In this document: positions 1 through 64,000 of the stretch, in pieces | Position numbering within the stretch: the first letter of the stretch is position 1 | Layout: each line of letters starts with the position of its first letter | NCBI RefSeq assembly: GCF_000190595.1 | Contig: NC_015167.1 | Location: forward strand, 918,501 to 982,500 | Length of the DNA: 64,000 nucleotides | DNA from: Cellulophaga lytica DSM 7489 | Lineage (GTDB): Bacteria; Bacteroidota; Bacteroidia; Flavobacteriales; Flavobacteriaceae | Direction: 5' to 3' | Program-made: the position numbers and the translations under genes | Notes under the pieces: model-generated | The model's database searches: none | Told to the model about the DNA's origin: nothing | Seen by the model: only the letters and a program-made list of their open reading frames with translations

Positions 1-1374
1 CTTTACACTACCACCAACCCAACATTTAAAGCTAACTGTTTTGCCTTGCATGTTGTTAGAAAAAATATCTGTTTTAGTAGGCGCTCTTTGCAAGTATCTA
101 CTAGCAGCAGATTTTGCAGTAGAACCTAATGATGGGTCTACTCTACCTGCTTTTCTTGCTAATTCTGCAGCTTTCCAGTTTACAGCTAATTTTTCAAATT
201 TAGTAGAACCACAATCGTTAGCACTACTAGACACTAAGCTCGCCATTAATAAGTAAGCTTTTCCGTTAGATGGGTTTGCTTGTAATGACTTGTTAGCATA
301 TTTGTAAGATGTAGACTTGCTAATTCTGCTATACCTAGCTGCAATTTTGTATAGAATATCTGCCTTTTTGTAAGGATCTGTCTCTAACTCACTAGCTTGT
401 GTAAAATCACTTAATGCACCTTTACTATCACCTGCTTTTAGTTTTAAAGAAGCTGAGTATAAGTAAGCACTTGCAGATGGCTCCATTGCCAATTGCTTTT
501 CAAATAATTTTTTAAACATTGGAGAATCTAAACAATCTTTAGAATACATTCTTCCTACTGCTCTTTTTACCCATTTAAGGTCATTTTGCTTGGCCTCAAA
601 GTTTTTCTCATATAATGGTATTAAGTTTTCACAATTAGCTAAATCTCCTAATTTAGAGTCTATACTAGCAGATACTTTACCATAGTTACCAGAGTTTGCA
701 CTGTAAACTCTTAAGTTATTAGCTTCTTTTTTAGTAATTGTACCCGCATCTTCCTTAGCTAACAATGTACTAATTTTAGCAGTTAAAGCTTTGTTATCTT
801 CTTCAATTTTTTCTGTTACATCATCATATACATCAAAAACAGTTTGTAACTCCTCTTTACCAGCTTTATGCAGGTCTACAAGGCTAGAAAAATATAAGTA
901 TAATGCTTTTACACTTTTAAAGTGAGCTCTATCTTCTGTAAAAGCTGTTTTTAACGCAGCATAATCTTCTTCATCAGTAGACATTTTGTTATCATACTTT
1001 AACAATTGCTTGTCTATGATTACTTCTGCCTTAGATGTTTTTGTAGGATAATATTTAATGTAATTATCATACAAGCCTAATAACATATTTATAAACTCAG
1101 TTTTTTCTGCTCCTGAAGTATTTTTTATTTTATGCTTTAAAATACGCTCTCCGTACTGAAAATTTGCTTGATGATAATCTGGGCATACATCATAAACTTT
1201 TTTCCAAGGTCCGTATGCAGCATCATAATTTTTAACTTTTGCATCCTGTGCATATAATTGAAAGTTATTTGAGCATTCCGACTTATCAACTGTAGCAGCA
1301 GCTGTTTCCTGAGCATAGCTTACACCCATAACGCTTATAAAAGCAATCGCTATAAAGTAAAGTTTCTTTTTCAT
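1..1374 (-). CDS. Secreted TPR-type repeat protein (3' end cut by window edge)
   Basis: The reading frame is open from an ATG at 1374 to base 1, so at least 458 residues are present and the C-terminus lies outside the window. Residues 1-21 form a signal peptide (MKKKLYFIAIAF..., ending near SYA-Q). The rest is helical. Pairs such as PSASAYLYSASLKLKAGD followed by KADILYKIAARYSR look like tetratricopeptide units in the C-terminal half. It lies 37 bp downstream of the outer-membrane barrel gene and 3' of coaX, so the three are probably one transcript. Proteins of this kind are common beside coaX and lipopolysaccharide-export genes in flavobacteria. I infer a periplasmic or outer-membrane scaffolding role and recognise no enzyme motif. 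Confidence 0.8.
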   Translation of the reverse strand, partial: MKKKLYFIAIAFISVMGVSYAQETAAATVDKSECSNNFQLYAQDAKVKNYDAAYGPWKKVYDVCPDYHQANFQYGERILKHKIKNTSGAEKTEFINMLLGLYDNYIKYYPTKTSKAEVIIDKQLLKYDNKMSTDEEDYAALKTAFTEDRAHFKSVKALYLYFSSLVDLHKAGKEELQTVFDVYDDVTEKIEEDNKALTAKISTLLAKEDAGTITKKEANNLRVYSANSGNYGKVSASIDSKLGDLANCENLIPLYEKNFEAKQNDLKWVKRAVGRMYSKDCLDSPMFKKLFEKQLAMEPSASAYLYSASLKLKAGDSKGALSDFTQASELETDPYKKADILYKIAARYSRISKSTSYKYANKSLQANPSNGKAYLLMASLVSSSANDCGSTKFEKLAVNWKAAELARKAGRVDPSLGSTAKSAASRYLQRAPTKTDIFSNNMQGKTVSFKCWVGGSVK

Positions 1375-1411
1375 CTTAATTGGTTTTTATTATTAATGGT
1401 TATAAACTTTT

Positions 1412-2689
1412 TTAATTTATTGTTCTTTTTCTAAACCACTTAGAATTTAGAGATATTCCTAGGTTAACTTTAAAATAGTTTTCCTGAATAAGGTCTGCAT
1501 TTGTTGTTCCTCTTTTTCCTATTTCAAAACCTATGTTAATATTAGAAAAAGGATCGTTAACTGCATTCAATGGTAGTCCTAACCCAAAAGTTATGCCAAA
1601 GTCTTTAATATCTTCATTATTAACAACCATACCGGTGTTCTCAAATCTTGCACCTGCTCTGTATGTTATTCTTTTATAGTAACTTGTAAAAGAAGTATAA
1701 TCTGGTATATAAAAACCACCAAAAGCAATTTTAGAAGCATTTTTGTACGTTAAATTACCTACTGTAAAAAATGGGGCTCTGTAATCTTCTAAGTTTTGCG
1801 CACTATATTCTGTACCAATAAACCATTTTCTATCTTGACCAAATCCTAAACCAACTGTAGTTGTTGTTGGTATTGTAACACCTCTGTTAGCTAAACCTGC
1901 ATTATCTAAGTCTACTTCTATAGTTTCTATTTCTTGTCCTGTACTAGATGAAAAAGAACCAATAGTTTTTGTGTTCTCTGAAGATAGGTTATTCTGTGTT
2001 TCTACACCAAAATAAGTATTCATTCTTATTTTATCTGTAAGCATTGGAGTGTAATTAGCAGATATTTTAAAGTTTGCTCCGTTTACTCTAGAGTTTCTAA
2101 AGTCAAAAGTACCATATTGTACATCTTCCACGTCTTGCACTCTTCTACTGTCTACAACACCAAAATAATAATTAGCAGTAACACCAACCGTAAAATCTTC
2201 TATTACTTTAACTCCTGCTGAGAAAAAAACCGAATTTACACCGCCATCTCCAGAAAAAACGTTTGTAATTTCTCCGTTGTCTGCGCTTGTAAAGCTTTCC
2301 TCTATTTCGTAACCAGAAGAAGTAAATGGCTTTATACCAAAACCTACACCCAACCTGTCATCAATAATTGGAAAACCAATTGCTAAATAATCTAAATTAG
2401 TTACAGATGAGTTATCTGATAAATTTTGCCCTTTAAAGTTTATATCTTTTCTAGATAAAGAAGCAGTGTATGTAGTTTGTCTTAACCTAGCATAAGCCGC
2501 TGGGTTATTTAGGTTTATATGTATACTATCTGCATACATACTAATACCACCCATCATTTGATTTTCTACTGAACCTATAGATCTTAAATCTCCAATTCCA
2601 AAATAAGAGTATGGAGAAACTGTGCCGTTTTGAGCGTAAATAGTACCTGCCATACAGCATACTATTGCAATAATTATTTTTCTTATCAT
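1412..2689 (-). CDS. Outer-membrane beta-barrel protein
   Basis: A 425-residue protein with a clear signal peptide (MIRKIIIAIVCCMAGTIYA-Q). The mature part is made of alternating, aromatic-rich strands with repeated Gly/Asn turns and ends in a strand typical of barrels (NLGISLNSKWFRKR). The start of the mature part (NGTVSPYSYFGIGDL) and the motif NPAAYA resemble FadL/PorV-like flavobacterial barrels. Its ATG abuts the coaX stop codon, so it is probably translated from the coaX transcript. The substrate cannot be named from sequence. Confidence 0.75.
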   Translation of the reverse strand: MIRKIIIAIVCCMAGTIYAQNGTVSPYSYFGIGDLRSIGSVENQMMGGISMYADSIHINLNNPAAYARLRQTTYTASLSRKDINFKGQNLSDNSSVTNLDYLAIGFPIIDDRLGVGFGIKPFTSSGYEIEESFTSADNGEITNVFSGDGGVNSVFFSAGVKVIEDFTVGVTANYYFGVVDSRRVQDVEDVQYGTFDFRNSRVNGANFKISANYTPMLTDKIRMNTYFGVETQNNLSSENTKTIGSFSSSTGQEIETIEVDLDNAGLANRGVTIPTTTTVGLGFGQDRKWFIGTEYSAQNLEDYRAPFFTVGNLTYKNASKIAFGGFYIPDYTSFTSYYKRITYRAGARFENTGMVVNNEDIKDFGITFGLGLPLNAVNDPFSNINIGFEIGKRGTTNADLIQENYFKVNLGISLNSKWFRKRTIN

Positions 2690-3418
2690 TTAGTCTTTGT
2701 TGTATTCCAGCAAATAATTAAGTCCGTCAAGGAGAAAATTGGAATGCGCAAATATGGTATTTTTTAATCGTTTTGACAAAAAATGAGCGTCGCCGCCTGT
2801 TAAAATAACTGTTAAATCTGCAAATCTAACCTTATATTCTTTAATTACACCATCAATTTCTAAACAAATTCCATTAATTACACCACTTTTCATGCAAGAT
2901 GTTGTAGAATTCCCAATTAACTCAATTTCACCATTTTTATCTAATAATGGCAATTTAGCCGTTTGATTATGCATAGCTTTAAATCTCATTGCTACACCAG
3001 GTGATATAGCTCCCCCTAAATAAGCGCCGTTTTTATCTATAAAATCATACGTAACACAAGTACCTGCATCTATAACCAAAGTATTCTCACTTGCATTATT
3101 ATAAAACGCTGCTGTAGCAAGTGCAATACGGTCTACTCCTAATGTCTTTGGGGTACTATATAAGTTTTTAAAAGGTATTTTGGTTAGCGCACTTAAAGTG
3201 TGCACATTACAGTACACGGCAAGCTTAGTAACCTCTTCTTCACCTAAAAAACCAACAGATGAAACAATAGCATCTTTAATATCTGGATAGGCCAAAAAAG
3301 TTTCTTTTACTAAATCTAAAAAATTTTTAAGCACTACGGCATCAGAAAAAACAAGTTGTTTTCCTTTGTAAACCGCTAGTTTTACTGAGGTATTCCCTGC
3401 ATCAACAATTAAATTCAT
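2690..3418 (-). CDS. coaX: Type III pantothenate kinase
   Basis: CoaX phosphorylates pantothenate in the first step of coenzyme A synthesis in the cytoplasm. At 242 residues it has the usual length. Motifs of the type III (ASKHA-fold) family are in order: phosphate-1 loop DAGNT at 6-10, the GVDR box at 94-97 carrying the catalytic Asp96, the second phosphate motif DAGTCVTYD at 117-125 with YLGGAISPGV after it, and GGDA near the C-terminus. It is first gene of a minus-strand set with the barrel and TPR genes. The 55 bp upstream are AT-rich and lead into the tRNA-Phe promoter on the other strand. Confidence 0.95.
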   Translation of the reverse strand: MNLIVDAGNTSVKLAVYKGKQLVFSDAVVLKNFLDLVKETFLAYPDIKDAIVSSVGFLGEEEVTKLAVYCNVHTLSALTKIPFKNLYSTPKTLGVDRIALATAAFYNNASENTLVIDAGTCVTYDFIDKNGAYLGGAISPGVAMRFKAMHNQTAKLPLLDKNGEIELIGNSTTSCMKSGVINGICLEIDGVIKEYKVRFADLTVILTGGDAHFLSKRLKNTIFAHSNFLLDGLNYLLEYNKD

Positions 3419-3471
3419 TTTACAAATATTATAAATATTAAAAAAAGTTTAATCTTTTTTTCAATTTTTGT

Positions 3472-3501
3472 TTGGATATACGAAAATAGAAATTATATTT
3501 G
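3472..3501 (+). promoter_or_regulatory. Bacteroidota sigma-A promoter of tRNA-Phe
   Basis: TTG at 3472-3474 is followed after 19 bases by TATATTTG at 3494-3501. This fits the Bacteroidota -33/-7 consensus (TTG, then TANNTTTG). The tRNA 5' end is at 3519. The tRNA-Asp gene later in the window has the same arrangement with the same 19-base spacing. Confidence 0.8.
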
Positions 3502-3518
3502 CACCCGCTTAACGGCAT

Positions 3519-3591
3519 GGTGCCTTAGCTCAGTTGGTAGAGCAATGGACTGAAAATCCATGTGTCCCTGGTTCGATTCCTGGAGGCACCA
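3519..3591 (+). tRNA. tRNA-Phe (anticodon GAA)
   Basis: The acceptor stem GGTGCCT (3519-3525) pairs with AGGCACC (3584-3590), with discriminator A at 3591. The D-arm is GCTCAGTTGGTAGAGC, the anticodon loop CTGAAAA carries GAA, and the T-arm contains GGTTCGATTCC. It is 73 nt long and CCA is not encoded. The 3' half is partly copied about 375 bp downstream. Confidence 0.97.
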
Positions 3592-3728
3592 CTTTAAAAA
3601 CCCGATCAGAAATGTTCGGGTTTTTTCTTTTCTTTACCCTATGCAACAGCACTTTATCTATTTTCTTTACAGTAAATCTATTGATAGATTCTATATTGGA
3701 GAAACTTCTAATCTTAAAAATAGGTTAA
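3580..3728 (+). repeat. 149-bp direct repeat, copy 1
   Basis: This copy runs from the last bases of the tRNA-Phe T-arm and acceptor stem through the terminator into codon 29 of the GIY-YIG gene. It matches 3955-4103 with only two differences (A3651/T4026, and T/G in the phrase TAATCTT/TAAGCTT). Confidence 0.95.
3601..3626 (+). terminator. Rho-independent terminator after tRNA-Phe
   Basis: The stem CCCGA (3601-3605) pairs with TCGGG (3616-3620), followed by six T. A second identical copy occurs inside the downstream duplication, with its CCCGA starting at 3976. Confidence 0.85.
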
Positions 3729-3928
3729 TTCTACACCAAAAACAGCATTACAAAGGCAGCTTCACTAAAAGTGCTAAAGATTGGGAAATTGTATTCTCAA
3801 AAAAATGCGACTCTAAACAAGATGCTCTTTTTCTTGAAAAATTTATTAAAAGAATGAAAAGCAAAAAGTTTATTTTAAAAGTGATTAAAAATCCTGAAAT
3901 TTTAGACGATATATTAAACAATAAATAG
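3641..3928 (+). CDS. Small GIY-YIG nuclease family protein
   Basis: A 95-residue single-domain protein starting at ATG 3641. It shows the family's first motif as IYFLYSKSIDRFYIGET (GIY realised as IYF, YIG as YIG at 18-20), then LKNRLILHQ, matching the conserved Arg/His helix. A Lys-rich segment with a Glu (LFLEKFIKRMKSKK) follows and fits the UPF0213/YhbQ-like subgroup. The family hydrolyses phosphodiesters, but the function of these small stand-alone members is largely unknown. The gene starts only 14 bp after the tRNA terminator T-run, so it has no obvious promoter of its own. It is followed by a second, broken copy of its 5' end. Confidence 0.85.
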   Translation: MQQHFIYFLYSKSIDRFYIGETSNLKNRLILHQKQHYKGSFTKSAKDWEIVFSKKCDSKQDALFLEKFIKRMKSKKFILKVIKNPEILDDILNNK

Positions 3929-3938
3929 CCCCTGGTTC

Positions 3939-3954
3939 TCCCGAAGCGTCGGGA
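3939..3954. repeat. Perfect 16-base hairpin inside the duplicated tRNA T-arm
   Basis: TCCCGA (3939-3944) and TCGGGA (3949-3954) pair around an AGCG loop. The hairpin replaces the GATTC of the T-loop between the copied CCCTGGTTC (3930-3938) and CTGGAGGCACC (3955 on). It is GC-rich against an AT-rich background, as expected for a small REP-like insertion. Confidence 0.8.
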
Positions 3955-4103
3955 CTGGAGGCACCACTTTAAAAACCCGATCAGAAATGTTCGGGTTTTT
4001 TCTTTTCTTTACCCTATGCAACAGCTCTTTATCTATTTTCTTTACAGTAAATCTATTGATAGATTCTATATTGGAGAAACTTCTAAGCTTAAAAATAGGT
4101 TAA
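3955..4103 (+). repeat. 149-bp direct repeat, copy 2
   Basis: A second copy of the tRNA-Phe 3' end, its terminator and the first 29 codons of the GIY-YIG gene, differing at two positions from 3580-3728. Similarity stops abruptly at 4103, where the sequence turns to unrelated AT-rich DNA. Confidence 0.95.
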
Positions 4104-4105
4104 AA
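4016..4105 (+). pseudogene. Truncated GIY-YIG gene copy
   Basis: The ATG and first 29 codons of the GIY-YIG gene are repeated here (MQQLFIYFLYSK..., YIGETSKLKNRL), but the remainder of the domain is missing. The frame runs on without a stop into the rhodanese gene, so automatic annotation would give a false 230-residue fusion. The catalytic region is incomplete, so I treat it as a remnant. Confidence 0.8.
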
Positions 4106-4210
4106 AATACACTGCCCCTTTATTTTTTTCTTAAACCAAGCATTATTTTATTTTTTAATGGTTTTATAACAATAGACAAAAACTTATCTTTACCTAAAAT
4201 ACGTTTACTT

Positions 4211-4708
4211 GTGATAAAAAAACCTACATTATACATTGTTCTTTTTTTACTGATATCATTTTTAGGATCTGCACAACCAACAATAAAAAAACTACTTAAA
4301 AAAAATAACACAGAGAGTGTCACATACATTTCTGTAGACTCACTTTTAACTAAAAAAAATGTAGTTTTATTAGATACAAGAGAAGAAATTGAATTTAATA
4401 TTAGTCATATTAAAAATGCAATTTGTGTTGGCTATGATTTTTTTGACATCAACAAAGTAACATCTGAAATACAAAATAAAGACACCGAGATTATAGTATA
4501 TTGCTCTATTGGCATACGCTCTGAAGATATTGGAGAAAAACTAATTGCAGCTGGCTATACCAATGTAAAAAACCTATACGGAGGTATTTTTATGTGGAAA
4601 AACAACAATAATCCCATTTACAACAATAACAACTCGATAACAAATAAATTACATACACACAGTAAGTATTGGTCTAAATTAGTGACCAATGCCGAGAAAA
4701 TTTATTAA
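4211..4708 (+). CDS. Exported rhodanese-like domain protein
   Basis: I chose the GTG start at 4211 because it gives a 166-residue protein with a clean signal peptide (IKKPTLYIVLFLLISFLGSA-Q). Upstream codons belong to the GIY-YIG remnant. The rhodanese fold is visible: VLLDTREEIEFNISHIKNA, then IIVYCSIGIRSEDIGEKL with active-site Cys in the YCSIGIRS loop, then GYTNVKNLYGGIFMW. The protein probably works in the periplasm, handling a sulfane-sulfur or arsenate-like oxyanion. The 3' end overlaps the next gene by 20 bp, so the two are co-transcribed with the glycosyltransferase/PNP/DUF547 set. An upstream TATCTTTA could be the -7 box. Confidence 0.8.
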   Translation: MIKKPTLYIVLFLLISFLGSAQPTIKKLLKKNNTESVTYISVDSLLTKKNVVLLDTREEIEFNISHIKNAICVGYDFFDINKVTSEIQNKDTEIIVYCSIGIRSEDIGEKLIAAGYTNVKNLYGGIFMWKNNNNPIYNNNNSITNKLHTHSKYWSKLVTNAEKIY

Positions 4709-5342
4709 TTATATTTTGAACAAATTGAATAAAAACTTACTGTTAATTTTTACAAGAAACCCAGAACTAGGAAAATGCAAAACACGTTTAGCAGCTAAAA
4801 CCGGAGACAAAATTGCTTTAGATATTTACAAATTTTTATTGAACCACACTATTGCTATTACTCAAAATTTAAATGCAGACAAACAAGTACACTACTCTGT
4901 AGCCATTAGAGATAATGACATTTGGAGCAATAATATTTATCATAAAAAATTACAAAATGGTAACGATCTTGGTAGCCGTATGATGAATGCTTTTAAGCAA
5001 GGTTTTGCAGATGGTTACAAAAATATTATTATTATTGGAAGCGATTTATTTGATATAACCACAACAGATATAGAAAATGCTTTTGACCATTTACTTAAAA
5101 ATGATTTTGTTATAGGCCCAGCAACTGATGGCGGTTATTATTTATTAGGAATGAAAAAACTTAATAGTTCGGTTTTTAAAAATAAAGATTGGGGAACCAA
5201 TACTGTGCTTAAAGACACACTAAATAACTTAAAAGACGAAAAAATAAAGTTACTTGAAGCAAAAAACGATGTTGATTATTATGAAGATATAAAAGACATT
5301 GATGCTTTTAAACCTTTTTTAAAAAACATAAAAAATGATTAA
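4689..5342 (+). CDS. CofC-like glycosyltransferase/nucleotidyltransferase (TIGR04282/DUF2064 type)
   Basis: A 217-residue protein of the nucleotide-diphospho-sugar transferase fold. The signature LLIFTRNPELGKCKTRLA near the start resembles the NTP-binding loop of CofC/MobA proteins. It is followed by LGSRMMNAFKQGF, IIIGSDLFDIT and GPATDGGYYLLGM. TIGR04282 proteins are known as 'transferase 1, rSAM/selenodomain-associated', now often named arsenosugar-biosynthesis glycosyltransferases. The only ATG (4689) overlaps the rhodanese gene by 20 bp; a TTG at 4725 would give the more usual MNKNLLLIFTRN start. It overlaps the PNP gene by 8 bp. The activity of this family is not well established. Confidence 0.85.
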   Translation: MPRKFINYILNKLNKNLLLIFTRNPELGKCKTRLAAKTGDKIALDIYKFLLNHTIAITQNLNADKQVHYSVAIRDNDIWSNNIYHKKLQNGNDLGSRMMNAFKQGFADGYKNIIIIGSDLFDITTTDIENAFDHLLKNDFVIGPATDGGYYLLGMKKLNSSVFKNKDWGTNTVLKDTLNNLKDEKIKLLEAKNDVDYYEDIKDIDAFKPFLKNIKND

Positions 5343-6150
5343 ACAAGAAATTGAAGATTCTGTAGCGTATTTACAAAATAAAGGCTTTAACGCTCCCGAA
5401 ATTGGAATAGTTTTAGGTACTGGATTAGGAAATTTAGCAAATGAAATAGAAAATCCTATTGAGGCACATTACAATCATATTCCTTTTTTTCCTTTAGCAA
5501 CTGTAGAATTTCACTCAGGAAAATTAATTTATGGCACACTAGAAGGTAAAACAGTTGTTGTTATGCAAGGGCGTTTTCATATGTATGAGGGTTATGACCT
5601 GCAAGATGTTACCTATCCAATACGCGTAATGCACAAGCTTGGTATAAAAAAATTATTTATTTCTAATGCTGCCGGAGCTATTAACCTAAACTTTAAAAAA
5701 GGAGACATAATGTTATTAGAAGATCACATAAATCTTTTAGGGGGTTCTCCGCTAGCTTTTAAAGGTGTTTCTCAATTTGGTGAGCGTTTTGTTGATATGG
5801 GAAACCCGTATGACACTGAAATGAGCAACGCTATAAAAAACATTGCTAAAAAAGAGAATATAACTATGCACTCTGGTGTTTACGCAGCTGTACTAGGACC
5901 TCAACTAGAAACTAAAGCAGAATACAGAATGCTAAAAATTATTGGTGCAGATGCCGTAGGTATGAGTACAGTACCAGAAGTAATTGTGGCAAACCACTTA
6001 AAATTACCTATAGTAGCCGTTTCTGTCTTAACAGATGAGTGCGACCCAGATAATTTAGAGACTGCAGACATTAAAGAAATCATTAAAATAGCAAGTGAAA
6101 CTGAGCCTAAAATGATTAAGCTTTTTAGAGAATTACTTAAAACGTTGTAA
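5335..6150 (+). CDS. punA: Purine nucleoside phosphorylase
   Basis: This 271-residue protein belongs to the trimeric PNP/MTAP family, which splits purine nucleosides with phosphate. Visible motifs are GTGLG at 28-32, phosphate-binding FHSGK (His60), GRFHMYEGY at 79-87, NAAGA at 111-115, GPQLET at 188-193 with the purine Glu, and MSTVPE at 210-215. The base-recognition loop reads LTDECDP, with Asp at 234 where human PNP has Asn243 and MTAP has Asp; this could allow 6-aminopurines. It overlaps the glycosyltransferase gene by 8 bp, which ties it to that pathway as well as to general salvage. Confidence 0.92.
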   Translation: MIKQEIEDSVAYLQNKGFNAPEIGIVLGTGLGNLANEIENPIEAHYNHIPFFPLATVEFHSGKLIYGTLEGKTVVVMQGRFHMYEGYDLQDVTYPIRVMHKLGIKKLFISNAAGAINLNFKKGDIMLLEDHINLLGGSPLAFKGVSQFGERFVDMGNPYDTEMSNAIKNIAKKENITMHSGVYAAVLGPQLETKAEYRMLKIIGADAVGMSTVPEVIVANHLKLPIVAVSVLTDECDPDNLETADIKEIIKIASETEPKMIKLFRELLKTL

Positions 6151-6194
6151 GTTTTAAAACCTAAAAAAGACAAATTAAAAAAATACCTTTTAAC

Positions 6195-6941
6195 ATGGCT
6201 TATAAAATATCTGCAGTAGCAATACTTTTAACACTAGTTGGTTTCTTTTATTTTGGCTCAACTCCAAAAATTACTGAAAAAGCTTTTAACAAAGTTCCTA
6301 GTCACCAAAAGTGGAATGCTTTATTACAAAAAAATGTAAATACTAACGGAGACGTTAATTACAAAGCTTTTGTAAAAAACAAAGCAGAATTAGAGGCCTA
6401 TCTTAAACTATTGCAAGATAATTCTCCTGCCAAAAATTGGTCTAAAAACGATAAGCTTGCTTATTATATAAACCTTTATAATGCTGGCACTGTTAAACTA
6501 ATAGTAGACAACTACCCTGTTAAAAGCATTAAAGACATTAAGTCTCCTTGGGATAAAGAGGTAGTTGCCATTGGCAACAAAATGTATTCTTTAGGATATG
6601 TAGAACACAAAGTGTTACGTAAAATGAATGAACCTCGCATACATTTTGCCATTAACTGCGCATCTTACTCTTGCCCTAAATTAGTTAACAAGGCCTTTTT
6701 AGCAGATAGTATGGACGCACAGTTAAAAAGTGCGGCTATAGATTTTATTGCTGATAAAAAACGTAATGTTATTACCCCTAATAAAGTAGAATTGTCTGAA
6801 ATTTTTAAATGGTTTAAGAGTGATTTTACAGAGAACACAACCTTAGTTGGTTTTATAAACAAATACTCTGCAACACAAGTAAAAGATGGTGCCAAGGTTA
6901 AGTATATAGATTATAATTGGAGCTTAAATGAAGCAAAGTAA
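6195..6941 (+). CDS. DUF547 domain protein with N-terminal signal anchor
   Basis: A 248-residue protein. An N-terminal hydrophobic segment (about 3-21) is followed by a DUF547 domain with its usual landmarks: the alternating NKLAYYINLYNAGTVKLI helix, IGNKMYSLGYVEHKVLR, then HFAINCASYSCPKL with a conserved Cys pair, and the closing IFKWFKSDF. DUF547 proteins have no firm activity but are related to papain/transglutaminase-like folds. It lies 44 bp after PNP and overlaps the next glycosyltransferase by 14 bp. A paralogue is encoded at 12616-13335, and the two may act on the same envelope process. Confidence 0.85.
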   Translation: MAYKISAVAILLTLVGFFYFGSTPKITEKAFNKVPSHQKWNALLQKNVNTNGDVNYKAFVKNKAELEAYLKLLQDNSPAKNWSKNDKLAYYINLYNAGTVKLIVDNYPVKSIKDIKSPWDKEVVAIGNKMYSLGYVEHKVLRKMNEPRIHFAINCASYSCPKLVNKAFLADSMDAQLKSAAIDFIADKKRNVITPNKVELSEIFKWFKSDFTENTTLVGFINKYSATQVKDGAKVKYIDYNWSLNEAK

Positions 6942-7626
6942 GCTAAGCATTATAATACCCGTTTTAAATGAAGAGGCATCTATTGCTAAATTAATTAAAG
7001 AAATTAACACACGTAGCACATTTAAGCAAATAGACGAAATAATAGTAGTAGATGGTGGTAGTACAGATAATACTACCACTATTGCAACTAGTTTAAATGT
7101 TACTGTAATTTCTTCAGACAAAGGGCGTGCCAAGCAAATGAATACTGGTGCAAAAGCGGCTAACGGAGATATTCTTTATTTTTTACACGCAGACACTATT
7201 CCTCCTTATAATTTTGATTGTAAAATATTAGACTCTATTAGCAAAAACAACTTTGCTGGCAGCTTTAGAATGCAGTTTGACAGTGACAGTTTTTTTCTAA
7301 AATTTTTTGCTTGGTTTACTCGTATTAACCATAAAATTTGCAGAGGCGGTGATCAATCTTTATTTATTACCAAGGATTTATTTTTTAAACTAAATGGTTT
7401 TAATGAAGAATATATTATTTATGAAGATGGCGAGTTTATAGAGCGTTTATATAAAGCCACAAATTTTAGTGTAATACAAGACAAGGTAACTACATCTGCA
7501 CGTAAATACCAACAAAAAGGAATGGTAAAATTACAGTATCATTTTGGTGTTATTCACCTTAAAAAAATATTAGGTAAAACTCCGCAAGAATTACACAATT
7601 ATTACAAAAAAAACATAGCTAATTAG
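6928..7626 (+). CDS. Family 2 glycosyltransferase (TIGR04283 type)
   Basis: A 232-residue GT-A enzyme. It carries the nucleotide-sugar motif IIIPVLNEEASIAKLIKEI at the N-terminus, VVDGGSTDNT, the DxD region as LHADT, and the acceptor-side RGGDQSLFI plus YEDGEFIERL. The phrase KGRAKQMNTGAKAANGD is typical of TIGR04283, 'transferase 2, rSAM/selenodomain-associated'. It overlaps the DUF547 gene and is the last gene of this plus-strand set, converging with the amidase gene (4-bp overlap of the ends). The natural acceptor is unknown; with the TIGR04282 partner it suggests a specialised glycoside pathway. Confidence 0.88.
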   Translation: MKQSKLSIIIPVLNEEASIAKLIKEINTRSTFKQIDEIIVVDGGSTDNTTTIATSLNVTVISSDKGRAKQMNTGAKAANGDILYFLHADTIPPYNFDCKILDSISKNNFAGSFRMQFDSDSFFLKFFAWFTRINHKICRGGDQSLFITKDLFFKLNGFNEEYIIYEDGEFIERLYKATNFSVIQDKVTTSARKYQQKGMVKLQYHFGVIHLKKILGKTPQELHNYYKKNIAN

Positions 7627-8639
7627 TTGTTTCTAGAATGATCTAACAAAACACCCTCGCTAATCCACTTTGCAAGCGCTTGTCTGTTTTCTGCAACTAA
7701 TATTCTTTTTTGGTCTTTTTTGTTTTTAATATTTCCTATTTCTATATAAGCCATTGCAGGTATTGTGTTTTTAACCAAATACAATCCGCTCCTATCTAAA
7801 AAAGTACCTGTATAATCTCTGTTTGGCTGGTATTCTCTGTATTTAGAGTCAAAAGTTTTATGTATGCTCTCTGCCAACCTTTTTCCGTTACTACTTTTTT
7901 CATGATGGTAAAAGAAAACATCAATATTTTGCCCTACACTTCTACTATCTATATGCGTAACAATTAACCTTTGGTATTTACCTTTGTTTTTTATGTACAA
8001 ATCATTTACCGCATCTACACGTTGTTTTAAACGAGCCACTTGGTTTAAAGGTATTGTTTTATTTGGGTAACAAACCTCATCATAATCTACAGGTAGTATT
8101 TTACCATCTCTAATACCATCATTTTCATCTCTAATTATAATATAAACCAACGCTCCGTGAGAAATTAGTTCTCTACCTAAACGTAATGTTATATCATAAG
8201 CATACTCGTCTTCAGAAATTAGTTTTTTTCCGTATTTAGTAACAGCACCAGGATCTGGCCCACCGTGCCCAGAAATTAAATAATAAACAGCACCTTTAAG
8301 CTTGTTACTTTTGCGTTGTACTGTAGCGTGTTTTTTTCCAAAAATAGGATACCCGTTTACTATGGCTGGCAACTCTTCCTTTCCATCTACTTTTATTAGT
8401 CTATCTGGTATAATGTATGTTTTGCCCTCATACAAATGCTTACCGTTTCTTAAATTATCTTTATTTAAAGCAATAAAATCTGAATAATATTTAGACGGAC
8501 TCATATTAAACTTACGAAGTAAAGTATAAATACCCTCTCCTTTTTGAGCCACAACCGTTTTTTCTTTATCTTGAGAATATAGCTGAACACTACTAAAAAC
8601 TAGCATTACAACTAAAACAAGTATTTTTTTCAATATCAT
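7623..8639 (-). CDS. N-acetylmuramoyl-L-alanine amidase (Amidase_3)
   Basis: A 338-residue exported protein (signal peptide ending SVQLYS-Q). Residues about 30-80 form a LysM-like region (KGEGIYTLLRKFNMSPSKYY..., YEGKTYIIP). Zinc amidase motifs follow: ISGHGGPDPGAV, the Glu-containing EDEYAYDITL, the HIDSRS box and the C-terminal catalytic AYIEIGNIKN. This family cleaves peptide stems from glycan strands in peptidoglycan, often at division. It is the last gene of the minus-strand envelope set, 25 bp after the Omp85-like gene. Confidence 0.88.
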   Translation of the reverse strand: MILKKILVLVVMLVFSSVQLYSQDKEKTVVAQKGEGIYTLLRKFNMSPSKYYSDFIALNKDNLRNGKHLYEGKTYIIPDRLIKVDGKEELPAIVNGYPIFGKKHATVQRKSNKLKGAVYYLISGHGGPDPGAVTKYGKKLISEDEYAYDITLRLGRELISHGALVYIIIRDENDGIRDGKILPVDYDEVCYPNKTIPLNQVARLKQRVDAVNDLYIKNKGKYQRLIVTHIDSRSVGQNIDVFFYHHEKSSNGKRLAESIHKTFDSKYREYQPNRDYTGTFLDRSGLYLVKNTIPAMAYIEIGNIKNKKDQKRILVAENRQALAKWISEGVLLDHSRNN

Positions 8640-8664
8640 TTAATGGTCTTTTAAGCAAATATTA

Positions 8665-9927
8665 TCAAAAATACTGCCCAATTCCAAAAACCAGCCCTTT
8701 TGAAGCATTTTTTGTTACTCCGTAACCATAATCTATCCTAAAAATGGCATTAAAAATCTTTTTATGAATAAAACGCACACCCAAACCTGGATACACCCTT
8801 AAATTATCAGAATTTACAAAGTCTTTTAACTCTCCTCCAGGGTTACGCCATGTACCAGCATCTACAAATGTATTTCCTTGCAATACAAACCAATTTTTAT
8901 CTATTAATGTATACCTATACTCCGTATTTAAAACTATAGACCCCGTACCTCTATCAATAATATTACCAACACCTCTTAGGTTTATATTATTATCTACAGA
9001 AAAAGGCGCAAAAGGTGTTTCATCATTTGTAGCCAAACCAACTCTTAACCTGTTAGCCCAATTGCCACGCTCACCTACTCTTTTGTAATACACAAAATCA
9101 TTAAAAGCTACCAAAAAATTATCTAACTCTTTTGTAGAGCTATGCACGTACTGAGAGTTTAAAGTACTTTTAAACCCGTCTAAATATTGGTAATGGTATT
9201 TTATATTGCTGTATTTATATATAGCCTTGTATGAGAATTTGTTAACATCTAATGCCTGTGGCACATTTTCATTAGTTGCGCCACGTATGTAGTTATATTT
9301 TTCTGTAAAAAAATTAATTCCTAAATCTACACTATGTCGCTGGTTAAATTGATACAATCCTAAAACTTCTATAGCTTCATTATGGTACTTATAATCTGCC
9401 GTTGTATCATCAAAAAAAATAGGTTCTTGTGTTTTTAAATTGTTATAGCTTACAGCTAAACCTGCATTTGCACTAAATAAATAAGGAGCTCTAAACAACA
9501 AGCCATAAGAGTTAAATATATCTTTCTGATAAAAACCACCTATAGTAATATTGCGTCCTGTAAAATTAAACTCTTGCACACCAACCCTAAACGCAAAATC
9601 GTCATTAGAAGACGTGTATAAATTAGCAAATGGTATTATGGTAAAATTTTCCTCTACCATATAAACCAAATTATAACTACTACCTACTGTATTCTTGCGT
9701 AATTTAAATGAAGCATTTGCTATAGATGGCAACCTTTTTAACTGATTAACTGTTTCTAAAATTGCTGTAGAATCTGTAACAGAGCCAGCAACAATTGGCA
9801 CCACTTTTTTTAAGAACGATATTTTAGTTTTTTTAGCGCCAATAAAACTAACATCTGCTATAGTTATATTTTGAGAATAAACCATAGTACAAAAAAGCAA
9901 ACAAAGTAACGAGACTAGTTTTTTCAT
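8665..9927 (-). CDS. Omp85/BamA-like outer-membrane protein with a single POTRA domain
   Basis: A 420-residue protein with a signal peptide (ending MVYS-Q). One POTRA-like module spans about 22-90 (TIADVSFIGAKKTK, later YNLVYMVEE), followed by a barrel. The lid-loop motif appears as INLRGVGNIIDRG, and the strand ADAG of Omp85 appears as VDAGTW. The C-terminus ends in a Phe-final strand (VFGIGQYF), the usual barrel signal. It is short for BamA (five POTRAs), so it is more likely a TamA/patatin-partner or two-partner-type barrel. It lies 6 bp downstream of the lipoprotein gene, suggesting a joint outer-membrane assembly or export function. Confidence 0.82.
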   Translation of the reverse strand: MKKLVSLLCLLFCTMVYSQNITIADVSFIGAKKTKISFLKKVVPIVAGSVTDSTAILETVNQLKRLPSIANASFKLRKNTVGSSYNLVYMVEENFTIIPFANLYTSSNDDFAFRVGVQEFNFTGRNITIGGFYQKDIFNSYGLLFRAPYLFSANAGLAVSYNNLKTQEPIFFDDTTADYKYHNEAIEVLGLYQFNQRHSVDLGINFFTEKYNYIRGATNENVPQALDVNKFSYKAIYKYSNIKYHYQYLDGFKSTLNSQYVHSSTKELDNFLVAFNDFVYYKRVGERGNWANRLRVGLATNDETPFAPFSVDNNINLRGVGNIIDRGTGSIVLNTEYRYTLIDKNWFVLQGNTFVDAGTWRNPGGELKDFVNSDNLRVYPGLGVRFIHKKIFNAIFRIDYGYGVTKNASKGLVFGIGQYF

Positions 9928-9933
9928 AGTTTT

Positions 9934-10668
9934 TTAAGGTGAAAAGCTGGTTTCTGTAAGTAAGTTTACCCAATTATCTTGGCTAACTGCCATTAAAGTA
10001 AAACCATAGGTTAGTGATTTATTTAAAGTTGGTGGTTGTTTAGTTGTAATGTTTAGCACTACATTGTCTAGTTTGTAATACCTAAACATTTTGTCATAGG
10101 TATATGTGCCCGACAAAAAATTGTTTTCATTGTCTGTTACTACCTGAAAATAAATAGCAGAATCTGTATACATACCGTCTTTCCAAGAAAAAATTGGCAT
10201 TGTAGATGTACTGTTATCTATAGTTAACGTGTTAATTTTTTCTGTTGGTTTGCTAATGTGTTTTAAATAAATTGGATTACAAATATGCATTTTACCATCC
10301 TCAACAAAACTAACTATCACCCATTTTTCTTGAATAGGATTGACTAAAAATCGTTTTATTTTACCATTAAAAACATCTAATATTTCAGGTGTTTTTTCTG
10401 TGTAAGACTCAAAATTATTTTTATCTACGTTAATTGATTCTGTCTCAAAATACCTAAAATTAGTAGCGCCCTCTCTAGGATAAAAAAACACATTTACGGT
10501 ATGTGCTTTATCTGCACTGGCTGCGCATGCAATAACATTATCTATAACAACAGTTTCTTCATCTAAAACTGCTTGCAAAGTAGATAAATTGGTTAGTTTA
10601 TCTTTAGAACAACCGCAGGTTATCAAAATTAAAAAAAGAAGAAAAAAGTTTAATTTACTTAAATCCAT
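9934..10668 (-). CDS. Putative lipoprotein of unknown function
   Basis: A 244-residue protein with an N-terminal hydrophobic stretch and a lipobox-like LITCGC, with the likely lipid Cys at position 20. The rest is beta-rich (for example NVFFYPREGATNFRYFETE) and has no motif I recognise. It overlaps the GH113-like gene by 14 bp and precedes the Omp85-like gene, so it probably sits in the outer membrane or periplasm as a partner of one of these. Confidence 0.65.
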   Translation of the reverse strand: MDLSKLNFFLLFLILITCGCSKDKLTNLSTLQAVLDEETVVIDNVIACAASADKAHTVNVFFYPREGATNFRYFETESINVDKNNFESYTEKTPEILDVFNGKIKRFLVNPIQEKWVIVSFVEDGKMHICNPIYLKHISKPTEKINTLTIDNSTSTMPIFSWKDGMYTDSAIYFQVVTDNENNFLSGTYTYDKMFRYYKLDNVVLNITTKQPPTLNKSLTYGFTLMAVSQDNWVNLLTETSFSP

Positions 10669-11656
10669 AATATTGTTTTAAAACCAATTCCGCTGGTTTA
10701 TTTTGCGGTGTAAACCTATTATCATCTTCGCCACCCACATTGTCATGATCTATAAACCATTTCCAAACATAGCCACCAGCAAACCAATCTTCTGTCCAAA
10801 ACATTTCTAAAATAGCTTTAGTAGCATTAGACTGTGCCTCTAGGTTTACGTTTGTTTTGTTACGGTCTACCAGCCAAGGTTTTTCGCCTGTATAATCCAT
10901 ACTTCTATAACCATATTCTGTAAATAAAATTGGCTTATTTACAGAGCTCGACATTTGTTTTAACGCCTTTTTATGTGGCTGCCATCCTTGTTTTAACTGC
11001 GCTACAGTTGGATGCTTTTCTTTAGACAGCGGAAAATATGCATCTACACCTACATAGTCTAATTTACTCCAAAATGGCACTTTAGGATACTCATCCCAAT
11101 TGGCTGCATAGGTTAATTTACCTTTATATACTTTTTTTACCTCTACAATAAGCTTGCTCCAAAACTCTGGCCTTTGTAGTACAAATTTTTCTAGCTCGGT
11201 ACCAATGCAAAAAACATCTACATTAACCTCTTGTGCCAGCGTAGCATAGGTAAGTATAAAGTTTAAATAAGATTTTTCTAACGTTAGCCAATGTTCTTCA
11301 GAATCCATTTCTAAAGTACCAGTAAATTTTCCGTCCCTAATCCATATTTGCGGTTTTAACATTACACCTATTCCGTTTTTATGCAGAATATCTGTGTAAT
11401 GTTTTATACCATCTTTACGCTCTCCAAACCACTGCCTATCCGAATTAAAAATTAACTGCGAATCATTAATATCTCTTATAAAACCAAATGGCATAACAGA
11501 TGCCGCATTGGCGTTTATAGTTAATATAGGAGTAATATTTTTTTGTGTTACCTTATCTCTAGAAGACACAAAACTTACTCCGTTTATTTTTTTTGAAACC
11601 TGACTATTGCAAGAAAACTGCAAACAACATAATAATAGTAGACCAATTTTTTTCAC
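10655..11656 (-). CDS. Glycoside hydrolase, GH113-like TIM barrel, probable lipoprotein
   Basis: A 333-residue protein with a lipobox-like N-terminus (LQFSCNSQ, Cys16). The remainder reads as a (beta/alpha)8 barrel: GIGVMLKPQIWIRDG, then VDVFCIGTELE with candidate acid/base Glu154, YVGVDAYFPL, and PILFTEYGYRS with candidate nucleophile Glu247, closing with GGYVWKWF. These positions match GH113 and related 'GTA TIM-barrel-like' enzymes, whose characterised members are beta-mannanases. Substrate is inferred only to be a beta-linked glycan. It is co-transcribed with the lipoprotein and Omp85-like genes. Confidence 0.8.
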   Translation of the reverse strand: MKKIGLLLLCCLQFSCNSQVSKKINGVSFVSSRDKVTQKNITPILTINANAASVMPFGFIRDINDSQLIFNSDRQWFGERKDGIKHYTDILHKNGIGVMLKPQIWIRDGKFTGTLEMDSEEHWLTLEKSYLNFILTYATLAQEVNVDVFCIGTELEKFVLQRPEFWSKLIVEVKKVYKGKLTYAANWDEYPKVPFWSKLDYVGVDAYFPLSKEKHPTVAQLKQGWQPHKKALKQMSSSVNKPILFTEYGYRSMDYTGEKPWLVDRNKTNVNLEAQSNATKAILEMFWTEDWFAGGYVWKWFIDHDNVGGEDDNRFTPQNKPAELVLKQYYGFK

Positions 11657-11702
11657 AAACCATATTTTTAAGTCTCCTAAATTACACTATTTAATTTTAG
11701 AC

Positions 11703-12578
11703 TTAAAAAATTGCTCTTAAACCCAAGTTAAATGTTTCTCCTAAGCCTGTATTATCTCCTCCAACAAAATTTGTGTACAACAACTCTAAGTTTAGCGCAT
11801 TTGTTAGCTGGTATTTTGTACCTCCACCTAATGCTGTGTAATTCTGACTAAAATTGTTTCCTAAGTCTAAACGTTGTGAGTGCTGTGCTAATGCCAATAC
11901 TGTAAACTTACTAGTAGGAAAATAACTTAAAAAAACACCCGGAGTTAACCCTAAACTGTTATTTGCAAAACTTTTTTCTTTGTCGCCAAAATTAAGCTCT
12001 GTATTTAACTCTGTAAATAGTTGCCACTTATCTCCTGGAAAAGTATAATCATAAAAAAATCTGTTTTGCCAAATAAATCCGTTTTGATCTAGAAAAACAC
12101 CATTCTCAGTTTCGTTATCTACTAAAGGTATATACAAAGAACTCTGAATAGAAAAATTACCAACAGACTCAAAAGGCACAAACTTTACAGATGGGGCAAA
12201 TGATGTTAAACCAGCTCTAGCAACCCCGTCTTTATTCTTAAATTTTAAAGCATCTAAAGTTTTGGTTCCACCAATTGTATTAGAGCGTATTTTTAATATT
12301 ACACCTAAATTCCATCTATTATTTTCTCCTACCCCTGTATATCCTTCTAAGGTAGATGTAAAAAAGGTTTGCCTAGGCTGTTCACCACTTGTAAATGTAC
12401 TTTTAGTTTCTGTATAAATATTATTAAACCATTTAATATCAAACTTACCCTTACCTATTAATTTAGATGGTGTGTATTGTTGTATATTACTCTTTTGCAC
12501 ATCATCATTTTCCTGAGAATACCCTGCAAATACTGTTAGTAATCCTAATGCTAGGGCTATTTTTTTAATTTTTTTCAT
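11703..12578 (-). CDS. Outer-membrane barrel protein (porin/transporter-like)
   Basis: A 291-residue exported protein (signal peptide ending FAGYS-Q). Amphipathic strands with Gly/Thr turns follow, including TFFTSTLEGYTGVGENNRW, and GGGTKYQLTNALNLELLYTN near the end; the chain finishes in Phe (LGLRAIF). The shape fits the MetA-pathway or 'transporter' class of small barrels often found with DUF547 genes. It lies 37 bp downstream of the DUF547 gene on the same strand. No ligand can be assigned. Confidence 0.7.
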   Translation of the reverse strand: MKKIKKIALALGLLTVFAGYSQENDDVQKSNIQQYTPSKLIGKGKFDIKWFNNIYTETKSTFTSGEQPRQTFFTSTLEGYTGVGENNRWNLGVILKIRSNTIGGTKTLDALKFKNKDGVARAGLTSFAPSVKFVPFESVGNFSIQSSLYIPLVDNETENGVFLDQNGFIWQNRFFYDYTFPGDKWQLFTELNTELNFGDKEKSFANNSLGLTPGVFLSYFPTSKFTVLALAQHSQRLDLGNNFSQNYTALGGGTKYQLTNALNLELLYTNFVGGDNTGLGETFNLGLRAIF

Positions 12579-12615
12579 ATTTTTAGTTGTTGATTGTTGT
12601 TTTACTTATTTGTTT

Positions 12616-13335
12616 TTATTGCCTGTTTAATGTCCAATCGTATGGGTAAAAAGATACTTTTGCTTTAGCGTTTATCTTTTCCTTTCTGTATAGGTTTACA
12701 AAGTCTATTAACGATTTACCGCCCTGTGTAAAATCTCCCTTATACCATTCAAAAATTTGAGAAAGCTTAACTTTATTTTTATTTACCATTATAAAATTTG
12801 GATTATTAATAGCTATCTCAGTTTGCTTCTGCAACTGGTCTTCTAACATACTTGGTATATACGCTTTATTAATAATTGGTGGGCAACCAAGTCCTGCGCA
12901 AACCAATACAAAATGGAAACGTGCTTCTTTAGGAAAAACAGCGCGTAACATTTTATGCTCCATATCATTTAACGTAAGTTCCTTACCGGCTACATTGTGC
13001 TTTATTTTATCAAAAAAACCAGCCTTATCTAACGGGGTTTTTAACGGATAATTTTCTACCACATTTTTTATAACACTAATATTGTATGCATTAATCCAAA
13101 ATGCTTGATAGTTTTTAACGTTATCTTCGGTAACATTGGTTGTTTTTAATAAAGCCACCAGCTCATTTAAATGTTTTGGTTGTTTTTTTATTTCTTGGTA
13201 AGCTACCTTACCGTTGCTCACATAAGAATTAAAAAAAGTATTAGCTTTAGTAAAAAAGATTTCTGTAGCTTGTGCCTGTACCGTGGTAATACCAAAAAGA
13301 AACAGTATTACGGTTGCTTTTGTTATAGTTTTCAT
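12616..13335 (-). CDS. DUF547 domain protein, secreted paralogue
   Basis: A 239-residue protein with a cleavable signal peptide (ending TTVQA-Q). It has a DUF547 domain with the same landmarks as the copy at 6195-6941: NYQAFWINAYNISVIK, GKELTLNDMEHKMLR, HFVLVCAGLGCPPI, IFEWYKGDF and a C-terminal YPYDWTLN matching DYNWSLN. It differs in being cleaved and probably soluble. It heads the minus-strand envelope set and is divergent from the flavoprotein operon across a 215-bp gap, so both may be controlled from that region. Confidence 0.85.
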   Translation of the reverse strand: MKTITKATVILFLFGITTVQAQATEIFFTKANTFFNSYVSNGKVAYQEIKKQPKHLNELVALLKTTNVTEDNVKNYQAFWINAYNISVIKNVVENYPLKTPLDKAGFFDKIKHNVAGKELTLNDMEHKMLRAVFPKEARFHFVLVCAGLGCPPIINKAYIPSMLEDQLQKQTEIAINNPNFIMVNKNKVKLSQIFEWYKGDFTQGGKSLIDFVNLYRKEKINAKAKVSFYPYDWTLNRQ

Positions 13336-13550
13336 AATTTTTGGTGTTATTTAATAGGTGTGTCGACATTTAATATTAAAACCTACACAGCGCTATTAAA
13401 TTAATTTTAAGCAAAGTAACTTGTTAAGTATCACATTTTGATAACAAAAGAAAATCAAGTTTATTCTTATTTAGAAACCATATAAATAGATACCCAACAG
13501 TTAAGTTTAGCTCTTATACACCGACAGAAACTTTAATATTTTTAAAATCT
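13336..13550. promoter_or_regulatory. Divergent control region with an inverted repeat
   Basis: The gap separates two divergent operons. TTGTTA at 13421-13426 and TAACAA at 13442-13447 form an inverted repeat spaced by 15 bases near the middle, a candidate operator. I see no clear TANNTTTG box for either direction and no intrinsic terminator. Confidence 0.35.
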
Positions 13551-14894
13551 ATGGAACACATTGTTATTATTGGTAATGGTATTGCAGGCGTAACTGCTGC
13601 AAGGCATATTAGAAAATTATCCGACAAAAAAATTACGATCATTTCTGCAGAATCTGAGTATTTCTTTTCTAGAACTGCGCTTATGTATGTATATATGGGT
13701 CATATGAAGTTTGAACATACACAGCCTTATGAAAACTGGTTTTGGAAAAAAAACAGAATAGATCTTGTAAACGGATATGTTAACAATGTAGACCACGCTA
13801 ACAAAAAGGTAGATTTAGAAAATTCATCTATCTCTTATGATAAGTTAATTATTGCAACCGGTTCTAAACCTAACAAATTTGGTTGGCCAGGACAAGACTT
13901 AAAAGGTGTGCAAGGTTTATACTCTAAACAAGATTTAGAACAGCTACAAAAAAATGCTCCGGATAATAAAACGTGTAAAAGAGCTGTAATAGTTGGTGGC
14001 GGATTAATTGGTATAGAAATGGCAGAAATGCTGCGCACACGTAAAATTCCGGTTACCTTTTTAGTTAGAGAAACTAGTTTTTGGAATGGCGTTTTACCAA
14101 AAGGAGAATCTGAACTTATTAACGAACATATTTTAGACCATCATATAGATTTACGCCTAAACACCAATTTAGTAGAAATTATTGCCGATGAAAACGGACG
14201 TGCTAAAGCTATTACTACAGACAAAGGAGAAACTATAGAGTGTACTGTTGTTGGTTTAACAGCAGGTGTATCTCCTAATGTAGATTTTTTAAAAGAATCT
14301 GGTATAGAATTAGGTCGCGGTGTAAAAGTTAATCGTTATTTAGAAACAAACATTAAAGATATTTATGCCATTGGAGATTGTGCAGAACAACACAAGGGCA
14401 TAGGAAACAGAAGACCTATTGAAGCTGTTTGGTATACCGGAAGAATGATGGGCGAAACACTTGCGCAAACTATTTGTGGCAACAGAATAGAATACAAACC
14501 CGGACACTGGTTTAATTCTGCAAAGTTTTTAGATGTAGAATACCAAACATACGGCTGGGTTTTTAGCGAGCGTAATAAGCAAGATTATGAAGCGCATTTT
14601 CATTGGAGACACGCTACAGAAAATATTTGCATTACAGTTGCCTACCATAAAGACACAAAGGAATTTTTAGGTATAAATACATTTGGCATACGTATGCGTC
14701 ACGAGGTTTTTAACAAATGGCTTACTCAAAAAAAGGATATAGAATTTGTGCTTCAACATTTAAAAGATGCCAATTTTGACCCAGAGTTTTACAAACAGTA
14801 TGAAGCTGAAATTATAGCAAAGTACAATGCTGAATTCAACTCAAATTTATCAGCAAAAAAGAAAAGTTTAAAAAGAATATTCAACATAGCTTAA
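13551..14894 (+). CDS. NAD(P)/FAD-dependent oxidoreductase (NirB/rubredoxin-reductase-like)
   Basis: A 447-residue two-dinucleotide-binding flavoprotein. It has the FAD motif GNGIAGVTAAR at 8-18, the second Rossmann motif VIVGGGLIGIEMAE around 145-158, and the FAD-closing YAIGDCAE. It lacks the CxxC of thioredoxin reductases and carries a C-terminal extension (about 330-447, Trp/His rich: HWRHATENICITVAYHK). It is first gene of an operon with a 4Fe-4S membrane protein 11 bp downstream, so I infer it passes electrons from NAD(P)H to that partner. The final acceptor is unknown. Confidence 0.85.
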   Translation: MEHIVIIGNGIAGVTAARHIRKLSDKKITIISAESEYFFSRTALMYVYMGHMKFEHTQPYENWFWKKNRIDLVNGYVNNVDHANKKVDLENSSISYDKLIIATGSKPNKFGWPGQDLKGVQGLYSKQDLEQLQKNAPDNKTCKRAVIVGGGLIGIEMAEMLRTRKIPVTFLVRETSFWNGVLPKGESELINEHILDHHIDLRLNTNLVEIIADENGRAKAITTDKGETIECTVVGLTAGVSPNVDFLKESGIELGRGVKVNRYLETNIKDIYAIGDCAEQHKGIGNRRPIEAVWYTGRMMGETLAQTICGNRIEYKPGHWFNSAKFLDVEYQTYGWVFSERNKQDYEAHFHWRHATENICITVAYHKDTKEFLGINTFGIRMRHEVFNKWLTQKKDIEFVLQHLKDANFDPEFYKQYEAEIIAKYNAEFNSNLSAKKKSLKRIFNIA

Positions 14895-14905
14895 ATTATA
14901 AAAAA

Positions 14906-16486
14906 ATGAAAACAATTAAATATTTAGGCCTTGTTATCTTTTTAATAGGATTAGGCATTTTTACTGTAACTCCGTTTTTAGGAAATTTTAAACTAGACCA
15001 AAAAGGTTTTGATGAGCTAATTAGTAGCCAACGCATTAAAAGTGAACTATTAATTGAAGATCTTAGCACCAAATTAATAGACAAAGATTTTTCTAGTGCT
15101 ACATTTTTAGCTCCTGTACTTAACAATGCTATTGACAAAGCAAATGCCACGCACATAAAAAATAAAGAATGGGGTAAAAAAGTATACGCAAGCGGAGACA
15201 ATATGGCCGCAGCAATTCGTAAATCATCTAGCTATGGTTTTATACCAGAAAACAAAGGTACAATGTGGTTTTTAACCTTTGGACTTGGTATTATTGGCGC
15301 TCTAATGTTTATACTACCTAATGTAGTTTTACTAGGCAAAAAAGGAATAAAAAATGATGGTATTTATTTAAAAAGCGCTACAAACCGCGGACTTATTGCT
15401 TGGTTGGTCTTCTTCTTTTTAGTAAGTTTTTACATTATACTATATTTTTATTCTGAGTACGCAGTAAACTGGACATTTTTAGTAGACCCTATTAGTGAAG
15501 CCCTTAGCGGAAATGCTGCAGGACATTGGTTTGTGTATGGTTTTATGTATTGTGTGGTTATGACAGTTATGGCTGTACGTATGTACATAAAATACAGACA
15601 TAATATGTACCAAATATTCCGCACAACATCTGTATTATTTTTTCAAATAGTATTTGCATTCTTAATACCAGAAATTATGGTGCGCTTGCAAATGCCTTAT
15701 TACGACTTTAAAAATGCATTTCCGTTAGATTATGATTTCTTTTTTCAATGGAATTTAAAAGATCTTATTGCTAACGGTGGTATTGGTATTTTTATTCTTG
15801 TATGGGGTATTGCGTTAACCTTAGTAATTGTACCTATTATGGTTTATTTCTTTGGTAAAAGATGGTATTGCTCTTGGGTATGTGGTTGTGGTGGTTTAGC
15901 AGAAACATTAGGAGACCCATACAGGCAACACTCTAGTAAATCTTTATTTTCTTGGAAAGTAGAGCGCTGGTTAATACACGGCGTATTGGTTTTTGCTGTT
16001 GGTATGACGCTTATGACACTTTATAGCTTTTTTAGCGAATCTAGTACTGTTTTAGGCATAAAAACACAAAGTGTACAAAATGTATACAGCCTTTTAATAG
16101 GAGCTATTTTTGCCGGTGTTATTGGCACTGGTTTTTACCCAATTTTTGGCAACAGAGTTTGGTGTAGGTTTGGTTGCCCATTAGCTGCATATTTAGGCTT
16201 TGTACAACGTTTTAAATCTAGATTTAGAATTACAACTAATGGTGGACAATGTATTTCTTGTGGTAACTGTTCTACATATTGTGAGCAAGGTATAGATGTA
16301 CGCGCATATGCACAAAAAGGAGAAAATATTGTACGCTCTAGCTGTGTTGGTTGTGGTGTGTGTTCTGCTGTTTGTCCACGTGGTGTTTTAAAACTAGAAA
16401 ACGGACCAGAAGAAGGCCGTATTAACCCAACTGAAGTTTTATTGGGTAATGATGTAGATTTAATGGAATTAGTAAATAAAAAATAA
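14906..16486 (+). CDS. Membrane 4Fe-4S protein (CcoG/NosR-like)
   Basis: A 526-residue polytopic protein. One N-terminal hydrophobic helix is followed by a soluble loop, then about five further membrane helices. Cys-rich segments RWYCSWVCGCGG and RVWCRFGCPLAAY match the NapH/NosR/CcoG membrane pattern. A cytoplasmic ferredoxin-like domain carries two full sets: CISCGNCSTYC and CVGCGVCSAVCP. It probably accepts electrons from the upstream flavoprotein and transfers them across the membrane. It ends at the start of the MORN-type gene without a gap. Confidence 0.87.
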   Translation: MKTIKYLGLVIFLIGLGIFTVTPFLGNFKLDQKGFDELISSQRIKSELLIEDLSTKLIDKDFSSATFLAPVLNNAIDKANATHIKNKEWGKKVYASGDNMAAAIRKSSSYGFIPENKGTMWFLTFGLGIIGALMFILPNVVLLGKKGIKNDGIYLKSATNRGLIAWLVFFFLVSFYIILYFYSEYAVNWTFLVDPISEALSGNAAGHWFVYGFMYCVVMTVMAVRMYIKYRHNMYQIFRTTSVLFFQIVFAFLIPEIMVRLQMPYYDFKNAFPLDYDFFFQWNLKDLIANGGIGIFILVWGIALTLVIVPIMVYFFGKRWYCSWVCGCGGLAETLGDPYRQHSSKSLFSWKVERWLIHGVLVFAVGMTLMTLYSFFSESSTVLGIKTQSVQNVYSLLIGAIFAGVIGTGFYPIFGNRVWCRFGCPLAAYLGFVQRFKSRFRITTNGGQCISCGNCSTYCEQGIDVRAYAQKGENIVRSSCVGCGVCSAVCPRGVLKLENGPEEGRINPTEVLLGNDVDLMELVNKK

Positions 16487-16972
16487 ATGATGCATTTACG
16501 TTTACTTCTTATTTCTATTGCATTATTTATTAGTGCAAACAATACAGACTCTAAAGAATATAGCAAACAGTATTATGCCTCTGGTGTTTTAAAAGCAGAA
16601 GGCTGGCTTAAAAATGGAAGTAAAAATGGCTTTTGGAAATTTTACAATGAGAATAAAACTTTAGCTAAACAAGGACATTATACCAATAATAAAAAAGAAA
16701 ACTATTGGTACATTTACAGCGCCAATGGCAAAATAGAAAAAGAAGGCCATTATAAAAATAATAGCAAAACAGGTTGGTGGTTATTTTATACCAGTGATGG
16801 AAAAATAAATCACAAATGCCAATTAGACCACGATGTAAAAAATGGCTACTGTCTTAAATATAAAAATGAAAAGCTCTCATCTGCTGAAAAATATAAAAAT
16901 GGCAAAAAAATTAAAGAATGGTTTAGTTTTGCAGGTTTTAAAAAGGAAAACAATTTATCCGATTTAAGGTAA
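16487..16972 (+). CDS. Exported MORN/YwqK-type repeat protein
   Basis: A 161-residue protein with a short signal peptide (MMHLRLLLISIALFISA). Repeated units of about 23 residues have the pattern G-x-L-K/N-G-x-W-x-F/Y-Y (KAEGWLKNGSKNGFWKFY, then KQGHYTNNKKENYWYIY, then KEGHYKNNSKTGWWLFY). These are the repeats of the 'YwqK antitoxin' family. The antitoxin name comes from a Bacillus context and should not be read literally here, since no toxin is adjacent. ATG 16490 is an alternative start. It overlaps the next gene by 1 base, giving tight coupling. Confidence 0.75.
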   Translation: MMHLRLLLISIALFISANNTDSKEYSKQYYASGVLKAEGWLKNGSKNGFWKFYNENKTLAKQGHYTNNKKENYWYIYSANGKIEKEGHYKNNSKTGWWLFYTSDGKINHKCQLDHDVKNGYCLKYKNEKLSSAEKYKNGKKIKEWFSFAGFKKENNLSDLR

Positions 16973-17661
16973 TGACAAAAATAAACGTAATTATTCCGGC
17001 TTATAATGAAGCTAATTCTATAGGCAAGGTTATAAAAGATATACCATCAATTGTTTCCGAAATTATTGTTGTAAATAATAACTCTACAGATAATACAGTT
17101 GGCAATGCAGAAAAAGCAGGAGCTACTGTGCTTACTGAAAACAGAAAAGGATATGGTTATGCCTGTTTAAAAGGTATGGATTACATTGCTGAAAAATCCA
17201 ACAAACCAGATATTATCGTATTTCTAGACGGAGATTACTCTGACTATCCAGAGGAATTAACAAAAATTGTTGCGCCAATTATGCAAAACAAAGTAGACTT
17301 TGTTGTAGGTGCCAGAACAAAAAAAGGAAGAGAAAAAGGTAGTATGACGCCCCAACAAGTGTTTGGAAACTGGCTCGCAACGGTATTAATGAAAATTTTT
17401 TTTAATGCTAAGTTTACAGACCTAGGCCCTTTTAGAGCAATTAAGTACAAAACGCTCCTAAACCTAGATATGCAAGACAAAACCTATGGTTGGACTGTTG
17501 AAATGCAACTTAAAATTCTAAAGAAAAAGTTAAAATATTTAGAGGTTCCTGTACGTTATAAAAAAAGAATTGGCGTATCAAAGGTCTCAGGCACAGTAAA
17601 AGGTACTATATTTGCCGGTGTAAAGATCCTTGGTTGGATATTTAAATACAGTTTTAAGTAA
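16972..17661 (+). CDS. Family 2 glycosyltransferase, dolichyl-phosphate-mannose-synthase-like
   Basis: A 229-residue GT-A protein. It starts with VIIPAYNEANSIGKVI and VVNNNSTDNT, has KGYGYACLKGMDY, the metal-binding FLDGDYSDYPEEL, and RTKKGREKGSMTPQQVFGNW typical of DPM1/GtrB-like enzymes. No C-terminal membrane segment is present, so it is soluble or peripheral. It is sandwiched between the MORN gene and a membrane glycosyltransferase (2-bp gap). I infer that it primes a polyprenyl-phosphate sugar for the membrane enzymes downstream. Confidence 0.88.
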   Translation: MTKINVIIPAYNEANSIGKVIKDIPSIVSEIIVVNNNSTDNTVGNAEKAGATVLTENRKGYGYACLKGMDYIAEKSNKPDIIVFLDGDYSDYPEELTKIVAPIMQNKVDFVVGARTKKGREKGSMTPQQVFGNWLATVLMKIFFNAKFTDLGPFRAIKYKTLLNLDMQDKTYGWTVEMQLKILKKKLKYLEVPVRYKKRIGVSKVSGTVKGTIFAGVKILGWIFKYSFK

Positions 17662-17663
17662 AT

Positions 17664-19148
17664 ATGGAAATTGCAATTACATACATAATTATAGGTATAT
17701 ACAGTTTAGCTTTATTGTTAATATTTTTCTACAGTTTAGCTCAACTTAACTTACTTGTTAATTATTTAGGGTACAGAAGAAGAAATAAAGAAGCTCCTAA
17801 ATACAATCTTTTAGATGCTAAAGAAGTACCTTATGTAACCATACAACTTCCTATTTACAATGAAGAATATGTTGTAGAAAGACTTTTAGAAAACATTGCT
17901 AAAATAGAATACCCTAGCAACAAATTAGAAATTCAGGTTTTAGATGACTCTACAGATGACTCTGTTATAGAAACAGAAAGACAAATAAAGGCCTTACAAG
18001 AAACTGGCTTAGACATACAACACATTAGAAGAACTAACAGACAAGGATACAAAGCCGGTGCTTTAAAAGAAGGGTTAACATCTGCAAAAGGAGATTTTAT
18101 TGCCATTTTTGATGCCGATTTTCTACCAGACTCAGACTGGTTAAAGAAAACCGTTATTTACTTTAAAGATGAAGAAATAGGTGTTGTACAAACTAGATGG
18201 GGACATATTAACAGAGATTATTCTGTTTTAACAAGAATACAAGCCTTTGCTTTAGATGCACACTTTACATTAGAACAAGTTGGCCGTAATGCAAAAGGAC
18301 ACTTTATAAACTTTAATGGTACGGCTGGTATCTGGCGAAAAACTTGCATTATTGATGCTGGTAACTGGGAAGGTGATACATTAACTGAAGATTTAGATTT
18401 AAGCTACCGTGCGCAGTTAAAAAACTGGAAATTTAAATACTTAGAAGATGTAGAAACACCTGCAGAATTACCTGTTGTTATTTCTGCTGCTCGTTCTCAA
18501 CAATTTAGATGGAACAAAGGTGGTGCAGAAAACTTTAGAAAATCTGTAGTTAGCGTTGTTACGGCTAAAAACATCTCTTTTAAAACTAAGTTTCACGGTG
18601 TAATGCACTTGCTAAACAGCTCAATGTTTTTATGTGTGTTTTTGGTTGCTCTTTTAAGTATACCAATGCTTTATATTAAAAACAGAAACGAATCTTTAGG
18701 TTGGGTTTTTGAAGTAACAAGCTTTTTTATTTTAAGTACAGTTATACTATTTGTTTGCTACTGGTTTACATTTAAAAGTATACAAGGCAGCAGTTTTAGT
18801 AAGTTTATAGACTATGTAAGACTCTTTTTTACATTCTTTTCTGTAGCTCTTGGTTTTTCTTTACACAACACACTTGCTGTTTTAGAAGGTCACAGAGGTA
18901 AAAGAAGTGAATTTGTACGTACTCCAAAATTTAATATAAATAATATTTCTGATAGCTGGAAAGGAAATAAATACCTTACTAAAAAGCTATCTCCTAATAT
19001 GATATTGGAATTTGGCCTAATGTTATATTTCTTGTTTGGTATGTACTCTGCAATTCCCTTAAACGATTTTGGATTGTTTCCGTTCCATTTTATGCTATTT
19101 TTAGGCTTTGGATACGTTTTCTTTAACTCGCTTACAGCTAAAGTATAA
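17664..19148 (+). CDS. Cellulose-synthase-like membrane glycosyltransferase
   Basis: A 494-residue processive-type GT2. An N-terminal membrane helix (about 3-35) is followed by the catalytic domain with QLPIYNEEYVVERLL, VLDDSTDDS, the DxD motif IFDADF, TED in DTLTEDLDLSYRA, and the QxxRW motif as QQFRW. Three to four membrane helices follow toward the C-terminus. The set D, DxD, TED, QxxRW is that of cellulose/hyaluronan/glucomannan-synthase-like enzymes. The polymer or glycolipid made is unknown. It is co-transcribed with the DPM-like gene. Confidence 0.88.
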   Translation: MEIAITYIIIGIYSLALLLIFFYSLAQLNLLVNYLGYRRRNKEAPKYNLLDAKEVPYVTIQLPIYNEEYVVERLLENIAKIEYPSNKLEIQVLDDSTDDSVIETERQIKALQETGLDIQHIRRTNRQGYKAGALKEGLTSAKGDFIAIFDADFLPDSDWLKKTVIYFKDEEIGVVQTRWGHINRDYSVLTRIQAFALDAHFTLEQVGRNAKGHFINFNGTAGIWRKTCIIDAGNWEGDTLTEDLDLSYRAQLKNWKFKYLEDVETPAELPVVISAARSQQFRWNKGGAENFRKSVVSVVTAKNISFKTKFHGVMHLLNSSMFLCVFLVALLSIPMLYIKNRNESLGWVFEVTSFFILSTVILFVCYWFTFKSIQGSSFSKFIDYVRLFFTFFSVALGFSLHNTLAVLEGHRGKRSEFVRTPKFNINNISDSWKGNKYLTKKLSPNMILEFGLMLYFLFGMYSAIPLNDFGLFPFHFMLFLGFGYVFFNSLTAKV

Positions 19149-19327
19149 ATTAGCACACAGCTAACACTGTATTTTCAATTTACATTTATACTAACTTTTT
19201 GTTAGGACACGCTAGTTTTTGTGACTATTGTTTTTATACATCATATTTCTAACACCAATAATTAGAAAAAAAGAATTGTATAATTTTTAGTACTTTAGAG
19301 CAGTTAATGTAAATTATAATTTTTGTA

Positions 19328-20701
19328 ATGCAAGTAAAAATTTTATCATATTATAGGTTACACAAAATACCTATATTATTAGCACTTGCAAGCATACTTT
19401 TTTACTACACCTTTGCTTACCATTTGGTACGCACAGATTTTGTTAAGCTTATTACTTTAGCCACTGCTCTATTTTTTATATGCTATAAACTTATACAGTT
19501 TGAAAAATGGAACTTTAAATTTTTACTTACTGCTGGTATACTATTTAGACTTGTTTTTTTATGTGTAGAGCCAATGCTCTCGCAGGATTTTAATAGGTTT
19601 ATTTGGGACGGAGAATTGGTTTTACAAGGGTTAAACCCATACCTACAAACACCAGATACTATTGTAGAACTAGGCAAAATTAGTATCAATAATGCTGCTC
19701 ACTTATACGCTAGTATGGGAGAAATTAGCGCAAAGAACTTTAGCAACTACCCTCCTTTAAATCAGCTTATATTTGCTTTAGCTGCATTTTTCTCTGGCAA
19801 AAGTATGGTTGGTGGCATTATTACAATGCGCATAATTATACTCCTAGCAGATATTGGTGTTGTATACTTTGGCAGAAAATTATTAACACACCTTAATTTA
19901 TCATCACACCTAGTCTTTTGGTATTTTTTAAATCCTTTAGTTGTTATAGAATTAACTGGAAACCTTCATTTTGAAGGTGTAATGCTTTTCTTTTTTATTT
20001 GGAGTATGTATTTACTTTCTCAAAAAAAATACCTGCTTGCAGCTCCAATATTAGCATTATCTATAGCAGTAAAACTGGTTCCGCTTATGTTTTTACCTCT
20101 ATTTATTAGACATTTAGGCATAAAAAAGGCTGTTCCTTTTTACGTAATTATAGGCACCACTATTCTAGTTCTCTTATTCCCTTTTTATTCACCAGAATTT
20201 ATAAATAATTACGCTACTACAATAGGACTTTGGTTTAATAATTTTGAATTTAACGCTAGCATTTACAACATAATTAAAAAGGTAGCAGAAGCTAATGGTA
20301 GTAGAGATTGGGAAACCATAAAAGCATTTGGCAAAATATCTCCTTATGTAACTATTGCTATGGTATTACTTTTCTCTTTTTTAAGAAACAACAAAACCAT
20401 TACCAACTTATTTACCAGTATGTTATGGGTTTTAACCATTTATTATTTTATATCTACAACCATACATCCTTGGTACATTATTTTTTTAGTTTTATTAAGT
20501 ATTTTTACCAAGTTTAGATATGCTATTTTATGGTCTGCCGCTGTTTTTTTAAGTTATTGGGCATATTCAAATCCGGACTTTAAAGAGCATTTAGGAATTT
20601 TAACTATTGAGTATATTGCAATTTTTAGCTTTATTATTTACGAAATACTTAGACTAAAAAGGCAAAACCTACTATATCCAAAAAAGAAACTTCTAAATTA
20701 G
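19328..20701 (+). CDS. Polyprenyl-linked sugar transferase, DUF2029/mannosyltransferase-like
   Basis: A 457-residue integral membrane protein with about 10 hydrophobic helices. The first extracytoplasmic loop has RLVFLCVEPMLSQDFNRFIWDGELVLQGLNPY, containing the acidic pair found in GT-C enzymes, and the phrase NYPPLNQL is typical of DUF2029/GT87-like mannosyltransferases. A 179-bp gap separates it from the previous gene, so it may have its own promoter. I infer lipid-linked sugar use on the outer face of the inner membrane. The acceptor is unknown. Confidence 0.8.
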   Translation: MQVKILSYYRLHKIPILLALASILFYYTFAYHLVRTDFVKLITLATALFFICYKLIQFEKWNFKFLLTAGILFRLVFLCVEPMLSQDFNRFIWDGELVLQGLNPYLQTPDTIVELGKISINNAAHLYASMGEISAKNFSNYPPLNQLIFALAAFFSGKSMVGGIITMRIIILLADIGVVYFGRKLLTHLNLSSHLVFWYFLNPLVVIELTGNLHFEGVMLFFFIWSMYLLSQKKYLLAAPILALSIAVKLVPLMFLPLFIRHLGIKKAVPFYVIIGTTILVLLFPFYSPEFINNYATTIGLWFNNFEFNASIYNIIKKVAEANGSRDWETIKAFGKISPYVTIAMVLLFSFLRNNKTITNLFTSMLWVLTIYYFISTTIHPWYIIFLVLLSIFTKFRYAILWSAAVFLSYWAYSNPDFKEHLGILTIEYIAIFSFIIYEILRLKRQNLLYPKKKLLN

Positions 20702-20720
20702 GCTAGCTCAATATAATTTG

Positions 20721-20728
20721 TACATTTG
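20721..20728 (+). promoter_or_regulatory. Probable -7 box of the arginine operon leader
   Basis: TACATTTG fits TANNTTTG. No good TTG is visible 19-20 bases upstream, so this is a half-match. A start near 20733-20735 would put the leader ORF ATG (20737) almost at the 5' end of the transcript. Confidence 0.5.
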
Positions 20729-20736
20729 ACCCTGTA

Positions 20737-20820
20737 ATGAGCAACAACACAAACATATTATTTTTTAGCGGGGTTTCTACACCCTTAGCTACGCTTGTTC
20801 CTACACGCCGCCGCCCGTAA
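20737..20820 (+). CDS. argL: Arginine leader peptide (27 codons, three tandem CGC)
   Basis: An ATG ORF encodes MSNNTNILFFSGVSTPL followed by ATLVPTRRRP and a stop. Codons 24-26 are CGC CGC CGC (20806-20814), just before CCG and TAA. CGC is uncommon in this AT-rich genome, where Arg is mostly AGA. The ORF lies at the start of the transcript of a nine-gene arginine operon and is followed at 20837-20866 by a hairpin with five T. This is the architecture of his/thr/trp leaders: scarcity of charged tRNA-Arg would stall a ribosome on the triplet and change downstream folding. The symbol is my label only. Expression of the peptide is inferred, not shown. Confidence 0.65.
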   Translation: MSNNTNILFFSGVSTPLATLVPTRRRP

Positions 20821-20824
20821 GGGT
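20781..20824 (+). promoter_or_regulatory. Leader hairpin enclosing the arginine codons
   Basis: ACCCTTA (20781-20787) can pair with TAAGGGT (20818-20824), where the second arm overlaps the leader stop codon. The 30-base loop holds the CGC triplet. GGGT at 20771-20774 could alternatively pair with ACCC at 20781-20784. A ribosome stalled on the Arg codons would break the larger hairpin. Confidence 0.5.
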
Positions 20825-20836
20825 ATTACTTCTATT

Positions 20837-20866
20837 TTGGAATTAGGTGAGTCCAATTCCGTTTTT
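20837..20866 (+). terminator. Attenuator terminator before the arginine operon
   Basis: GGAATT (20839-20844) pairs with AATTCC (20855-20860); an overlapping alternative is TTGGA (20837-20841) with TCCAA (20852-20856). TTTTT follows at 20862-20866. The terminator lies 16 bases after the leader stop codon and 44 bases before the first structural gene, where a constitutive terminator would silence the operon. Confidence 0.65.
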
Positions 20867-20909
20867 CAAGACATAAAATTTTACAATACTAACATTAAAG
20901 CAACATTCA

Positions 20910-21536
20910 ATGAGAATTGTAATTGCTAATGCATCGCATATAAAATATGCGCAAATAATTTCTGATACAATAACAGAATCTGCTAAAGTACGCGGTACTG
21001 GTATTGCCAAACGTACGCCAGAATATATTTTAAAAAGGCTACAAAATGGTAATGCTGTTATTGCTTTAGACGGAGAAAAATTTGCAGGATTTTGCTATAT
21101 AGAGGTTTGGGGACATAATAAATTTGTTGCCAATTCTGGACTTATTGTTCATCCTGATTTTAGAAATCTAGGACTTGCAAAAAAAATAAAAGAGCGAATT
21201 TTTAAACTCTCCAGAGAAAAATTTCCTGATGCAAAAATATTTGGTATTACTACAGGTTTAGCTGTTATGAAAATGAACTACGAACTTGGTTACAAGCCTG
21301 TTACTTTTTCTGAACTTACAGATGACCCTGAATTTTGGAAAGGCTGCCAAACTTGTAAAAATTTTGATGTATTAACCAGAACAGAACAAAAAATGTGTCT
21401 TTGTACAGGGATGTTATATGATCCTGCTGCAAAGCAAAAAGCTACCCAAAAAAAAGAGGTAGATGGTAAAGTATTTAAAAGATTAAAAAGTATAAAAGAG
21501 CAATTGTTCTTAAAAAAGAAAAATAAAGATGAGTAA
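20910..21536 (+). CDS. GNAT acyltransferase at the head of the arginine operon
   Basis: A 208-residue protein. The GNAT acetyl-CoA motif is NSGLIVHPDFRNLGLAKKI, preceded by the beta4 strand. It probably supplies the N-acylglutamate that starts arginine synthesis, since no argA or argJ is present and Bacteroidota arg operons typically begin with such a gene. After the fold comes a Cys-rich segment, CQTCKNFDVL then MCLCTGML, giving CxxC and CxC that could bind zinc. The C-terminus is Lys-rich. It overlaps argG by 8 bp. Whether the acyl donor is acetyl- or succinyl-CoA is open; the operon's ArgF points to succinyl. Confidence 0.78.
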   Translation: MRIVIANASHIKYAQIISDTITESAKVRGTGIAKRTPEYILKRLQNGNAVIALDGEKFAGFCYIEVWGHNKFVANSGLIVHPDFRNLGLAKKIKERIFKLSREKFPDAKIFGITTGLAVMKMNYELGYKPVTFSELTDDPEFWKGCQTCKNFDVLTRTEQKMCLCTGMLYDPAAKQKATQKKEVDGKVFKRLKSIKEQLFLKKKNKDE

Positions 21537-22713
21537 ATTAGTTTTAGCATATAGTGGTGGATTAGATACGTCTTACTGCGCAAAATATTTATCAAAAGAC
21601 AAAGGTTTTGAAGTACACGCTGTTAGTGTAAATACTGGCGGTTTTACTAAACAAGAAATTTCTAACATTAAAAAGAAAGCCATAGAATTAGGCGCAAGCA
21701 GCTATACTTCTATAGATGCTGTGCAGACTTTTTACACTAAAGTTGTAAAATATTTAATTTTTGGTAATGTTTTAAAAAACAACACATACCCATTGTCTGT
21801 TAGTGCAGAGCGTATTGTACAAGCTATAGAAATTGTAAATCACGCTAAAAAAATAGGCGCAAAATATATTGCTCACGGTAGTACTGGCGCTGGTAATGAC
21901 CAAGTTAGGTTTGATATGATTTTTCAGATCATTGCACCAGAAATAGAAATTATTACTCCTATTAGAGACAATCAATTATCTAGAGAAGTAGAAATTGCAT
22001 ATTTAAAAGAAAATGGTGTTGACTATCCTTGGGAAAAAGCCAAATACTCTATTAACAAAGGGCTTTGGGGAACTTCTGTTGGCGGTGATGAAACACTTAC
22101 GTCACATTCTCCGCTACCAGACACCGCATACCCTAGTCAGCTTGAAGAAAGAAACCCTTTAGATGTAAAACTAACCTTTACAAAAGGAGAACTTACTGCA
22201 ATTAATGATGAACAAGGTAAACCAATTAACAATATCACTAAGTTAAATGATGTTGCTTCTAAATTTGCTATTGGTAGAGACATACACGTTGGCGATACAA
22301 TTATTGGTATTAAAGGTAGAGTTGGTTTTGAGGCTGCTGCATCATTACTAATTATAAAAGCACACCATTTACTAGAAAAACATACGCTTACAAAATGGCA
22401 ACAATACCAAAAAGAACAACAAGGTAATTTTTATGGTATGTTATTGCATGAGGGCAATTATTTAGATGAAGTAATGCGTAACATTGAGGCTTTTCTTAAA
22501 GACACGCAAAAAAATGTCTCTGGAGATGTATTTGTTACACTACATCCGTACAGGTTTGAGCTTAATGGTATAGCATCTAAACACGACCTTATGAACGCTT
22601 CTTTTGGTAGTTACGGTGAAATGAATAAAGGATGGACTGCTGACGATGCTAAAGGATTTATTAAAATTTTATCTAACTCTGGTAAAATATACAATCACGT
22701 AAATAAAAATTAA
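21529..22713 (+). CDS. argG: Argininosuccinate synthase
   Basis: A 394-residue protein joining citrulline and aspartate with ATP. The N-type ATP-pyrophosphatase loop is LAYSGGLDTSYC at residues 4-15. AHGSTGAGNDQVRF (citrulline/aspartate binding) and SINKGLWGTSVGG follow. It is translationally coupled to the GNAT gene (8-bp overlap) and 6 bp before argC. Its length is about that of family members. Confidence 0.97.
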   Translation: MSKLVLAYSGGLDTSYCAKYLSKDKGFEVHAVSVNTGGFTKQEISNIKKKAIELGASSYTSIDAVQTFYTKVVKYLIFGNVLKNNTYPLSVSAERIVQAIEIVNHAKKIGAKYIAHGSTGAGNDQVRFDMIFQIIAPEIEIITPIRDNQLSREVEIAYLKENGVDYPWEKAKYSINKGLWGTSVGGDETLTSHSPLPDTAYPSQLEERNPLDVKLTFTKGELTAINDEQGKPINNITKLNDVASKFAIGRDIHVGDTIIGIKGRVGFEAAASLLIIKAHHLLEKHTLTKWQQYQKEQQGNFYGMLLHEGNYLDEVMRNIEAFLKDTQKNVSGDVFVTLHPYRFELNGIASKHDLMNASFGSYGEMNKGWTADDAKGFIKILSNSGKIYNHVNKN

Positions 22714-22719
22714 AATAGG

Positions 22720-23694
22720 ATGATTAACATAGGTATTATTGGTGGTTCTGGGTATACAGGTGGCGAGTTAATAAGGTTACTTTTAAATCACCCTAAAGCA
22801 AACATAAATTTTATTTACAGTACTACTAGAGCTGGTAAAGATATTACAACAGCACATCCAGATTTATTAGGACAAACAGATCTTAAGTTTACTGGTGATG
22901 TAAATTTAAATGTAGACCTTGTTTTTTTATGCTTGGGACACGGCAACTCTACCACTTTTTTAACACAGAATTCATTTTCAAGTAACACTAAAATTATAGA
23001 TTTAAGTAATGATTTTAGATTACATAATGATGCTATTCTAAACAAAAAAGAATTTATTTACGGTTTACCAGAAACCAATAAGAACAAAATAAAAACAGCT
23101 AATTACATAGCTAATCCAGGTTGTTTTGCAACAGCAATTCAGCTTGCATTACTACCATTAGCAAAAGCAAATATTTTACACAATAGCGTGCATATAAATG
23201 CTGTAACTGGTAGTACTGGTGCTGGTGTAAAACCAAGTGACTCTACCCATTTTAGTTGGCGAAATAATAATGTTTCTTGGTACAAACCATTTACACACCA
23301 ACATTTAGGTGAAATTGGTGAAAGTTTAATGAGCTACAACTATGAAATTGGAGAGTTACTGTTTCTTCCGCAAAGAGGAAACTTTGCCAGAGGCATTTTT
23401 GCAACTGCTTACACCAAATACAAAGGTAGTATAGAAGATGCTTATGAGCTATACACTAATTTTTATGCTGATGCGAAATTTACAAATGTTTCTAATACAG
23501 AAATTCATTTAAAACAAGTAGTAAACACCAACCAATGCCATTTGCACTTACACTTACATAATGGCAATTTATTAGTTACATCTGCTATAGATAATTTACT
23601 AAAAGGTGCATCTGGGCAAGCGGTACAGAATATGAATTTAATGTACGGTTTTAATGAAGATGAAGGTTTAAAACTAAAAGCATCCGCATTTTAA
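22720..23694 (+). CDS. argC: N-acyl-gamma-glutamyl-phosphate reductase
   Basis: A 324-residue NADPH enzyme forming the acylated glutamate semialdehyde. It starts with the Rossmann GIIGGSGYTGGELIRLL, has ANPGCFATAIQLAL with the catalytic Cys, and GSTGAG. It lies 6 bp after argG and 30 bp before proC. The length agrees with the family, and no odd features are seen. Confidence 0.95.
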   Translation: MINIGIIGGSGYTGGELIRLLLNHPKANINFIYSTTRAGKDITTAHPDLLGQTDLKFTGDVNLNVDLVFLCLGHGNSTTFLTQNSFSSNTKIIDLSNDFRLHNDAILNKKEFIYGLPETNKNKIKTANYIANPGCFATAIQLALLPLAKANILHNSVHINAVTGSTGAGVKPSDSTHFSWRNNNVSWYKPFTHQHLGEIGESLMSYNYEIGELLFLPQRGNFARGIFATAYTKYKGSIEDAYELYTNFYADAKFTNVSNTEIHLKQVVNTNQCHLHLHLHNGNLLVTSAIDNLLKGASGQAVQNMNLMYGFNEDEGLKLKASAF

Positions 23695-23724
23695 CATCAA
23701 TCTAAAAAAATAAAAAAACCAACT

Positions 23725-24522
23725 ATGAAACTAGCTATTATAGGTGCCGGAAACTTAGGATTATCTATTGCAAAAGGTATTTTAAACTCTAATGGAGCAA
23801 CAACAATGTACTTAACAAAAAGAAGTACAGAAAGTATTGAAGAGTATAAAACTTATGGCAACGTAACTGTTACTGCAGACAATAGAGAGGCAGTAAAAAA
23901 TTCTGATGTCCTAATTTTTGCTGTACAACCCAATCATTTTGAAGCTATTTTAAATGATGTTAAAGACTTGCTTACAGAAAAGCATATTGTAATATCAACC
24001 ATAACTGGTTTTAGCATTAAAAAAATTGAAGCTGTACTAGGTAAAGACACCTATATTATTAGAAGTATGCCAAACACAGCTATTTCTGTAGGGCAATCTA
24101 TGACCTGCGTTTGTAGCAACGAAATGGGAAAAAAAAGAATAGAACTGGCTAAGGCCATTTTTAATAGAATGGGACATTCGTTAGAAATTCCTGAAAGTCA
24201 AATGCAAGCTGCAACTGTTATATGCGCAAGCGGAATAGCTTTTTGGATGCGACTAATACGCGCTACTACACAAGGAGCAATACAACTAGGTTTTGATGCT
24301 AAAGAAGCACAAGAATTGGCAATGCATACGTGTAACGGTGCCGCTAGTTTATTAATAGAATCTGGCAATCATCCAGAGCAAGAAATAGATCGTGTAACAA
24401 CGCCTATGGGCTGTACTATTAAAGGTTTAAATGAGATGGAGCACCAAGGATTAAGTTCTTCTTTAATTAGAGGAATTGTAGCTTCGTTTGATAAAATAAG
24501 TGAGTTTAAAGTAAAAAATTAA
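23725..24522 (+). CDS. proC: Pyrroline-5-carboxylate reductase
   Basis: A 265-residue protein. It has the NAD(P) motif AIIGAGNLGLSIAKG at the N-terminus, followed by SMPNTAISVGQSMT. The C-terminal dimer region has VTTPMGCTIKGLNEME where the family has 'VTSPGGTT'. It makes proline from the glutamate semialdehyde that forms cyclic pyrroline-5-carboxylate. Presence inside the arginine operon, between argC and argD, is a recurring Bacteroidota arrangement and would place proline formation under the same arginine leader. Confidence 0.92.
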   Translation: MKLAIIGAGNLGLSIAKGILNSNGATTMYLTKRSTESIEEYKTYGNVTVTADNREAVKNSDVLIFAVQPNHFEAILNDVKDLLTEKHIVISTITGFSIKKIEAVLGKDTYIIRSMPNTAISVGQSMTCVCSNEMGKKRIELAKAIFNRMGHSLEIPESQMQAATVICASGIAFWMRLIRATTQGAIQLGFDAKEAQELAMHTCNGAASLLIESGNHPEQEIDRVTTPMGCTIKGLNEMEHQGLSSSLIRGIVASFDKISEFKVKN

Positions 24523-24524
24523 GT

Positions 24525-25658
24525 ATGAATTTATTTGATGTATACCCTTTATATAATGTTACTCCTGTTTCTGCAAAAGGTAGCCAGGTAATAGATGATA
24601 AAGTTCAAGAATATTTAGATTTTTATGGTGGCCATGCAGTAATTTCTATAGGACATTCTCACCCGCATTACGTACGCAGAATTAAAGAGCAATTAGATAA
24701 AATTGCCTTTTATAGCAATGCTGTACAAAACCCATTACAAGGTGAGTTAGCAGAGAAATTAGTGCAACTGTCTAACTGTACAGACTACAATTTGTTTTTA
24801 TGTAACTCTGGTGCAGAAGCCAATGAAAATGCATTAAAATTAGCATCATTCTACACCAACAAATCTAGAGTTATTGCTTTTAATAACGGATTTCACGGCA
24901 GAACATCTGCTGCTGTAGCTGCTACAGATAATACTGCAATAAATGCGCCTATAAACAAACAACAAAAAGTAACTTTTTTAGCCTTTAATGATATAGAAGC
25001 TTTTACTATTGAAATTGAAAAAGATGATGTATGTGCGGTTATTTTAGAGGCTGTACAAGGTGTTGGTGGTTTAGACGAGCCTACTACAGAGTTTTACCAA
25101 AAAATAGAAGCTTTATGTAAAAAACACAATGTTGTTTTAATTGCAGATGAAGTACAATCTGGCTACGGAAGAACAGGTGAGTTTTTTGCTTATCAGCACC
25201 ATAACATAAAACCAGATATTGTAACAATTGCCAAAGGTATGGGCAATGGTTTTCCGGTTGGTGGTGTTCTAATACAAGAAAAAATTAAAGCCTCTTACGG
25301 TATGTTAGGTACTACTTTTGGAGGCAACCATTTGGCTTGCGTGGCTTGCTTAGCTGTTTTAGAAGTTATAGAACAGGAAGATTTGATACGCAATGCTGCT
25401 AAAATGAATTCTTACTTTTTGCAAAAAGCTGCTACCATACCACAAATTAAAAAAGTAAAAGGTCGCGGGTTAATGCTAGGACTTCAGTTTGATTTTGAAG
25501 TTGGAGAACTTAGAAAAAAATTAATATACAATCAGTTTGTATTTACAGGCGGTGCTAAAGACAAAACACTATTACGTATTTTACCTGCACTAAACATAAC
25601 AACAGCTTTAATAGATGTATTTTTTGATGCCTTACAAGCAGAGTTAAAAGAATTATAA
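24525..25658 (+). CDS. argD: Acylornithine aminotransferase (class III PLP)
   Basis: A 377-residue class III aminotransferase. It has the phosphate-cup NSGAEANENALKLA (94-107), GFHGRTSAA, IADEVQSGYGRTG (207-218), and the PLP lysine in TIAKGMGNGFPVGG (Lys237). It converts the acylated glutamate semialdehyde to acylornithine. Start ATG 24525 lies 2 bp after proC, and the stop overlaps the ArgF start by 1 base. It is slightly shorter than typical ArgD (about 390-400), with no motif lost. Confidence 0.95.
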   Translation: MNLFDVYPLYNVTPVSAKGSQVIDDKVQEYLDFYGGHAVISIGHSHPHYVRRIKEQLDKIAFYSNAVQNPLQGELAEKLVQLSNCTDYNLFLCNSGAEANENALKLASFYTNKSRVIAFNNGFHGRTSAAVAATDNTAINAPINKQQKVTFLAFNDIEAFTIEIEKDDVCAVILEAVQGVGGLDEPTTEFYQKIEALCKKHNVVLIADEVQSGYGRTGEFFAYQHHNIKPDIVTIAKGMGNGFPVGGVLIQEKIKASYGMLGTTFGGNHLACVACLAVLEVIEQEDLIRNAAKMNSYFLQKAATIPQIKKVKGRGLMLGLQFDFEVGELRKKLIYNQFVFTGGAKDKTLLRILPALNITTALIDVFFDALQAELKEL

Positions 25659-26596
25659 TGAAAAATTACGTATCCATAACAAACATAGATTCACTACCCA
25701 ATTGGGTTGATGAAGCCCTAGAAATAAAGAAAAATCCGAAGAAATATAAAAACTTAGGAGAAGATAAAACCATTGTATTATTATTTTTTAATAACAGCTT
25801 AAGAACACGGCTAAGCACACAAAAAGCAGCCCAAAACTTAGGTATGGAAGTTATTGTTATGAATTTTGGTTCTGAAGGTTGGACACTAGAATTTACAGAT
25901 GGCACTGTTATGGACCAAGGCAAATCTGAACACGTAAAAGAAGCTGCACAAGTGGTTTCTCAGTACTGTGATGTTATTGGTATTAGAGCCTTTGCCAATT
26001 TACAAGATAAAGAAGAAGACGAGGCAGAGTTGGTTATTAACGGATTTATAAAACACGCTACGGTTCCTATTTTAAATATGGAAAGTTCTGTAGGACACCC
26101 GTTACAAGCATTGGCAGATGCTATTACTTTGGCAGAAAACAACACAAAACCTAAACCTAAAGTTGTACTTTCTTGGGCTCCACATCCTAAGGCTTTACCA
26201 CATGCGGTGGCAAATTCTTTTATAGAAATGATGCATTTGCAAGATGCTGACTTTGTAATTACACACCCAAAAGGATACGAGTTAAATACTAATATTACAA
26301 AAGGTGCTACTATAGAATATGACCAAGAAAAGGCGTTAGAAAATGCCGATTTTGTGTACGTTAAAAACTGGAGTAGTTACCAAAATTACGGTCAGGTTTT
26401 AAATCAAGATAAAAACTGGACAATTACTTTAAAAAAATTAGGAGCTGCTAAATTTATGCACTGCTTACCTGTACGTAGAAATGTAATTGTAGAAGATGCT
26501 GTTTTAGACAGCAACCAATCTTTAGTAATAGAACAAGCCAACAACAGAACTTTTGCTGCACAAATAGCATTAAAAAAAATATTAGAAAACCAATAA
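25658..26596 (+). CDS. argF': N-succinylornithine carbamoyltransferase (ArgF' type)
   Basis: A 312-residue transcarbamylase. The carbamoyl-phosphate motif is SLRTRLSTQKA at 47-57, and the characteristic FMHCLPVRRNV comes near the C-terminus. The 80-residue loop reads TVMDQGKSEHVKE. The position that is Glu92 in Xanthomonas acetylornithine carbamoyltransferase and Pro90 in the Bacteroides succinylornithine enzyme is Ser90 here. Published swaps show Ser at this site gives succinylornithine specificity, so this pathway probably uses succinylated intermediates. The next gene is 2 bp away. Confidence 0.88.
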   Translation: MKNYVSITNIDSLPNWVDEALEIKKNPKKYKNLGEDKTIVLLFFNNSLRTRLSTQKAAQNLGMEVIVMNFGSEGWTLEFTDGTVMDQGKSEHVKEAAQVVSQYCDVIGIRAFANLQDKEEDEAELVINGFIKHATVPILNMESSVGHPLQALADAITLAENNTKPKPKVVLSWAPHPKALPHAVANSFIEMMHLQDADFVITHPKGYELNTNITKGATIEYDQEKALENADFVYVKNWSSYQNYGQVLNQDKNWTITLKKLGAAKFMHCLPVRRNVIVEDAVLDSNQSLVIEQANNRTFAAQIALKKILENQ

Positions 26597-26598
26597 CT

Positions 26599-27378
26599 AT
26601 GGCACAAAAATTATCCATTGTAAAAATTGGCGGTAACGTAATAGAAAACAAAGAAGAACTGAGTAAGTTTTTAACTGCTTTTTCTAAAATTGAAGGTCTA
26701 AAAATATTAGTTCACGGTGGCGGAAAATTAGCTACAGAACTTGGAAAAAAACTAGGGATAGAATCTACACTTATTAACGGAAGGCGAATTACAGACGCAC
26801 AAAGTTTAGAATTAATTACAATGGTATATGGTGGTTTGGCTAATAAAAACATTGTGTCTAAATTACAAGGTGTAAACTGCAATGCCATAGGATTAAGTGG
26901 CGCAGATGCTAATGTTATACAAGCAGTAAAACGCCCTGTAAAAGATATAAATTATGGTTTTGCAGGTGATATTGTAGCTGTTAACAGCAACGCCATTAAT
27001 ACAATGTTACAAAATAAATGGACGCCTGTTTTTTGTGCACTTACCCATAATAAATCCGGGCAATTACTAAACACCAATGCAGATACCATTGCCTCTGAAA
27101 TTGCTATTGCTATGAGTAGTTTATATGACACTACCTTGTATTATTGCTTTGAGAAAAAAGGTGTTTTATTAGACATAACAAATGAAAATTCTGTAGTAAA
27201 AAAAATAAATACAGAAACCTATAAAGAACTTTTAGATAGTAAGGTAATTGCAGATGGTATGTTACCCAAACTTGAAAACTGCTTTAATGCTTTACACAAA
27301 AAAGTAACTACGGTTTGCATAGGAGATGTTTCTATGTTAGATAAAAATGAAACGCTTTACACCACTATAACACTATAA
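26599..27378 (+). CDS. argB: N-acylglutamate kinase
   Basis: A 259-residue amino-acid kinase fold. It carries KIGGNVIENK at the start, LVHGGGKLATELGKKLGIE (the acyl-glutamate loop), AIGLSGADANVIQA and GMLPKLENCFNAL. It phosphorylates the gamma-carboxylate of N-acylglutamate. The absence of an N-terminal helix suggests a hexamer-type arginine-inhibited form is unlikely. It sits between argF' and argE with 1-2 bp gaps, the densest part of the operon. Confidence 0.94.
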   Translation: MAQKLSIVKIGGNVIENKEELSKFLTAFSKIEGLKILVHGGGKLATELGKKLGIESTLINGRRITDAQSLELITMVYGGLANKNIVSKLQGVNCNAIGLSGADANVIQAVKRPVKDINYGFAGDIVAVNSNAINTMLQNKWTPVFCALTHNKSGQLLNTNADTIASEIAIAMSSLYDTTLYYCFEKKGVLLDITNENSVVKKINTETYKELLDSKVIADGMLPKLENCFNALHKKVTTVCIGDVSMLDKNETLYTTITL

Positions 27379-27379
27379 C

Positions 27380-28444
27380 ATGGAACAAAAACTGCTTACT
27401 GAAAAGGCCATAAATTTATTAAAGGAGTTAATATCTATACAGTCTTTTTCTTCTGAGGAGGATAAAACTGCAGACGCAATAGAAAACTGGTTTACAAGTT
27501 TTAACATTCCGTTTACTAGAGATAATAACAATGTTTATGCAAAAAATAAACATTGGGATCCTAGCAAACCAACGTTGCTTTTAAACTCGCATCATGACAC
27601 TGTAAAACCAAATTCAGCTTATACAAAAGACCCTTTTAATCCGCATATAGAAGATGGTAAATTGTATGGCTTAGGCAGTAATGACGCTGGTGGTTGTTTG
27701 GTGTCTTTACTAGCTACATTTGTTCACTACTACAATGCAGAGAACTTAAACCATAACATACTTATGGTGGCTTCTATGGAAGAAGAATCTGCCGGACCAA
27801 ATAGCTTAAGAGGCTTGTTACCTAAGTTACCAAAAATAGATGTTGCTATTGTTGGCGAACCTACTTTAATGCAGTTGGCTATTGCAGAAAAAGGACTTAT
27901 TGTTTTTGATGCCGAAGTTAAAGGAACACCATCTCATGCAGCGCACCCAAATAATGACAATTCTATTTACAATACCATAAAAGTACTAGAGTGGTTTAAA
28001 AATTACACCTTTAATAAGGTTTCTGATGTTTTAGGCGAAGTAAAACTTACAGTAACACAAGTTAATGCAGGCAAGCAACACAATGTTGTACCAGCTAAGG
28101 TAGACTTGGTTATAGATGTTAGGGTTAATGATAAATACACAAATAAAGAAGTTGCAGAAATGCTGCAAAAAGAAGCTCCTTGCAAAATTACTCCTCGTGG
28201 TTTAAAGTTAAATTCATCAGCTATAGATATTAGCCATCCTTTAGTACAATCTGGCATTGCTTTAGGGAGAGAAACTTATGGTTCTCCTACATTATCAGAC
28301 CAAGCAGCGCTTACGTGTCAGTCTTTAAAACTAGGACCAGGAGATAGCACAAGATCACATTCTGCAGATGAATTTATTTATGTAAACGAAATTGAAGAAG
28401 GTATAGGTTTATACATTAAAATATTAAATGGGTTTCTACAATAA
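27380..28444 (+). CDS. argE: N-acyl-ornithine/citrulline deacylase (M20 family)
   Basis: A 354-residue zinc peptidase-fold enzyme. It has LLLNSHHDTVKPN (metal His/Asp), YGLGSNDAGGCLVSLL (bridging Asp), SMEEESAGPNS (catalytic Glu and metal Glu), IVGEP and the dimerisation-domain HAAHP. It releases the acyl group, and with a succinylornithine-type ArgF' upstream the product is citrulline from N-succinylcitrulline. It is 1 bp after argB and 25 bp before argH. Confidence 0.9.
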   Translation: MEQKLLTEKAINLLKELISIQSFSSEEDKTADAIENWFTSFNIPFTRDNNNVYAKNKHWDPSKPTLLLNSHHDTVKPNSAYTKDPFNPHIEDGKLYGLGSNDAGGCLVSLLATFVHYYNAENLNHNILMVASMEEESAGPNSLRGLLPKLPKIDVAIVGEPTLMQLAIAEKGLIVFDAEVKGTPSHAAHPNNDNSIYNTIKVLEWFKNYTFNKVSDVLGEVKLTVTQVNAGKQHNVVPAKVDLVIDVRVNDKYTNKEVAEMLQKEAPCKITPRGLKLNSSAIDISHPLVQSGIALGRETYGSPTLSDQAALTCQSLKLGPGDSTRSHSADEFIYVNEIEEGIGLYIKILNGFLQ

Positions 28445-28469
28445 GTAATTACCTAAAAAACACAAGATT

Positions 28470-29744
28470 ATGAAACTTTGGGACAAAGGATTTAGTACCG
28501 ATAAAAAAATAGATCATTTTACTGTTGGTAATGACAGGGAGTTAGATTTGCTACTTGCTAAGTACGATGTTATTGCGTCTAAAGCACACGCAAAAATGCT
28601 TGGCAAAATAGGACTTATTACAGCACAAGAAGCAGAGAATTTGGTAGCAGAACTTGATGCCATTGCACAAACCATAGAAGAAGGCTCTTTTGTTATTGAA
28701 GATTCTTTTGAGGATATGCACTCTAAAATAGAATTTGTATTAACCGAAAAATTAGGTGACACCGGAAAAAAAATACACACAGCACGTTCTAGAAATGATC
28801 AGGTTTTGGTTGCAATGCATTTGTATTTAAAAGATGAATTACAAGAAATTAAGAGCGAAGTAAAAGTTTTATTTAACCTGCTTTTAAATCTTGCTGATAA
28901 ATATAAAAATGTGCTATTGCCTGGTTATACACATTTGCAAATTGCTATGCCATCTTCATTTGGACTTTGGTTTTCTGCCTATGCAGAAAGCTTAATAGAT
29001 GATTTGTATTTTGTTGATGCCGCCTACAAAATAGCAGATCAAAATCCGCTTGGTAGTGCTGCTGGGTACGGCAGTTCTTTTCCTATAGACAGAGATTTTA
29101 CTACTAAAGAAATGGGCTTTGCTACTCAAAAATACAATGTTGTAGCGGCACAAATGGGACGTGGTAAGGTAGAAAAAGCTACTGCCTTTGGTATTAGTAA
29201 TGTTGCTGCTACCCTATCTAAAATGGCTATGGATATTTGCTTGTATATGAGTCAGAATTTTAATTTTATTTCTTTCCCAGATGAGCTTACAACGGGTTCT
29301 AGCATTATGCCGCACAAGAAAAATCCAGATGTTTTTGAGTTAATACGTGGTAAATGCAATAAATTACAAGCTATACCTAACCAGTTAATTTTAATAACAA
29401 ACAACTTACCTAGTGGTTACCACAGAGATTTACAATTGGTTAAAGAGGTAATTATACCTGCAATACAAGACATTAAAGCTTGTTTAGAAATACTGACTTT
29501 TAGCTTAAAAGAAGTACGTGTAAATGAAGCCATTTTAGAAGACCCTAAATACGATTATTTATTTAGTGTAGACACGTTAAACGAGTTGGTTTTAAGCGGA
29601 ATACCATTTAGAGATGCTTATAAAAAAATGGGCAAAGAAATTAATGAAGGTACTTTTTCTCCTAAAAAAGATATTAAACACACACACCAAGGCAGTTTAG
29701 GTAATTTATGCTTGCAAGAAATTAGAAATAAATTAATTGATTAA
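28470..29744 (+). CDS. argH: Argininosuccinate lyase
   Basis: A 424-residue fumarase/aspartase-fold enzyme. It has the signature GSSIMPHKKNPDVFELIRGKC and HTARSRNDQVLVAMHLY, with TGEL-type substrate loops. It cleaves argininosuccinate to arginine and fumarate and is last gene of the arg operon. It is a little shorter than the usual 450-470, mainly at the C-terminus. A terminator follows at 29775. Confidence 0.95.
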   Translation: MKLWDKGFSTDKKIDHFTVGNDRELDLLLAKYDVIASKAHAKMLGKIGLITAQEAENLVAELDAIAQTIEEGSFVIEDSFEDMHSKIEFVLTEKLGDTGKKIHTARSRNDQVLVAMHLYLKDELQEIKSEVKVLFNLLLNLADKYKNVLLPGYTHLQIAMPSSFGLWFSAYAESLIDDLYFVDAAYKIADQNPLGSAAGYGSSFPIDRDFTTKEMGFATQKYNVVAAQMGRGKVEKATAFGISNVAATLSKMAMDICLYMSQNFNFISFPDELTTGSSIMPHKKNPDVFELIRGKCNKLQAIPNQLILITNNLPSGYHRDLQLVKEVIIPAIQDIKACLEILTFSLKEVRVNEAILEDPKYDYLFSVDTLNELVLSGIPFRDAYKKMGKEINEGTFSPKKDIKHTHQGSLGNLCLQEIRNKLID

Positions 29745-29774
29745 AATTTTACACCTTTTCCCCTAAAACAAAAT

Positions 29775-29813
29775 AAAACCCCTAACATTAGAACATCAGG
29801 GGTTTTATTTTTA
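29775..29813. terminator. Terminator after argH
   Basis: AAAACCCCT (29775-29783) pairs with AGGGGTTTT (29798-29806), followed by ATTTTTATTT. The flanking A and T runs make it potentially bidirectional. Confidence 0.85.
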
Positions 29814-29847
29814 TTTAAAAAAATTAGCTTATAAAGTATTAGGCATA

Positions 29848-29876
29848 AAAAAGCCGTGTTACATACACAGCTTTTA
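29848..29876 (-). terminator. Terminator of the minus-strand pseudouridine-synthase gene
   Basis: On the minus strand, AAAAGCTGTG pairs with CACGGCTTTT with one A-C mismatch, followed by a T-run. It lies immediately 3' of the stop at 29881. Confidence 0.65.
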
Positions 29877-29880
29877 CATT

Positions 29881-30711
29881 TTAATTAACCATTCCTAGGT
29901 TAACAACTTCTTGTTTTGTTAAGTAACGCCAGTGTCCGCGTGGTAAATCTTTTTTAGTTAAACCACCGTAAACAACTCTATCTAATTTAGCAACTTCATA
30001 CCCTAAGTGTTCAAAAATTTTAGTGACAATATTACTTCTACTACTAAAAAGTTCTATACCAACTTGGTTTTTAGGTGCATTATCTACATAACTAATATCG
30101 TGTACGTTTACTACTTTTTCATCTATAGCCAAACCGTCTTGAATCTTTTTTAAATCTGCCGGACTTAATGCTTTAGATAATTCTACGTGATATATTTTAC
30201 GCAAACCATTTTTAGGGTTTAGCAATCGTCTTGTAAGTTCTTTGTCATTAGTAAACAACAATAAACCTGTAGATGCTTTAGCCATTTTATCTACCGGTAA
30301 TAAAGTAGCTTTAGAAGCGCTAGAAATTAAACCAGCAACATTTCTTTTACCGTGTTCATTTCTAACGGTTGTACTAAAATCTTTTGGCTTATTTAGTAAA
30401 ACGTATTCTCTTTTTTCTGGATTAAGGTGTCTACCATCAAACTTAACTACATCATCAAGCTTAACTTTATACCCCATTTCTGATACTACTTTACCATTTA
30501 CGGTAACACTACCAGCAGCAATAAAAACATCTGCTTCTCTTCTAGAACATACTCCAGAATTAGCTACATATTTATTTAACCTTATAGAATTAGGATCTGA
30601 AGGTTTTTGAGTACTTTTTGGTTTACCTGAACCAGTAAAATTCCTCTTTCTTGTTCCTCCATTATCCTTTCCTGAAGATTTTCTGTCCTTATTATAGTCA
30701 GATCTACCCAT
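29881..30711 (-). CDS. RsuA/RluB-type pseudouridine-synthase-fold protein, catalytic Asp apparently replaced
   Basis: A 276-residue protein. Residues 1-40 are a basic, low-complexity tail; about 42-90 is an S4 RNA-binding domain (RLNKYVANSGVCSRREAD); and about 100-260 is a TruA/RsuA-like fold with REYVLLNKPK, GLLLFTND, LRKIYHVEL and KLDRVVYGGL. In this family the catalytic motif is PVGRLD followed by four residues and TG. Here the ungapped counterpart is PVDKMAKASTG: Ala144 sits where the Asp should be. It could be an inactive RNA-binding protein or use Asp141. A TACCTTTG box lies just upstream. Confidence 0.8.
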   Translation of the reverse strand: MGRSDYNKDRKSSGKDNGGTRKRNFTGSGKPKSTQKPSDPNSIRLNKYVANSGVCSRREADVFIAAGSVTVNGKVVSEMGYKVKLDDVVKFDGRHLNPEKREYVLLNKPKDFSTTVRNEHGKRNVAGLISSASKATLLPVDKMAKASTGLLLFTNDKELTRRLLNPKNGLRKIYHVELSKALSPADLKKIQDGLAIDEKVVNVHDISYVDNAPKNQVGIELFSSRSNIVTKIFEHLGYEVAKLDRVVYGGLTKKDLPRGHWRYLTKQEVVNLGMVN

Positions 30712-30727
30712 TGTATTATATTTTTTG

Positions 30728-30735
30728 CAAAGGTA
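30728..30735 (-). promoter_or_regulatory. -7 box of the pseudouridine-synthase gene
   Basis: Minus strand TACCTTTG fits TANNTTTG and lies 17 bp before the ATG. The promoter lies just beyond the end of the nitrilase-derived repeat, so this gene does not depend on the array. Confidence 0.6.
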
Positions 30736-30780
30736 GCAAAGGAATTTGAATAACTATATAATAGTTTAACTAATTAATAT

Positions 30781-30924
30781 TTAAACATAACAGTGCTTTG
30801 TCGTTCTCTATTTACTTGTAAATTAGTAACATCTGAGTTGGAATACAATTTTAGTTTACTCAATTTTACAACTCTCCTACTACACTTTAGTTAAGCTAAT
30901 TTACTCTTCTTTTTCAAAAATATA
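30781..30924. repeat. Array repeat, copy a (nitrilase 3' remnant plus spacer)
   Basis: These 144 bases match 32316-32459 at all but about 4 positions. Read on the minus strand, they carry the last codons of a propeller gene, a spacer, and then a stretch reading SDVTNLQVNRERQSTV, the C-terminal end of the nitrilase encoded at 35029-35979. Confidence 0.9.
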
Positions 30925-31971
30925 CAATGTGTTATCTCCGCTAAGTTGGTATAGTTTATTATTAGCTAGTTGAGGAATATCAGTTTTTACCCAATCTCCT
31001 TCAAACCTATAGTGCCAATCTATTTTTAGTGTTTTTTTATTAAAAGCAACAATACATTGCGGTATATAGTCTAAACCTAACTCAAAACGGTTCATTTCTG
31101 CTATAGTATAAATGTGAGTTTCATCTTCTGCGTAGCCAGTACTCCATCTAAAACCAGAAAAGACGTTCTCTTCTAAAGTATTTTTTAATGACTGATAATC
31201 TGCTTTGCCCGTAACTAAATTTATGGTTACTAAAAAAGCACCTGCTAAGTGGTATAGGTACGATTTAGAAATATCCAGCTGAAAACCATCAGTAGAAGGT
31301 ATTTTATGTTGCAAACGCCCTTGAAAAGCAGAACTTCCATAACCAGGCAATGCTTGCCATTTTCTATTTAGTTCACCAGTTTTACTATTAATATCTAAAA
31401 CCAATTGTCCAGAACAAGCAACTAATATAGAGTTCTGCCAAGCGCCTATAAATTTAAGAACTTCATAGTTTTGTAAGTTGCCATCTCTGTCTTCAAACTT
31501 ACCTAGTGTTGATAATTCAAATTTCCATTGCAATTTTGCTTTAGGAAGAGTATAGGCGTAGATTTCGTTGTTTATTAAACAACAGTAAATGTTTTTATTT
31601 GAAAAATTAATGGAGTTTTTTTTATCTATAATATCCAAGTTAAGAATTACTTCATTTTTATCAATCAATGCTTCTTGAATATTCCCTTCTTTTAGATATT
31701 GATACCCTAAATATGAATTGCTTGAATGGAAAAATGCTTTTCCTTCTCCTTTTTCAATAACTTCTCCAGAAGTTTTATAAATTTTATAGTTGCCATTCCA
31801 GTCATTTATATATACCTTATTATTAAATATTTCAAAACCATCAACAGGTGTGTCAAATATCGAAAATGATTTTTCGTTAAAAAATAACTTTTTATTCGTT
31901 AAAAAATATAAGTTATTGTTTTTCGAATACTTAATTACTTTCGATATCTCCTTTTTTTTGTAAAAATTCAT
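30901..31971 (-). CDS. Beta-propeller protein C, possible immunity protein
   Basis: A 356-residue cytoplasmic protein (no signal) made of PQQ/WD-like blade repeats, for example ILVACSGQLVLDINSKTGELNRKW, AFLVTINLVTGKADYQ and LYQLSGDNTLYIFEKEE. It shares this C-terminus (…TLYIFEKEE) with the proteins at 32436 and 33759. The ATG directly follows the TAA of an upstream open frame ending SFIKSE, so they are coupled. Small tip plus adjacent downstream partner fits a toxin C-terminus and its immunity gene, but this is inference. Blade-forming proteins can also be sensors. No enzyme motif is seen. Confidence 0.6.
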   Translation of the reverse strand: MNFYKKKEISKVIKYSKNNNLYFLTNKKLFFNEKSFSIFDTPVDGFEIFNNKVYINDWNGNYKIYKTSGEVIEKGEGKAFFHSSNSYLGYQYLKEGNIQEALIDKNEVILNLDIIDKKNSINFSNKNIYCCLINNEIYAYTLPKAKLQWKFELSTLGKFEDRDGNLQNYEVLKFIGAWQNSILVACSGQLVLDINSKTGELNRKWQALPGYGSSAFQGRLQHKIPSTDGFQLDISKSYLYHLAGAFLVTINLVTGKADYQSLKNTLEENVFSGFRWSTGYAEDETHIYTIAEMNRFELGLDYIPQCIVAFNKKTLKIDWHYRFEGDWVKTDIPQLANNKLYQLSGDNTLYIFEKEE

Positions 31972-32283
31972 TTATTCTGATTTTATAAAACTATACAAGT
32001 TAGAATTAACATCATCAATTAGTTCAGTGAATTTTGATTGAGCATTTAAACCTGTAAGATTTAAACTTTGTTTTAATTCGTCATTCATATTATTAAAAAT
32101 CTGTGTCTTAGTTAGTCCTTTTGAAGCATCTGTGTTTTGAAATGCTTTTTTACAAAGTTCTTTTAAATTATTTTTATTGGCATTTTTTCTAAGAGGATTT
32201 ACTTTCCATTCATAATCTGATAATTTAGTTTTTACAGAAAATGCACCCTCTGCCCCGCTAGCGCAAGCATCTTGCTTGTGCCG
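31972..32283 (-). pseudogene. Orphan C-terminal tip C (no start codon)
   Basis: An open frame of 103 codons starts after a stop and has no ATG near its beginning. It reads RHKQDACASGAEGAFSVKTK, then an Asn/Lys-rich helical part (NPLRKNANKNNLKELC, NTDASKGLTKTQIFNNM) to SFIKSE-stop. Its first residues are read from the REP-like hairpin. It looks like the severed C-terminal domain of a larger protein, such as an Rhs-type polymorphic toxin. The core is absent from the window. Confidence 0.55.
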
Positions 32284-32284
32284 T
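32253..32284. repeat. REP-like hairpin, copy 1
   Basis: CCCCGCTAGCGCAAGCATC plus TTGCTTGTGCCGT, containing the hairpin CAAGCA-TCT-TGCTTG. It is related to copies at 33643 and 33715, with paired changes in the stem. The GC-rich block lies at the join between the nitrilase-derived repeat and tip C. Confidence 0.75.
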
Positions 32285-32370
32285 TAAATAAATAATTAAA
32301 CTAAAAAATTAATCTTTAAACGTAACAGTGCTTTGTCGTTCTCTATTTACTTGTAAATTAGTAACATCTG
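32284..32370. repeat. Copy of the nitrilase gene 3' end and downstream flank
   Basis: The 87 bases match 35004-35090 with 3 differences. The copy includes the last codons of the nitrilase and about 25 bases after its stop. Similarity ends at ACATCTG on one side and at TTAAATAAATAATTA on the other, where different tips begin. Confidence 0.92.
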
Positions 32371-32459
32371 AGTTGGAATACAATTTTAGTTTACTCAATT
32401 TTACAACGCTCCTACTACACTTTAGTTAAGCTAATTTATTCTTCTTTTTCAAGAATATA
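32316..32459. repeat. Array repeat, copy b
   Basis: Counterpart of 30781-30924 with about 4 differences in 144 bases. It overlaps the nitrilase-derived copy and extends into the last codons of the propeller gene at 32436. Confidence 0.92.
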
Positions 32460-33461
32460 GAGAGTTCCTTCTCCATCTAACTGATAAACTTTATTTTGAT
32501 GAACTTGCGGTATATTGTCTATAGGTATTTTTTCTTTTAGGTTTGGCAATTTAGCGTAATCTTCAACTATTTCGGTTTTATGGTTTATTACTAAAATTTC
32601 ACCTGTTTTGGTAGCAGTGAGTGCTATATACGTATCATTAATAAAGCGTTTGGTAAAAAATGTATTTTCCTTAAGAACTTGGTGTGTAATTTCTACCTCA
32701 CGTTCTAGTTTGCCAGTTGCCAAATCATATACTTGTAGCATATTTTTAACATCAACACCAGTAATAATATGATATAGTTTATCATTTAACTGTACTGGTC
32801 TAGATATAAATAAAAAAAGTGGTTTTTGCCATAACACATCTCCTGTAGCGCTATCAATACCAATAATAGTATCATTACGCAATAGCGCTACTAATATAGC
32901 ATTGTAAGTGTATAATTCATGTACAGTACCAACACGTAATTCTTCATGTTCTGTACCTTTTAAATGTAGATACTCTCCTAATTTAGAAACATCTAATTTC
33001 CATAGCACTTCTCCTGACCATAAATTGCAAAAACTTAAATAATTTTCATTTTTTGATAAAAAATAACTTTCATTTATTACAAATAATTGAGAATCTTCAA
33101 TCCATTCTTTTTTCCAAATTAACTTACCTGATAGGTAATAATATAATGACCAATTGTCATTATCATTTTCTCTAATTAAAATATTATGGTTATTAAATAG
33201 TTTAGTTTGTCTAATGTTGCTTTTATCAAAGGTTATTTCGTATTCCAAATTATTACCTTCATAAATCCTTAAACTATCTCTTGTTCTAATTAAAAATTTG
33301 TATTTAAAAAATTCAAATGCAAACGATTCATTAACATCAATGTATAAATATTCTACTTTTAGATTGTATTTAAGAATTGAATCATTTTTTTTGTAATAAA
33401 AATTATTACTCAAAAAAACATAATCGCTAGGAATATTATCCTCTTTTTTTAAATATTTCAT
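32436..33461 (-). CDS. Beta-propeller protein B, possible immunity protein
   Basis: A 341-residue protein without a signal peptide. Blade units include AILVALLRNDTIIGIDSATGDVLWQ, LYHIITGVDVKNMLQVYDLATGK and a closing VYQLDGEGTLYILEKEE like its neighbours. Its ATG overlaps the TGA of the upstream tip in an ATGA arrangement, so translation is coupled. The N-terminal half differs strongly from proteins A and C, while the C-terminal blades are similar, as expected if recognition surfaces diversify. No catalytic motif is seen, and immunity is inferred from position only. Confidence 0.6.
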   Translation of the reverse strand: MKYLKKEDNIPSDYVFLSNNFYYKKNDSILKYNLKVEYLYIDVNESFAFEFFKYKFLIRTRDSLRIYEGNNLEYEITFDKSNIRQTKLFNNHNILIRENDNDNWSLYYYLSGKLIWKKEWIEDSQLFVINESYFLSKNENYLSFCNLWSGEVLWKLDVSKLGEYLHLKGTEHEELRVGTVHELYTYNAILVALLRNDTIIGIDSATGDVLWQKPLFLFISRPVQLNDKLYHIITGVDVKNMLQVYDLATGKLEREVEITHQVLKENTFFTKRFINDTYIALTATKTGEILVINHKTEIVEDYAKLPNLKEKIPIDNIPQVHQNKVYQLDGEGTLYILEKEE

Positions 33462-33673
33462 TCGAAAATTTTATAAAAATTTGTATTTATAAACTCGGTA
33501 ATATTAATATCTGTGATACCCATAAGTTCATCATAATTTTTAAAAAATAACTTCTTTTTAGCATTGTCTAAACCTTCCAAAGCCTTTCTGCCTTCATCAG
33601 ATTTTAGCATTTTCATAAAGTTATCTTTTAAACAGACTCTACCATCGCTAGCGTAAGCATATTGCTTGTGTTG
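33458..33673 (-). pseudogene. Orphan C-terminal tip B (no start codon)
   Basis: An open frame of 71 codons after a TAG, reading QHKQYAYASDGRVCLKDNF, then a helical part (MKMLKSDEGRKALEGLD, KKKLFFKNYDELMG) to EFINTNFYKIFE-stop. Its first residues align with tip C's HKQDACASG because both are read from the same hairpin. The end resembles tip A's (SSYYNKIFK). Probably a severed C-terminal domain, too short to fold alone. Confidence 0.5.
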
Positions 33674-33676
33674 CTA
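33643..33676. repeat. REP-like hairpin, copy 2
   Basis: Degenerate copy: CGCTAGCG, then TAAGCA-TAT-TGCTTG, then TGTTGC. It is in the same orientation as copy 1 and codes for the start of tip B on the minus strand. Copy 3, in inverted orientation, lies about 40 bp away. Confidence 0.65.
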
Positions 33677-33714
33677 CTGCTTATTTTTACTGTTAATTTA
33701 TCTTTATACTGTTA

Positions 33715-33746
33715 CGGCACGAGCGTGACGCTCGCGCTAACGGGGG
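33715..33746. repeat. REP-like hairpin, copy 3 (inverted)
   Basis: GGCACGAGCGTGACGCTCG plus CGCTAACGGGGG, with stem GAGCG/CGCTC where copy 1 has AAGCA/TGCTT. Each base change is matched by its partner. Together with copy 2 it encloses a 38-bp AT-rich spacer. Confidence 0.7.
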
Positions 33747-33758
33747 TGATTTTTGTTT

Positions 33759-34775
33759 TTATATTGATTTTTCTTCTTTTTCGAATATATGGAGAGTATT
33801 ATCTTGAGTATGGACAAACATTCTTGTATTATTTACTTGAATACTTCCTATAGCTCCATTATCTGGTTCAAAGTTATATTTGTAAACTAATTCTTTTTTC
33901 TTCCAGTCTAGTACTCCTAATTTTGATTTATTATCCCCAAGAGATTGAGTAAAACAAAACTTACCATCAATAACATTACAACGGTGGTCGTGTATACTAT
34001 GAAAGTCATTCTTTACTATTAAAGCATTACAATCCCATTCTTCAAGCTCTAAAGTTCTAGTATTAATCCTACAAAGTATATTTTCAAATTTGGTGGTATA
34101 GATATAACCTCCATCTTTAAAAATTTCATAACATAGATTATCAAACTTCTTCAACACATCACCTGTCTCTATATCTAACGCAAAAAGGCCTTTTTTATCA
34201 TTTCCTGTAATTACAAAAAATAACTTACTATCACTGTTTAAAACCTGACTATGTAAATTAGCTTTATTTGATCCTGTAAGTTCTGAATAGGAATGCTTCA
34301 AAATTTTTTTCCCAAATAAAATATTTACAATTTGAATTCCTCCTTCATATAATTCAATTGATACATTATCTATAATTAAAAAAACATTCCCTATATAATT
34401 TATTCTTGAAACAGTATGTAAATCTTCATTAACCTTATACATTTCAAGAGTTCCATCCTTTTTAAAATTTTTAAGAATAACTTGAGAATCATTAAGACCA
34501 ATACACTCTAAATAATCACCTTCATCAAATAATACTTCTCGTAAAAAAATAACTTTTTGTTTAGCAATATTGTAAAACTTATTGTTAATAATATGAATTA
34601 AATTACCTTGTATTGACAAATAAAAAAGATCAGAATCTTGTAGGAAGATCTCAAAATTATAGTCTTCTTTTAATTTGTATATGATTTTTTCAAATTCATT
34701 ATATATATATATATCATTTTCATAAATTAGGAAATTTGATACTTTTATACTGTTTATTTTTTTTAATTCGTACAT
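33759..34775 (-). CDS. Beta-propeller protein A, possible immunity protein
   Basis: A 338-residue cytoplasmic protein with blade-like units (KLFFVITGNDKKGLFALDIETGDVLKKF, FCFTQSLGDNKSKLGVLDW) and a closing MFVHTQDNTLHIFEKEEKSI, like the two neighbours. Its ATG overlaps the stop of the upstream tip (TAATG), so the two are coupled. It is nearest of the three to the intact nitrilase. No signal, membrane segment or catalytic residues are seen. I infer immunity from the tip-partner pairing. Confidence 0.6.
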   Translation of the reverse strand: MYELKKINSIKVSNFLIYENDIYIYNEFEKIIYKLKEDYNFEIFLQDSDLFYLSIQGNLIHIINNKFYNIAKQKVIFLREVLFDEGDYLECIGLNDSQVILKNFKKDGTLEMYKVNEDLHTVSRINYIGNVFLIIDNVSIELYEGGIQIVNILFGKKILKHSYSELTGSNKANLHSQVLNSDSKLFFVITGNDKKGLFALDIETGDVLKKFDNLCYEIFKDGGYIYTTKFENILCRINTRTLELEEWDCNALIVKNDFHSIHDHRCNVIDGKFCFTQSLGDNKSKLGVLDWKKKELVYKYNFEPDNGAIGSIQVNNTRMFVHTQDNTLHIFEKEEKSI

Positions 34776-35035
34776 TATTTAAAAATTTTATTATAATAAG
34801 AACTATCAACTTGGAATTTTGATATAAATTTATCAGTAAAGTTCATTCTATTTATTGTGTTATCTGAAGGAAAAAAAGATTTAACCTTATCATATCCCAA
34901 ATTTTTAATACTGGACTTATTTTCAGTCATCCATTGTGTCAATTTTTCTTTAGTAAACTCTGCTCCTTCCATTCTCCATTGGATTTCATCTAAGCTATTA
35001 GCATTAAATAAATAATTAAACTGAAAAATTAATCT
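34775..35035 (-). pseudogene. Orphan C-terminal tip A
   Basis: An open frame of 86 codons reaching back into the nitrilase stop region (NYLFNANSLDEIQWR). An internal ATG at 34972 would give 65 residues, MEGAEFTKEKLTQWM... to SSYYNKIFK. Its end resembles tip B's. If the ATG is used it is a small coupled gene; otherwise it is the severed C-terminal domain of a larger toxin. Translation cannot be judged from sequence. Confidence 0.5.
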
Positions 35036-35090
35036 TTAAACGTAACAGTACTTTGTCGTTCTCTATTTACCTGTAAATTAGTAACATCTG
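35004..35090. repeat. Source copy of the nitrilase 3'-end repeat
   Basis: The last codons and downstream flank of the intact nitrilase gene. Near-identical copies lie at 32284-32370 and, in part, 30781-30835. The copies share the break next to TTAAATAAATAATTA, where a different tip begins each time. Confidence 0.92.
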
Positions 35091-35979
35091 GTCTTGAGTA
35101 GTGCCCAACGGGATCAAAATTTTGTCGTTCTTCATACACCCTATTAAAGTCTATTTTTTGACATATTACTCCTTCTTTGTGTAAAATAGGTGCTACTACC
35201 CACTCACCATCTGGACCTGCAATACAAGAGCCTCCATTAGCTAAAACATCTGGAGCATTTTCTAAAATTTTACTTAAATGTGGTGTGTTTTTAGGGAAAT
35301 CTTCTTTTCTCATTAAAGACGATACAGAAATAACATAACTACGAGACTCACGTGCTATAAAACGTGTAATATCTTTGGTATTGTAATCACTACCTGGCCA
35401 AACTGCTATATGCAAATTCTCTCCCAAACCATATAATGCTGCTCTTGGTAAAGGCATCCAATTTTCCCAACAATTTAAACCCCCAACCGTAAAGTCTTTT
35501 AAAGGGTGTACTTGCAAACCATTACCATCTCCTGGTGCCCAAGTTAAGCGCTCATCATATGTTGGTTGTAATTTTCTGTGTACAGATTTTATTTCACCTT
35601 TTTCATTTATGTATACTAAAGAACAATAAATACTGTGTCCGCCTCTGTCTTTAGCGCGCTCCATAATACCTAAATAAATAGCCATTTTATGAGTTTTAGC
35701 TAACGTACATATGCTGTTTAACTCTCCTGCCTCTACTTGTATAGAATTGCGCACATAATGCGCGTGTATTTCTTTATTTACTTTTAAATCCCATGAAGCA
35801 CCATTGGTGTGTGCCAACCAAAAAGGATAACCAGGTAACAATGCTTCTCCAAAAACTAAAAGCTCTGTTTTTTGTTCTGCGGCTGCAACAATTGTATGTT
35901 CAATTTTTTTTAATGTAGCCTCTTTGTCTAGCCAAACCGGAGAAATTTGAGCTAAACCAACTTTTAAAATGTTGTTCAT
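35029..35979 (-). CDS. Nitrilase-type carbon-nitrogen hydrolase
   Basis: A 316-residue cytoplasmic enzyme. The catalytic Glu-Lys-Cys triad is visible: Glu45 in LLVFGEALLPGYPFW, Lys137 in HRKLQPTYDERLTWAPGDG, and Cys170 in VGGLNCWENWMPL. The HRKLxPTxxER and NCWEN phrases are those of true nitrilases (nitrile to acid and ammonia), as opposed to amidases. Its ATG overlaps the UbiA stop (TAATG). Its 3' end is duplicated twice downstream, so it seems to have been the anchor for recombination. The natural nitrile is unknown. Confidence 0.88.
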   Translation of the reverse strand: MNNILKVGLAQISPVWLDKEATLKKIEHTIVAAAEQKTELLVFGEALLPGYPFWLAHTNGASWDLKVNKEIHAHYVRNSIQVEAGELNSICTLAKTHKMAIYLGIMERAKDRGGHSIYCSLVYINEKGEIKSVHRKLQPTYDERLTWAPGDGNGLQVHPLKDFTVGGLNCWENWMPLPRAALYGLGENLHIAVWPGSDYNTKDITRFIARESRSYVISVSSLMRKEDFPKNTPHLSKILENAPDVLANGGSCIAGPDGEWVVAPILHKEGVICQKIDFNRVYEERQNFDPVGHYSRPDVTNLQVNRERQSTVTFKD

Positions 35980-36884
35980 TATAAAATTCTGTTTAGGACG
36001 AGATTTATATCGACCAACAAAATACTAAAAACACCGCTTATAATTACAAATTTTAAGATATTATGTAATGTATTGTATTGCTTTTTGGTATCTGATTTCC
36101 ACAGAAATATTAAAAAAATAATTAATAGTAAAACCGCCAATTTAAAGTAGTAGTGCATATGGCCAACATCAAAATTATAAATAAGTAATAGAGATGGTAT
36201 TAAGCTACAAACTATTAAAAAAGTAATTGTAATTTTAGATGTTTTTGCGCCGTAAAGTACAGGCACAGTTTTGTAATTTTGCGCTAAATCTCCTGCTATA
36301 TTTTCCAAATCTTTTATCATTTCTCTTGCTAAAATGAGTAAAAACAAAAATATAGCGTGTACAAATATTACAGGTTCAAAATTTTTATAATACACAAAAA
36401 CCACAAAAAATGGTGTTATTGCCAATGTAGAAGATATAAAATTACCTAAAAATGGTATTTTTTTCAATTTATGCGAATAAAACCAAATTCCGAAAATATA
36501 AGATGAAAAAAAAAGTACCGCTTTAAATGATACATAGCTGGCAAAAAAAACAGCCAAAAAGTTAAGTACAAAGTAAGTTGTTAATTTGGTACGCTGACTA
36601 ACCAACCTGTCTAGCATACTTTTTTTGGGCTTATTTATAAGGTCTTTTTCTGAATCATAAAAATTATTAATAATGTAGCCCGATGCTATAACCATTGCTG
36701 AGACAAGTACTATTATAAATAAATTAAGATCAAAAACTACTTTACGCAATGGTAAGTTTGGCGCTAGTATATAAATTGATGCCAAATATTGAGCCAAAGC
36801 AATTACCAAAATATTGTAACCTCTAACTACAGAAAACAGACTTAAGAACTTTAAAACTATAAGTTTGTTCTTTCTGTTAAGCAT
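35979..36884 (-). CDS. UbiA-family prenyltransferase (geranylgeranylglycerol-phosphate type)
   Basis: A 301-residue integral membrane protein with about eight helices. The first Asp-rich motif is NNFYDSEKDLINKPKK and the second is DLENIAGDLAQNYKTVP, as needed to bind prenyl diphosphate with Mg. It lies 21 bp after the mevalonate-kinase gene and overlaps the nitrilase start. Clustering with isoprenoid genes suggests it consumes a C15-C20 prenyl chain. Menaquinone or glycerol-ether substrates are both possible. Confidence 0.85.
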   Translation of the reverse strand: MLNRKNKLIVLKFLSLFSVVRGYNILVIALAQYLASIYILAPNLPLRKVVFDLNLFIIVLVSAMVIASGYIINNFYDSEKDLINKPKKSMLDRLVSQRTKLTTYFVLNFLAVFFASYVSFKAVLFFSSYIFGIWFYSHKLKKIPFLGNFISSTLAITPFFVVFVYYKNFEPVIFVHAIFLFLLILAREMIKDLENIAGDLAQNYKTVPVLYGAKTSKITITFLIVCSLIPSLLLIYNFDVGHMHYYFKLAVLLLIIFLIFLWKSDTKKQYNTLHNILKFVIISGVFSILLVDINLVLNRIL

Positions 36885-36905
36885 AAAATAAATATAATTT
36901 TATTT

Positions 36906-37841
36906 TTAGAAGTTATAGACCACTTCTAGGTTGTAATCTTTTAGTTCTTTACGTGCGCCATCTATATCTTCTGTAAAACCTAAAATATAGCCGCCACCGC
37001 CAGAACCACAAAGCTTTAAGTAGTATTTGTTAGTATCTATACCGTGTTTCCAAAGTTTATGAAACTGAGAAGGAATCATTGGTTTAAAATGGTCTAACAC
37101 AACATGAGATAGTTGCTTTATGTTACCAAATAAAGATTTTACATTACCGTTAATAAAATCTTCTACGCAAGCATCTGTATGTTTAATAAACTGGTCCTTA
37201 AGCATATGCCTAAAACCATCTTCTTTCATACGCTCCATAAATATTTGTACCATTGGTGCGGTTTCGCCAATTATACCACTGTCTAACAAAAATACAGCTC
37301 CTGTACCTTGGTTGTTTTGAGACGGTATGCTTGTAGACTCTATATTGTCTTTAGAGTTTATTAAAATTGGTAAGCTTAAGTAACTATTTAAAGGATCTAA
37401 ACCAGAAGATTTACCGTGAAAAAAAGATTCCATTTTCCCAAAAACACCTTTTAATACTAATAGCTTATCTTTAGTTAAGTTCTCTAAAACTGTAATTTTA
37501 TTATGCGCGTATTTATGGTAAATTGCCGCTACTAATGCGCCGCTACTACCAACGCCGTAACCTTGTGGTATAGAGCTATCAAAATACATACCTTGCTCTA
37601 CATCTGCTTTTAAAGCTTCAATATCAAAAGAAAAACTATCGTCTTCTTTAGATATTTTTTCTAAATACAATGCAAAACGTTGTAAACTTTCGTTAGATTT
37701 TTTTGCCTCTTCAGACAACTCATCAGAAGATTTTAATGCTCCTTTAAAGAAATTATAAGGTATAGAAAGTCCTTTAGAATCTTTTATAATTCCGTACTCT
37801 CCAAATAATAGAATTTTTGAGTAAAATAAAGGTCCTTTCAT
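36906..37841 (-). CDS. GHMP kinase, probable mevalonate kinase
   Basis: A 311-residue GHMP-fold kinase. Motif 1 is GPLFYSKILLFGEYGII, the ATP loop is QGYGVGSSGALVAA, and motif 3 is LKLCGSGGGGYILGF. It works in the cytoplasm in the mevalonate route to isopentenyl diphosphate, phosphorylating mevalonate (or its 5-phosphate). Position between mvaD and the UbiA gene supports this. Confidence 0.87.
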   Translation of the reverse strand: MKGPLFYSKILLFGEYGIIKDSKGLSIPYNFFKGALKSSDELSEEAKKSNESLQRFALYLEKISKEDDSFSFDIEALKADVEQGMYFDSSIPQGYGVGSSGALVAAIYHKYAHNKITVLENLTKDKLLVLKGVFGKMESFFHGKSSGLDPLNSYLSLPILINSKDNIESTSIPSQNNQGTGAVFLLDSGIIGETAPMVQIFMERMKEDGFRHMLKDQFIKHTDACVEDFINGNVKSLFGNIKQLSHVVLDHFKPMIPSQFHKLWKHGIDTNKYYLKLCGSGGGGYILGFTEDIDGARKELKDYNLEVVYNF

Positions 37842-37864
37842 TTTAAAAATATCTTATTACTAAT

Positions 37865-38947
37865 TTACAGTTGTTTAGCGCCTAAACCAATTCTATCACA
37901 AAGATACTGCTCGTTTTCACAATATGCAACAAGCTCATCTTTAATAAACTGGTACACTACTTCTTTTTCGTTTTCTGGGTACAATACGTGTACGTTTGCA
38001 CCTGCATCTAAGGTAAAACAAATATTTGACTTATTTATTGCCCTAAATTCCCATATCTTATTGATAATCTGCAAAGTATTGGGTTTCATTAAAATAAAAT
38101 ACGGCATACTTGTCATCATCATAGCGTGCAGCGTTAATGCCTCACTCTCTACAATTTCTACAAATCGTTTTAAATTGCCTTCTTTAAAAACTGTTTGCAA
38201 CTCGTCTAAATTTGTATGTGCTTGTGCAAAACGCTCTTTAGCAAATGGGTGGTTGTGCATTAAATTATGACCAACTGTACTGCTTACTTGCTTTTGTCCT
38301 TTGTCTACTAACAAAATAGTATCATGGTAATTTTTAAAAACCGAATGTACCTCGTTTGGGTACTTAATACCAAACAAATCTGTACTGCCCTTTGTATTTG
38401 CGTGGTTTCCCCACTGTACCAACGGACCTTCTATACTACGGCAAGCACTACCAGAGCCTAAACGTGCTAAAAATGATGCTTTGTTATTAAAAAATGCTGT
38501 TGTTATAGATGGATTTAATTCTTTCTCTACACTCATTAAACACAATGCCAAAGCAGACATACCACTTGCAGATGAAGCAATACCACTACTGTGCGGAAAA
38601 GAGTTTGATGTTTCTATTTTAAAATGATACTCCTTTATAAACGGAAGATAAGCTTCAATTCTAGTTAAAAAAGTTTCAATTTTTGGTTTAAAATCTTCTT
38701 TAGGTTTTCCTTCAAAAAATAAATCGAATGAAAAATTATCAGCCTTACTATCTAACTTTTTATAAGTAACAGAGGTTGTTGTTGCACAAGCATCTAACGT
38801 AAAACTAATAGATGGGTTTGCTGGTATTTGGTTTTCTTTTTTACCCCAATACTTTACCAAGGCAATATTACTGGGCGATTTCCATTTTACCGTACCTTCT
38901 AAAACTGTATTTGTATAGCTTTTGGGTACAAACTCCTCTTGGGTCAT
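37865..38947 (-). CDS. mvaD: Diphosphomevalonate decarboxylase
   Basis: A 360-residue GHMP-family enzyme. It has WKSPSNIALVKYWGK (substrate-binding start), SFPHSSGIASSASGMSALAL (ATP/substrate loop), SGSACRSIEGP and FTLDAGANVHVL. It makes isopentenyl diphosphate. It heads a minus-strand set with mevalonate kinase (23 bp) and the prenyltransferase, which together account for part of the mevalonate pathway. Confidence 0.95.
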   Translation of the reverse strand: MTQEEFVPKSYTNTVLEGTVKWKSPSNIALVKYWGKKENQIPANPSISFTLDACATTTSVTYKKLDSKADNFSFDLFFEGKPKEDFKPKIETFLTRIEAYLPFIKEYHFKIETSNSFPHSSGIASSASGMSALALCLMSVEKELNPSITTAFFNNKASFLARLGSGSACRSIEGPLVQWGNHANTKGSTDLFGIKYPNEVHSVFKNYHDTILLVDKGQKQVSSTVGHNLMHNHPFAKERFAQAHTNLDELQTVFKEGNLKRFVEIVESEALTLHAMMMTSMPYFILMKPNTLQIINKIWEFRAINKSNICFTLDAGANVHVLYPENEKEVVYQFIKDELVAYCENEQYLCDRIGLGAKQL

Positions 38948-39021
38948 ATTTTAAAATTTTAGCAAATATAAAAAGAAAATATCCAGCATATTTGGGTTGT
39001 TAGCAATATGAGAGATAAATT

Positions 39022-39564
39022 TTAAGCTTCTGTATTTTTACTTATTTCTACAAGCTTAGCCATTGTTTTGTAGTTTCTAGTTGTTGCTTGTACACCTAAT
39101 TTACGTTCAAAAAAATTGTTATTGCATTTTGCCTTACCAAAGCCATTTAAACACAACAAGTACACGCAATTATTGGTTACTACAAATTTTTCTGTAGCAT
39201 AAGTGCCTTTATTTAGTTCTGCAACAAGTGCGGCACTTGGCGTAGATTTAAGCAATACAAAATAAATTTGCTTTTCATCTTCCTCTGCGTATGGGTGGTT
39301 ATTAAAAATAGTTTGTAAGGTTGATGAGGCCAATACTAAAACAGGTACATCTAACTTAAAAGTGTTTAAAATTTGTTTATGTATTTTTTCTGATAAAACA
39401 ATTGCATCAACCTCTTTACTACTAAAAACAATATTACCGCTTTGTATGTAGGTTGTAATATTAGAGAATCCTAATTGTAATAGCATTTGTTTTAAATCTG
39501 CCATTACAATTTTATTTTTACCACTAACGTTTATGCCTCTTAAAAGCGCTATATAAGTTATCAT
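39022..39564 (-). CDS. DUF1697 protein
   Basis: A 180-residue protein beginning with the diagnostic YIALLRGINVSGKNKIVMADL and having YIQSGNIVFSS. Function is unknown for the family. It overlaps the HI0933-type flavoprotein gene by 4 bases in an ATGA arrangement. No signal or membrane segment. Confidence 0.85.
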   Translation of the reverse strand: MITYIALLRGINVSGKNKIVMADLKQMLLQLGFSNITTYIQSGNIVFSSKEVDAIVLSEKIHKQILNTFKLDVPVLVLASSTLQTIFNNHPYAEEDEKQIYFVLLKSTPSAALVAELNKGTYATEKFVVTNNCVYLLCLNGFGKAKCNNNFFERKLGVQATTRNYKTMAKLVEISKNTEA

Positions 39565-40841
39565 AATTTAGCTATTGTTTGTGCTGCTATAAAACCACCT
39601 GTCCACGCGTTCTGAAAATTAAAACCTCCTGTAATGGCGTCTACATTTATAACTTCGCCTGCAAAAAATAAGTTTTTTGCCACTTTACTCTCGTATGTTT
39701 TAAAATTTACTTCTTTTAAATCTACGCCTCCTGCTGTTACAAATTCCTCTTTAAAGGTGCTTTTTCCGTTTACAGAAAACTCGCTTTCTGTTAATTGGTC
39801 TGCTAAATTTTGCAACTGTATTTTGGTAGCTGTAGCCCATTTTACAGTTTCATCTATGTCTGCTGCTTTTACCAAATTTACCCATAAACGCCTAGGGATT
39901 TCTAATATTTTGGTACGCAAAATTGTTTTTTTGGGGTCCGTTTCTTTAACCGAGTTTAAATACTCTAAAACTGCACCCGGAACCATATCTGGCAACCAAT
40001 TTACCTGTACCACAAATTGGTAATTTTTTGCGTGTAATAGCGTTGCTCCCCAAGCAGATAATTTTAAAATTGCAGGTCCGCTCATACCCCAATGCGTTAT
40101 TAACAAAGGACCCTCTGCCTCTAACAATGGTTTTTTACTAACCGTAGTTTTTATTTTACCAGATACTTTTGTTTTGCCTTTTTTAGAATCAAAAACAGTA
40201 ACTCTGGCTGTGGTACTCACACCAGGAATACCTGTAATACGACTATCTTTTATATTAAATGTAAAAAGCGATGGTACTGGCGGCACAATTTTATGCCCCA
40301 AACCTTCTAATAAGTTCCATATTTTAGGATTACTGCCTGTTGCTACAACTACTTTTTTAGCTTTAAATTCTTTTTTAGGAGTAGTTACTAAAAATCCTTG
40401 TTCTGGCTTATTTTTATCTTCATAAGCAATATTAGAAACCGGACAAAGTTTCATTACTTTAATGCCCAAACGTTCTGTTTCATTAATAAAACAGTCTATA
40501 ATACTTTGTGATGAGTCGCTTTGCGGAAAAATACGGCCGTCTTCTTCTATTTTTAAAGGAACGCCTCTTTCTTCAAAAAAGGCCATAGTATCTCCTGTGC
40601 AAAAGCTATGAAAAGGTCCTAAAAGCTCTTTTTCCCCACGTGGATAATTTAGCACCAAGTCTGCCGGATTAAACTCGGCATGCGTTACATTACACCTGCC
40701 ACCACCAGAAACTTTTACTTTAGCTAAAACTGTTTTACCACGTTCTAAAATAGCAACTTTTAGGCTACTGTTTTGTTCTGCAATTTGTATTGCTGTAAAA
40801 AAACCTGCGGCGCCTCCGCCAATAATAATAACATCAAACAT
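39561..40841 (-). CDS. HI0933/BaiN-type FAD-dependent oxidoreductase
   Basis: A 426-residue protein. It has the N-terminal GGGAAGFFTAIQIAE dinucleotide motif, SGGGRCNVTHAEFNPA (FAD-contacting loop of HI0933), AKKVVVATGSNP and the closing FFAGEVINVDAITGGFNFQNAW. Family members include BaiN and YhiN. The substrate is not predictable from sequence. It shares one base with the GDPD gene stop and overlaps DUF1697, forming one transcript. Confidence 0.88.
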   Translation of the reverse strand: MFDVIIIGGGAAGFFTAIQIAEQNSSLKVAILERGKTVLAKVKVSGGGRCNVTHAEFNPADLVLNYPRGEKELLGPFHSFCTGDTMAFFEERGVPLKIEEDGRIFPQSDSSQSIIDCFINETERLGIKVMKLCPVSNIAYEDKNKPEQGFLVTTPKKEFKAKKVVVATGSNPKIWNLLEGLGHKIVPPVPSLFTFNIKDSRITGIPGVSTTARVTVFDSKKGKTKVSGKIKTTVSKKPLLEAEGPLLITHWGMSGPAILKLSAWGATLLHAKNYQFVVQVNWLPDMVPGAVLEYLNSVKETDPKKTILRTKILEIPRRLWVNLVKAADIDETVKWATATKIQLQNLADQLTESEFSVNGKSTFKEEFVTAGGVDLKEVNFKTYESKVAKNLFFAGEVINVDAITGGFNFQNAWTGGFIAAQTIAKL

Positions 40842-41533
40842 TAGTATACACGTTCTGGATAATTTGTAAATATACCATCTACAAATAAATTTTTTAACCT
40901 TACTATATTTTCTGGAGCATTAACAGTATACGTATACAATTTAAATCCTTGTAATTGTATAGCTTCAACTACATTTTTTGTTACATCTTTTTCATCTGCA
41001 TTTATACTTACCGCCTTTAATTGTTTTGCCATAGGTAATGCTTGTAACGGATCTTCTTCTGTTAACACACCAATAGCTATTTTGCTATTAATTGTTCTCA
41101 TTGCTATTAGCTCATCCCAATTAAAGCTAGAAATAAAAAACTGGTCTAATTTCCAGTTTTTAGTATTAATATACTCTTCTAGTATTGCATTTACATCATT
41201 TGCTGTGCCTGCACCTTTTAGCTCCACATTTACAGCAACTTTAGCATTAATAGTATCTAAAACTGTGGTTAGTAGTGGTATTTTATGATTACCTACAAGC
41301 GTAAGCTCTTGCAATTGTTGCCACGTATAATCTTCAACCTTGCCTGTACCATTTGTTAGCCTATTGACCTCATCATCATGAAAAACAATAATTTCTCCGC
41401 TCTTAATTTTAAAGACATCAATTTCTATCATATCAACCTTTAATTCTAAGGCTTTTTTAACAGATGCCAAGGTATTTTCGGTCTTATGCCCCATGGCACC
41501 TCTATGGCCAATAACAAGTAATTTTTTAATCAT
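40841..41533 (-). CDS. Glycerophosphodiester phosphodiesterase
   Basis: A 230-residue TIM-barrel enzyme without a signal. The GDPD motif is VIGHRGAMGHKTENTLASVKKAL with KVDMIEIDV, then IVFHDDEVNRLTNGTG; His10, Glu38 and Asp40 should bind the metal. It hydrolyses glycerophosphodiesters to glycerol-3-phosphate in the cytoplasm. It heads the set with BaiN-type and DUF1697 genes. A terminator of the next gene lies just upstream at 41588-41622. Confidence 0.88.
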   Translation of the reverse strand: MIKKLLVIGHRGAMGHKTENTLASVKKALELKVDMIEIDVFKIKSGEIIVFHDDEVNRLTNGTGKVEDYTWQQLQELTLVGNHKIPLLTTVLDTINAKVAVNVELKGAGTANDVNAILEEYINTKNWKLDQFFISSFNWDELIAMRTINSKIAIGVLTEEDPLQALPMAKQLKAVSINADEKDVTKNVVEAIQLQGFKLYTYTVNAPENIVRLKNLFVDGIFTNYPERVY

Positions 41534-41587
41534 ACATACAAGTATTTATAGTAAAAGTACACAAAGTAAAATTGTAAAAAAACTGCA

Positions 41588-41622
41588 TAAAAAAAGGACT
41601 AAAACTTAGCTTTAGCCCTTTA
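41588..41622 (-). terminator. Terminator of the LacI gene
   Basis: Minus strand AAAGGGCTAAA pairs with TTTAGTCCTTT (one G-T wobble) around a short loop, followed by T8. It lies 18 bases 3' of the stop at 41640. Confidence 0.8.
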
Positions 41623-41639
41623 CTTTCTGTTTTAAATTC

Positions 41640-42659
41640 TTAATTTTTAGTAGACTCGCGCTCTACCAATGTAGATTGTAAGACCTCTGTTACATAGGTT
41701 TCTTCTTCTTTTTCGCTTTCAATTTTCTCTATTAACATTTTAGAAGCCATTTCTCCCATTTGCTCTCCATGCTGTGCAATTGCGGTTAAACTTGGGTAAG
41801 CGTATTTAGATAAATTACCATCTGTAAAGCCAATAAATTCTATATCTTCTGGCACTTTTAATCCTTTTTTAAGCGCTACACGCATACTGTACATTGCAAA
41901 TAACTCATGCACACACAAAACAGCATCTACCTCTTCTCTATCATAAAAATCACTAATGGCTTTTTCATCCATTTTCATCTGAGGCAAACTTAAAATTAAA
42001 TTTTCATTTACCTCTAAACCGTGGTCACGTAAAGCATCACAATACCCTTCTGTACGCTGCTTACCAATACTTAAATAATTATCTGTGGTAATTAATGCTA
42101 TTTTTTTACGTCCGTTTGCTATTAACTTTTTAACTGCTAAGTAAGCACCTTCTCTATCATTAATAATTACTTTATCGCACTTAATTTCATCTGTAACCCT
42201 ATCAAACATAACCAAAGGAATACCTTGATCTGTAATTTCTTTAAGGTGGTTGTAATCGTTTTTTAATTGTGTTTCTACAGACAAAGACATGATAAAGCCA
42301 TCTATACTGCCATTGGCAAGCATTTCCATATTTATAACTTCTTTATCAAAAGACTCATCGGACAAACAAACAATAACATTATACCCTTTAGAATTGGCAT
42401 AACTCTCTATACCACGTACCACAGTTGTAAAAAAATGATGCACAATATCTGGAATAATTACCCCTATATTTTTTGTTCGCTTATTTTTTAAGCTAATTGC
42501 AATATTGTTTGGTCTGTAATTGTAAAGTTTTGCATAAGCTTGTATACGCTCTTTAGTATCTCTGCTTATTTCTTCACTATTTTTAAGTGCTTTAGAAACA
42601 GTAGATATAGACACTTCTAACTCTCTTGCTATGTGTTTAAGGGTGATAACTTTTTTCAA
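41640..42659 (-). CDS. LacI-family transcriptional regulator
   Basis: A 339-residue repressor. The helix-turn-helix is TLKHIARELEVSISTVSKAL (residues 6-25), the hinge helix is SEEISRDTKERIQAYAKLYNYRPN, and the periplasmic-binding-like domain shows NIGVIIPDIVHHFFTTVVRGI. The effector is likely a sugar, but no sugar-utilisation genes are adjacent, so it probably acts elsewhere. It is monocistronic with its own terminator. Confidence 0.92.
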   Translation of the reverse strand: MKKVITLKHIARELEVSISTVSKALKNSEEISRDTKERIQAYAKLYNYRPNNIAISLKNKRTKNIGVIIPDIVHHFFTTVVRGIESYANSKGYNVIVCLSDESFDKEVINMEMLANGSIDGFIMSLSVETQLKNDYNHLKEITDQGIPLVMFDRVTDEIKCDKVIINDREGAYLAVKKLIANGRKKIALITTDNYLSIGKQRTEGYCDALRDHGLEVNENLILSLPQMKMDEKAISDFYDREEVDAVLCVHELFAMYSMRVALKKGLKVPEDIEFIGFTDGNLSKYAYPSLTAIAQHGEQMGEMASKMLIEKIESEKEEETYVTEVLQSTLVERESTKN

Positions 42660-42784
42660 AATGAACTTTGTTTTTTTCTAACAGATGAATGTACATATAA
42701 AAAACAATATTCTAAAATAATAAAAGCAGATTGTGATTTTAAATTTGTCTTAGATTGAAGAAATTAACAATTATCTACCAGAAT

Positions 42785-43942
42785 TTATTCGCCTTTCGCA
42801 AAAATCTCACTCTTTAATTCTGAAATTCGTTTTTCTGCAAACACTACAAAATACTGACTATTAGAGCCTTTATACTCTGATTTCTGCTTTAATTGTGTGT
42901 AGTAATTAAGCTTTAGCTTGGGATCTTTATAATATTTGTCTGCATAAATACAGGCTTGATACAAATACAATACTTTAGTTGGATTTTCAGTATAAGCCAT
43001 ATTATAATATTTTATTGCCGTTTTATAGTCTTTCTTATTTACAGCAATGCGTGCAGCAACCTCATACTCTTTGTCTAGTTTATAAGAATGTGCTTCTATT
43101 GCCCTTTTTATATACACCGTTGCACTATCTAGCTTTTTGTCTTTCATGTACACTTCACTAATCATACGTAAAACTTTTATGTTTTCTAGATCATACTCTA
43201 GTAATAACTTATAATTTTCTATAGACTTTTCATAATTTTCTATACTATTATATGCATAGCCTAATCTGTGATATACTTTTTGATCTTTTTTACCTAGGCT
43301 TAGTAATTTTTCATAACATTTAATAGATAATTTATAACTACCCATATTAAATAACGCTAATGCCTTTACATTTATAAGTACAGGATCGTTCTCAAAAAAA
43401 CTTAGTCCTTTATCTGCATATTTTAATGCAAAATGGTTTTCATGTTCACCTACGTAATGTATACTTAAGCGCTGTAATGCTCGTAAATGAGTACTATCTA
43501 CATCAAGTGTTTTTTTATACCACAGTACACTTTTCTTATCTTCATTTATTGCACTAAAAGATCTTGCTAGGTTATAGCTGTACTCTGGGTTAGTTTTAGA
43601 TATAGCTACAAGTTTAGCAAAAAGGCTATTTGCTTGTTTAAACTTATTGGTTTTTAAATACAGCTTACCTAAGTTAAACCTTGCAACCAATAAACTTGTA
43701 TCTTTTGTTACAACACTATTGTATTGAGCAATAGCTTTGTCATAATTACCAATAGCATTATATGCTTTTGCAATTTGAAGATTTGCACTCGCATTATTTA
43801 TTTTAGCATACTGGTTAATTGCAGCAGTATAATTACCAGTATTATACAAACTGTCTGCAATTTTAAAAGCCGAGGATTGCGCCCCAGCTTTTAAAGTTAA
43901 AAACAGAACAATTAATTGTATTGCATAAAAAAATTTAGTCAT
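42785..43942 (-). CDS. Exported TPR protein
   Basis: A 385-residue protein with a signal peptide (ending LKAGAQ). About ten tetratricopeptide units follow, with repeated xxAYNAIGNYDKAIAQYN and LGYAYNSIENYEKSIENYK phrases. It overlaps the upstream M56-peptidase gene by 8 bases, so the four genes to BlaI form one transcript. It probably scaffolds or senses in the periplasm, and the partner is unknown. Confidence 0.82.
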   Translation of the reverse strand: MTKFFYAIQLIVLFLTLKAGAQSSAFKIADSLYNTGNYTAAINQYAKINNASANLQIAKAYNAIGNYDKAIAQYNSVVTKDTSLLVARFNLGKLYLKTNKFKQANSLFAKLVAISKTNPEYSYNLARSFSAINEDKKSVLWYKKTLDVDSTHLRALQRLSIHYVGEHENHFALKYADKGLSFFENDPVLINVKALALFNMGSYKLSIKCYEKLLSLGKKDQKVYHRLGYAYNSIENYEKSIENYKLLLEYDLENIKVLRMISEVYMKDKKLDSATVYIKRAIEAHSYKLDKEYEVAARIAVNKKDYKTAIKYYNMAYTENPTKVLYLYQACIYADKYYKDPKLKLNYYTQLKQKSEYKGSNSQYFVVFAEKRISELKSEIFAKGE

Positions 43943-45665
43943 TTTTTTTCTGCAGCTTAAATGTAATTGGCAATAAAAAAGGAACTTTTACGGCTTTTCC
44001 TCTTTGCTTACCTGGTGTAACATTTGGTAATTTTTTTATAATATTCAACGCAACTTCTTCTAACCTAGCATCTGGTCCACGCATCTGAATTTTACCAATG
44101 CTACCGTCCTCCATCATAACAAAACGCACAGAAACTCTACCTTGTACTCCTTCTTTTTGTGCAGATTCTGGATAACTAAAATGTTTTCTAATATGTTCAT
44201 TTATTTTATTATTAAAACAAGCTTTTTTATCTGTTGCATCTTCACAACCAGGAAAAACAGGAACTTCATCTATTACAGAAAAAGGAACTTCTTTTGCATC
44301 TTTATACAACCTGTCCTTTTCTTCTTGTTCTTTACGCAGCAATGCTGTTTTTACATCTTTAGTTAGTTTTTCTTTATCAGTCTCTGGCGTTAACCTAAAT
44401 GTAATTGGCAATGAAAAAGGAACTCTTACTGCTTTTCCCCTTTGCTTACCTGGTTTAAAATTTGGTAATAATTTTATAATACGTATTGCTTCTTCTTCTA
44501 GTATTACAGCTGGTCCACGAGTTTGCAACTCACCTATTTTGCCGTCTTCTTGTATAACAAAACGCGAAGAAACTCTACCTTCTATTCCTTTTTCTGCTGC
44601 TTCTTTTGGATATGTAAAGTGTTTTCTTATGTGTTTAGTCATTTGCTCATTAAAACAAGCTCTTTTATCTGTAGCATTTTCACAACCAGGAAAAACAGGA
44701 ACTTCATCTATTACAGAAAAAGGAACTTCTTTTACATCTTGTTTAACTGGAGCTTCTTTTACTTCTATAATGTCGTTTTCTTTATCTGTATCTTTTTCTT
44801 GACCTTTAGAGGATGTGTAAAAAAGGATACAAACTATGGTTGGTAACAACAACAAATACTTGCTTGCCCATATTTTTTTAGATTGATTTTTTTGTAACAT
44901 TTTAATTCGTTTTTTAATTAATGATGATGAAAAAAAGTGATTTATAAATGAGATATTTTCTGTTTGAAAAACTTGAGACAACAATAACTCATACTGTTCT
45001 TTTCTATGAGTCTTAGCCACTTTAGCGTCTGCAATAAACTCGTGTACTTCTGATATTCTACTTTGATAAATATATACTAGTGGATTAAACCAAAGGGCAA
45101 TACGCATTACTTCAAAAAACAATAAATCTAACGTATGTTTTTGTTTAATATGTACTAACTCATGCGCAATAATATTAGGGTACTCTTTAGTTTTTATTTC
45201 ATCGCCTAGAAAAATGGTTTTAAAGAACGAGAAAGCACTATTACTTTGCTTTAAAACAACCTCTGTAAAATCTCTATAAACAGTTTTTTCTCCTCTTTTA
45301 CGTAGCTTGTAAAGCTGACGTATTTTAAATAAAAATAAAAAAAGTGCTACTACCACTCCAATACTAAAAAGAATACCATACCAAGGCATTGTTAATTGTT
45401 GTGCTACATTGGTTTCATTTAAAAGAGTTGTATTTGTTTCTAAATCGTAATTAGAAAACATAAATGGTGTGTAAACGGCAACTGCATCTGGCACCTTACT
45501 TTTAAATATATCTAAAGCTACTAATGGCATTAAAAACGATAGCACACACGTACCCAATAAATACAATCTGTTCCATTGAAAAAAGGTTTCTCTTCTTAAA
45601 AACACATCATAAATAATTATAAAAACTAACTGAAAAGCAAGACTTTCTATTACGTACTGTACCAT
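43935..45665 (-). CDS. BlaR1-like M56 metallopeptidase with two TonB-C domains
   Basis: A 576-residue membrane protein. Four N-terminal helices surround the M56 zinc motif HELVH (168-172) in HELVHIKQKHTLDLL, with a fifth helix at about 272-290. The rest is two copies of one TonB-C-like domain (about 305-415 and 450-574), each starting VPFSVIDEVPVFPGCE and containing PGKQRGKAVRVPF or PGKQRGKAVKVPF. The neighbour has a single copy. In BlaR1-type systems the peptidase cleaves the BlaI-type repressor on signal. The duplicated sensor part is unusual. It overlaps the TPR gene. Confidence 0.87.
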   Translation of the reverse strand: MVQYVIESLAFQLVFIIIYDVFLRRETFFQWNRLYLLGTCVLSFLMPLVALDIFKSKVPDAVAVYTPFMFSNYDLETNTTLLNETNVAQQLTMPWYGILFSIGVVVALFLFLFKIRQLYKLRKRGEKTVYRDFTEVVLKQSNSAFSFFKTIFLGDEIKTKEYPNIIAHELVHIKQKHTLDLLFFEVMRIALWFNPLVYIYQSRISEVHEFIADAKVAKTHRKEQYELLLSQVFQTENISFINHFFSSSLIKKRIKMLQKNQSKKIWASKYLLLLPTIVCILFYTSSKGQEKDTDKENDIIEVKEAPVKQDVKEVPFSVIDEVPVFPGCENATDKRACFNEQMTKHIRKHFTYPKEAAEKGIEGRVSSRFVIQEDGKIGELQTRGPAVILEEEAIRIIKLLPNFKPGKQRGKAVRVPFSLPITFRLTPETDKEKLTKDVKTALLRKEQEEKDRLYKDAKEVPFSVIDEVPVFPGCEDATDKKACFNNKINEHIRKHFSYPESAQKEGVQGRVSVRFVMMEDGSIGKIQMRGPDARLEEVALNIIKKLPNVTPGKQRGKAVKVPFLLPITFKLQKKND

Positions 45666-45682
45666 CGTTTTATATATTTTTA

Positions 45683-47059
45683 TTACTGTAATCTAAATGT
45701 AATTGGTAATGAAAAAGGAACTTTAACTGGTTTACCATCTTTCATCCCAGGATTCATTTTAGGTAATCTACTAATTATACGAGCAGCTTCTTTTTCTAAA
45801 GATTCATCTGGACCACGCATTTGTAAGTTCTTTACAGAGCCATCTTCTTCAATTATAAACCTCATAGATACAACACCTTGTATTTCTTTTTCATGAGCTT
45901 CTACTGGATAAGCAAAATGCCTTCTTATGTGTTTGCTCATTTGCTTATTAAAACTTTCAAAAGTGCTTACTCCTTCTTCACTACCAGGAAAACTTGGAAG
46001 AATTTCCAATTCAGAAAAAGCTACTAATTCACCATTAACCTTATTAAAAACTTCGGTATTTTTTATTTCTCGATTAAGTGCTAATTCTTTGAGTTCTGAA
46101 TCTGATGTAGTTTCAAATGAACTTGGCATTTTTAGAGCCGTAATAACAACTTCACTTAACGCAGCTGTTGTATTTACTTCGCTTTTTGCCTCTACCGCAT
46201 CTATTTTAGCATTGTTCTCTGTTTCACAAGAGGTATAAAATAACATACCTGCAACTAATGGCACCAATGCTAAATATTTTAGCTTTAAAACTTTACCAGA
46301 TTTTGATTTTTGTAACATAACTATTCGTTTTTTAATTAATGATGATTTATAAAAATGGTTGATGAATGAGATATTTTTTGTCTCAAAAATTTGAGATAAT
46401 AATAACTCGTATTGTTCTTTTTTACTCGTTTTTTTAACTTTAGAGTCTGCTATAAACTCATGTACTTCTGCTATTCTGTTTTGATAAATATATACTAGTG
46501 GATTGAACCAAAGGGCAATGCGCATTACCTCAAAAAACAATAAATCTAAAGTGTGTTTTTGCTTAACATGTACTAACTCGTGCTCTAAAATGCCTTCTTC
46601 GTTTTCTTTTGTAACCGCATCGCCTATAAAAACAGTGTTGTAAAATGAAAATGCATTATTACTTTTTGGGATTGTTACTTTTATATAGTCTGAAAATTTT
46701 TGCTTTTCTCCCGCTTGCTTCAATTTTATAATCTGATAAATTTTATAAACAAACAATGCAAATGATATTACTACGCCAATTACAAATACCACTTTAAGCC
46801 ACGGAAAACTGCTCTCTGCTGCAGCTTGTGGTGAATTTGCTGTTAATACAATTTCATCTAAAACAATGGCTGCATATTGCTGTGATACTACAGTTTTAAA
46901 GACTGGCAACTTTACAAAAGGTAAAAATAAAGACACTAAAAACGTACCTATTAAATACACCCGGTTGCTTTGAAAAAAAGTCTCCTTTTTTAAAAACAAA
47001 TCATAAATTGCCAAAAACAACAACTGAAATGTTACTACTAAAACTATATACTGTATCAT
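45683..47059 (-). CDS. BlaR1-like M56 metallopeptidase with one TonB-C domain
   Basis: A 458-residue membrane protein. It has the M56 motif HELVH at 160-164 (GILEHELVHVKQKHTLD), four N-terminal helices, a fifth near 270 with an adjacent Cys, and one TonB-C-like domain (FPGSEEGVSTFESFNK to MRFIIEEDGS to PVKVPFSLPITF). It is 2 bp from the BlaI gene and 17 bp from the second M56 gene. I infer it responds to an envelope signal and inactivates BlaI by cleavage; beta-lactam is one possible signal, not shown. Confidence 0.88.
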   Translation of the reverse strand: MIQYIVLVVTFQLLFLAIYDLFLKKETFFQSNRVYLIGTFLVSLFLPFVKLPVFKTVVSQQYAAIVLDEIVLTANSPQAAAESSFPWLKVVFVIGVVISFALFVYKIYQIIKLKQAGEKQKFSDYIKVTIPKSNNAFSFYNTVFIGDAVTKENEEGILEHELVHVKQKHTLDLLFFEVMRIALWFNPLVYIYQNRIAEVHEFIADSKVKKTSKKEQYELLLSQIFETKNISFINHFYKSSLIKKRIVMLQKSKSGKVLKLKYLALVPLVAGMLFYTSCETENNAKIDAVEAKSEVNTTAALSEVVITALKMPSSFETTSDSELKELALNREIKNTEVFNKVNGELVAFSELEILPSFPGSEEGVSTFESFNKQMSKHIRRHFAYPVEAHEKEIQGVVSMRFIIEEDGSVKNLQMRGPDESLEKEAARIISRLPKMNPGMKDGKPVKVPFSLPITFRLQ

Positions 47060-47061
47060 AA

Positions 47062-47430
47062 CTATTCTTTTTTATCGTCCTCTTTAATATCTTCTAAAAT
47101 AGATTCCAATTCAGATAAACTCATATCGTTCTTTTTCATAAAAAAAGAAACCATACTTTTAAATGAACCTTGAAAATATCCTTCCATTAATTTATTTATA
47201 GACTGATTGCTATAATCTGCTTTTTTTATCAACGGAAAATACAGATATCCTCTTCCTAATTTTTCGTGGCCAACAAAGCCTTTATTTTCTAAAATACGTA
47301 CAATAGTAGATACTGTATTATAGGCTGGTTTTGGTGTTGGCAATTTTTCTATAACAGCTGCTACAGTTGTTTTTTCTAACTCCCATAGCACTTGCATAAT
47401 TTCTTCCTCTGCCTTTGTTAATTGCTTCAT
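47062..47430 (-). CDS. blaI: BlaI/MecI/CopY-family transcriptional repressor
   Basis: A 122-residue winged-helix protein. It starts with QLTKAEEEIMQVLWELEKTT, has TPKPAYNTVSTIVRILENKGFV (recognition helix region), and the C-terminal helical dimerisation part with a ILEDIKEDDKKE tail. It is the first gene of the M56/TPR transcript and should repress its own promoter until the M56 protein cleaves it. A 14-bp palindrome lies upstream at 47520. Confidence 0.92.
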   Translation of the reverse strand: MKQLTKAEEEIMQVLWELEKTTVAAVIEKLPTPKPAYNTVSTIVRILENKGFVGHEKLGRGYLYFPLIKKADYSNQSINKLMEGYFQGSFKSMVSFFMKKNDMSLSELESILEDIKEDDKKE

Positions 47431-47519
47431 TCTCTTTTATTTTATATATATTCTAGAATATTTTGAATATTAAATTAGTACTATTTATCTTATATTCTTT
47501 CGCTAATATAACTAATATT

Positions 47520-47533
47520 TTAGTTTAAACTAA
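47520..47533. promoter_or_regulatory. Candidate operator in the blaI/DUF456 divergent region
   Basis: TTAGTTTAAACTAA is a perfect 14-bp palindrome in the 165-bp gap. It differs from the Staphylococcus BlaI box (TACA/TGTA halves), so I assign it to BlaI only by position. Confidence 0.4.
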
Positions 47534-47595
47534 TTTTTTAGGTAAAAAATTTGTAACAAATTGTTGTTATCTTCGTCAAACAAGTAAACTATTGT

Positions 47596-48114
47596 ATGGA
47601 TATAGCGCTTTTAATAATTGGTTTTGTTCTAATACTAACTGGTATTATAGGGAGTTTTTTACCAGTATTACCTGGGCCTCCAATTAGTTGGTTGGGTCTA
47701 TTAGTACTTTATTTAACCAAAGCTATACCTAACGATTGGGTTTTTCTTGGTATAACTTTAGCCGTAGCTCTAATAGTTTTTGCATTAGATTATATTATTC
47801 CTGCAATTGGAACTAAAAAATTTGGAGGCACAAAAGCTGGTATGATAGGTACAACTATTGGCCTATTAGTAGCTGTATTTTTTCCTGTTCTTGGAGTATT
47901 TGGAATTGTAGTTTGGCCTTTTGTTGGTGCTTTAGTAGGTGAGCTTTTAAATAAAGCCGACCAAAAAACAGCTTTAAAAGCTGCTTTTGGTTCCTTTATT
48001 GGTTTTTTAACAGGTACTTTTTTAAAATTTATTGTTGCTATAGTATACCTTGGTTTATTTGTATCTAAAGTATGGGAATATAGTGAAGCGTTGTTTCCGT
48101 TTTTTTATAATTAA
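47596..48114 (+). CDS. DUF456 family membrane protein
   Basis: A 172-residue protein with about five membrane helices. The family hallmarks are GSFLPVLPGPPISWLGLLV and LDYIIPAIGTKKFGGTKAGMIGTTIGL. Function is unknown. It starts at ATG 47596, 165 bp from the divergent blaI gene, and ends 10 bp before the M28 peptidase, so they may be coexpressed. Confidence 0.85.
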   Translation: MDIALLIIGFVLILTGIIGSFLPVLPGPPISWLGLLVLYLTKAIPNDWVFLGITLAVALIVFALDYIIPAIGTKKFGGTKAGMIGTTIGLLVAVFFPVLGVFGIVVWPFVGALVGELLNKADQKTALKAAFGSFIGFLTGTFLKFIVAIVYLGLFVSKVWEYSEALFPFFYN

Positions 48115-48124
48115 AACCACAAGT

Positions 48125-49060
48125 ATGAAAAAAATACTATCAGCCATTCTACTACTTTCCTTTTTAATTTCTTGTGGACAAAAAAAGGTTAGCACCCAAA
48201 CTGCAACTAATATAGATACGGTACGTATTAAAAATGACTTGCTAAAAATTACAAAAACACAAAATAGCCGGAATTATAAAAATATAGAAACTCTTAACTC
48301 AATTGCTAGCTACATTAAAGTGGAACTTGCTAAGGTGTGCGACACTACTACTTACCAAGAATATAAGGTTGAGAATGAAACTTATAAAAATGTCCTTGGC
48401 TCTATTGGCACAGAATATAAAGAACGGTTAATTATTGGTGCCCACTATGATGTATACGGCGATCAAGAAGGTGCAGATGATAATGCAAGTGGCGTTGCAG
48501 GATTATTAGAATTAGCACGTTTATTAGCCAAAGAGAAACTTGATTATAGAATAGATTTTGTTGCCTATACTTTAGAAGAACCTCCTTTTTTTAGAACTGA
48601 GAAAATGGGAAGTTATGTGCATGCAAATTACTTAAAGGAAAACAACATAACCGTAAAAGGTATGATTTGCTTAGAAATGATTGGTTATTATAAGGACGAA
48701 CCCAATACACAAACCTACCCAATTAAAGAGATGAGCACCATTTATGGCAATCGTGCTAATTTTATAACTGTTGTTCAAAATGAAAAAAGCGGCAATTTTG
48801 GTGCTGAAATTGAAAACTTAATGAAGAAACAGAAACTTATACCTACTGTATCTTTTAAAGGCTCTTCTCTTGTTACTGGCGTGGATTTTTCAGATCATTT
48901 AAACTACTGGAATTTAAATTACCCAGCAGTTATGATCACCAATACCTCTTTTTACCGCAACAAGAATTATCACACAAATAAGGACTCTCTTGAAACATTA
49001 AACATAAACAAGATGAGTGCGGTTATTCAGCAACTCTACTTTACTATTAAGGAACTCTAA
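48125..49060 (+). CDS. M28 peptidase lipoprotein
   Basis: I took ATG 48125 over upstream in-frame starts because it gives a good lipoprotein signal: MKKILSAILLLSFLISCGQ, with Cys17. The 311-residue protein has the M28 zinc set: AHYDVYG (His), ADDNASG (Asp bridging both), EEPPFF (catalytic Glu/metal Glu), LEMIGYY, and FSDHLNYW (last metal His). It is probably an outer-membrane or periplasmic aminopeptidase. It converges with the nitroreductase gene (3-bp gap). Confidence 0.85.
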   Translation: MKKILSAILLLSFLISCGQKKVSTQTATNIDTVRIKNDLLKITKTQNSRNYKNIETLNSIASYIKVELAKVCDTTTYQEYKVENETYKNVLGSIGTEYKERLIIGAHYDVYGDQEGADDNASGVAGLLELARLLAKEKLDYRIDFVAYTLEEPPFFRTEKMGSYVHANYLKENNITVKGMICLEMIGYYKDEPNTQTYPIKEMSTIYGNRANFITVVQNEKSGNFGAEIENLMKKQKLIPTVSFKGSSLVTGVDFSDHLNYWNLNYPAVMITNTSFYRNKNYHTNKDSLETLNINKMSAVIQQLYFTIKEL

Positions 49061-49063
49061 TAG

Positions 49064-49615
49064 TTAAAGCCAAGTTGTTTTATCTTCAACAGCACCTCTA
49101 GTTGCTTCCGGAAGTTCATCATCTGTGTACCCCATATAAAAGAAACCCAAACAAACTTCTCCTTCTTCCATTGCAAAAAAATCGCCCATATGTTTTATTA
49201 AGCCAGGAGAACTCCAATAACTACCTATACCTAAATCTGTGCACATAAGCCACATATTTTGTACTGCCATTGCCGTTGCCGCAACTTCTTCCCATTCTGG
49301 CACAGACTCATTAGGGTCTCTCTGCATACAAATAGCTATTATTGCTCCTGCCTTTTGCGGATTGTTTATTAGTTTTTCTACCTTAAATTTCTTTGGATTT
49401 GGGTCGTTTTCCATATATTTTAAAGACAAAAACATTCCTAGTTTTGCTCTAGTTTCTCCTTGTATTACTTTAAAACGCCAAGGTTCAGTTTTTTTGTGAG
49501 ATGGTGCCCAATTACCTGCCTCCAAAACCTTTTCAATTAATTCTTTAGCTATTGGTTTGCTATTGTATTGCGCAGGAAACACAGATCTCCTCTTCTTTAT
49601 TATATCAAAAATCAT
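49064..49615 (-). CDS. Nitroreductase-family FMN protein
   Basis: A 183-residue FMN protein. It has the start IIKKRRSVFPAQYNSKPI, the FMN-contacting GNWAPSHKKTEPWRFKVI, and GIGSYWSSPGLI. It is short for oxygen-insensitive nitroreductases, resembling YdjA-type members. Substrate unknown. It is separated by 35 bp from a small membrane protein and probably shares its promoter. Confidence 0.88.
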   Translation of the reverse strand: MIFDIIKKRRSVFPAQYNSKPIAKELIEKVLEAGNWAPSHKKTEPWRFKVIQGETRAKLGMFLSLKYMENDPNPKKFKVEKLINNPQKAGAIIAICMQRDPNESVPEWEEVAATAMAVQNMWLMCTDLGIGSYWSSPGLIKHMGDFFAMEEGEVCLGFFYMGYTDDELPEATRGAVEDKTTWL

Positions 49616-49650
49616 AATTCAATTTTAATCAAAATTTACATAAAACTTAA

Positions 49651-50127
49651 CTACCCTCTAGTTTTACCTATTCTGTAGGCAGAATAAGATAGTATTAGTA
49701 AAAATAAAACTTTAATTACAAAGAGTACATTAGTAAAGGCTGATAATATTTTAGTTACAGGAGAAATTTCTTTATCGCCTCCACTTTCTTGAAAGCCTAT
49801 GGTTGATTGTAAAAAAGAATCAACAACATAAATAATTTTACTTAACAGCAATATTAACCCCAAACAAAATAACAGAACTAAAATGCCTACAAATACATTT
49901 TTGAATTTCCCTCTTATCATTCTAAAAAAATAAATAACAAAGAAAATAAGAGCTCCTAAAAACCAAAAGAAAGGAGTATTTGAAAAAACAAAATAGGTAT
50001 CGTGAATATTTATATCTATTGTTTCATCAGCTTTAAATCCATCAATTCCAAATATCAATACTAAGGTTAAAAATGATGTTAATACAGCACCTAAAAACCA
50101 TAAAAATTCTTTTTTTGAAAAAGTCAT
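49651..50127 (-). CDS. Small membrane protein with a cytochrome-oxidase-like HDTYF motif
   Basis: A 158-residue protein with four predicted membrane helices (about 10-28, 50-69, 78-100, 131-150). Just before helix 2 it has NIHDTYFVFSN, which resembles the HDTYFVVAHFH of heme-copper oxidase subunit I but without the metal-binding His of the second half. I recognise no known family. It lies 35 bp upstream of the nitroreductase gene on the minus strand. Confidence 0.6.
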   Translation of the reverse strand: MTFSKKEFLWFLGAVLTSFLTLVLIFGIDGFKADETIDINIHDTYFVFSNTPFFWFLGALIFFVIYFFRMIRGKFKNVFVGILVLLFCLGLILLLSKIIYVVDSFLQSTIGFQESGGDKEISPVTKILSAFTNVLFVIKVLFLLILSYSAYRIGKTRG

Positions 50128-50163
50128 AAAATATTTGTGAGTTATTACTTACTTCAAATATAT

Positions 50164-51057
50164 CTATTTTTCATCACCCAACAACAACTGCATACAATGT
50201 TTTAAAACCGGGTTTCTATTGTCTTCTTTCCAAATAACAGACAATACGGCTCGCTGCGGTATTTTTTTTAGTTCTATAAATTTTACATTCATATTAAAAC
50301 CTTGTTGCAAAGATGTAGGTACAATGGCAACTCCCAAATTGTTTTCTACCAATGTAAAAATAGTTTGCGCATGTACAGACTTATGAGAAACCTTTGGTGT
50401 AAAACCAGCATCTTCACAAATACTCATTACCGTATCATAATACAGCGGACTGTAATCTTGTGAAAACAGAATAAAATTTTCTCCTTTAAACTGTTCCATT
50501 CCATTAAATTTAGTTTCTGTTATTTTATGGTTTGCTGGTACAACCACAGAAAATGTATCATTAAATACTGGTTTAATACACAAACCCTTTGGTACCCTAA
50601 CCATACGCACAAAACCAATATCTAAACCATCTTTTAAAACAGCATTTAACTGTGCATTGTTAGAGAGTTCTTCTAAACTTGTATTAATTTCTGGGAAAGC
50701 ATCTTTCAGCTTTAATAACAAATCCGGAATTACGGTTTGCATTGCAGAACCCAAAAAACCTATGTTAAGCTCACCAAACTTACCCTGACTTACCAATTTT
50801 ATATGTCGTTTTGTTAACTCTAAATGGTTTAAAATAAACTCTATTTCATCTTTTAAGTATACTCCAGCAGCTGTTAAGGAAACCTTTTTTTTATTTCTAA
50901 TAAAAAGCTGTGTCTCTAAAATTTCTTCCATTTGCTTTATTTGTCTACTTAAACCTGGTTGCGATATAAACAAACGTTCTGCTGCTTTTCTAAAGTGTAA
51001 TTCTTCTGCTACAGCTAAAAAATAATTAAAATGGCGTAACTCTATTTGATAACTCAT
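50164..51057 (-). CDS. LysR-family regulator, probable regulator of hut
   Basis: A 297-residue regulator. The winged helix-turn-helix is in ELRHFNYFLAVAEELHFRKAAERLFISQPGLSRQIKQME; the effector domain follows (GELNIGFLGSAMQTVIPDLL). It is divergent from hutH across only 78 bp, which contains nested inverted repeats, so I infer it controls hut and itself in response to urocanate or a related effector. Proof is lacking. Confidence 0.9.
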   Translation of the reverse strand: MSYQIELRHFNYFLAVAEELHFRKAAERLFISQPGLSRQIKQMEEILETQLFIRNKKKVSLTAAGVYLKDEIEFILNHLELTKRHIKLVSQGKFGELNIGFLGSAMQTVIPDLLLKLKDAFPEINTSLEELSNNAQLNAVLKDGLDIGFVRMVRVPKGLCIKPVFNDTFSVVVPANHKITETKFNGMEQFKGENFILFSQDYSPLYYDTVMSICEDAGFTPKVSHKSVHAQTIFTLVENNLGVAIVPTSLQQGFNMNVKFIELKKIPQRAVLSVIWKEDNRNPVLKHCMQLLLGDEK

Positions 51058-51064
51058 AGTTATT

Positions 51065-51113
51065 AATTATTGATAAATATGATATTGGTAATCATCAAAC
51101 ATAATCAATAATT
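51065..51113. promoter_or_regulatory. Nested inverted repeats between lysR and hutH
   Basis: AATTATTGAT (51065-51074) and ATCAATAATT (51104-51113) are a perfect 10-base inverted repeat. Inside lies ATGAT (51079-51083) and ATCAT (51091-51095). This is the form of a LysR box with an outer activation site, placed between two divergent starts. Confidence 0.55.
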
Positions 51114-51135
51114 TTATAGTATTAAAATATATGCT

Positions 51136-52716
51136 ATGCGTAACGCACCTAAGACCTTTAATTTTGGAGAAGATCATTTAACGGCTGGTATTGCTCTTTC
51201 AATTGCAAGAGGCAAAACCAAAGGGTTAATTTCAGATTTTTCTCGTATAAAAATAAGAAACAGCAGTAAAACTGTTGCTAATATTGTAGAAAAGGGAGAT
51301 CCTGTTTATGGTATAAACACCGGGTTTGGACCTTTATGTACTACTAAAATATCTAAAGAAGAAACAAAAATATTACAAAGTAACATTTTAAAAAGTCATA
51401 GTGTTGGTGTTGGCGAACCAATAGATAAAGAGATTGCTAAACTTATGCTTATCTTAAAAATGAATAGTCTTGCACAAGGATATTCTGGTATTGCAGAAGC
51501 AACTTTAGACCGTATTTTATGGCATATAAATACTGATGCTATTCCTGTTGTGCCGGCTCAAGGTTCTGTTGGCGCATCTGGTGATTTGGCTCCGCTTTCT
51601 CATTTGTTTTTACCATTAATTGGTTTGGGTAAGGTTAATTATATGGGTGAGATTATGGAAACCTCATCTTTGTTTGATAAAACAGAAATGCAAAGCATAA
51701 ACTTAGGTCCTAAAGAAGGTTTAGCGCTAATTAACGGCACACAGTTTATTGCTGCACACGCTGTAAAAGTGGTAGAAAAATTGCAAAGTTGCCTTGCACA
51801 AGCAGATATTATTGGTGCAATGATGATTGAAGGCTTGCAAGGTTCTATTAAACCATTTTATAATGAACTGCACGCATTACGCCCTTTTAAAGGCAATATG
51901 TATGTTGCTAAAAAAGTAAAACGCTTGCTTAAAGGATCTGAGATAATGGAAGATCATGCAAATTGCAATAGGGTACAAGATCCTTATTCTTTGCGTTGTA
52001 TTCCGCAAGTTCACGGTGCATCTAGAAATGCGTGGTTGCATTTAAAAGAATTGTTAGAGATTGAGTTAAATTCGGTTACAGATAATCCTATTATTATAGA
52101 TGAAGAACTAACAATTAGTGGTGGTAGTTTTCACGGTCAGCCTTTAGCTATGGCATTAGACTATGCTTGTTTAGCTGCGTCTGAGGTTGGTAACATATCT
52201 GACCGAAGAATATACTTAGCCTTAGAAGGTAATAGCCCTGGAGTGCCTAAATTATTAATGAATGAAACCGGAATTAACTCTGGTTATATGATATTGCAAT
52301 ACACTACTGCTGCCTTAGCTAGTGAAAATAAAGGTCTTTGTTTTCCTTCTAGTGCAGATAGTATACCAACGTCTTTAGGACAAGAAGACCACGTAAGTAT
52401 GGGATCTATTGGAGGACGCAAAGCACTACAAGTTATTGGTAATGTAGAAAAAATATTAGCTATAGAAATGCTAACTGCTGCACAAGCTTTTGAATTTAGA
52501 AAACCACTTAAATCGGGCTTATTTTTAGAAGAAGTACATAAAAAAATTAGAGAAAAAGTTGCCTTTGCAGATAAAGATCGTGTGTTTGCTACCGATATTG
52601 AAGCAGGAATAGAAATGATACAAAACCAAACCATTTTAAATGCTATTGAAGAGGTAAAAGAACGAGAAAATTTAGAAATGGAAATTCCGTTTGCAGATGA
52701 ATTTGAAATCTACTAA
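51136..52716 (+). CDS. hutH: Histidine ammonia-lyase
   Basis: A 526-residue protein that deaminates histidine to urocanate. It contains the MIO-forming Ala-Ser-Gly at 147-149 within GSVGASGDLAPLSHL, plus INTGFGPL and NPIIIDEE. It is about 15-20 residues longer than typical HutH. First gene of hut; hutI starts 1 bp after its stop. Confidence 0.95.
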   Translation: MRNAPKTFNFGEDHLTAGIALSIARGKTKGLISDFSRIKIRNSSKTVANIVEKGDPVYGINTGFGPLCTTKISKEETKILQSNILKSHSVGVGEPIDKEIAKLMLILKMNSLAQGYSGIAEATLDRILWHINTDAIPVVPAQGSVGASGDLAPLSHLFLPLIGLGKVNYMGEIMETSSLFDKTEMQSINLGPKEGLALINGTQFIAAHAVKVVEKLQSCLAQADIIGAMMIEGLQGSIKPFYNELHALRPFKGNMYVAKKVKRLLKGSEIMEDHANCNRVQDPYSLRCIPQVHGASRNAWLHLKELLEIELNSVTDNPIIIDEELTISGGSFHGQPLAMALDYACLAASEVGNISDRRIYLALEGNSPGVPKLLMNETGINSGYMILQYTTAALASENKGLCFPSSADSIPTSLGQEDHVSMGSIGGRKALQVIGNVEKILAIEMLTAAQAFEFRKPLKSGLFLEEVHKKIREKVAFADKDRVFATDIEAGIEMIQNQTILNAIEEVKERENLEMEIPFADEFEIY

Positions 52717-52717
52717 T

Positions 52718-53956
52718 ATGAAACAAAAACTTATAGGTCCGTTTACACAACTATTACCAATGACAGGCATTGCCGTTAAAGGTGCCGTTAAGGATGAAGA
52801 ACTTGTAGTTATAGAAAATGGCGGTATTATAGTTGAAAATAATACTATAATAGCTGTTGGCACATACAAAGAGTTATTAAAACAAATAGACATTAAAAAT
52901 ACCTTGCTAGAAGAAGTAATAGGTGATAGTGTTTGCTTCCCTGGTTTTATAGATTCTCATACACATATTTGTTTTGGTGGCACCAGAGCTAATGATTATG
53001 CTATGCGTAATGCCGGCAAAACTTATTTAGAAATTTCTAAAGCTGGTGGTGGCATTTGGGACACAGTAACACAAACCAGAAAAGCTAGTATTTTAGAATT
53101 AGAAGATGGTATTACTAAAAGAGCTAACAAACATTTAAAAAATGGCGTTACTACTATAGAGGTTAAAAGTGGCTACGGTTTATCGGTTTATGAAGAACTT
53201 AAAATGCTACGCGCTATAAAAAATGTGGATAACAGAATTAAAGCAGATTTAGTCTCTACTTGCTTGGCTGCACATATGCACCCTAAAGATTACCCTGGTA
53301 CGGCAAGTGAGTATTTAGAAGAAATAAGCATCTCCCTTTTCCCCCTTTTAAAAGAAGAACGTTTAACAACCAGAATTGATGCTTTTATTGAAGAAGGTGC
53401 TTTTACAGCAGAAGTAATTGCACCTTACTTTAAAAAGGCAAAGGAAATGGGCTTTACAATAACGGTACATGCAGATCAGTTTTCTACAGGTGGTAGCAAA
53501 GTGGCTGTAGATTTTAACGCTATAAGTGCAGACCATTTAGAAGCAAGTACTACAGAAGAAATAAATATTTTAGCAAAAAGCAATGTTATTGCTACAGCTT
53601 TACCTGGCGCTAGTATTGGTTTAGGTTGTGCGTTTACACCTGCTCGTAAGTTATTAGATGCTGGTGGTGCAGTTGCTATTGCTAGTGACCACAATCCGGG
53701 TTCTGCTCCTATGGGAGACTTACTTACCCAAGCCTCAATCTTAGGAACTTTTCAAAAACTGAGTAATGCAGAGGTTTTATCTGGTATTACTTTTAGAGCT
53801 GCGGCGGCACTAGGCCTTAAAGATAGAGGTGTGTTAAACAGTGGGTTTATGGCAGATTTTATTGCTTTTCCAACAGCAAACTATAAAGAAATTTTATACC
53901 AACAAGGACAACTAAAACCAAATATGGTTTGGAAAAAAGGAACTAAAATAGCTTAA
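52718..53956 (+). CDS. hutI: Imidazolonepropionase
   Basis: I place the start at ATG 52718, giving 412 residues (MKQKLIGPFTQLLPM). Earlier in-frame codons overlap hutH. The amidohydrolase HxH motif is FIDSHTHICFGG (His81, His83), with GYGLSVYEELK and later HADQFSTGG (metal His). It hydrolyses imidazolonepropionate to formiminoglutamate. It lies 38 bp before hutU. No hutG is present in this window. Confidence 0.94.
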   Translation: MKQKLIGPFTQLLPMTGIAVKGAVKDEELVVIENGGIIVENNTIIAVGTYKELLKQIDIKNTLLEEVIGDSVCFPGFIDSHTHICFGGTRANDYAMRNAGKTYLEISKAGGGIWDTVTQTRKASILELEDGITKRANKHLKNGVTTIEVKSGYGLSVYEELKMLRAIKNVDNRIKADLVSTCLAAHMHPKDYPGTASEYLEEISISLFPLLKEERLTTRIDAFIEEGAFTAEVIAPYFKKAKEMGFTITVHADQFSTGGSKVAVDFNAISADHLEASTTEEINILAKSNVIATALPGASIGLGCAFTPARKLLDAGGAVAIASDHNPGSAPMGDLLTQASILGTFQKLSNAEVLSGITFRAAAALGLKDRGVLNSGFMADFIAFPTANYKEILYQQGQLKPNMVWKKGTKIA

Positions 53957-53994
53957 AAAAATAACGAATTCAGCTTCATTATAACATATAAAAA

Positions 53995-55998
53995 ATGGAT
54001 TTTAAATCTCAAATTCTGCAAGGTATTCCATCTCTATTACCTCCAAAAAAAAATTACACCACAAATGCTAATCACGCTCCAAAAAGAAAAGACATTCTTT
54101 TTTTAGACGAAAAAAAATTGGCTCTAAAAAATGCCTTACGTTATTTTCCTGTTGCTTGGCACGCAGAATTATCAAAAGAGTTTGCTAATGAACTACTAAG
54201 TTATGGACGTATTTATATGTTTAGGTTTAAGCCCAAATATGATATTTATGCCAGACCAATATCAGAATATCCAGCAAAAACACCACAAGCTGCTGCATTG
54301 CAATTAATGATTATGAATAACTTAGACCCTGCAGTTGCACAACATCCAGAGGAACTTATTACCTATGGTGGTAATGGTGCTGTTTTTCAGAATTGGGCGC
54401 AATACTTGTTAACTATGCAATATTTAGCAACAATGACAGAAGAACAAACTCTGCATATCTATTCTGGTCATCCAATGGGACTTTTTCCTTCTACCAAAGA
54501 TGCACCTAGAGTTGTTGTTACTAATGGTATGATGATTCCTAACTATTCTAAGCCAGATGATTGGGAAAAATACAATGCACTTGGGGTTACCCAGTACGGA
54601 CAAATGACTGCTGGTTCTTATATGTACATTGGCCCACAAGGTATTGTACACGGAACCACAATTACAGTTATGAATGCCTTTAGAAAAGTACTGCAACCTA
54701 ATGAAACACCTTCTGGAAAAATATTTTTAACTGCTGGTTTGGGTGGTATGAGTGGAGCACAACCAAAAGCTGGTAATATAGCTGGTTGCATTACTATTTG
54801 TGCAGAAGTTAATGCTGCAGCTGCCACCAAAAGACATACACAAGGCTGGGTAGACGTTTTAATTGACTCTATTGACGATTTAGTTGATAGAACTAAAAAA
54901 GCACAAGAGAATAAAGAGGTTGTTTCTATTGCTTACATTGGAAATATTGTAGAAGTTTGGGAACGTTTTTATGATGAAAATATTTTTATTCATTTAGGGT
55001 CAGATCAAACATCTTTACACAACCCTTGGGCAGGTGGTTATTACCCTGCAGGTATTTCTTTTAAAGAATCTAATGAGTTAATGAGTACCAATCCTGATGC
55101 TTTTAAGCAAAAAGTACAAGAATCTTTAAAAAGACAGGTAGCTGCAATTAATAAGCATACAGCAAATGGTACTTATTTTTTTGATTATGGCAATGCCTTT
55201 TTACTTGAAGCATCGCGTGCAGGCGGCGATGTTATGGCAGAAAACAATATAGATTTTAAGTACCCATCTTATGTACAAGATATATTAGGACCTATGTGTT
55301 TTGATTATGGTTTTGGTCCTTTTCGCTGGGTATGTTCTTCTGGTAAACCTGAAGATTTACAAAAAACAGATGCTATTGCTTTAAAAGTAATGGAAGAAAT
55401 TAAGGCTACCGCTCCAGAAGAAATTCAGCAACAAATGCAAGATAATATTACTTGGATTAGAGAAGCTGAACAAAACAAGCTGGTTGTTGGCTCACAAGCG
55501 CGTATTTTATATGCAGACGCAGAAGGTAGAGCTAAAATTGCAGAAGCTTTTAATAAAGCTATAAAAACAGGAGAACTTTCTGCCCCTGTAGTTTTAGGTA
55601 GAGATCACCATGATGTTAGCGGTACAGATTCTCCGTTTAGAGAAACCAGTAATATTTATGATGGCAGTAAATTTACCGCAGATATGGCCATACATAATGT
55701 AATTGGAGACAGTTTTAGAGGCGCAACTTGGGTATCTGTACATAACGGTGGCGGTGTTGGCTGGGGAGAAGTTATTAATGGCGGTTTTGGTATGGTGTTA
55801 GATGGTTCTACAGAGGCTTCAAAAAAGTTGAAAAATATGCTTTTTTACGATGTTAATAACGGAATATCTAGACGAAGCTGGGCACGTAACAAAGAGGCTA
55901 TTTTTGCCATAGAACGAGAGATGAAAAGAACACCAGAACTAAAGGTTACTGTTCCTAATTTGGTTGAAGAGCATTTATTAGATAATTTATTTGCGTAG
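53995..55998 (+). CDS. hutU: Urocanate hydratase
   Basis: A 667-residue NAD-dependent enzyme. It has YGGNGAVFQNWAQYLL, TAGLGGMSGAQPKAG with the NAD loop, and QTSLHNPWAGGYYPAG, with FDYGNAFL later. The long form (about 660-680) is typical of Bacteroidota and animals, against about 555 in proteobacteria. It converts urocanate to imidazolonepropionate, the step between hutH and hutI. Third gene of hut. Confidence 0.95.
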   Translation: MDFKSQILQGIPSLLPPKKNYTTNANHAPKRKDILFLDEKKLALKNALRYFPVAWHAELSKEFANELLSYGRIYMFRFKPKYDIYARPISEYPAKTPQAAALQLMIMNNLDPAVAQHPEELITYGGNGAVFQNWAQYLLTMQYLATMTEEQTLHIYSGHPMGLFPSTKDAPRVVVTNGMMIPNYSKPDDWEKYNALGVTQYGQMTAGSYMYIGPQGIVHGTTITVMNAFRKVLQPNETPSGKIFLTAGLGGMSGAQPKAGNIAGCITICAEVNAAAATKRHTQGWVDVLIDSIDDLVDRTKKAQENKEVVSIAYIGNIVEVWERFYDENIFIHLGSDQTSLHNPWAGGYYPAGISFKESNELMSTNPDAFKQKVQESLKRQVAAINKHTANGTYFFDYGNAFLLEASRAGGDVMAENNIDFKYPSYVQDILGPMCFDYGFGPFRWVCSSGKPEDLQKTDAIALKVMEEIKATAPEEIQQQMQDNITWIREAEQNKLVVGSQARILYADAEGRAKIAEAFNKAIKTGELSAPVVLGRDHHDVSGTDSPFRETSNIYDGSKFTADMAIHNVIGDSFRGATWVSVHNGGGVGWGEVINGGFGMVLDGSTEASKKLKNMLFYDVNNGISRRSWARNKEAIFAIEREMKRTPELKVTVPNLVEEHLLDNLFA

Positions 55999-56128
55999 CC
56001 GTAGAATTACAATTAATTTTAAAACATTAAAAAATAACAATACCCCTTATGTTCTGTTATAAAAATAATTAATAGAACAATAGATAATAGGTATAGTTCG
56101 TTGTTAAGGAAATAGGAATTTATTTGAC

Positions 56129-56136
56129 TAACTTTG
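56129..56136 (+). promoter_or_regulatory. -7 box of trxA
   Basis: TAACTTTG fits TANNTTTG, about 20 bases before the ATG. A TTG at 56101 is 25 bases upstream, longer than usual, so the -33 box is unsure. Confidence 0.6.
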
Positions 56137-56158
56137 TATAATATTAAAAAATAAAATT

Positions 56159-56476
56159 ATGGCATTAGAAATAACAGACGCAACTTTTGACGAAGTTGTT
56201 TTAAAAAGTGACAAACCAGTTGTTGTAGATTTTTGGGCAGCTTGGTGTGGTCCATGTAGAATGGTTGGTCCTATTATTGACGAAGTTAGTTCTGAGTACG
56301 AAGGAAAAGCTGTTGTTGGTAAAGTAGATGTAGATGCAAACCAAGAATTTGCAGCTAAATATGGTGTACGTAACATACCTACAGTATTAGTATTTAAAGG
56401 TGGTGAAATGGTTAGCAGACAAGTTGGCGTTTCTCCTAAACAAGTTTACACAGACGCAATAGACGCTTTATTATAG
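56159..56476 (+). CDS. trxA: Thioredoxin
   Basis: A 105-residue thioredoxin with the active site AWCGPCRM (Cys30, Cys33), VDVDANQEFA and GVRNIPTVLVF with cis-Pro. It has no signal peptide and so acts in the cytoplasm. A strong terminator follows at 56500, so it is monocistronic. Confidence 0.97.
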   Translation: MALEITDATFDEVVLKSDKPVVVDFWAAWCGPCRMVGPIIDEVSSEYEGKAVVGKVDVDANQEFAAKYGVRNIPTVLVFKGGEMVSRQVGVSPKQVYTDAIDALL

Positions 56477-56499
56477 TCTATAAACATACAATTATAAAA

Positions 56500-56529
56500 A
56501 AGGGTTTGGCGTTTGTCAAACCCTTTTTT
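56500..56529 (+). terminator. Terminator after trxA
   Basis: AAGGGTTTG (56500-56508) pairs with CAAACCCTT (56517-56525), followed by T5-6. It is just upstream of the M1 peptidase start. Confidence 0.9.
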
Positions 56530-56556
56530 ATTTTTACTACTTACCTTTTTTTATTT

Positions 56557-59118
56557 ATGAAAAAAATTACGCTCCTTACACTACTAGCCTTAACCTTAAT
56601 TGGTTGTCCTCAAAAAAAAGAATTTAAACCTTTACAAGTTGAAAAAGGAATTTCTTTAGACCTTGCAAATTATAGAAAAGAACAAATTAAGAACTTGCAT
56701 TATGCGCTAAATTTTTCTATTCCTAAAAGTCAAGAAGATCCAATACCTACTACATTAGTACTTGCTGCAAACATTACCGACCTGCAATATGATCTAATTT
56801 TAGATTTTAATGAAAATAAAGATCATTTAAAAACACTTAGCGTAAATGGTAAAAGCACTCCAATTAACCATACCAACGAGCATTTAATTATAGATAAAAA
56901 TGCATTAGTAATAGGAGAAAATAAAATTGATATTTCTTTTAACGCAGGTGAGTTATCACTTAACAGAAACAAAGAGTTTTTATATACGTTATTAGTGCCA
57001 GACAGGGCTAGCACATTGTTTCCGTGTTTAGACCAACCTAACTTAAAAGCAACTTACGACTTAACCATTACTGCTCCTAAAGATTGGAAAGTGCTTTGCG
57101 GTGGTACAGAAAAAGAACAAATAGAAAAAGAAGAGTACACTACTCATATTTTTAATACCACTGATAAAATGAGTACTTACTTGTTTTCATTTGTTGCTGG
57201 TAAATTTTCTGAAGAAGTAAAAAACCCTGGTGCTTTTGATATGCGCTTTTTATACAGAGAAAATAATAAAGAAAAAATTGCAGAGAGTACAAATGAGGTT
57301 TTTAACATTCACCAACAGTCTTTAGATTTTTTAATAGATTATACCAACTATGATTTTCCTTTTCAGAAAATGGACTTTGCTAGTATTCCTCCTTTTCAAT
57401 ATGGCGGTATGGAACACGTAGGCGCAATACAATATAGAGAATCGTCTTTATTTTTAGATAAGAATGCTACGCAGAACCAAAAGTTATCTCGTGCTAAGTT
57501 AATTGCACATGAAACATCACATATGTGGTTTGGAGATTTGGTTACTATGCAATGGTTTGATGATGTTTGGCTAAAAGAAGTGTTTGCCAACTTTATGGCA
57601 GATAAGATTATGAATCCGCTTTTTCCAGATATAGATCATCAATTAAAATTTATGATGACACACTACCCTAGTGCATATTCTGAAGATCGTACTAAAGGCA
57701 CAAATCCTATTAAGCAACATTTGGGCAATTTAAAAAATGCAGGCTCTTTATATGGTCGTATTATTTACAACAAAGCACCAATAATGATGCAGCAATTAGA
57801 AGCTGTATTAGGAAAAGATGCTTTTAAAGAGGGAATGCAAGAGTATATAAAAACGTATGCCAATGACAATGCAGATTGGAACGACTTGGTTTCTATTTTA
57901 GATAAAAAATCTGATGTAGATATTAAACAATGGTCTAATGTGTGGGTAAACCAACCTGGAAGACCAGTTTTTACAGATAATATTACCTACAAGGATAACA
58001 AAATAACCAATTTTACAATTACGCAAAAGGCAGAAGATGGTACAGATAAAATATGGCCACAATCTTTTGCTATACAACTTGTGTATAAAGACAGTGTAAA
58101 AACTATAAATGCAGCAATAAATAGTAAAAACCTTCAACTAAAAGAAACTATAGGACTTGCAAAGCCAGAGCAAATTATATACAACGCTAACGGTTTTGGA
58201 TATGGAGTTTTTCCGGTTAATGTTGCTCATATTTCTAAAATAAAAGAAATTAAAGATGCTACCGCTCGTGGTTACAGCTATATAAATTTATATGAAGTGT
58301 TTTTAAATAATAAGGTACCAGCTTTAGATGCTTTTAATATATTTTTAAACGGAGTAGCATCAGAAAAAAATGAGCTTGTTTTAAATTATATTACAGGAAG
58401 AACTAGAGATATTTACTGGAAATTTTTATCAGAAAAACATAAAGAAAAAATTCAGACTACAACAGAAAGTAAGTTGTTTGCATTATTAAATAGCTCTAAA
58501 CCAAAGGCTTTCAAAAAAGATATATTTAATCTGTATAAATCGCTTGCCATATCTTCTAAAGCATTAGAAAATTTACACGCTATTTGGACAAAAGAATTGA
58601 GTATACCACAATTATTTTTAAATGAGGATGATTACACTAGTCTTGCAAGCGAATTATCTTTAAAAAAGCACCCAAAGGCTACAGAAATTATAAAAGAACA
58701 AGAAAAGCGTATTAGCAACCCAGATAAACTTGCCAAATTTATATGGCTACAACCATCTATAAGTAACAATGTAAAGCAAAGAGATGCTTTTATGGTTTCA
58801 TTATTTGATGCCAAAAACAGAGAAAAAGAATCTTGGGTTATAACAGCACTAAGCTACATTCACCATCCGCTACGCCAAAATGAAAGTAAAAAGCATTTGA
58901 CAAAATGTTTACAAAAGTTAGAAGAGGTGCAACTTACAGGAGATATATTTTTTCCAAAAAACTGGTTGGCAAGTTGTATTGGTAAATACAGCTCTAAAGA
59001 TGCTTACCAAATACGTGAAGATTTTTTAAGCAAAAACCCTAACTTTAACCCTATTCTACTAAAAAAACTATTGCAAACTACAGATGATTTAGAAAGAGCG
59101 CAAACCATAAAAAAGTAA
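56557..59118 (+). CDS. M1-family aminopeptidase lipoprotein
   Basis: The start at ATG 56557 gives 853 residues with a lipoprotein signal (MKKITLLTLLALTLIGCPQ, Cys17). The zinc motif HETSH is at 318-322, and Glu341 is exactly 19 residues on, as in M1. The exopeptidase GAMEN motif is replaced by GGMEH at 283-287. It probably trims peptides at the outer membrane or periplasm. The C-terminal third is helical. It is 3 bp from the DUF58 gene, so co-transcribed. Upstream in-frame codons lie in the trxA terminator and were rejected. Confidence 0.9.
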   Translation: MKKITLLTLLALTLIGCPQKKEFKPLQVEKGISLDLANYRKEQIKNLHYALNFSIPKSQEDPIPTTLVLAANITDLQYDLILDFNENKDHLKTLSVNGKSTPINHTNEHLIIDKNALVIGENKIDISFNAGELSLNRNKEFLYTLLVPDRASTLFPCLDQPNLKATYDLTITAPKDWKVLCGGTEKEQIEKEEYTTHIFNTTDKMSTYLFSFVAGKFSEEVKNPGAFDMRFLYRENNKEKIAESTNEVFNIHQQSLDFLIDYTNYDFPFQKMDFASIPPFQYGGMEHVGAIQYRESSLFLDKNATQNQKLSRAKLIAHETSHMWFGDLVTMQWFDDVWLKEVFANFMADKIMNPLFPDIDHQLKFMMTHYPSAYSEDRTKGTNPIKQHLGNLKNAGSLYGRIIYNKAPIMMQQLEAVLGKDAFKEGMQEYIKTYANDNADWNDLVSILDKKSDVDIKQWSNVWVNQPGRPVFTDNITYKDNKITNFTITQKAEDGTDKIWPQSFAIQLVYKDSVKTINAAINSKNLQLKETIGLAKPEQIIYNANGFGYGVFPVNVAHISKIKEIKDATARGYSYINLYEVFLNNKVPALDAFNIFLNGVASEKNELVLNYITGRTRDIYWKFLSEKHKEKIQTTTESKLFALLNSSKPKAFKKDIFNLYKSLAISSKALENLHAIWTKELSIPQLFLNEDDYTSLASELSLKKHPKATEIIKEQEKRISNPDKLAKFIWLQPSISNNVKQRDAFMVSLFDAKNREKESWVITALSYIHHPLRQNESKKHLTKCLQKLEEVQLTGDIFFPKNWLASCIGKYSSKDAYQIREDFLSKNPNFNPILLKKLLQTTDDLERAQTIKK

Positions 59119-59121
59119 ATT

Positions 59122-60045
59122 ATGAACCTAAAGGACAATTTAAATGCGCAACCACTGCTAAACCTAGAGTTACTAGCAAAACAGGTGGTAGAGGGTTTTA
59201 TTAGCGGAATACATAAAAGTCCGTTTCATGGGTTTTCTGCCGAGTTTGCAGAGCACAAAATTTACAATAAAGGAGAAAGCACCAAGCATATAGACTGGAA
59301 ACTTTTTGCAAAAACAGATAAGTTATACACTAAAAGATATGAGGAAGAAACCAATTTAAGGTGTCATATGATCTTAGACAACTCTGCCTCTATGTATTAT
59401 CCTGAAACAAAAAAACTAGATGTAAATAACCTAAATAAAATAGGGTTTGGCGTTTTAGCCATTGCCGGATTAATGAATATTTTAAAAAAACAGAGAGATG
59501 CTGTTGGTTTAAGTATTTATTCTGATGCTTACAACTATTATGTATCAGAAAAAAGTAGTGAACGCCACCACCAAATGTTGTTGGCAAAGCTTACAGAAGT
59601 GGTAACAGATAAAAATCCGGCTCAAAAAACAAAAACATATACCTATTTACACCAGATAGCCGAAAAAATGCACAGGCGTAGTTTGGTTTTTCTTTTTACT
59701 GACATGTTTCAGACCGAAGAAGAGGACATAAAATTGTTTGAAGCATTACAACATTTAAAATATAATAAACATGAAGTTGTACTTTTTCATCTCCTTGATA
59801 AAGAAAAAGAACATTTTTTTAATTTTGATGATGCACCAAAGCGTTTTGTAGATGTAGAGACCAAACAAGAGATAGATTTATATGCTGAAAACGTAAAAGA
59901 AGCTTACCAAAAAGAGCTAACTAATTACTTATCAGACATTAAATTAAAATGCGCACAATACAAGATAAAATATGTTGGCGTAGATATTGCTAAAAATTTT
60001 GCTTCGGTTTTTAACACGTATATGGTTGAGCGACAAAAATTTTAA
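59122..60045 (+). CDS. DUF58 protein (von Willebrand-like)
   Basis: A 307-residue cytoplasmic protein. The DUF58 motif is GIHKSPFHGFSAEFAEHKIYNKGE then KHIDWKLFAKTDKLYTKRYEEE, followed by a vWA-like MILDNSASMYYP (MIDAS-like DxSxS). DUF58 proteins usually act with a MoxR AAA ATPase; none lies adjacent here. Role unknown. An AT-rich 9-bp dyad follows the stop. Confidence 0.85.
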   Translation: MNLKDNLNAQPLLNLELLAKQVVEGFISGIHKSPFHGFSAEFAEHKIYNKGESTKHIDWKLFAKTDKLYTKRYEEETNLRCHMILDNSASMYYPETKKLDVNNLNKIGFGVLAIAGLMNILKKQRDAVGLSIYSDAYNYYVSEKSSERHHQMLLAKLTEVVTDKNPAQKTKTYTYLHQIAEKMHRRSLVFLFTDMFQTEEEDIKLFEALQHLKYNKHEVVLFHLLDKEKEHFFNFDDAPKRFVDVETKQEIDLYAENVKEAYQKELTNYLSDIKLKCAQYKIKYVGVDIAKNFASVFNTYMVERQKF

Positions 60046-60072
60046 TTTTTTTTGAAAATTTCTTCAAAAAAG

Positions 60073-60104
60073 TTTTGCTGAATTAAATAACCTCTGTATA
60101 TTTG
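60073..60104 (+). promoter_or_regulatory. Bacteroidota sigma-A promoter of tRNA-Asp
   Basis: TTTTG (60073-60077) is followed after 19 bases by TATATTTG (60097-60104), the same spacing as the tRNA-Phe promoter. The 5' end of the tRNA is at 60122. Confidence 0.8.
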
Positions 60105-60121
60105 CAACCGCTAAACGCCAC

Positions 60122-60195
60122 GGTCTGGTAGTTCAGTTGGTTAGAATACCTGCCTGTCACGCAGGGGGTCGCGGGTTCGAGTCCCGTCCAGACCG
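60122..60195 (+). tRNA. tRNA-Asp (anticodon GTC)
   Basis: GGTCTGG (60122-60128) pairs with CCAGACC (60188-60194), with discriminator G at 60195. The anticodon stem-loop is CCTGCCTGTCACGCAGG with GTC, and the T-arm is GCGGGTTCGAGTCCCGT. It is 74 nt long and CCA is not encoded. Confidence 0.97.
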
Positions 60196-60198
60196 CAA

Positions 60199-60228
60199 AA
60201 ACCTTCAACATTTGTTGAAGGTTTTTTT
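60199..60228 (+). terminator. Terminator after tRNA-Asp
   Basis: ACCTTCAACA (60201-60210) pairs with TGTTGAAGGT (60213-60222) around TT, followed by T7. It lies 4 bp after the tRNA. No gene follows until 60423; the interval holds only the DUF808 promoter. Confidence 0.92.
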
Positions 60229-60355
60229 GGTTTTATACCTTTTTTAAGGTGAAAAAAATCAGATCATCTTATAAAAGTTTTTAGCTCTAATTCTGTTTTT
60301 TATCAAAATCACTCGCCAAAACATCTCTCCTAAATTAAACTTTATTTTAATCATT

Positions 60356-60363
60356 TATATTTG
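60356..60363 (+). promoter_or_regulatory. -7 box of the DUF808 gene
   Basis: TATATTTG fits TANNTTTG, about 60 bases before the ATG at 60423. A 5' leader of roughly 50 bases would result; I see no riboswitch fold in it. Confidence 0.6.
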
Positions 60364-60422
60364 TGACTTCATCAGTTTAAAGAAAAACTCTAATTTTAGA
60401 CTTTAAAAAAAGATAGACATAT

Positions 60423-61310
60423 ATGGCATCAGGTTTTTTTGCATTATTAGATGATATAGCAGCGCTTATGGATGACGTTGCTGTAATGAGTAAAGTTGCT
60501 GCTAAAAAGACAGCAGGTATACTTGGAGACGATTTAGCGGTGAATGCAGAAAAGGCTTCAGGGTTTATATCAGACAGAGAATTACCTGTGCTTTGGGCAA
60601 TTACAAAAGGATCGTTTTTAAATAAACTTATAATACTTCCCTTTGCGTTTTTATTAAGTGCTTTTATACCAATTGCGGTAACTATTATACTTGTTTTAGG
60701 CGGATTGTATTTGGCTTATGAAGGTGCAGAAAAAATTTATGAGTTTTTAGCCGGTCATAAACACGAGAGTAATGAGCTTTTAGATGAAGACATTACTATT
60801 GAAGAACTACAAAAACTTGAAAAAGGACGTATTAAATCGGCCATATTTACAGATTTCATCCTTTCTGTAGAAATTGTAATTATTGCATTAGGTACAGTTA
60901 CAGATCAGCCAATTTCTACACAAATAATGGTGGTAACAGTAATTGCCATTATTGCCACTGTTGGTGTTTATGGTATAGTTGCACTAATTGTTAGAATGGA
61001 TGAATTTGGTTTAAAACTAATTAACCTAAACGAACAAGACAATAGTTTTTCTGACAAAGTAGGCAGACTGCTAGTAAACGCTTTACCTTGGGTAATTAAA
61101 TTTTTAGCCGTTGTAGGCACACTAGCACTACTTTCTGTTGCTGGTGGCGTATTTGCACACAACATAGACTTTTTACACCACTTAATTGAAGATGTTCCGT
61201 TACCAGCTATGCTAAAAGAATTTTTATTAGGACTAGTAATTGGACTTTTAACTTTACCTATTATTGGCTTGTTTAAAAAGCTTTTTGGCAAAAAGAAAGA
61301 TAAACATTAA
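60423..61310 (+). CDS. DUF808 membrane protein
   Basis: A 295-residue protein. The hallmark start is MASGFFALLDDIAALMDDVAVM with KVAAKKTAGILGDDLAVNAE; about five to six helices follow, ending in a Lys-rich KKLFGKKKDKH tail. This is the YedI-like family, of unknown function. It is monocistronic with its own promoter and terminator. Confidence 0.9.
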   Translation: MASGFFALLDDIAALMDDVAVMSKVAAKKTAGILGDDLAVNAEKASGFISDRELPVLWAITKGSFLNKLIILPFAFLLSAFIPIAVTIILVLGGLYLAYEGAEKIYEFLAGHKHESNELLDEDITIEELQKLEKGRIKSAIFTDFILSVEIVIIALGTVTDQPISTQIMVVTVIAIIATVGVYGIVALIVRMDEFGLKLINLNEQDNSFSDKVGRLLVNALPWVIKFLAVVGTLALLSVAGGVFAHNIDFLHHLIEDVPLPAMLKEFLLGLVIGLLTLPIIGLFKKLFGKKKDKH

Positions 61311-61332
61311 ACATAATATTTATACAAAACAA

Positions 61333-61358
61333 AAAACCTTCAGTTAACTGAAGGTTTT
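61333..61358. terminator. Bidirectional terminator between DUF808 and the XRE gene
   Basis: AAAACCTTCAG TTAA CTGAAGGTTTT is a perfect palindrome with A and T runs on each side. It serves both the convergent DUF808 and XRE-cupin genes. Confidence 0.9.
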
Positions 61359-61380
61359 TGTTTTTTAAGCTTGTAGCTAT

Positions 61381-61938
61381 TTAATGCAGTAAGTAAACTT
61401 TTAACAATACTGCAGGCTCATTAAACTTGTTAGATATACCATGTGCAACGGTACCATCAAAAAATAATAAATCTCCTTGGTCTAATGTTACCTCGTTGCC
61501 TTTTAGTGTATAAGTTGGCGAACCACTTAACACATAAACAAGTTCATTTGCATTGGTAGAAATAGGTTTTCTAACCGCTAATGGTAGTACCGTTATTAAA
61601 TATACACGTATACTTTCTCCTTTAGAAGTATTAGATAATAAATGTGTATACTCTAATTGTTCAGAGTCTTCTCGGTCTTCTCTGGTTCCTGTACCCTTTT
61701 TAATAAGAATATAATCTCCATCAATACTAGAAGAAAGTTCTAATTCAGACAACTCTATCTGCAAGGTTTGCATAATTTTAAGCAAAACCGGTAAAGAGGG
61801 AGTTGTTCTAAGGTTCTCAATCTTTGAAATTAACCCTGCGCTTACGCCCGTTCTTTTGGCGACTTGCTGTAGGGTTAAGTTTCTCTTTTGGCGAGCCAGC
61901 TTTAGCTGTCTGCCAATGTTTATCAAAATGTCATCCAT
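61381..61938 (-). CDS. XRE-cupin transcriptional regulator
   Basis: A 185-residue protein. The N-terminal helix-turn-helix (LARQKRNLTLQQVAKRTGVSAGLISKIENL) is followed by a C-terminal cupin barrel (LVYVLSGSPTYTLKGNEV, LDQGDLLFFDGTVAHGISN). Such PuuR-like regulators bind a small effector in the cupin. It lies 119 bp downstream of modC on the same strand; a role in molybdate control is possible but not shown. Confidence 0.9.
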   Translation of the reverse strand: MDDILINIGRQLKLARQKRNLTLQQVAKRTGVSAGLISKIENLRTTPSLPVLLKIMQTLQIELSELELSSSIDGDYILIKKGTGTREDREDSEQLEYTHLLSNTSKGESIRVYLITVLPLAVRKPISTNANELVYVLSGSPTYTLKGNEVTLDQGDLLFFDGTVAHGISNKFNEPAVLLKVYLLH

Positions 61939-62057
61939 AAATAATTGGTTAGTGTAATAGTATGACTATCTACAGTTTATGTACCTCAAAAATAAGAATT
62001 ATTTATTTATAGTATTAGTATTACAGCTAGGGTTTTATTTAACAAAATAAAAACAGT

Positions 62058-62702
62058 CTACAAACTAACCTTCTCTAAAATACCGTCTTTTAAACTTAAA
62101 ATACTAGTTGCTAGTTTTTTAGCTTCACTTTCTGAGTGTGATATATGAACAATTACAAGTTGTAACTTTTGTGCTAAATTTTGGAGTAATAATATAATTT
62201 CTGACTTTGTAGCTTGGTCTAATGCACTTAAAGGCTCGTCTAAACACAAAATTTGAGGATAAAAACTTAAAGCCCTACCAAGTGCCACACGTTGTTTTTC
62301 TCCTCCACTTAAGTTATCTACGCTTCTGTTTAGTAGTTGTTCTACTCCTAATAAAACAGCTAACTCTTGCACTCTTTCTTCAATTTTTAATTTAGGCCAT
62401 TTTCTTATTTTTAGTGCAAAGCCTATATTTTCTGCTACTGTCATTGTAGAAAATAAAGCTCCGTCTTGCGGCACGTATCCTATTTGCCTTTGACCAGGAA
62501 CTAGGTTTGTTATATTATTAGAGTGCAGTAATACTTGCCCTTTTTTTACTTTTCGCAATCCACAAATAGCCTCTATAAGTGTTGTTTTACCACTACCTGT
62601 TTTACCCATTAGCACCAAATACTCACCTTTATCAACTTTAAAATTAATATTAGACAAGCTAAAAGCACCTTGTTCTATTTCTAAATCTACACATTGTAAC
62701 AT
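62058..62702 (-). CDS. modC: Molybdate ABC transporter ATPase
   Basis: A 214-residue ABC ATPase. Walker A is GKTGSGKTTLIEAI, the signature is LSGGEKQRVALGRAL, and Walker B is ILCLDEPLSALD. The C-terminal TOBE/molybdate-binding domain of standard ModC (about 350 residues) is missing, so this is a short form. It lies 3 bp after modB, consistent with a single transporter. Confidence 0.9.
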   Translation of the reverse strand: MLQCVDLEIEQGAFSLSNINFKVDKGEYLVLMGKTGSGKTTLIEAICGLRKVKKGQVLLHSNNITNLVPGQRQIGYVPQDGALFSTMTVAENIGFALKIRKWPKLKIEERVQELAVLLGVEQLLNRSVDNLSGGEKQRVALGRALSFYPQILCLDEPLSALDQATKSEIILLLQNLAQKLQLVIVHISHSESEAKKLATSILSLKDGILEKVSL

Positions 62703-62705
62703 AGG

Positions 62706-63467
62706 CTAAAAAGTATGTTTTTTAGTTCCATATATTCTAACTAACAGCAACACCAAAAAACCAGATGCTATCATTATTAAAGACACAGCTACAGCTGCTT
62801 CTATATTCCCTACAGACATTTCTAAAAACACTGTGGTTGGCAACACCTCTGTTCGCATTCTTGTAGCACCTGCAAAAATTAAAATAGGGCCAAATTCTCC
62901 CAAAGCTCTTGCCCACGCTAAAGAAGCTGCAGTTAAAATTCCGCTTTTAGCTTGTGGTAGTAAAATATAAAAAAAAGACTGTCTCTGGTTACAGCCCAAA
63001 GTTAGTGCAACCTGTTCTTGTCTATTATTAATTTGCGAAAACGTAACATACATTGTACGTACAGCAAAGGCACAAGCAACCATAAACTGTGCTATTACAA
63101 CACTGTACACTGTATAGGTAATTCTTAAATGACTCTCTATAAACTGCCCCAACGTTGTCTGAAAAAGTAATAGCAAACTTAAACCAACCACTAGTGGTGG
63201 TAACACTATAGGTATATCTAAAATAGCATCAATAATTTTTTTAAATTTAAAGTTATAACGCGCCATAAAATAGCCAATTGGTATAGCCACTATAACGCTT
63301 AACAACATTGTAATTGTGCTGCTCACCAAACTTAATTTTATAGCATACTGTATTTCCTTACTAGCTAAAGCCTTAAAAATATGATCTGGTGTGGTATAAA
63401 AAAAATCGGCCAACACCATTGCTAATATTAAAACTATATATGTAGACGCTACAATGCCCATTACCAA
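62706..63467 (-). CDS. modB: Molybdate ABC transporter permease
   Basis: A 253-residue membrane permease with about six helices. The ABC permease loop is ARALGEFGPILIFAGATR, and DIPIVLPPLVVGLSLLLLFQ is typical of ModB. The frame is open upstream to 63536 but has no ATG or GTG. A TTG at 63467 or ATG at 63461 would give the coded start; homologues often have about 20 more residues, so the true start may be an unusual codon upstream. Confidence 0.87.
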   Translation of the reverse strand: MVMGIVASTYIVLILAMVLADFFYTTPDHIFKALASKEIQYAIKLSLVSSTITMLLSVIVAIPIGYFMARYNFKFKKIIDAILDIPIVLPPLVVGLSLLLLFQTTLGQFIESHLRITYTVYSVVIAQFMVACAFAVRTMYVTFSQINNRQEQVALTLGCNQRQSFFYILLPQAKSGILTAASLAWARALGEFGPILIFAGATRMRTEVLPTTVFLEMSVGNIEAAVAVSLIMIASGFLVLLLVRIYGTKKHTF

Positions 63468-63541
63468 ATAAAATGGTACGTTAGACCTAACCTTATGCTG
63501 TTTTATATGTTGCTCTTCTTTTTTGATAACTACGTATTATA

Positions 63542-64000
63542 TTAGTACATTTTATACCCTAATTTTTTTAACACACTTTTACTTTTTGCATTCTGTAATA
63601 AAAATTCTGTAAACTTTAATGCCTCAGTTTGTTGTTTAGACCATTTTAAAACTCCAATTACTGCGTGCTCTTTATGCTGTTTAAAATTAGCTAACTCTAT
63701 AGCATCTATTTCTTTGTACTGGTTAGCTGTAACATCCCAAATAACACCCGCATCTATAGTATTTAGTTTAATAGCATTAGCAACGTCAGACACTGTTGGC
63801 ATTTGTACATATACGCATTTTTTAACTGCATCCCAATTACCAGATTCTTGCAGTATTTTTTTAGTTACAGTTCCTACAGATGCCGCATCTGGGTTAGCAA
63901 TACCAAACCTAATACCTTTTTTACACACATCTTTAATAGTTGTTATATTTTTTGGGTTATTTGCACTAACTGCCAATACTGGAGTTATAGCAACTAATGG
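63542..64000 (-). CDS. modA: Molybdate-binding protein ModA (5' end cut by window edge)
   Basis: About 152 residues of the C-terminal part of a type II periplasmic-binding protein are present. Phrases include NPDAASVGTVTKKILQESG and DAGVIWDVTANQY with KLGYKMY at the end. The frame is open through base 64000, so the signal peptide is outside the window. A TTG at 63976 is internal, not the start. It is followed by modB after 74 bp, as in known mod operons. Tungstate is an alternative ligand. Confidence 0.85.
   Translation of the reverse strand, partial: PLVAITPVLAVSANNPKNITTIKDVCKKGIRFGIANPDAASVGTVTKKILQESGNWDAVKKCVYVQMPTVSDVANAIKLNTIDAGVIWDVTANQYKEIDAIELANFKQHKEHAVIGVLKWSKQQTEALKFTEFLLQNAKSKSVLKKLGYKMY

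What the first reader, a model, noticed from the sequence alone, without database searches (positions are those of the whole stretch)
20721..20909. Arginine-codon leader peptide and terminator ahead of a complete arg operon
Seen: a 27-codon ORF (20737-20820) ends in CGC CGC CGC CCG stop, followed 16 bases later by an intrinsic terminator (20837-20866), and then nine arginine genes. A hairpin (20781-20787 with 20818-20824) encloses the Arg triplet. Known: his, thr, trp and leu operons use this layout; an arginine leader attenuator is not one I know for Bacteroidota, which lack obvious ArgR boxes here. Inference: low charged tRNA-Arg stalls a ribosome on the rare CGC triplet and prevents termination. 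Weak point: I could not identify a clear antiterminator pairing, and the ATG may lie almost at the RNA 5' end.
Basis: partly seen in the sequence, partly recalled or inferred. Interest (0 to 1): 0.82.

Follow-up and report, generated by a model that had tools for sequence, protein, structure and literature searches.

The report
Arginine-sensing leader ahead of arginine genes
In front of the arginine-making genes of this marine bacterium and of most relatives examined lies a tiny gene ending in a run of arginine codons, followed by conserved RNA hairpins; it looks like an undescribed gauge of the arginine supply in a bacterial family that seems to lack the usual arginine repressor.

Summary
In detail: a 27-codon ORF (20737-20820) ends CGC CGC CGC CCG TAA, a hairpin follows at 20839-20860, and the arginine operon starts at 20910. 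It is not chance: 78 of 80 named relatives keep an ORF ending Arg-Arg-Pro-stop at the same place, while Arg codons vary synonymously.

The "terminator" hairpin (P3) is conserved and covaries, but five or more U follow it in only 9 of 167 leaders. P3 carries a near-invariant AGGUGNGUCC core. The Arg codons abut the stop codon, unlike the His codons of the classic-looking his leader in the same genome.

Best reading: a near-leaderless, tRNA-Arg-sensing leader peptide whose read-out is not a conserved intrinsic terminator; factor-dependent termination is my guess. ArgR was not found in 199 family genomes. Many distant relatives carry two Arg leaders in tandem, and some add an unknown aptamer-like motif. 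New variant of a known kind; nothing was tested experimentally.

The parts
20721..20728 (+). -7-like promoter box TACATTTG
   Evidence: Relaxed box ends 5-9 nt before the ATG in 77 of 80 named loci, control 26 of 986; start site not mapped
20737..20820 (+). Near-leaderless leader ORF, 27 codons, ends RRRP-stop
   Evidence: 78 of 80 named loci have an ORF ending RRP-stop 84-98 nt before the first gene
20766..20791 (+). Hairpin P1 inside the ORF
   Evidence: Fold of L081; region z mean -1.48 in 89 leaders
20806..20814 (+). Three Arg codons (CGC CGC CGC), the proposed sensor
   Evidence: Codon before the last CGC is Arg in 157 of 167, with CGT 108, CGC 47, CGA 1, CGG 1
20813..20824 (+). Hairpin P2 (GCCC-GTAA-GGGT), stop codon in its loop
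   Evidence: z mean -2.31 in 90 leaders; CGCAC/GTGCG covariants
20839..20860 (+). Hairpin P3 with AGGTGAGTCC core
   Evidence: 7 of 8 pairs change on both sides in alignment A1; core with P2-like sequence upstream in 164 of 170 loci
20862..20866 (+).
   Evidence: Run of five or more T in 9 of 167 leaders
20867..20909 (+). Unstructured stretch up to the first gene; C above G in relatives
   Evidence: C/G 3.58 over 167 leaders against 1.11 in 22 control regions; z +0.19
20910..29744 (+). Arginine operon: GNAT acetyltransferase, argG, argC, proC, argD, carbamoyltransferase, argB, argE/dapE-like, argH

Best explanation
20721-20909 is a ribosome-based arginine sensor. Transcription starts a few bases before the ATG, so the leader ORF is loaded almost at the 5' end. 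The ribosome's pace over the CGY Arg codons reports the charging of tRNA-Arg. While it stalls there it holds hairpin P2 open; once it has terminated and left, P2 closes. P3 can form either way. I propose that the closed P2, P3 and the naked C-rich, G-poor stretch behind it favour factor-dependent (Rho-type) termination before the first arg gene, and that a stalled ribosome prevents this. Shown by sequence and comparison: ORF, Arg-codon selection, promoter-box position, P2 and P3, lack of a conserved U-tract, no ArgR found. Inferred: translation, response to arginine, the whole read-out. I put about 0.85 on an Arg-codon sensor for this operon and about 0.4 on the Rho-type read-out; the confidence given is for a charging sensor whose read-out is not a conserved intrinsic terminator.
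For: RRP-stop in 78 of 80 named loci; Arg at the codon before the last CGC in 157 of 167 with synonymous variation; first ATG after the box in frame in 75 of 77; P2 and P3 covary, 97.1% of cells paired against 89.7% shuffled; R1 sites of E below 1e-10 occur once per genome and only in this family; 18 of 20 genomes without the first gene also lack full-length argG; ArgR C-domain in 0 of 199 family genomes, with Bacteroides positive as control; a second Arg-rich leader upstream in 27 of 56 distant loci against 19 of 1120 shuffles; C/G 3.58 after P3 against 1.11; Rho present.
Against: Nothing was tested in cells. In a sample of 80 leaders, 26 have a terminator-like site (shuffles 3) at -6 kcal/mol; the eight strongest are P2 plus a T-rich spacer, so some species may terminate intrinsically. 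P3 exceeds 0.5 probability in only 99 of 167 free leaders. Genus g128 (probably Flavobacterium) lacks an R1 match and has another leader. The C excess may only keep the start site open. A ribosome on the Arg codons does not cover the stretch after P3, so how it would bar Rho is unclear.
Confidence: 0.6

Rival explanations
1. Classic attenuator: P3 plus T5 is an intrinsic terminator and a stalled ribosome lets an antiterminator form.
For: T5 after P3 in the window; the same genome has a classic-looking his leader; 26 of 80 sampled leaders have some terminator-like site, shuffles 3.
Confidence: 0.12
2. Arrest peptide: free arginine makes the nascent ...RRP peptide stall at the stop codon (as TnaC does with Trp, recalled), and this stall, not tRNA charging, is the signal.
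For: Pro in 160 and a stop next in 155 of 167 leaders.
Against: Seven distant leaders or more read past that stop (L111, L112, L115, L144, L145, L148, L167); the peptide upstream varies; Pro and stop also serve hairpin P2.
Confidence: 0.1
3. The leader acts on translation of the first gene or on mRNA stability, not on transcription.
For: Leaderless short ORFs with runs of one codon act on translation in mycobacteria (recalled; cited as reference 47 in passages of PMC13236596); an Arg uORF blocks translation of rbf in S. aureus (passages of PMC13009471).
Against: The stretch before the first gene is unstructured (z +0.19) and 49 nt from P3, so nothing visible hides the start.
Confidence: 0.15
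4. Chance ORF without function.
For: No expression data.
Against: Conservation of Arg codons, start and hairpins.
Confidence: 0.02

Closest known systems
Ribosome-mediated attenuators of amino-acid operons (his, trp, leu, thr: recalled; ilvB1 of M. tuberculosis: passages of PMC13236596)
   Same: Short ORF near the 5' end with codons for the pathway's product, ahead of the cognate operon.
   Different: No conserved U-tract or antiterminator; Arg codons abut the stop; stop codon in a hairpin loop; conserved P3 core.
Leaderless polycysteine ORFs of mycobacteria (recalled; seen here only as a reference, paper not held)
   Same: ORF at the RNA 5' end with a run of one amino acid, ahead of biosynthesis genes.
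   Different: Arginine, other phylum, conserved P2 and P3; read-out unknown here.
Arg-codon uORF rbfL of S. aureus (passages of PMC13009471)
   Same: Arg codons near the end of a small ORF report arginine supply.
   Different: AGA/AGG codons, overlaps the next gene's binding site, controls a biofilm regulator, opposite direction.
Bacteroid-trp and GUCCY-hairpin motifs (Table 1 of PMC2864571, passages)
   Same: RNA motifs of Bacteroidetes; Bacteroid-trp is listed as a likely cis-regulator.
   Different: Bacteroid-trp is in Rfam and did not match the leader. The GUCCY-hairpin has no Rfam entry in that table and its alignment is in a supplement I could not read; P3 mostly has GUCC plus a purine, so the name does not fit, but identity is not excluded.

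Membership tests
Classic ribosome-mediated transcription attenuator | Leader ORF with codons for the operon's product | tested here: met
   78 of 80 named loci; operon genes; translation itself not tested
Classic ribosome-mediated transcription attenuator | Intrinsic terminator between leader ORF and first gene | tested here: not met
   Five or more U after P3 in 9 of 167; none called in the window; but 26 of 80 sampled leaders hold some terminator-like site
Classic ribosome-mediated transcription attenuator | Mutually exclusive antiterminator | tested here: not met
Classic ribosome-mediated transcription attenuator | Readthrough rises when the amino acid is scarce | not testable with these tools
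   Needs RNA data
Arrest-peptide leader (TnaC, AAP type) | Conserved peptide and fixed stall site | tested here: inconclusive
   Pro 160 and stop 155 of 167, but some leaders read on
T-box or any Rfam riboswitch | Covariance-model match | tested here: not met
   No relevant match in 20690-20930 at E up to 10; two tRNAs only in the window at gathering
ArgR repression | ArgR gene in the genome | tested here: not met
   PF02863 in 0 of 199 family genomes, 8 of 14 control genomes positive; only the C-terminal domain was searched
Leaderless short-ORF attenuator | Start codon at or next to the transcription start | tested here: inconclusive
   -7-like box ends 5-9 nt before ATG in 77 of 80; start sites not mapped

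The most novel reading that the evidence does not exclude
A new mode of attenuation: a leaderless Arg ORF whose stop codon sits in a hairpin loop is read out through a small hairpin with a near-invariant AGGUGNGUCC core that RNA polymerase or an unknown factor recognises, in place of an intrinsic terminator. It stands in for ArgR across much of Flavobacteriaceae, is doubled in tandem in many members, and in some genera is joined by a candidate arginine-pathway aptamer.
Probability: 0.35. Interest if true: 0.87.

Novelty: new variant of a known kind. Interest (0 to 1): 0.7.

Why it matters
How Flavobacteriaceae control arginine synthesis without ArgR was not described in anything my searches of the held library returned. 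A conserved Arg-codon leader gives a direct, testable answer. The conserved P3 core without a U-tract asks how a stalled ribosome speaks to RNA polymerase in Bacteroidota. Tandem leaders and a nearby aptamer-like motif show sensing layers being exchanged on one operon.

Tried and rejected
P3 as a conserved intrinsic terminator: rejected, though 26 of 80 sampled leaders hold some terminator-like site. Pairing of the P3 loop or the freed P2 arm elsewhere: no consistent partner. P2 as a terminator of its own: plausible in some species only. P3 reused elsewhere in the genome: the exact 12-mer occurs once; six more places have one mismatch, and the reversed control pattern has five. R1 in the own genome: one strong site, five weak. 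Weak R1 hits outside the family: in the 14 loci L199-L212 that were scanned the core is absent. Resemblance of the P3 core to rRNA pieces: considered from memory, dropped because the inner pair covaries. P1 could not be scored by columns because the alignments do not line up its arms.

Limits of the counts. The 167 leaders were found with a pattern that requires the P3 core, so they do not measure how often the core occurs; searches used samples of 80 and 89-90 of them. In one search P2 is zero under a ribosome by construction. In one search the in-frame ATG was chosen inside the open stretch, so the open frame there is no evidence and I do not use it; three named loci were left out (L027 and L032 because the script's anchor failed, L076 cut by its contig). 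164 of 170 rests on loci chosen by protein similarity; L081-L110 partly repeat genomes of L001-L080, and L111-L170 are 60 picked from the listed, better-scoring part of 269 matching genomes. Of 17 further genomes searched, the 14 loci read include only two with the core (L224, L226). In one search, 56 of 60 loci were usable; of its 27 first leaders L156 looks spurious and the box distance of L157 is a script artefact, 22 have the box 4-5 nt before the ATG and two at 12 nt. Searches used strict filters that lose weak sites.

Full report
WHAT IS THERE. The ORF runs from ATG 20737 to TAA 20820, MSNNTNILFFSGVSTPLATLVPTRRRP*, with CGC CGC CGC at 20806-20814. A -7-like box TACATTTG lies at 20721-20728. 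The operon 20910-29744 encodes an unnamed GNAT acetyltransferase, argG, argC, proC, argD, a carbamoyltransferase, argB, an ArgE/DapE-like enzyme and argH. The closest named relative listed is Cellulophaga omnivescoria, 99% in the first protein.

CONSERVATION. Of the 80 best named loci, 78 have an ORF ending Arg-Arg-Pro-stop 84-98 nt before the first gene. Of the other two, L020 ends RFRPRP, and L076 is cut by its contig but keeps the Arg codons. By eye the peptide body differs strongly between genera. In 167 distinct leaders the codon before the last CGC is Arg in 157 (CGT 108, CGC 47, CGA 1, CGG 1), and the one before that in 115 (CGC 56, CGT 59). Arg codons in 12 window genes are AGA 67, CGT 16, AGG 10, CGC 8, CGA 5, CGG 1, so the leader avoids the common codon. 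Arg makes up 318 of 2051 residues in 77 leaders.

PROMOTER AND START. A relaxed box ends 5-9 nt before the ATG in 77 of 80 named loci, against 26 of 986 window ATGs. The exact TAnnTTTG lies 5-20 nt before the ATG in 40 of 80, against 9 of 986. The first ATG after the box is in frame with the Arg codons in 75 of 77. If transcription starts at the usual distance (recalled), the 5' UTR is only a few nt.

RNA STRUCTURE. Three hairpins recur: P1 inside the ORF (mean z -1.48), P2 around the stop codon (-2.31) and P3 (-1.77); the flanks have z near zero (89-90 leaders). In alignment A1 (95 sequences, P2 and P3), 97.1% of cells pair against 89.7% shuffled, 8 of 12 pairs change on both sides, and no shuffle of 500 reaches the covariation score. 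The core AG[GA]UGNGU[CU]C with P2-like sequence upstream is present in 164 of 170 loci chosen by protein similarity. The six others are L118 and L119, which differ from the pattern only before GG; L128 and L143, whose fuller loci L238 and L237 show GGTGTGCCC; and L149 and L158, which have diverged. P2 covaries to CGCAC-GUUU-GUGCG in L111, L112 and L115, where the ORF reads past the usual stop.

WHY NOT A CLASSIC ATTENUATOR. Five or more U follow P3 in 9 of 167 leaders. With a ribosome placed on the Arg codons or on the stop, P3 has median probability 0.76 or 0.83 (0.61 free); for the window sequence it is 0.93, 0.50 and 0.98. The freed P2 arm finds no consistent partner; the best region, around P1, takes about 193 of 835. 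In the same genome the his operon has MRNKNTHHHHFTPCYQAS* and a -13.5 kcal/mol hairpin running into TTTTTTGTTTTT; the best site of the window's arg leader scores -6.1. Against this reading, 26 of 80 sampled leaders hold a terminator-like site at -6 kcal/mol where shuffles give 3; the eight strongest are P2 with a T-rich spacer. A minority may use intrinsic termination.

DISTRIBUTION. Covariance model R1 gives 16 sites of E below 1e-10 among 395 phylum genomes, all in this family; 46 genomes match at E up to 0.01, the rest weakly. In the order, 22 of 296 match at 1e-4, all in this family. The 19 genomes of genus g128 listed without a match include none; I take g128 for Flavobacterium from its size and number of species, which is a guess. 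Of 20 family genomes without the first gene, 18 lack full-length argG; four have only weak R1 matches, and that of G017 is a core-less leader ahead of its argG. The ArgR C-domain is absent from 199 of 199 family genomes, while 8 of 14 control genomes have it, a Bacteroides among them.

TANDEM LEADERS AND A SECOND MOTIF. In 27 of 56 usable distant loci a first Arg-rich ORF (for example MKNLKNKIRCTVPGFPVRFRRRY*) precedes the window-type leader, against 19 of 1120 shuffles; 22 of these have the box 4-5 nt before the ATG. The second leader there often starts with GTG or TTG. The window keeps only the second. Six g128 loci keep a leader like the first, with CGG codons. In 13 of 299 family genomes a 34-nt motif, AACGAAAGGGGCUNNNGCCGACGAUUUAGAGUUA, occurs once each. 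In the 12 fetched it lies just after a -7-like box and ahead of an acetyltransferase gene; argG was seen downstream for G017, G051 and G115, and for G311 outside that sample. Of 13 distinct copies, 10 fold with a closing stem UAUUAAC/GUUAAUA and 3 otherwise. Rfam does not know it in the four loci searched.

MECHANISM. The sensor is better fixed than the read-out. Codons, place and operon argue for tRNA-Arg charging. P2 is the one conserved element whose state must depend on the ribosome. The stretch after P3 is rich in C over G (3.58 against 1.11 in 22 control regions), which fits Rho loading without proving it; Rho is present. The P3 core asks for a partner that I could not name.

LITERATURE. 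Ten full-text searches of the held library returned no description of this element. PMC9723704 reports clues for leader attenuation at amino-acid operons of F. psychrophilum in general terms (passages); PMC7366714 mentions leader-like sORFs in B. thetaiotaomicron (passages). PMC2965389, PMC4833913, PMC4997734 and PMC8632094 were seen as passages and hold no such arg leader there. Most subscription journals and all supplements were out of reach, so an earlier description cannot be excluded.

Noticed in passing
L250-L261, L237, L238, L240, L241 (5' end of the arg leader; e.g. L240 from about base 630): A 34-nt near-invariant motif AACGAAAGGGGCUNNNGCCGACGAUUUAGAGUUA with a variable tetraloop, once per genome in 13 of 299 family genomes, ahead of arginine genes; no Rfam match in four loci. 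Candidate arginine-pathway aptamer.
   Followed up: partly
L111-L170, e.g. L158, L161, L148; also L224, L226: A first Arg-rich near-leaderless leader peptide in tandem with the window-type leader (27 of 56 loci by rule).
   Followed up: partly
L213-L218 (genus g128): A different near-leaderless leader with CGG codons (e.g. MNKTSLHITSLSRTNRPTTSPEVRML*) about 260-290 nt before the same acetyltransferase gene, without P2/P3.
   Followed up: partly
L244 (hisG locus of the window's genome): Classic-looking his attenuator: MRNKNTHHHHFTPCYQAS* and a strong terminator hairpin with a T-rich tail.
   Followed up: yes
L214 66-145 (+) and L241 253-394 (-): Flavo-1 RNA (RF01705) near the arg locus: above gathering in L214 (77.7 bits), below it in L241 (31.7 bits).
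   Followed up: no
L223 and L220, upstream of the acetyltransferase gene: Divergent Arg leaders (...FDFRRRLLA* and ...IPFYTRR*) followed by hairpins without the P3 core.
   Followed up: no
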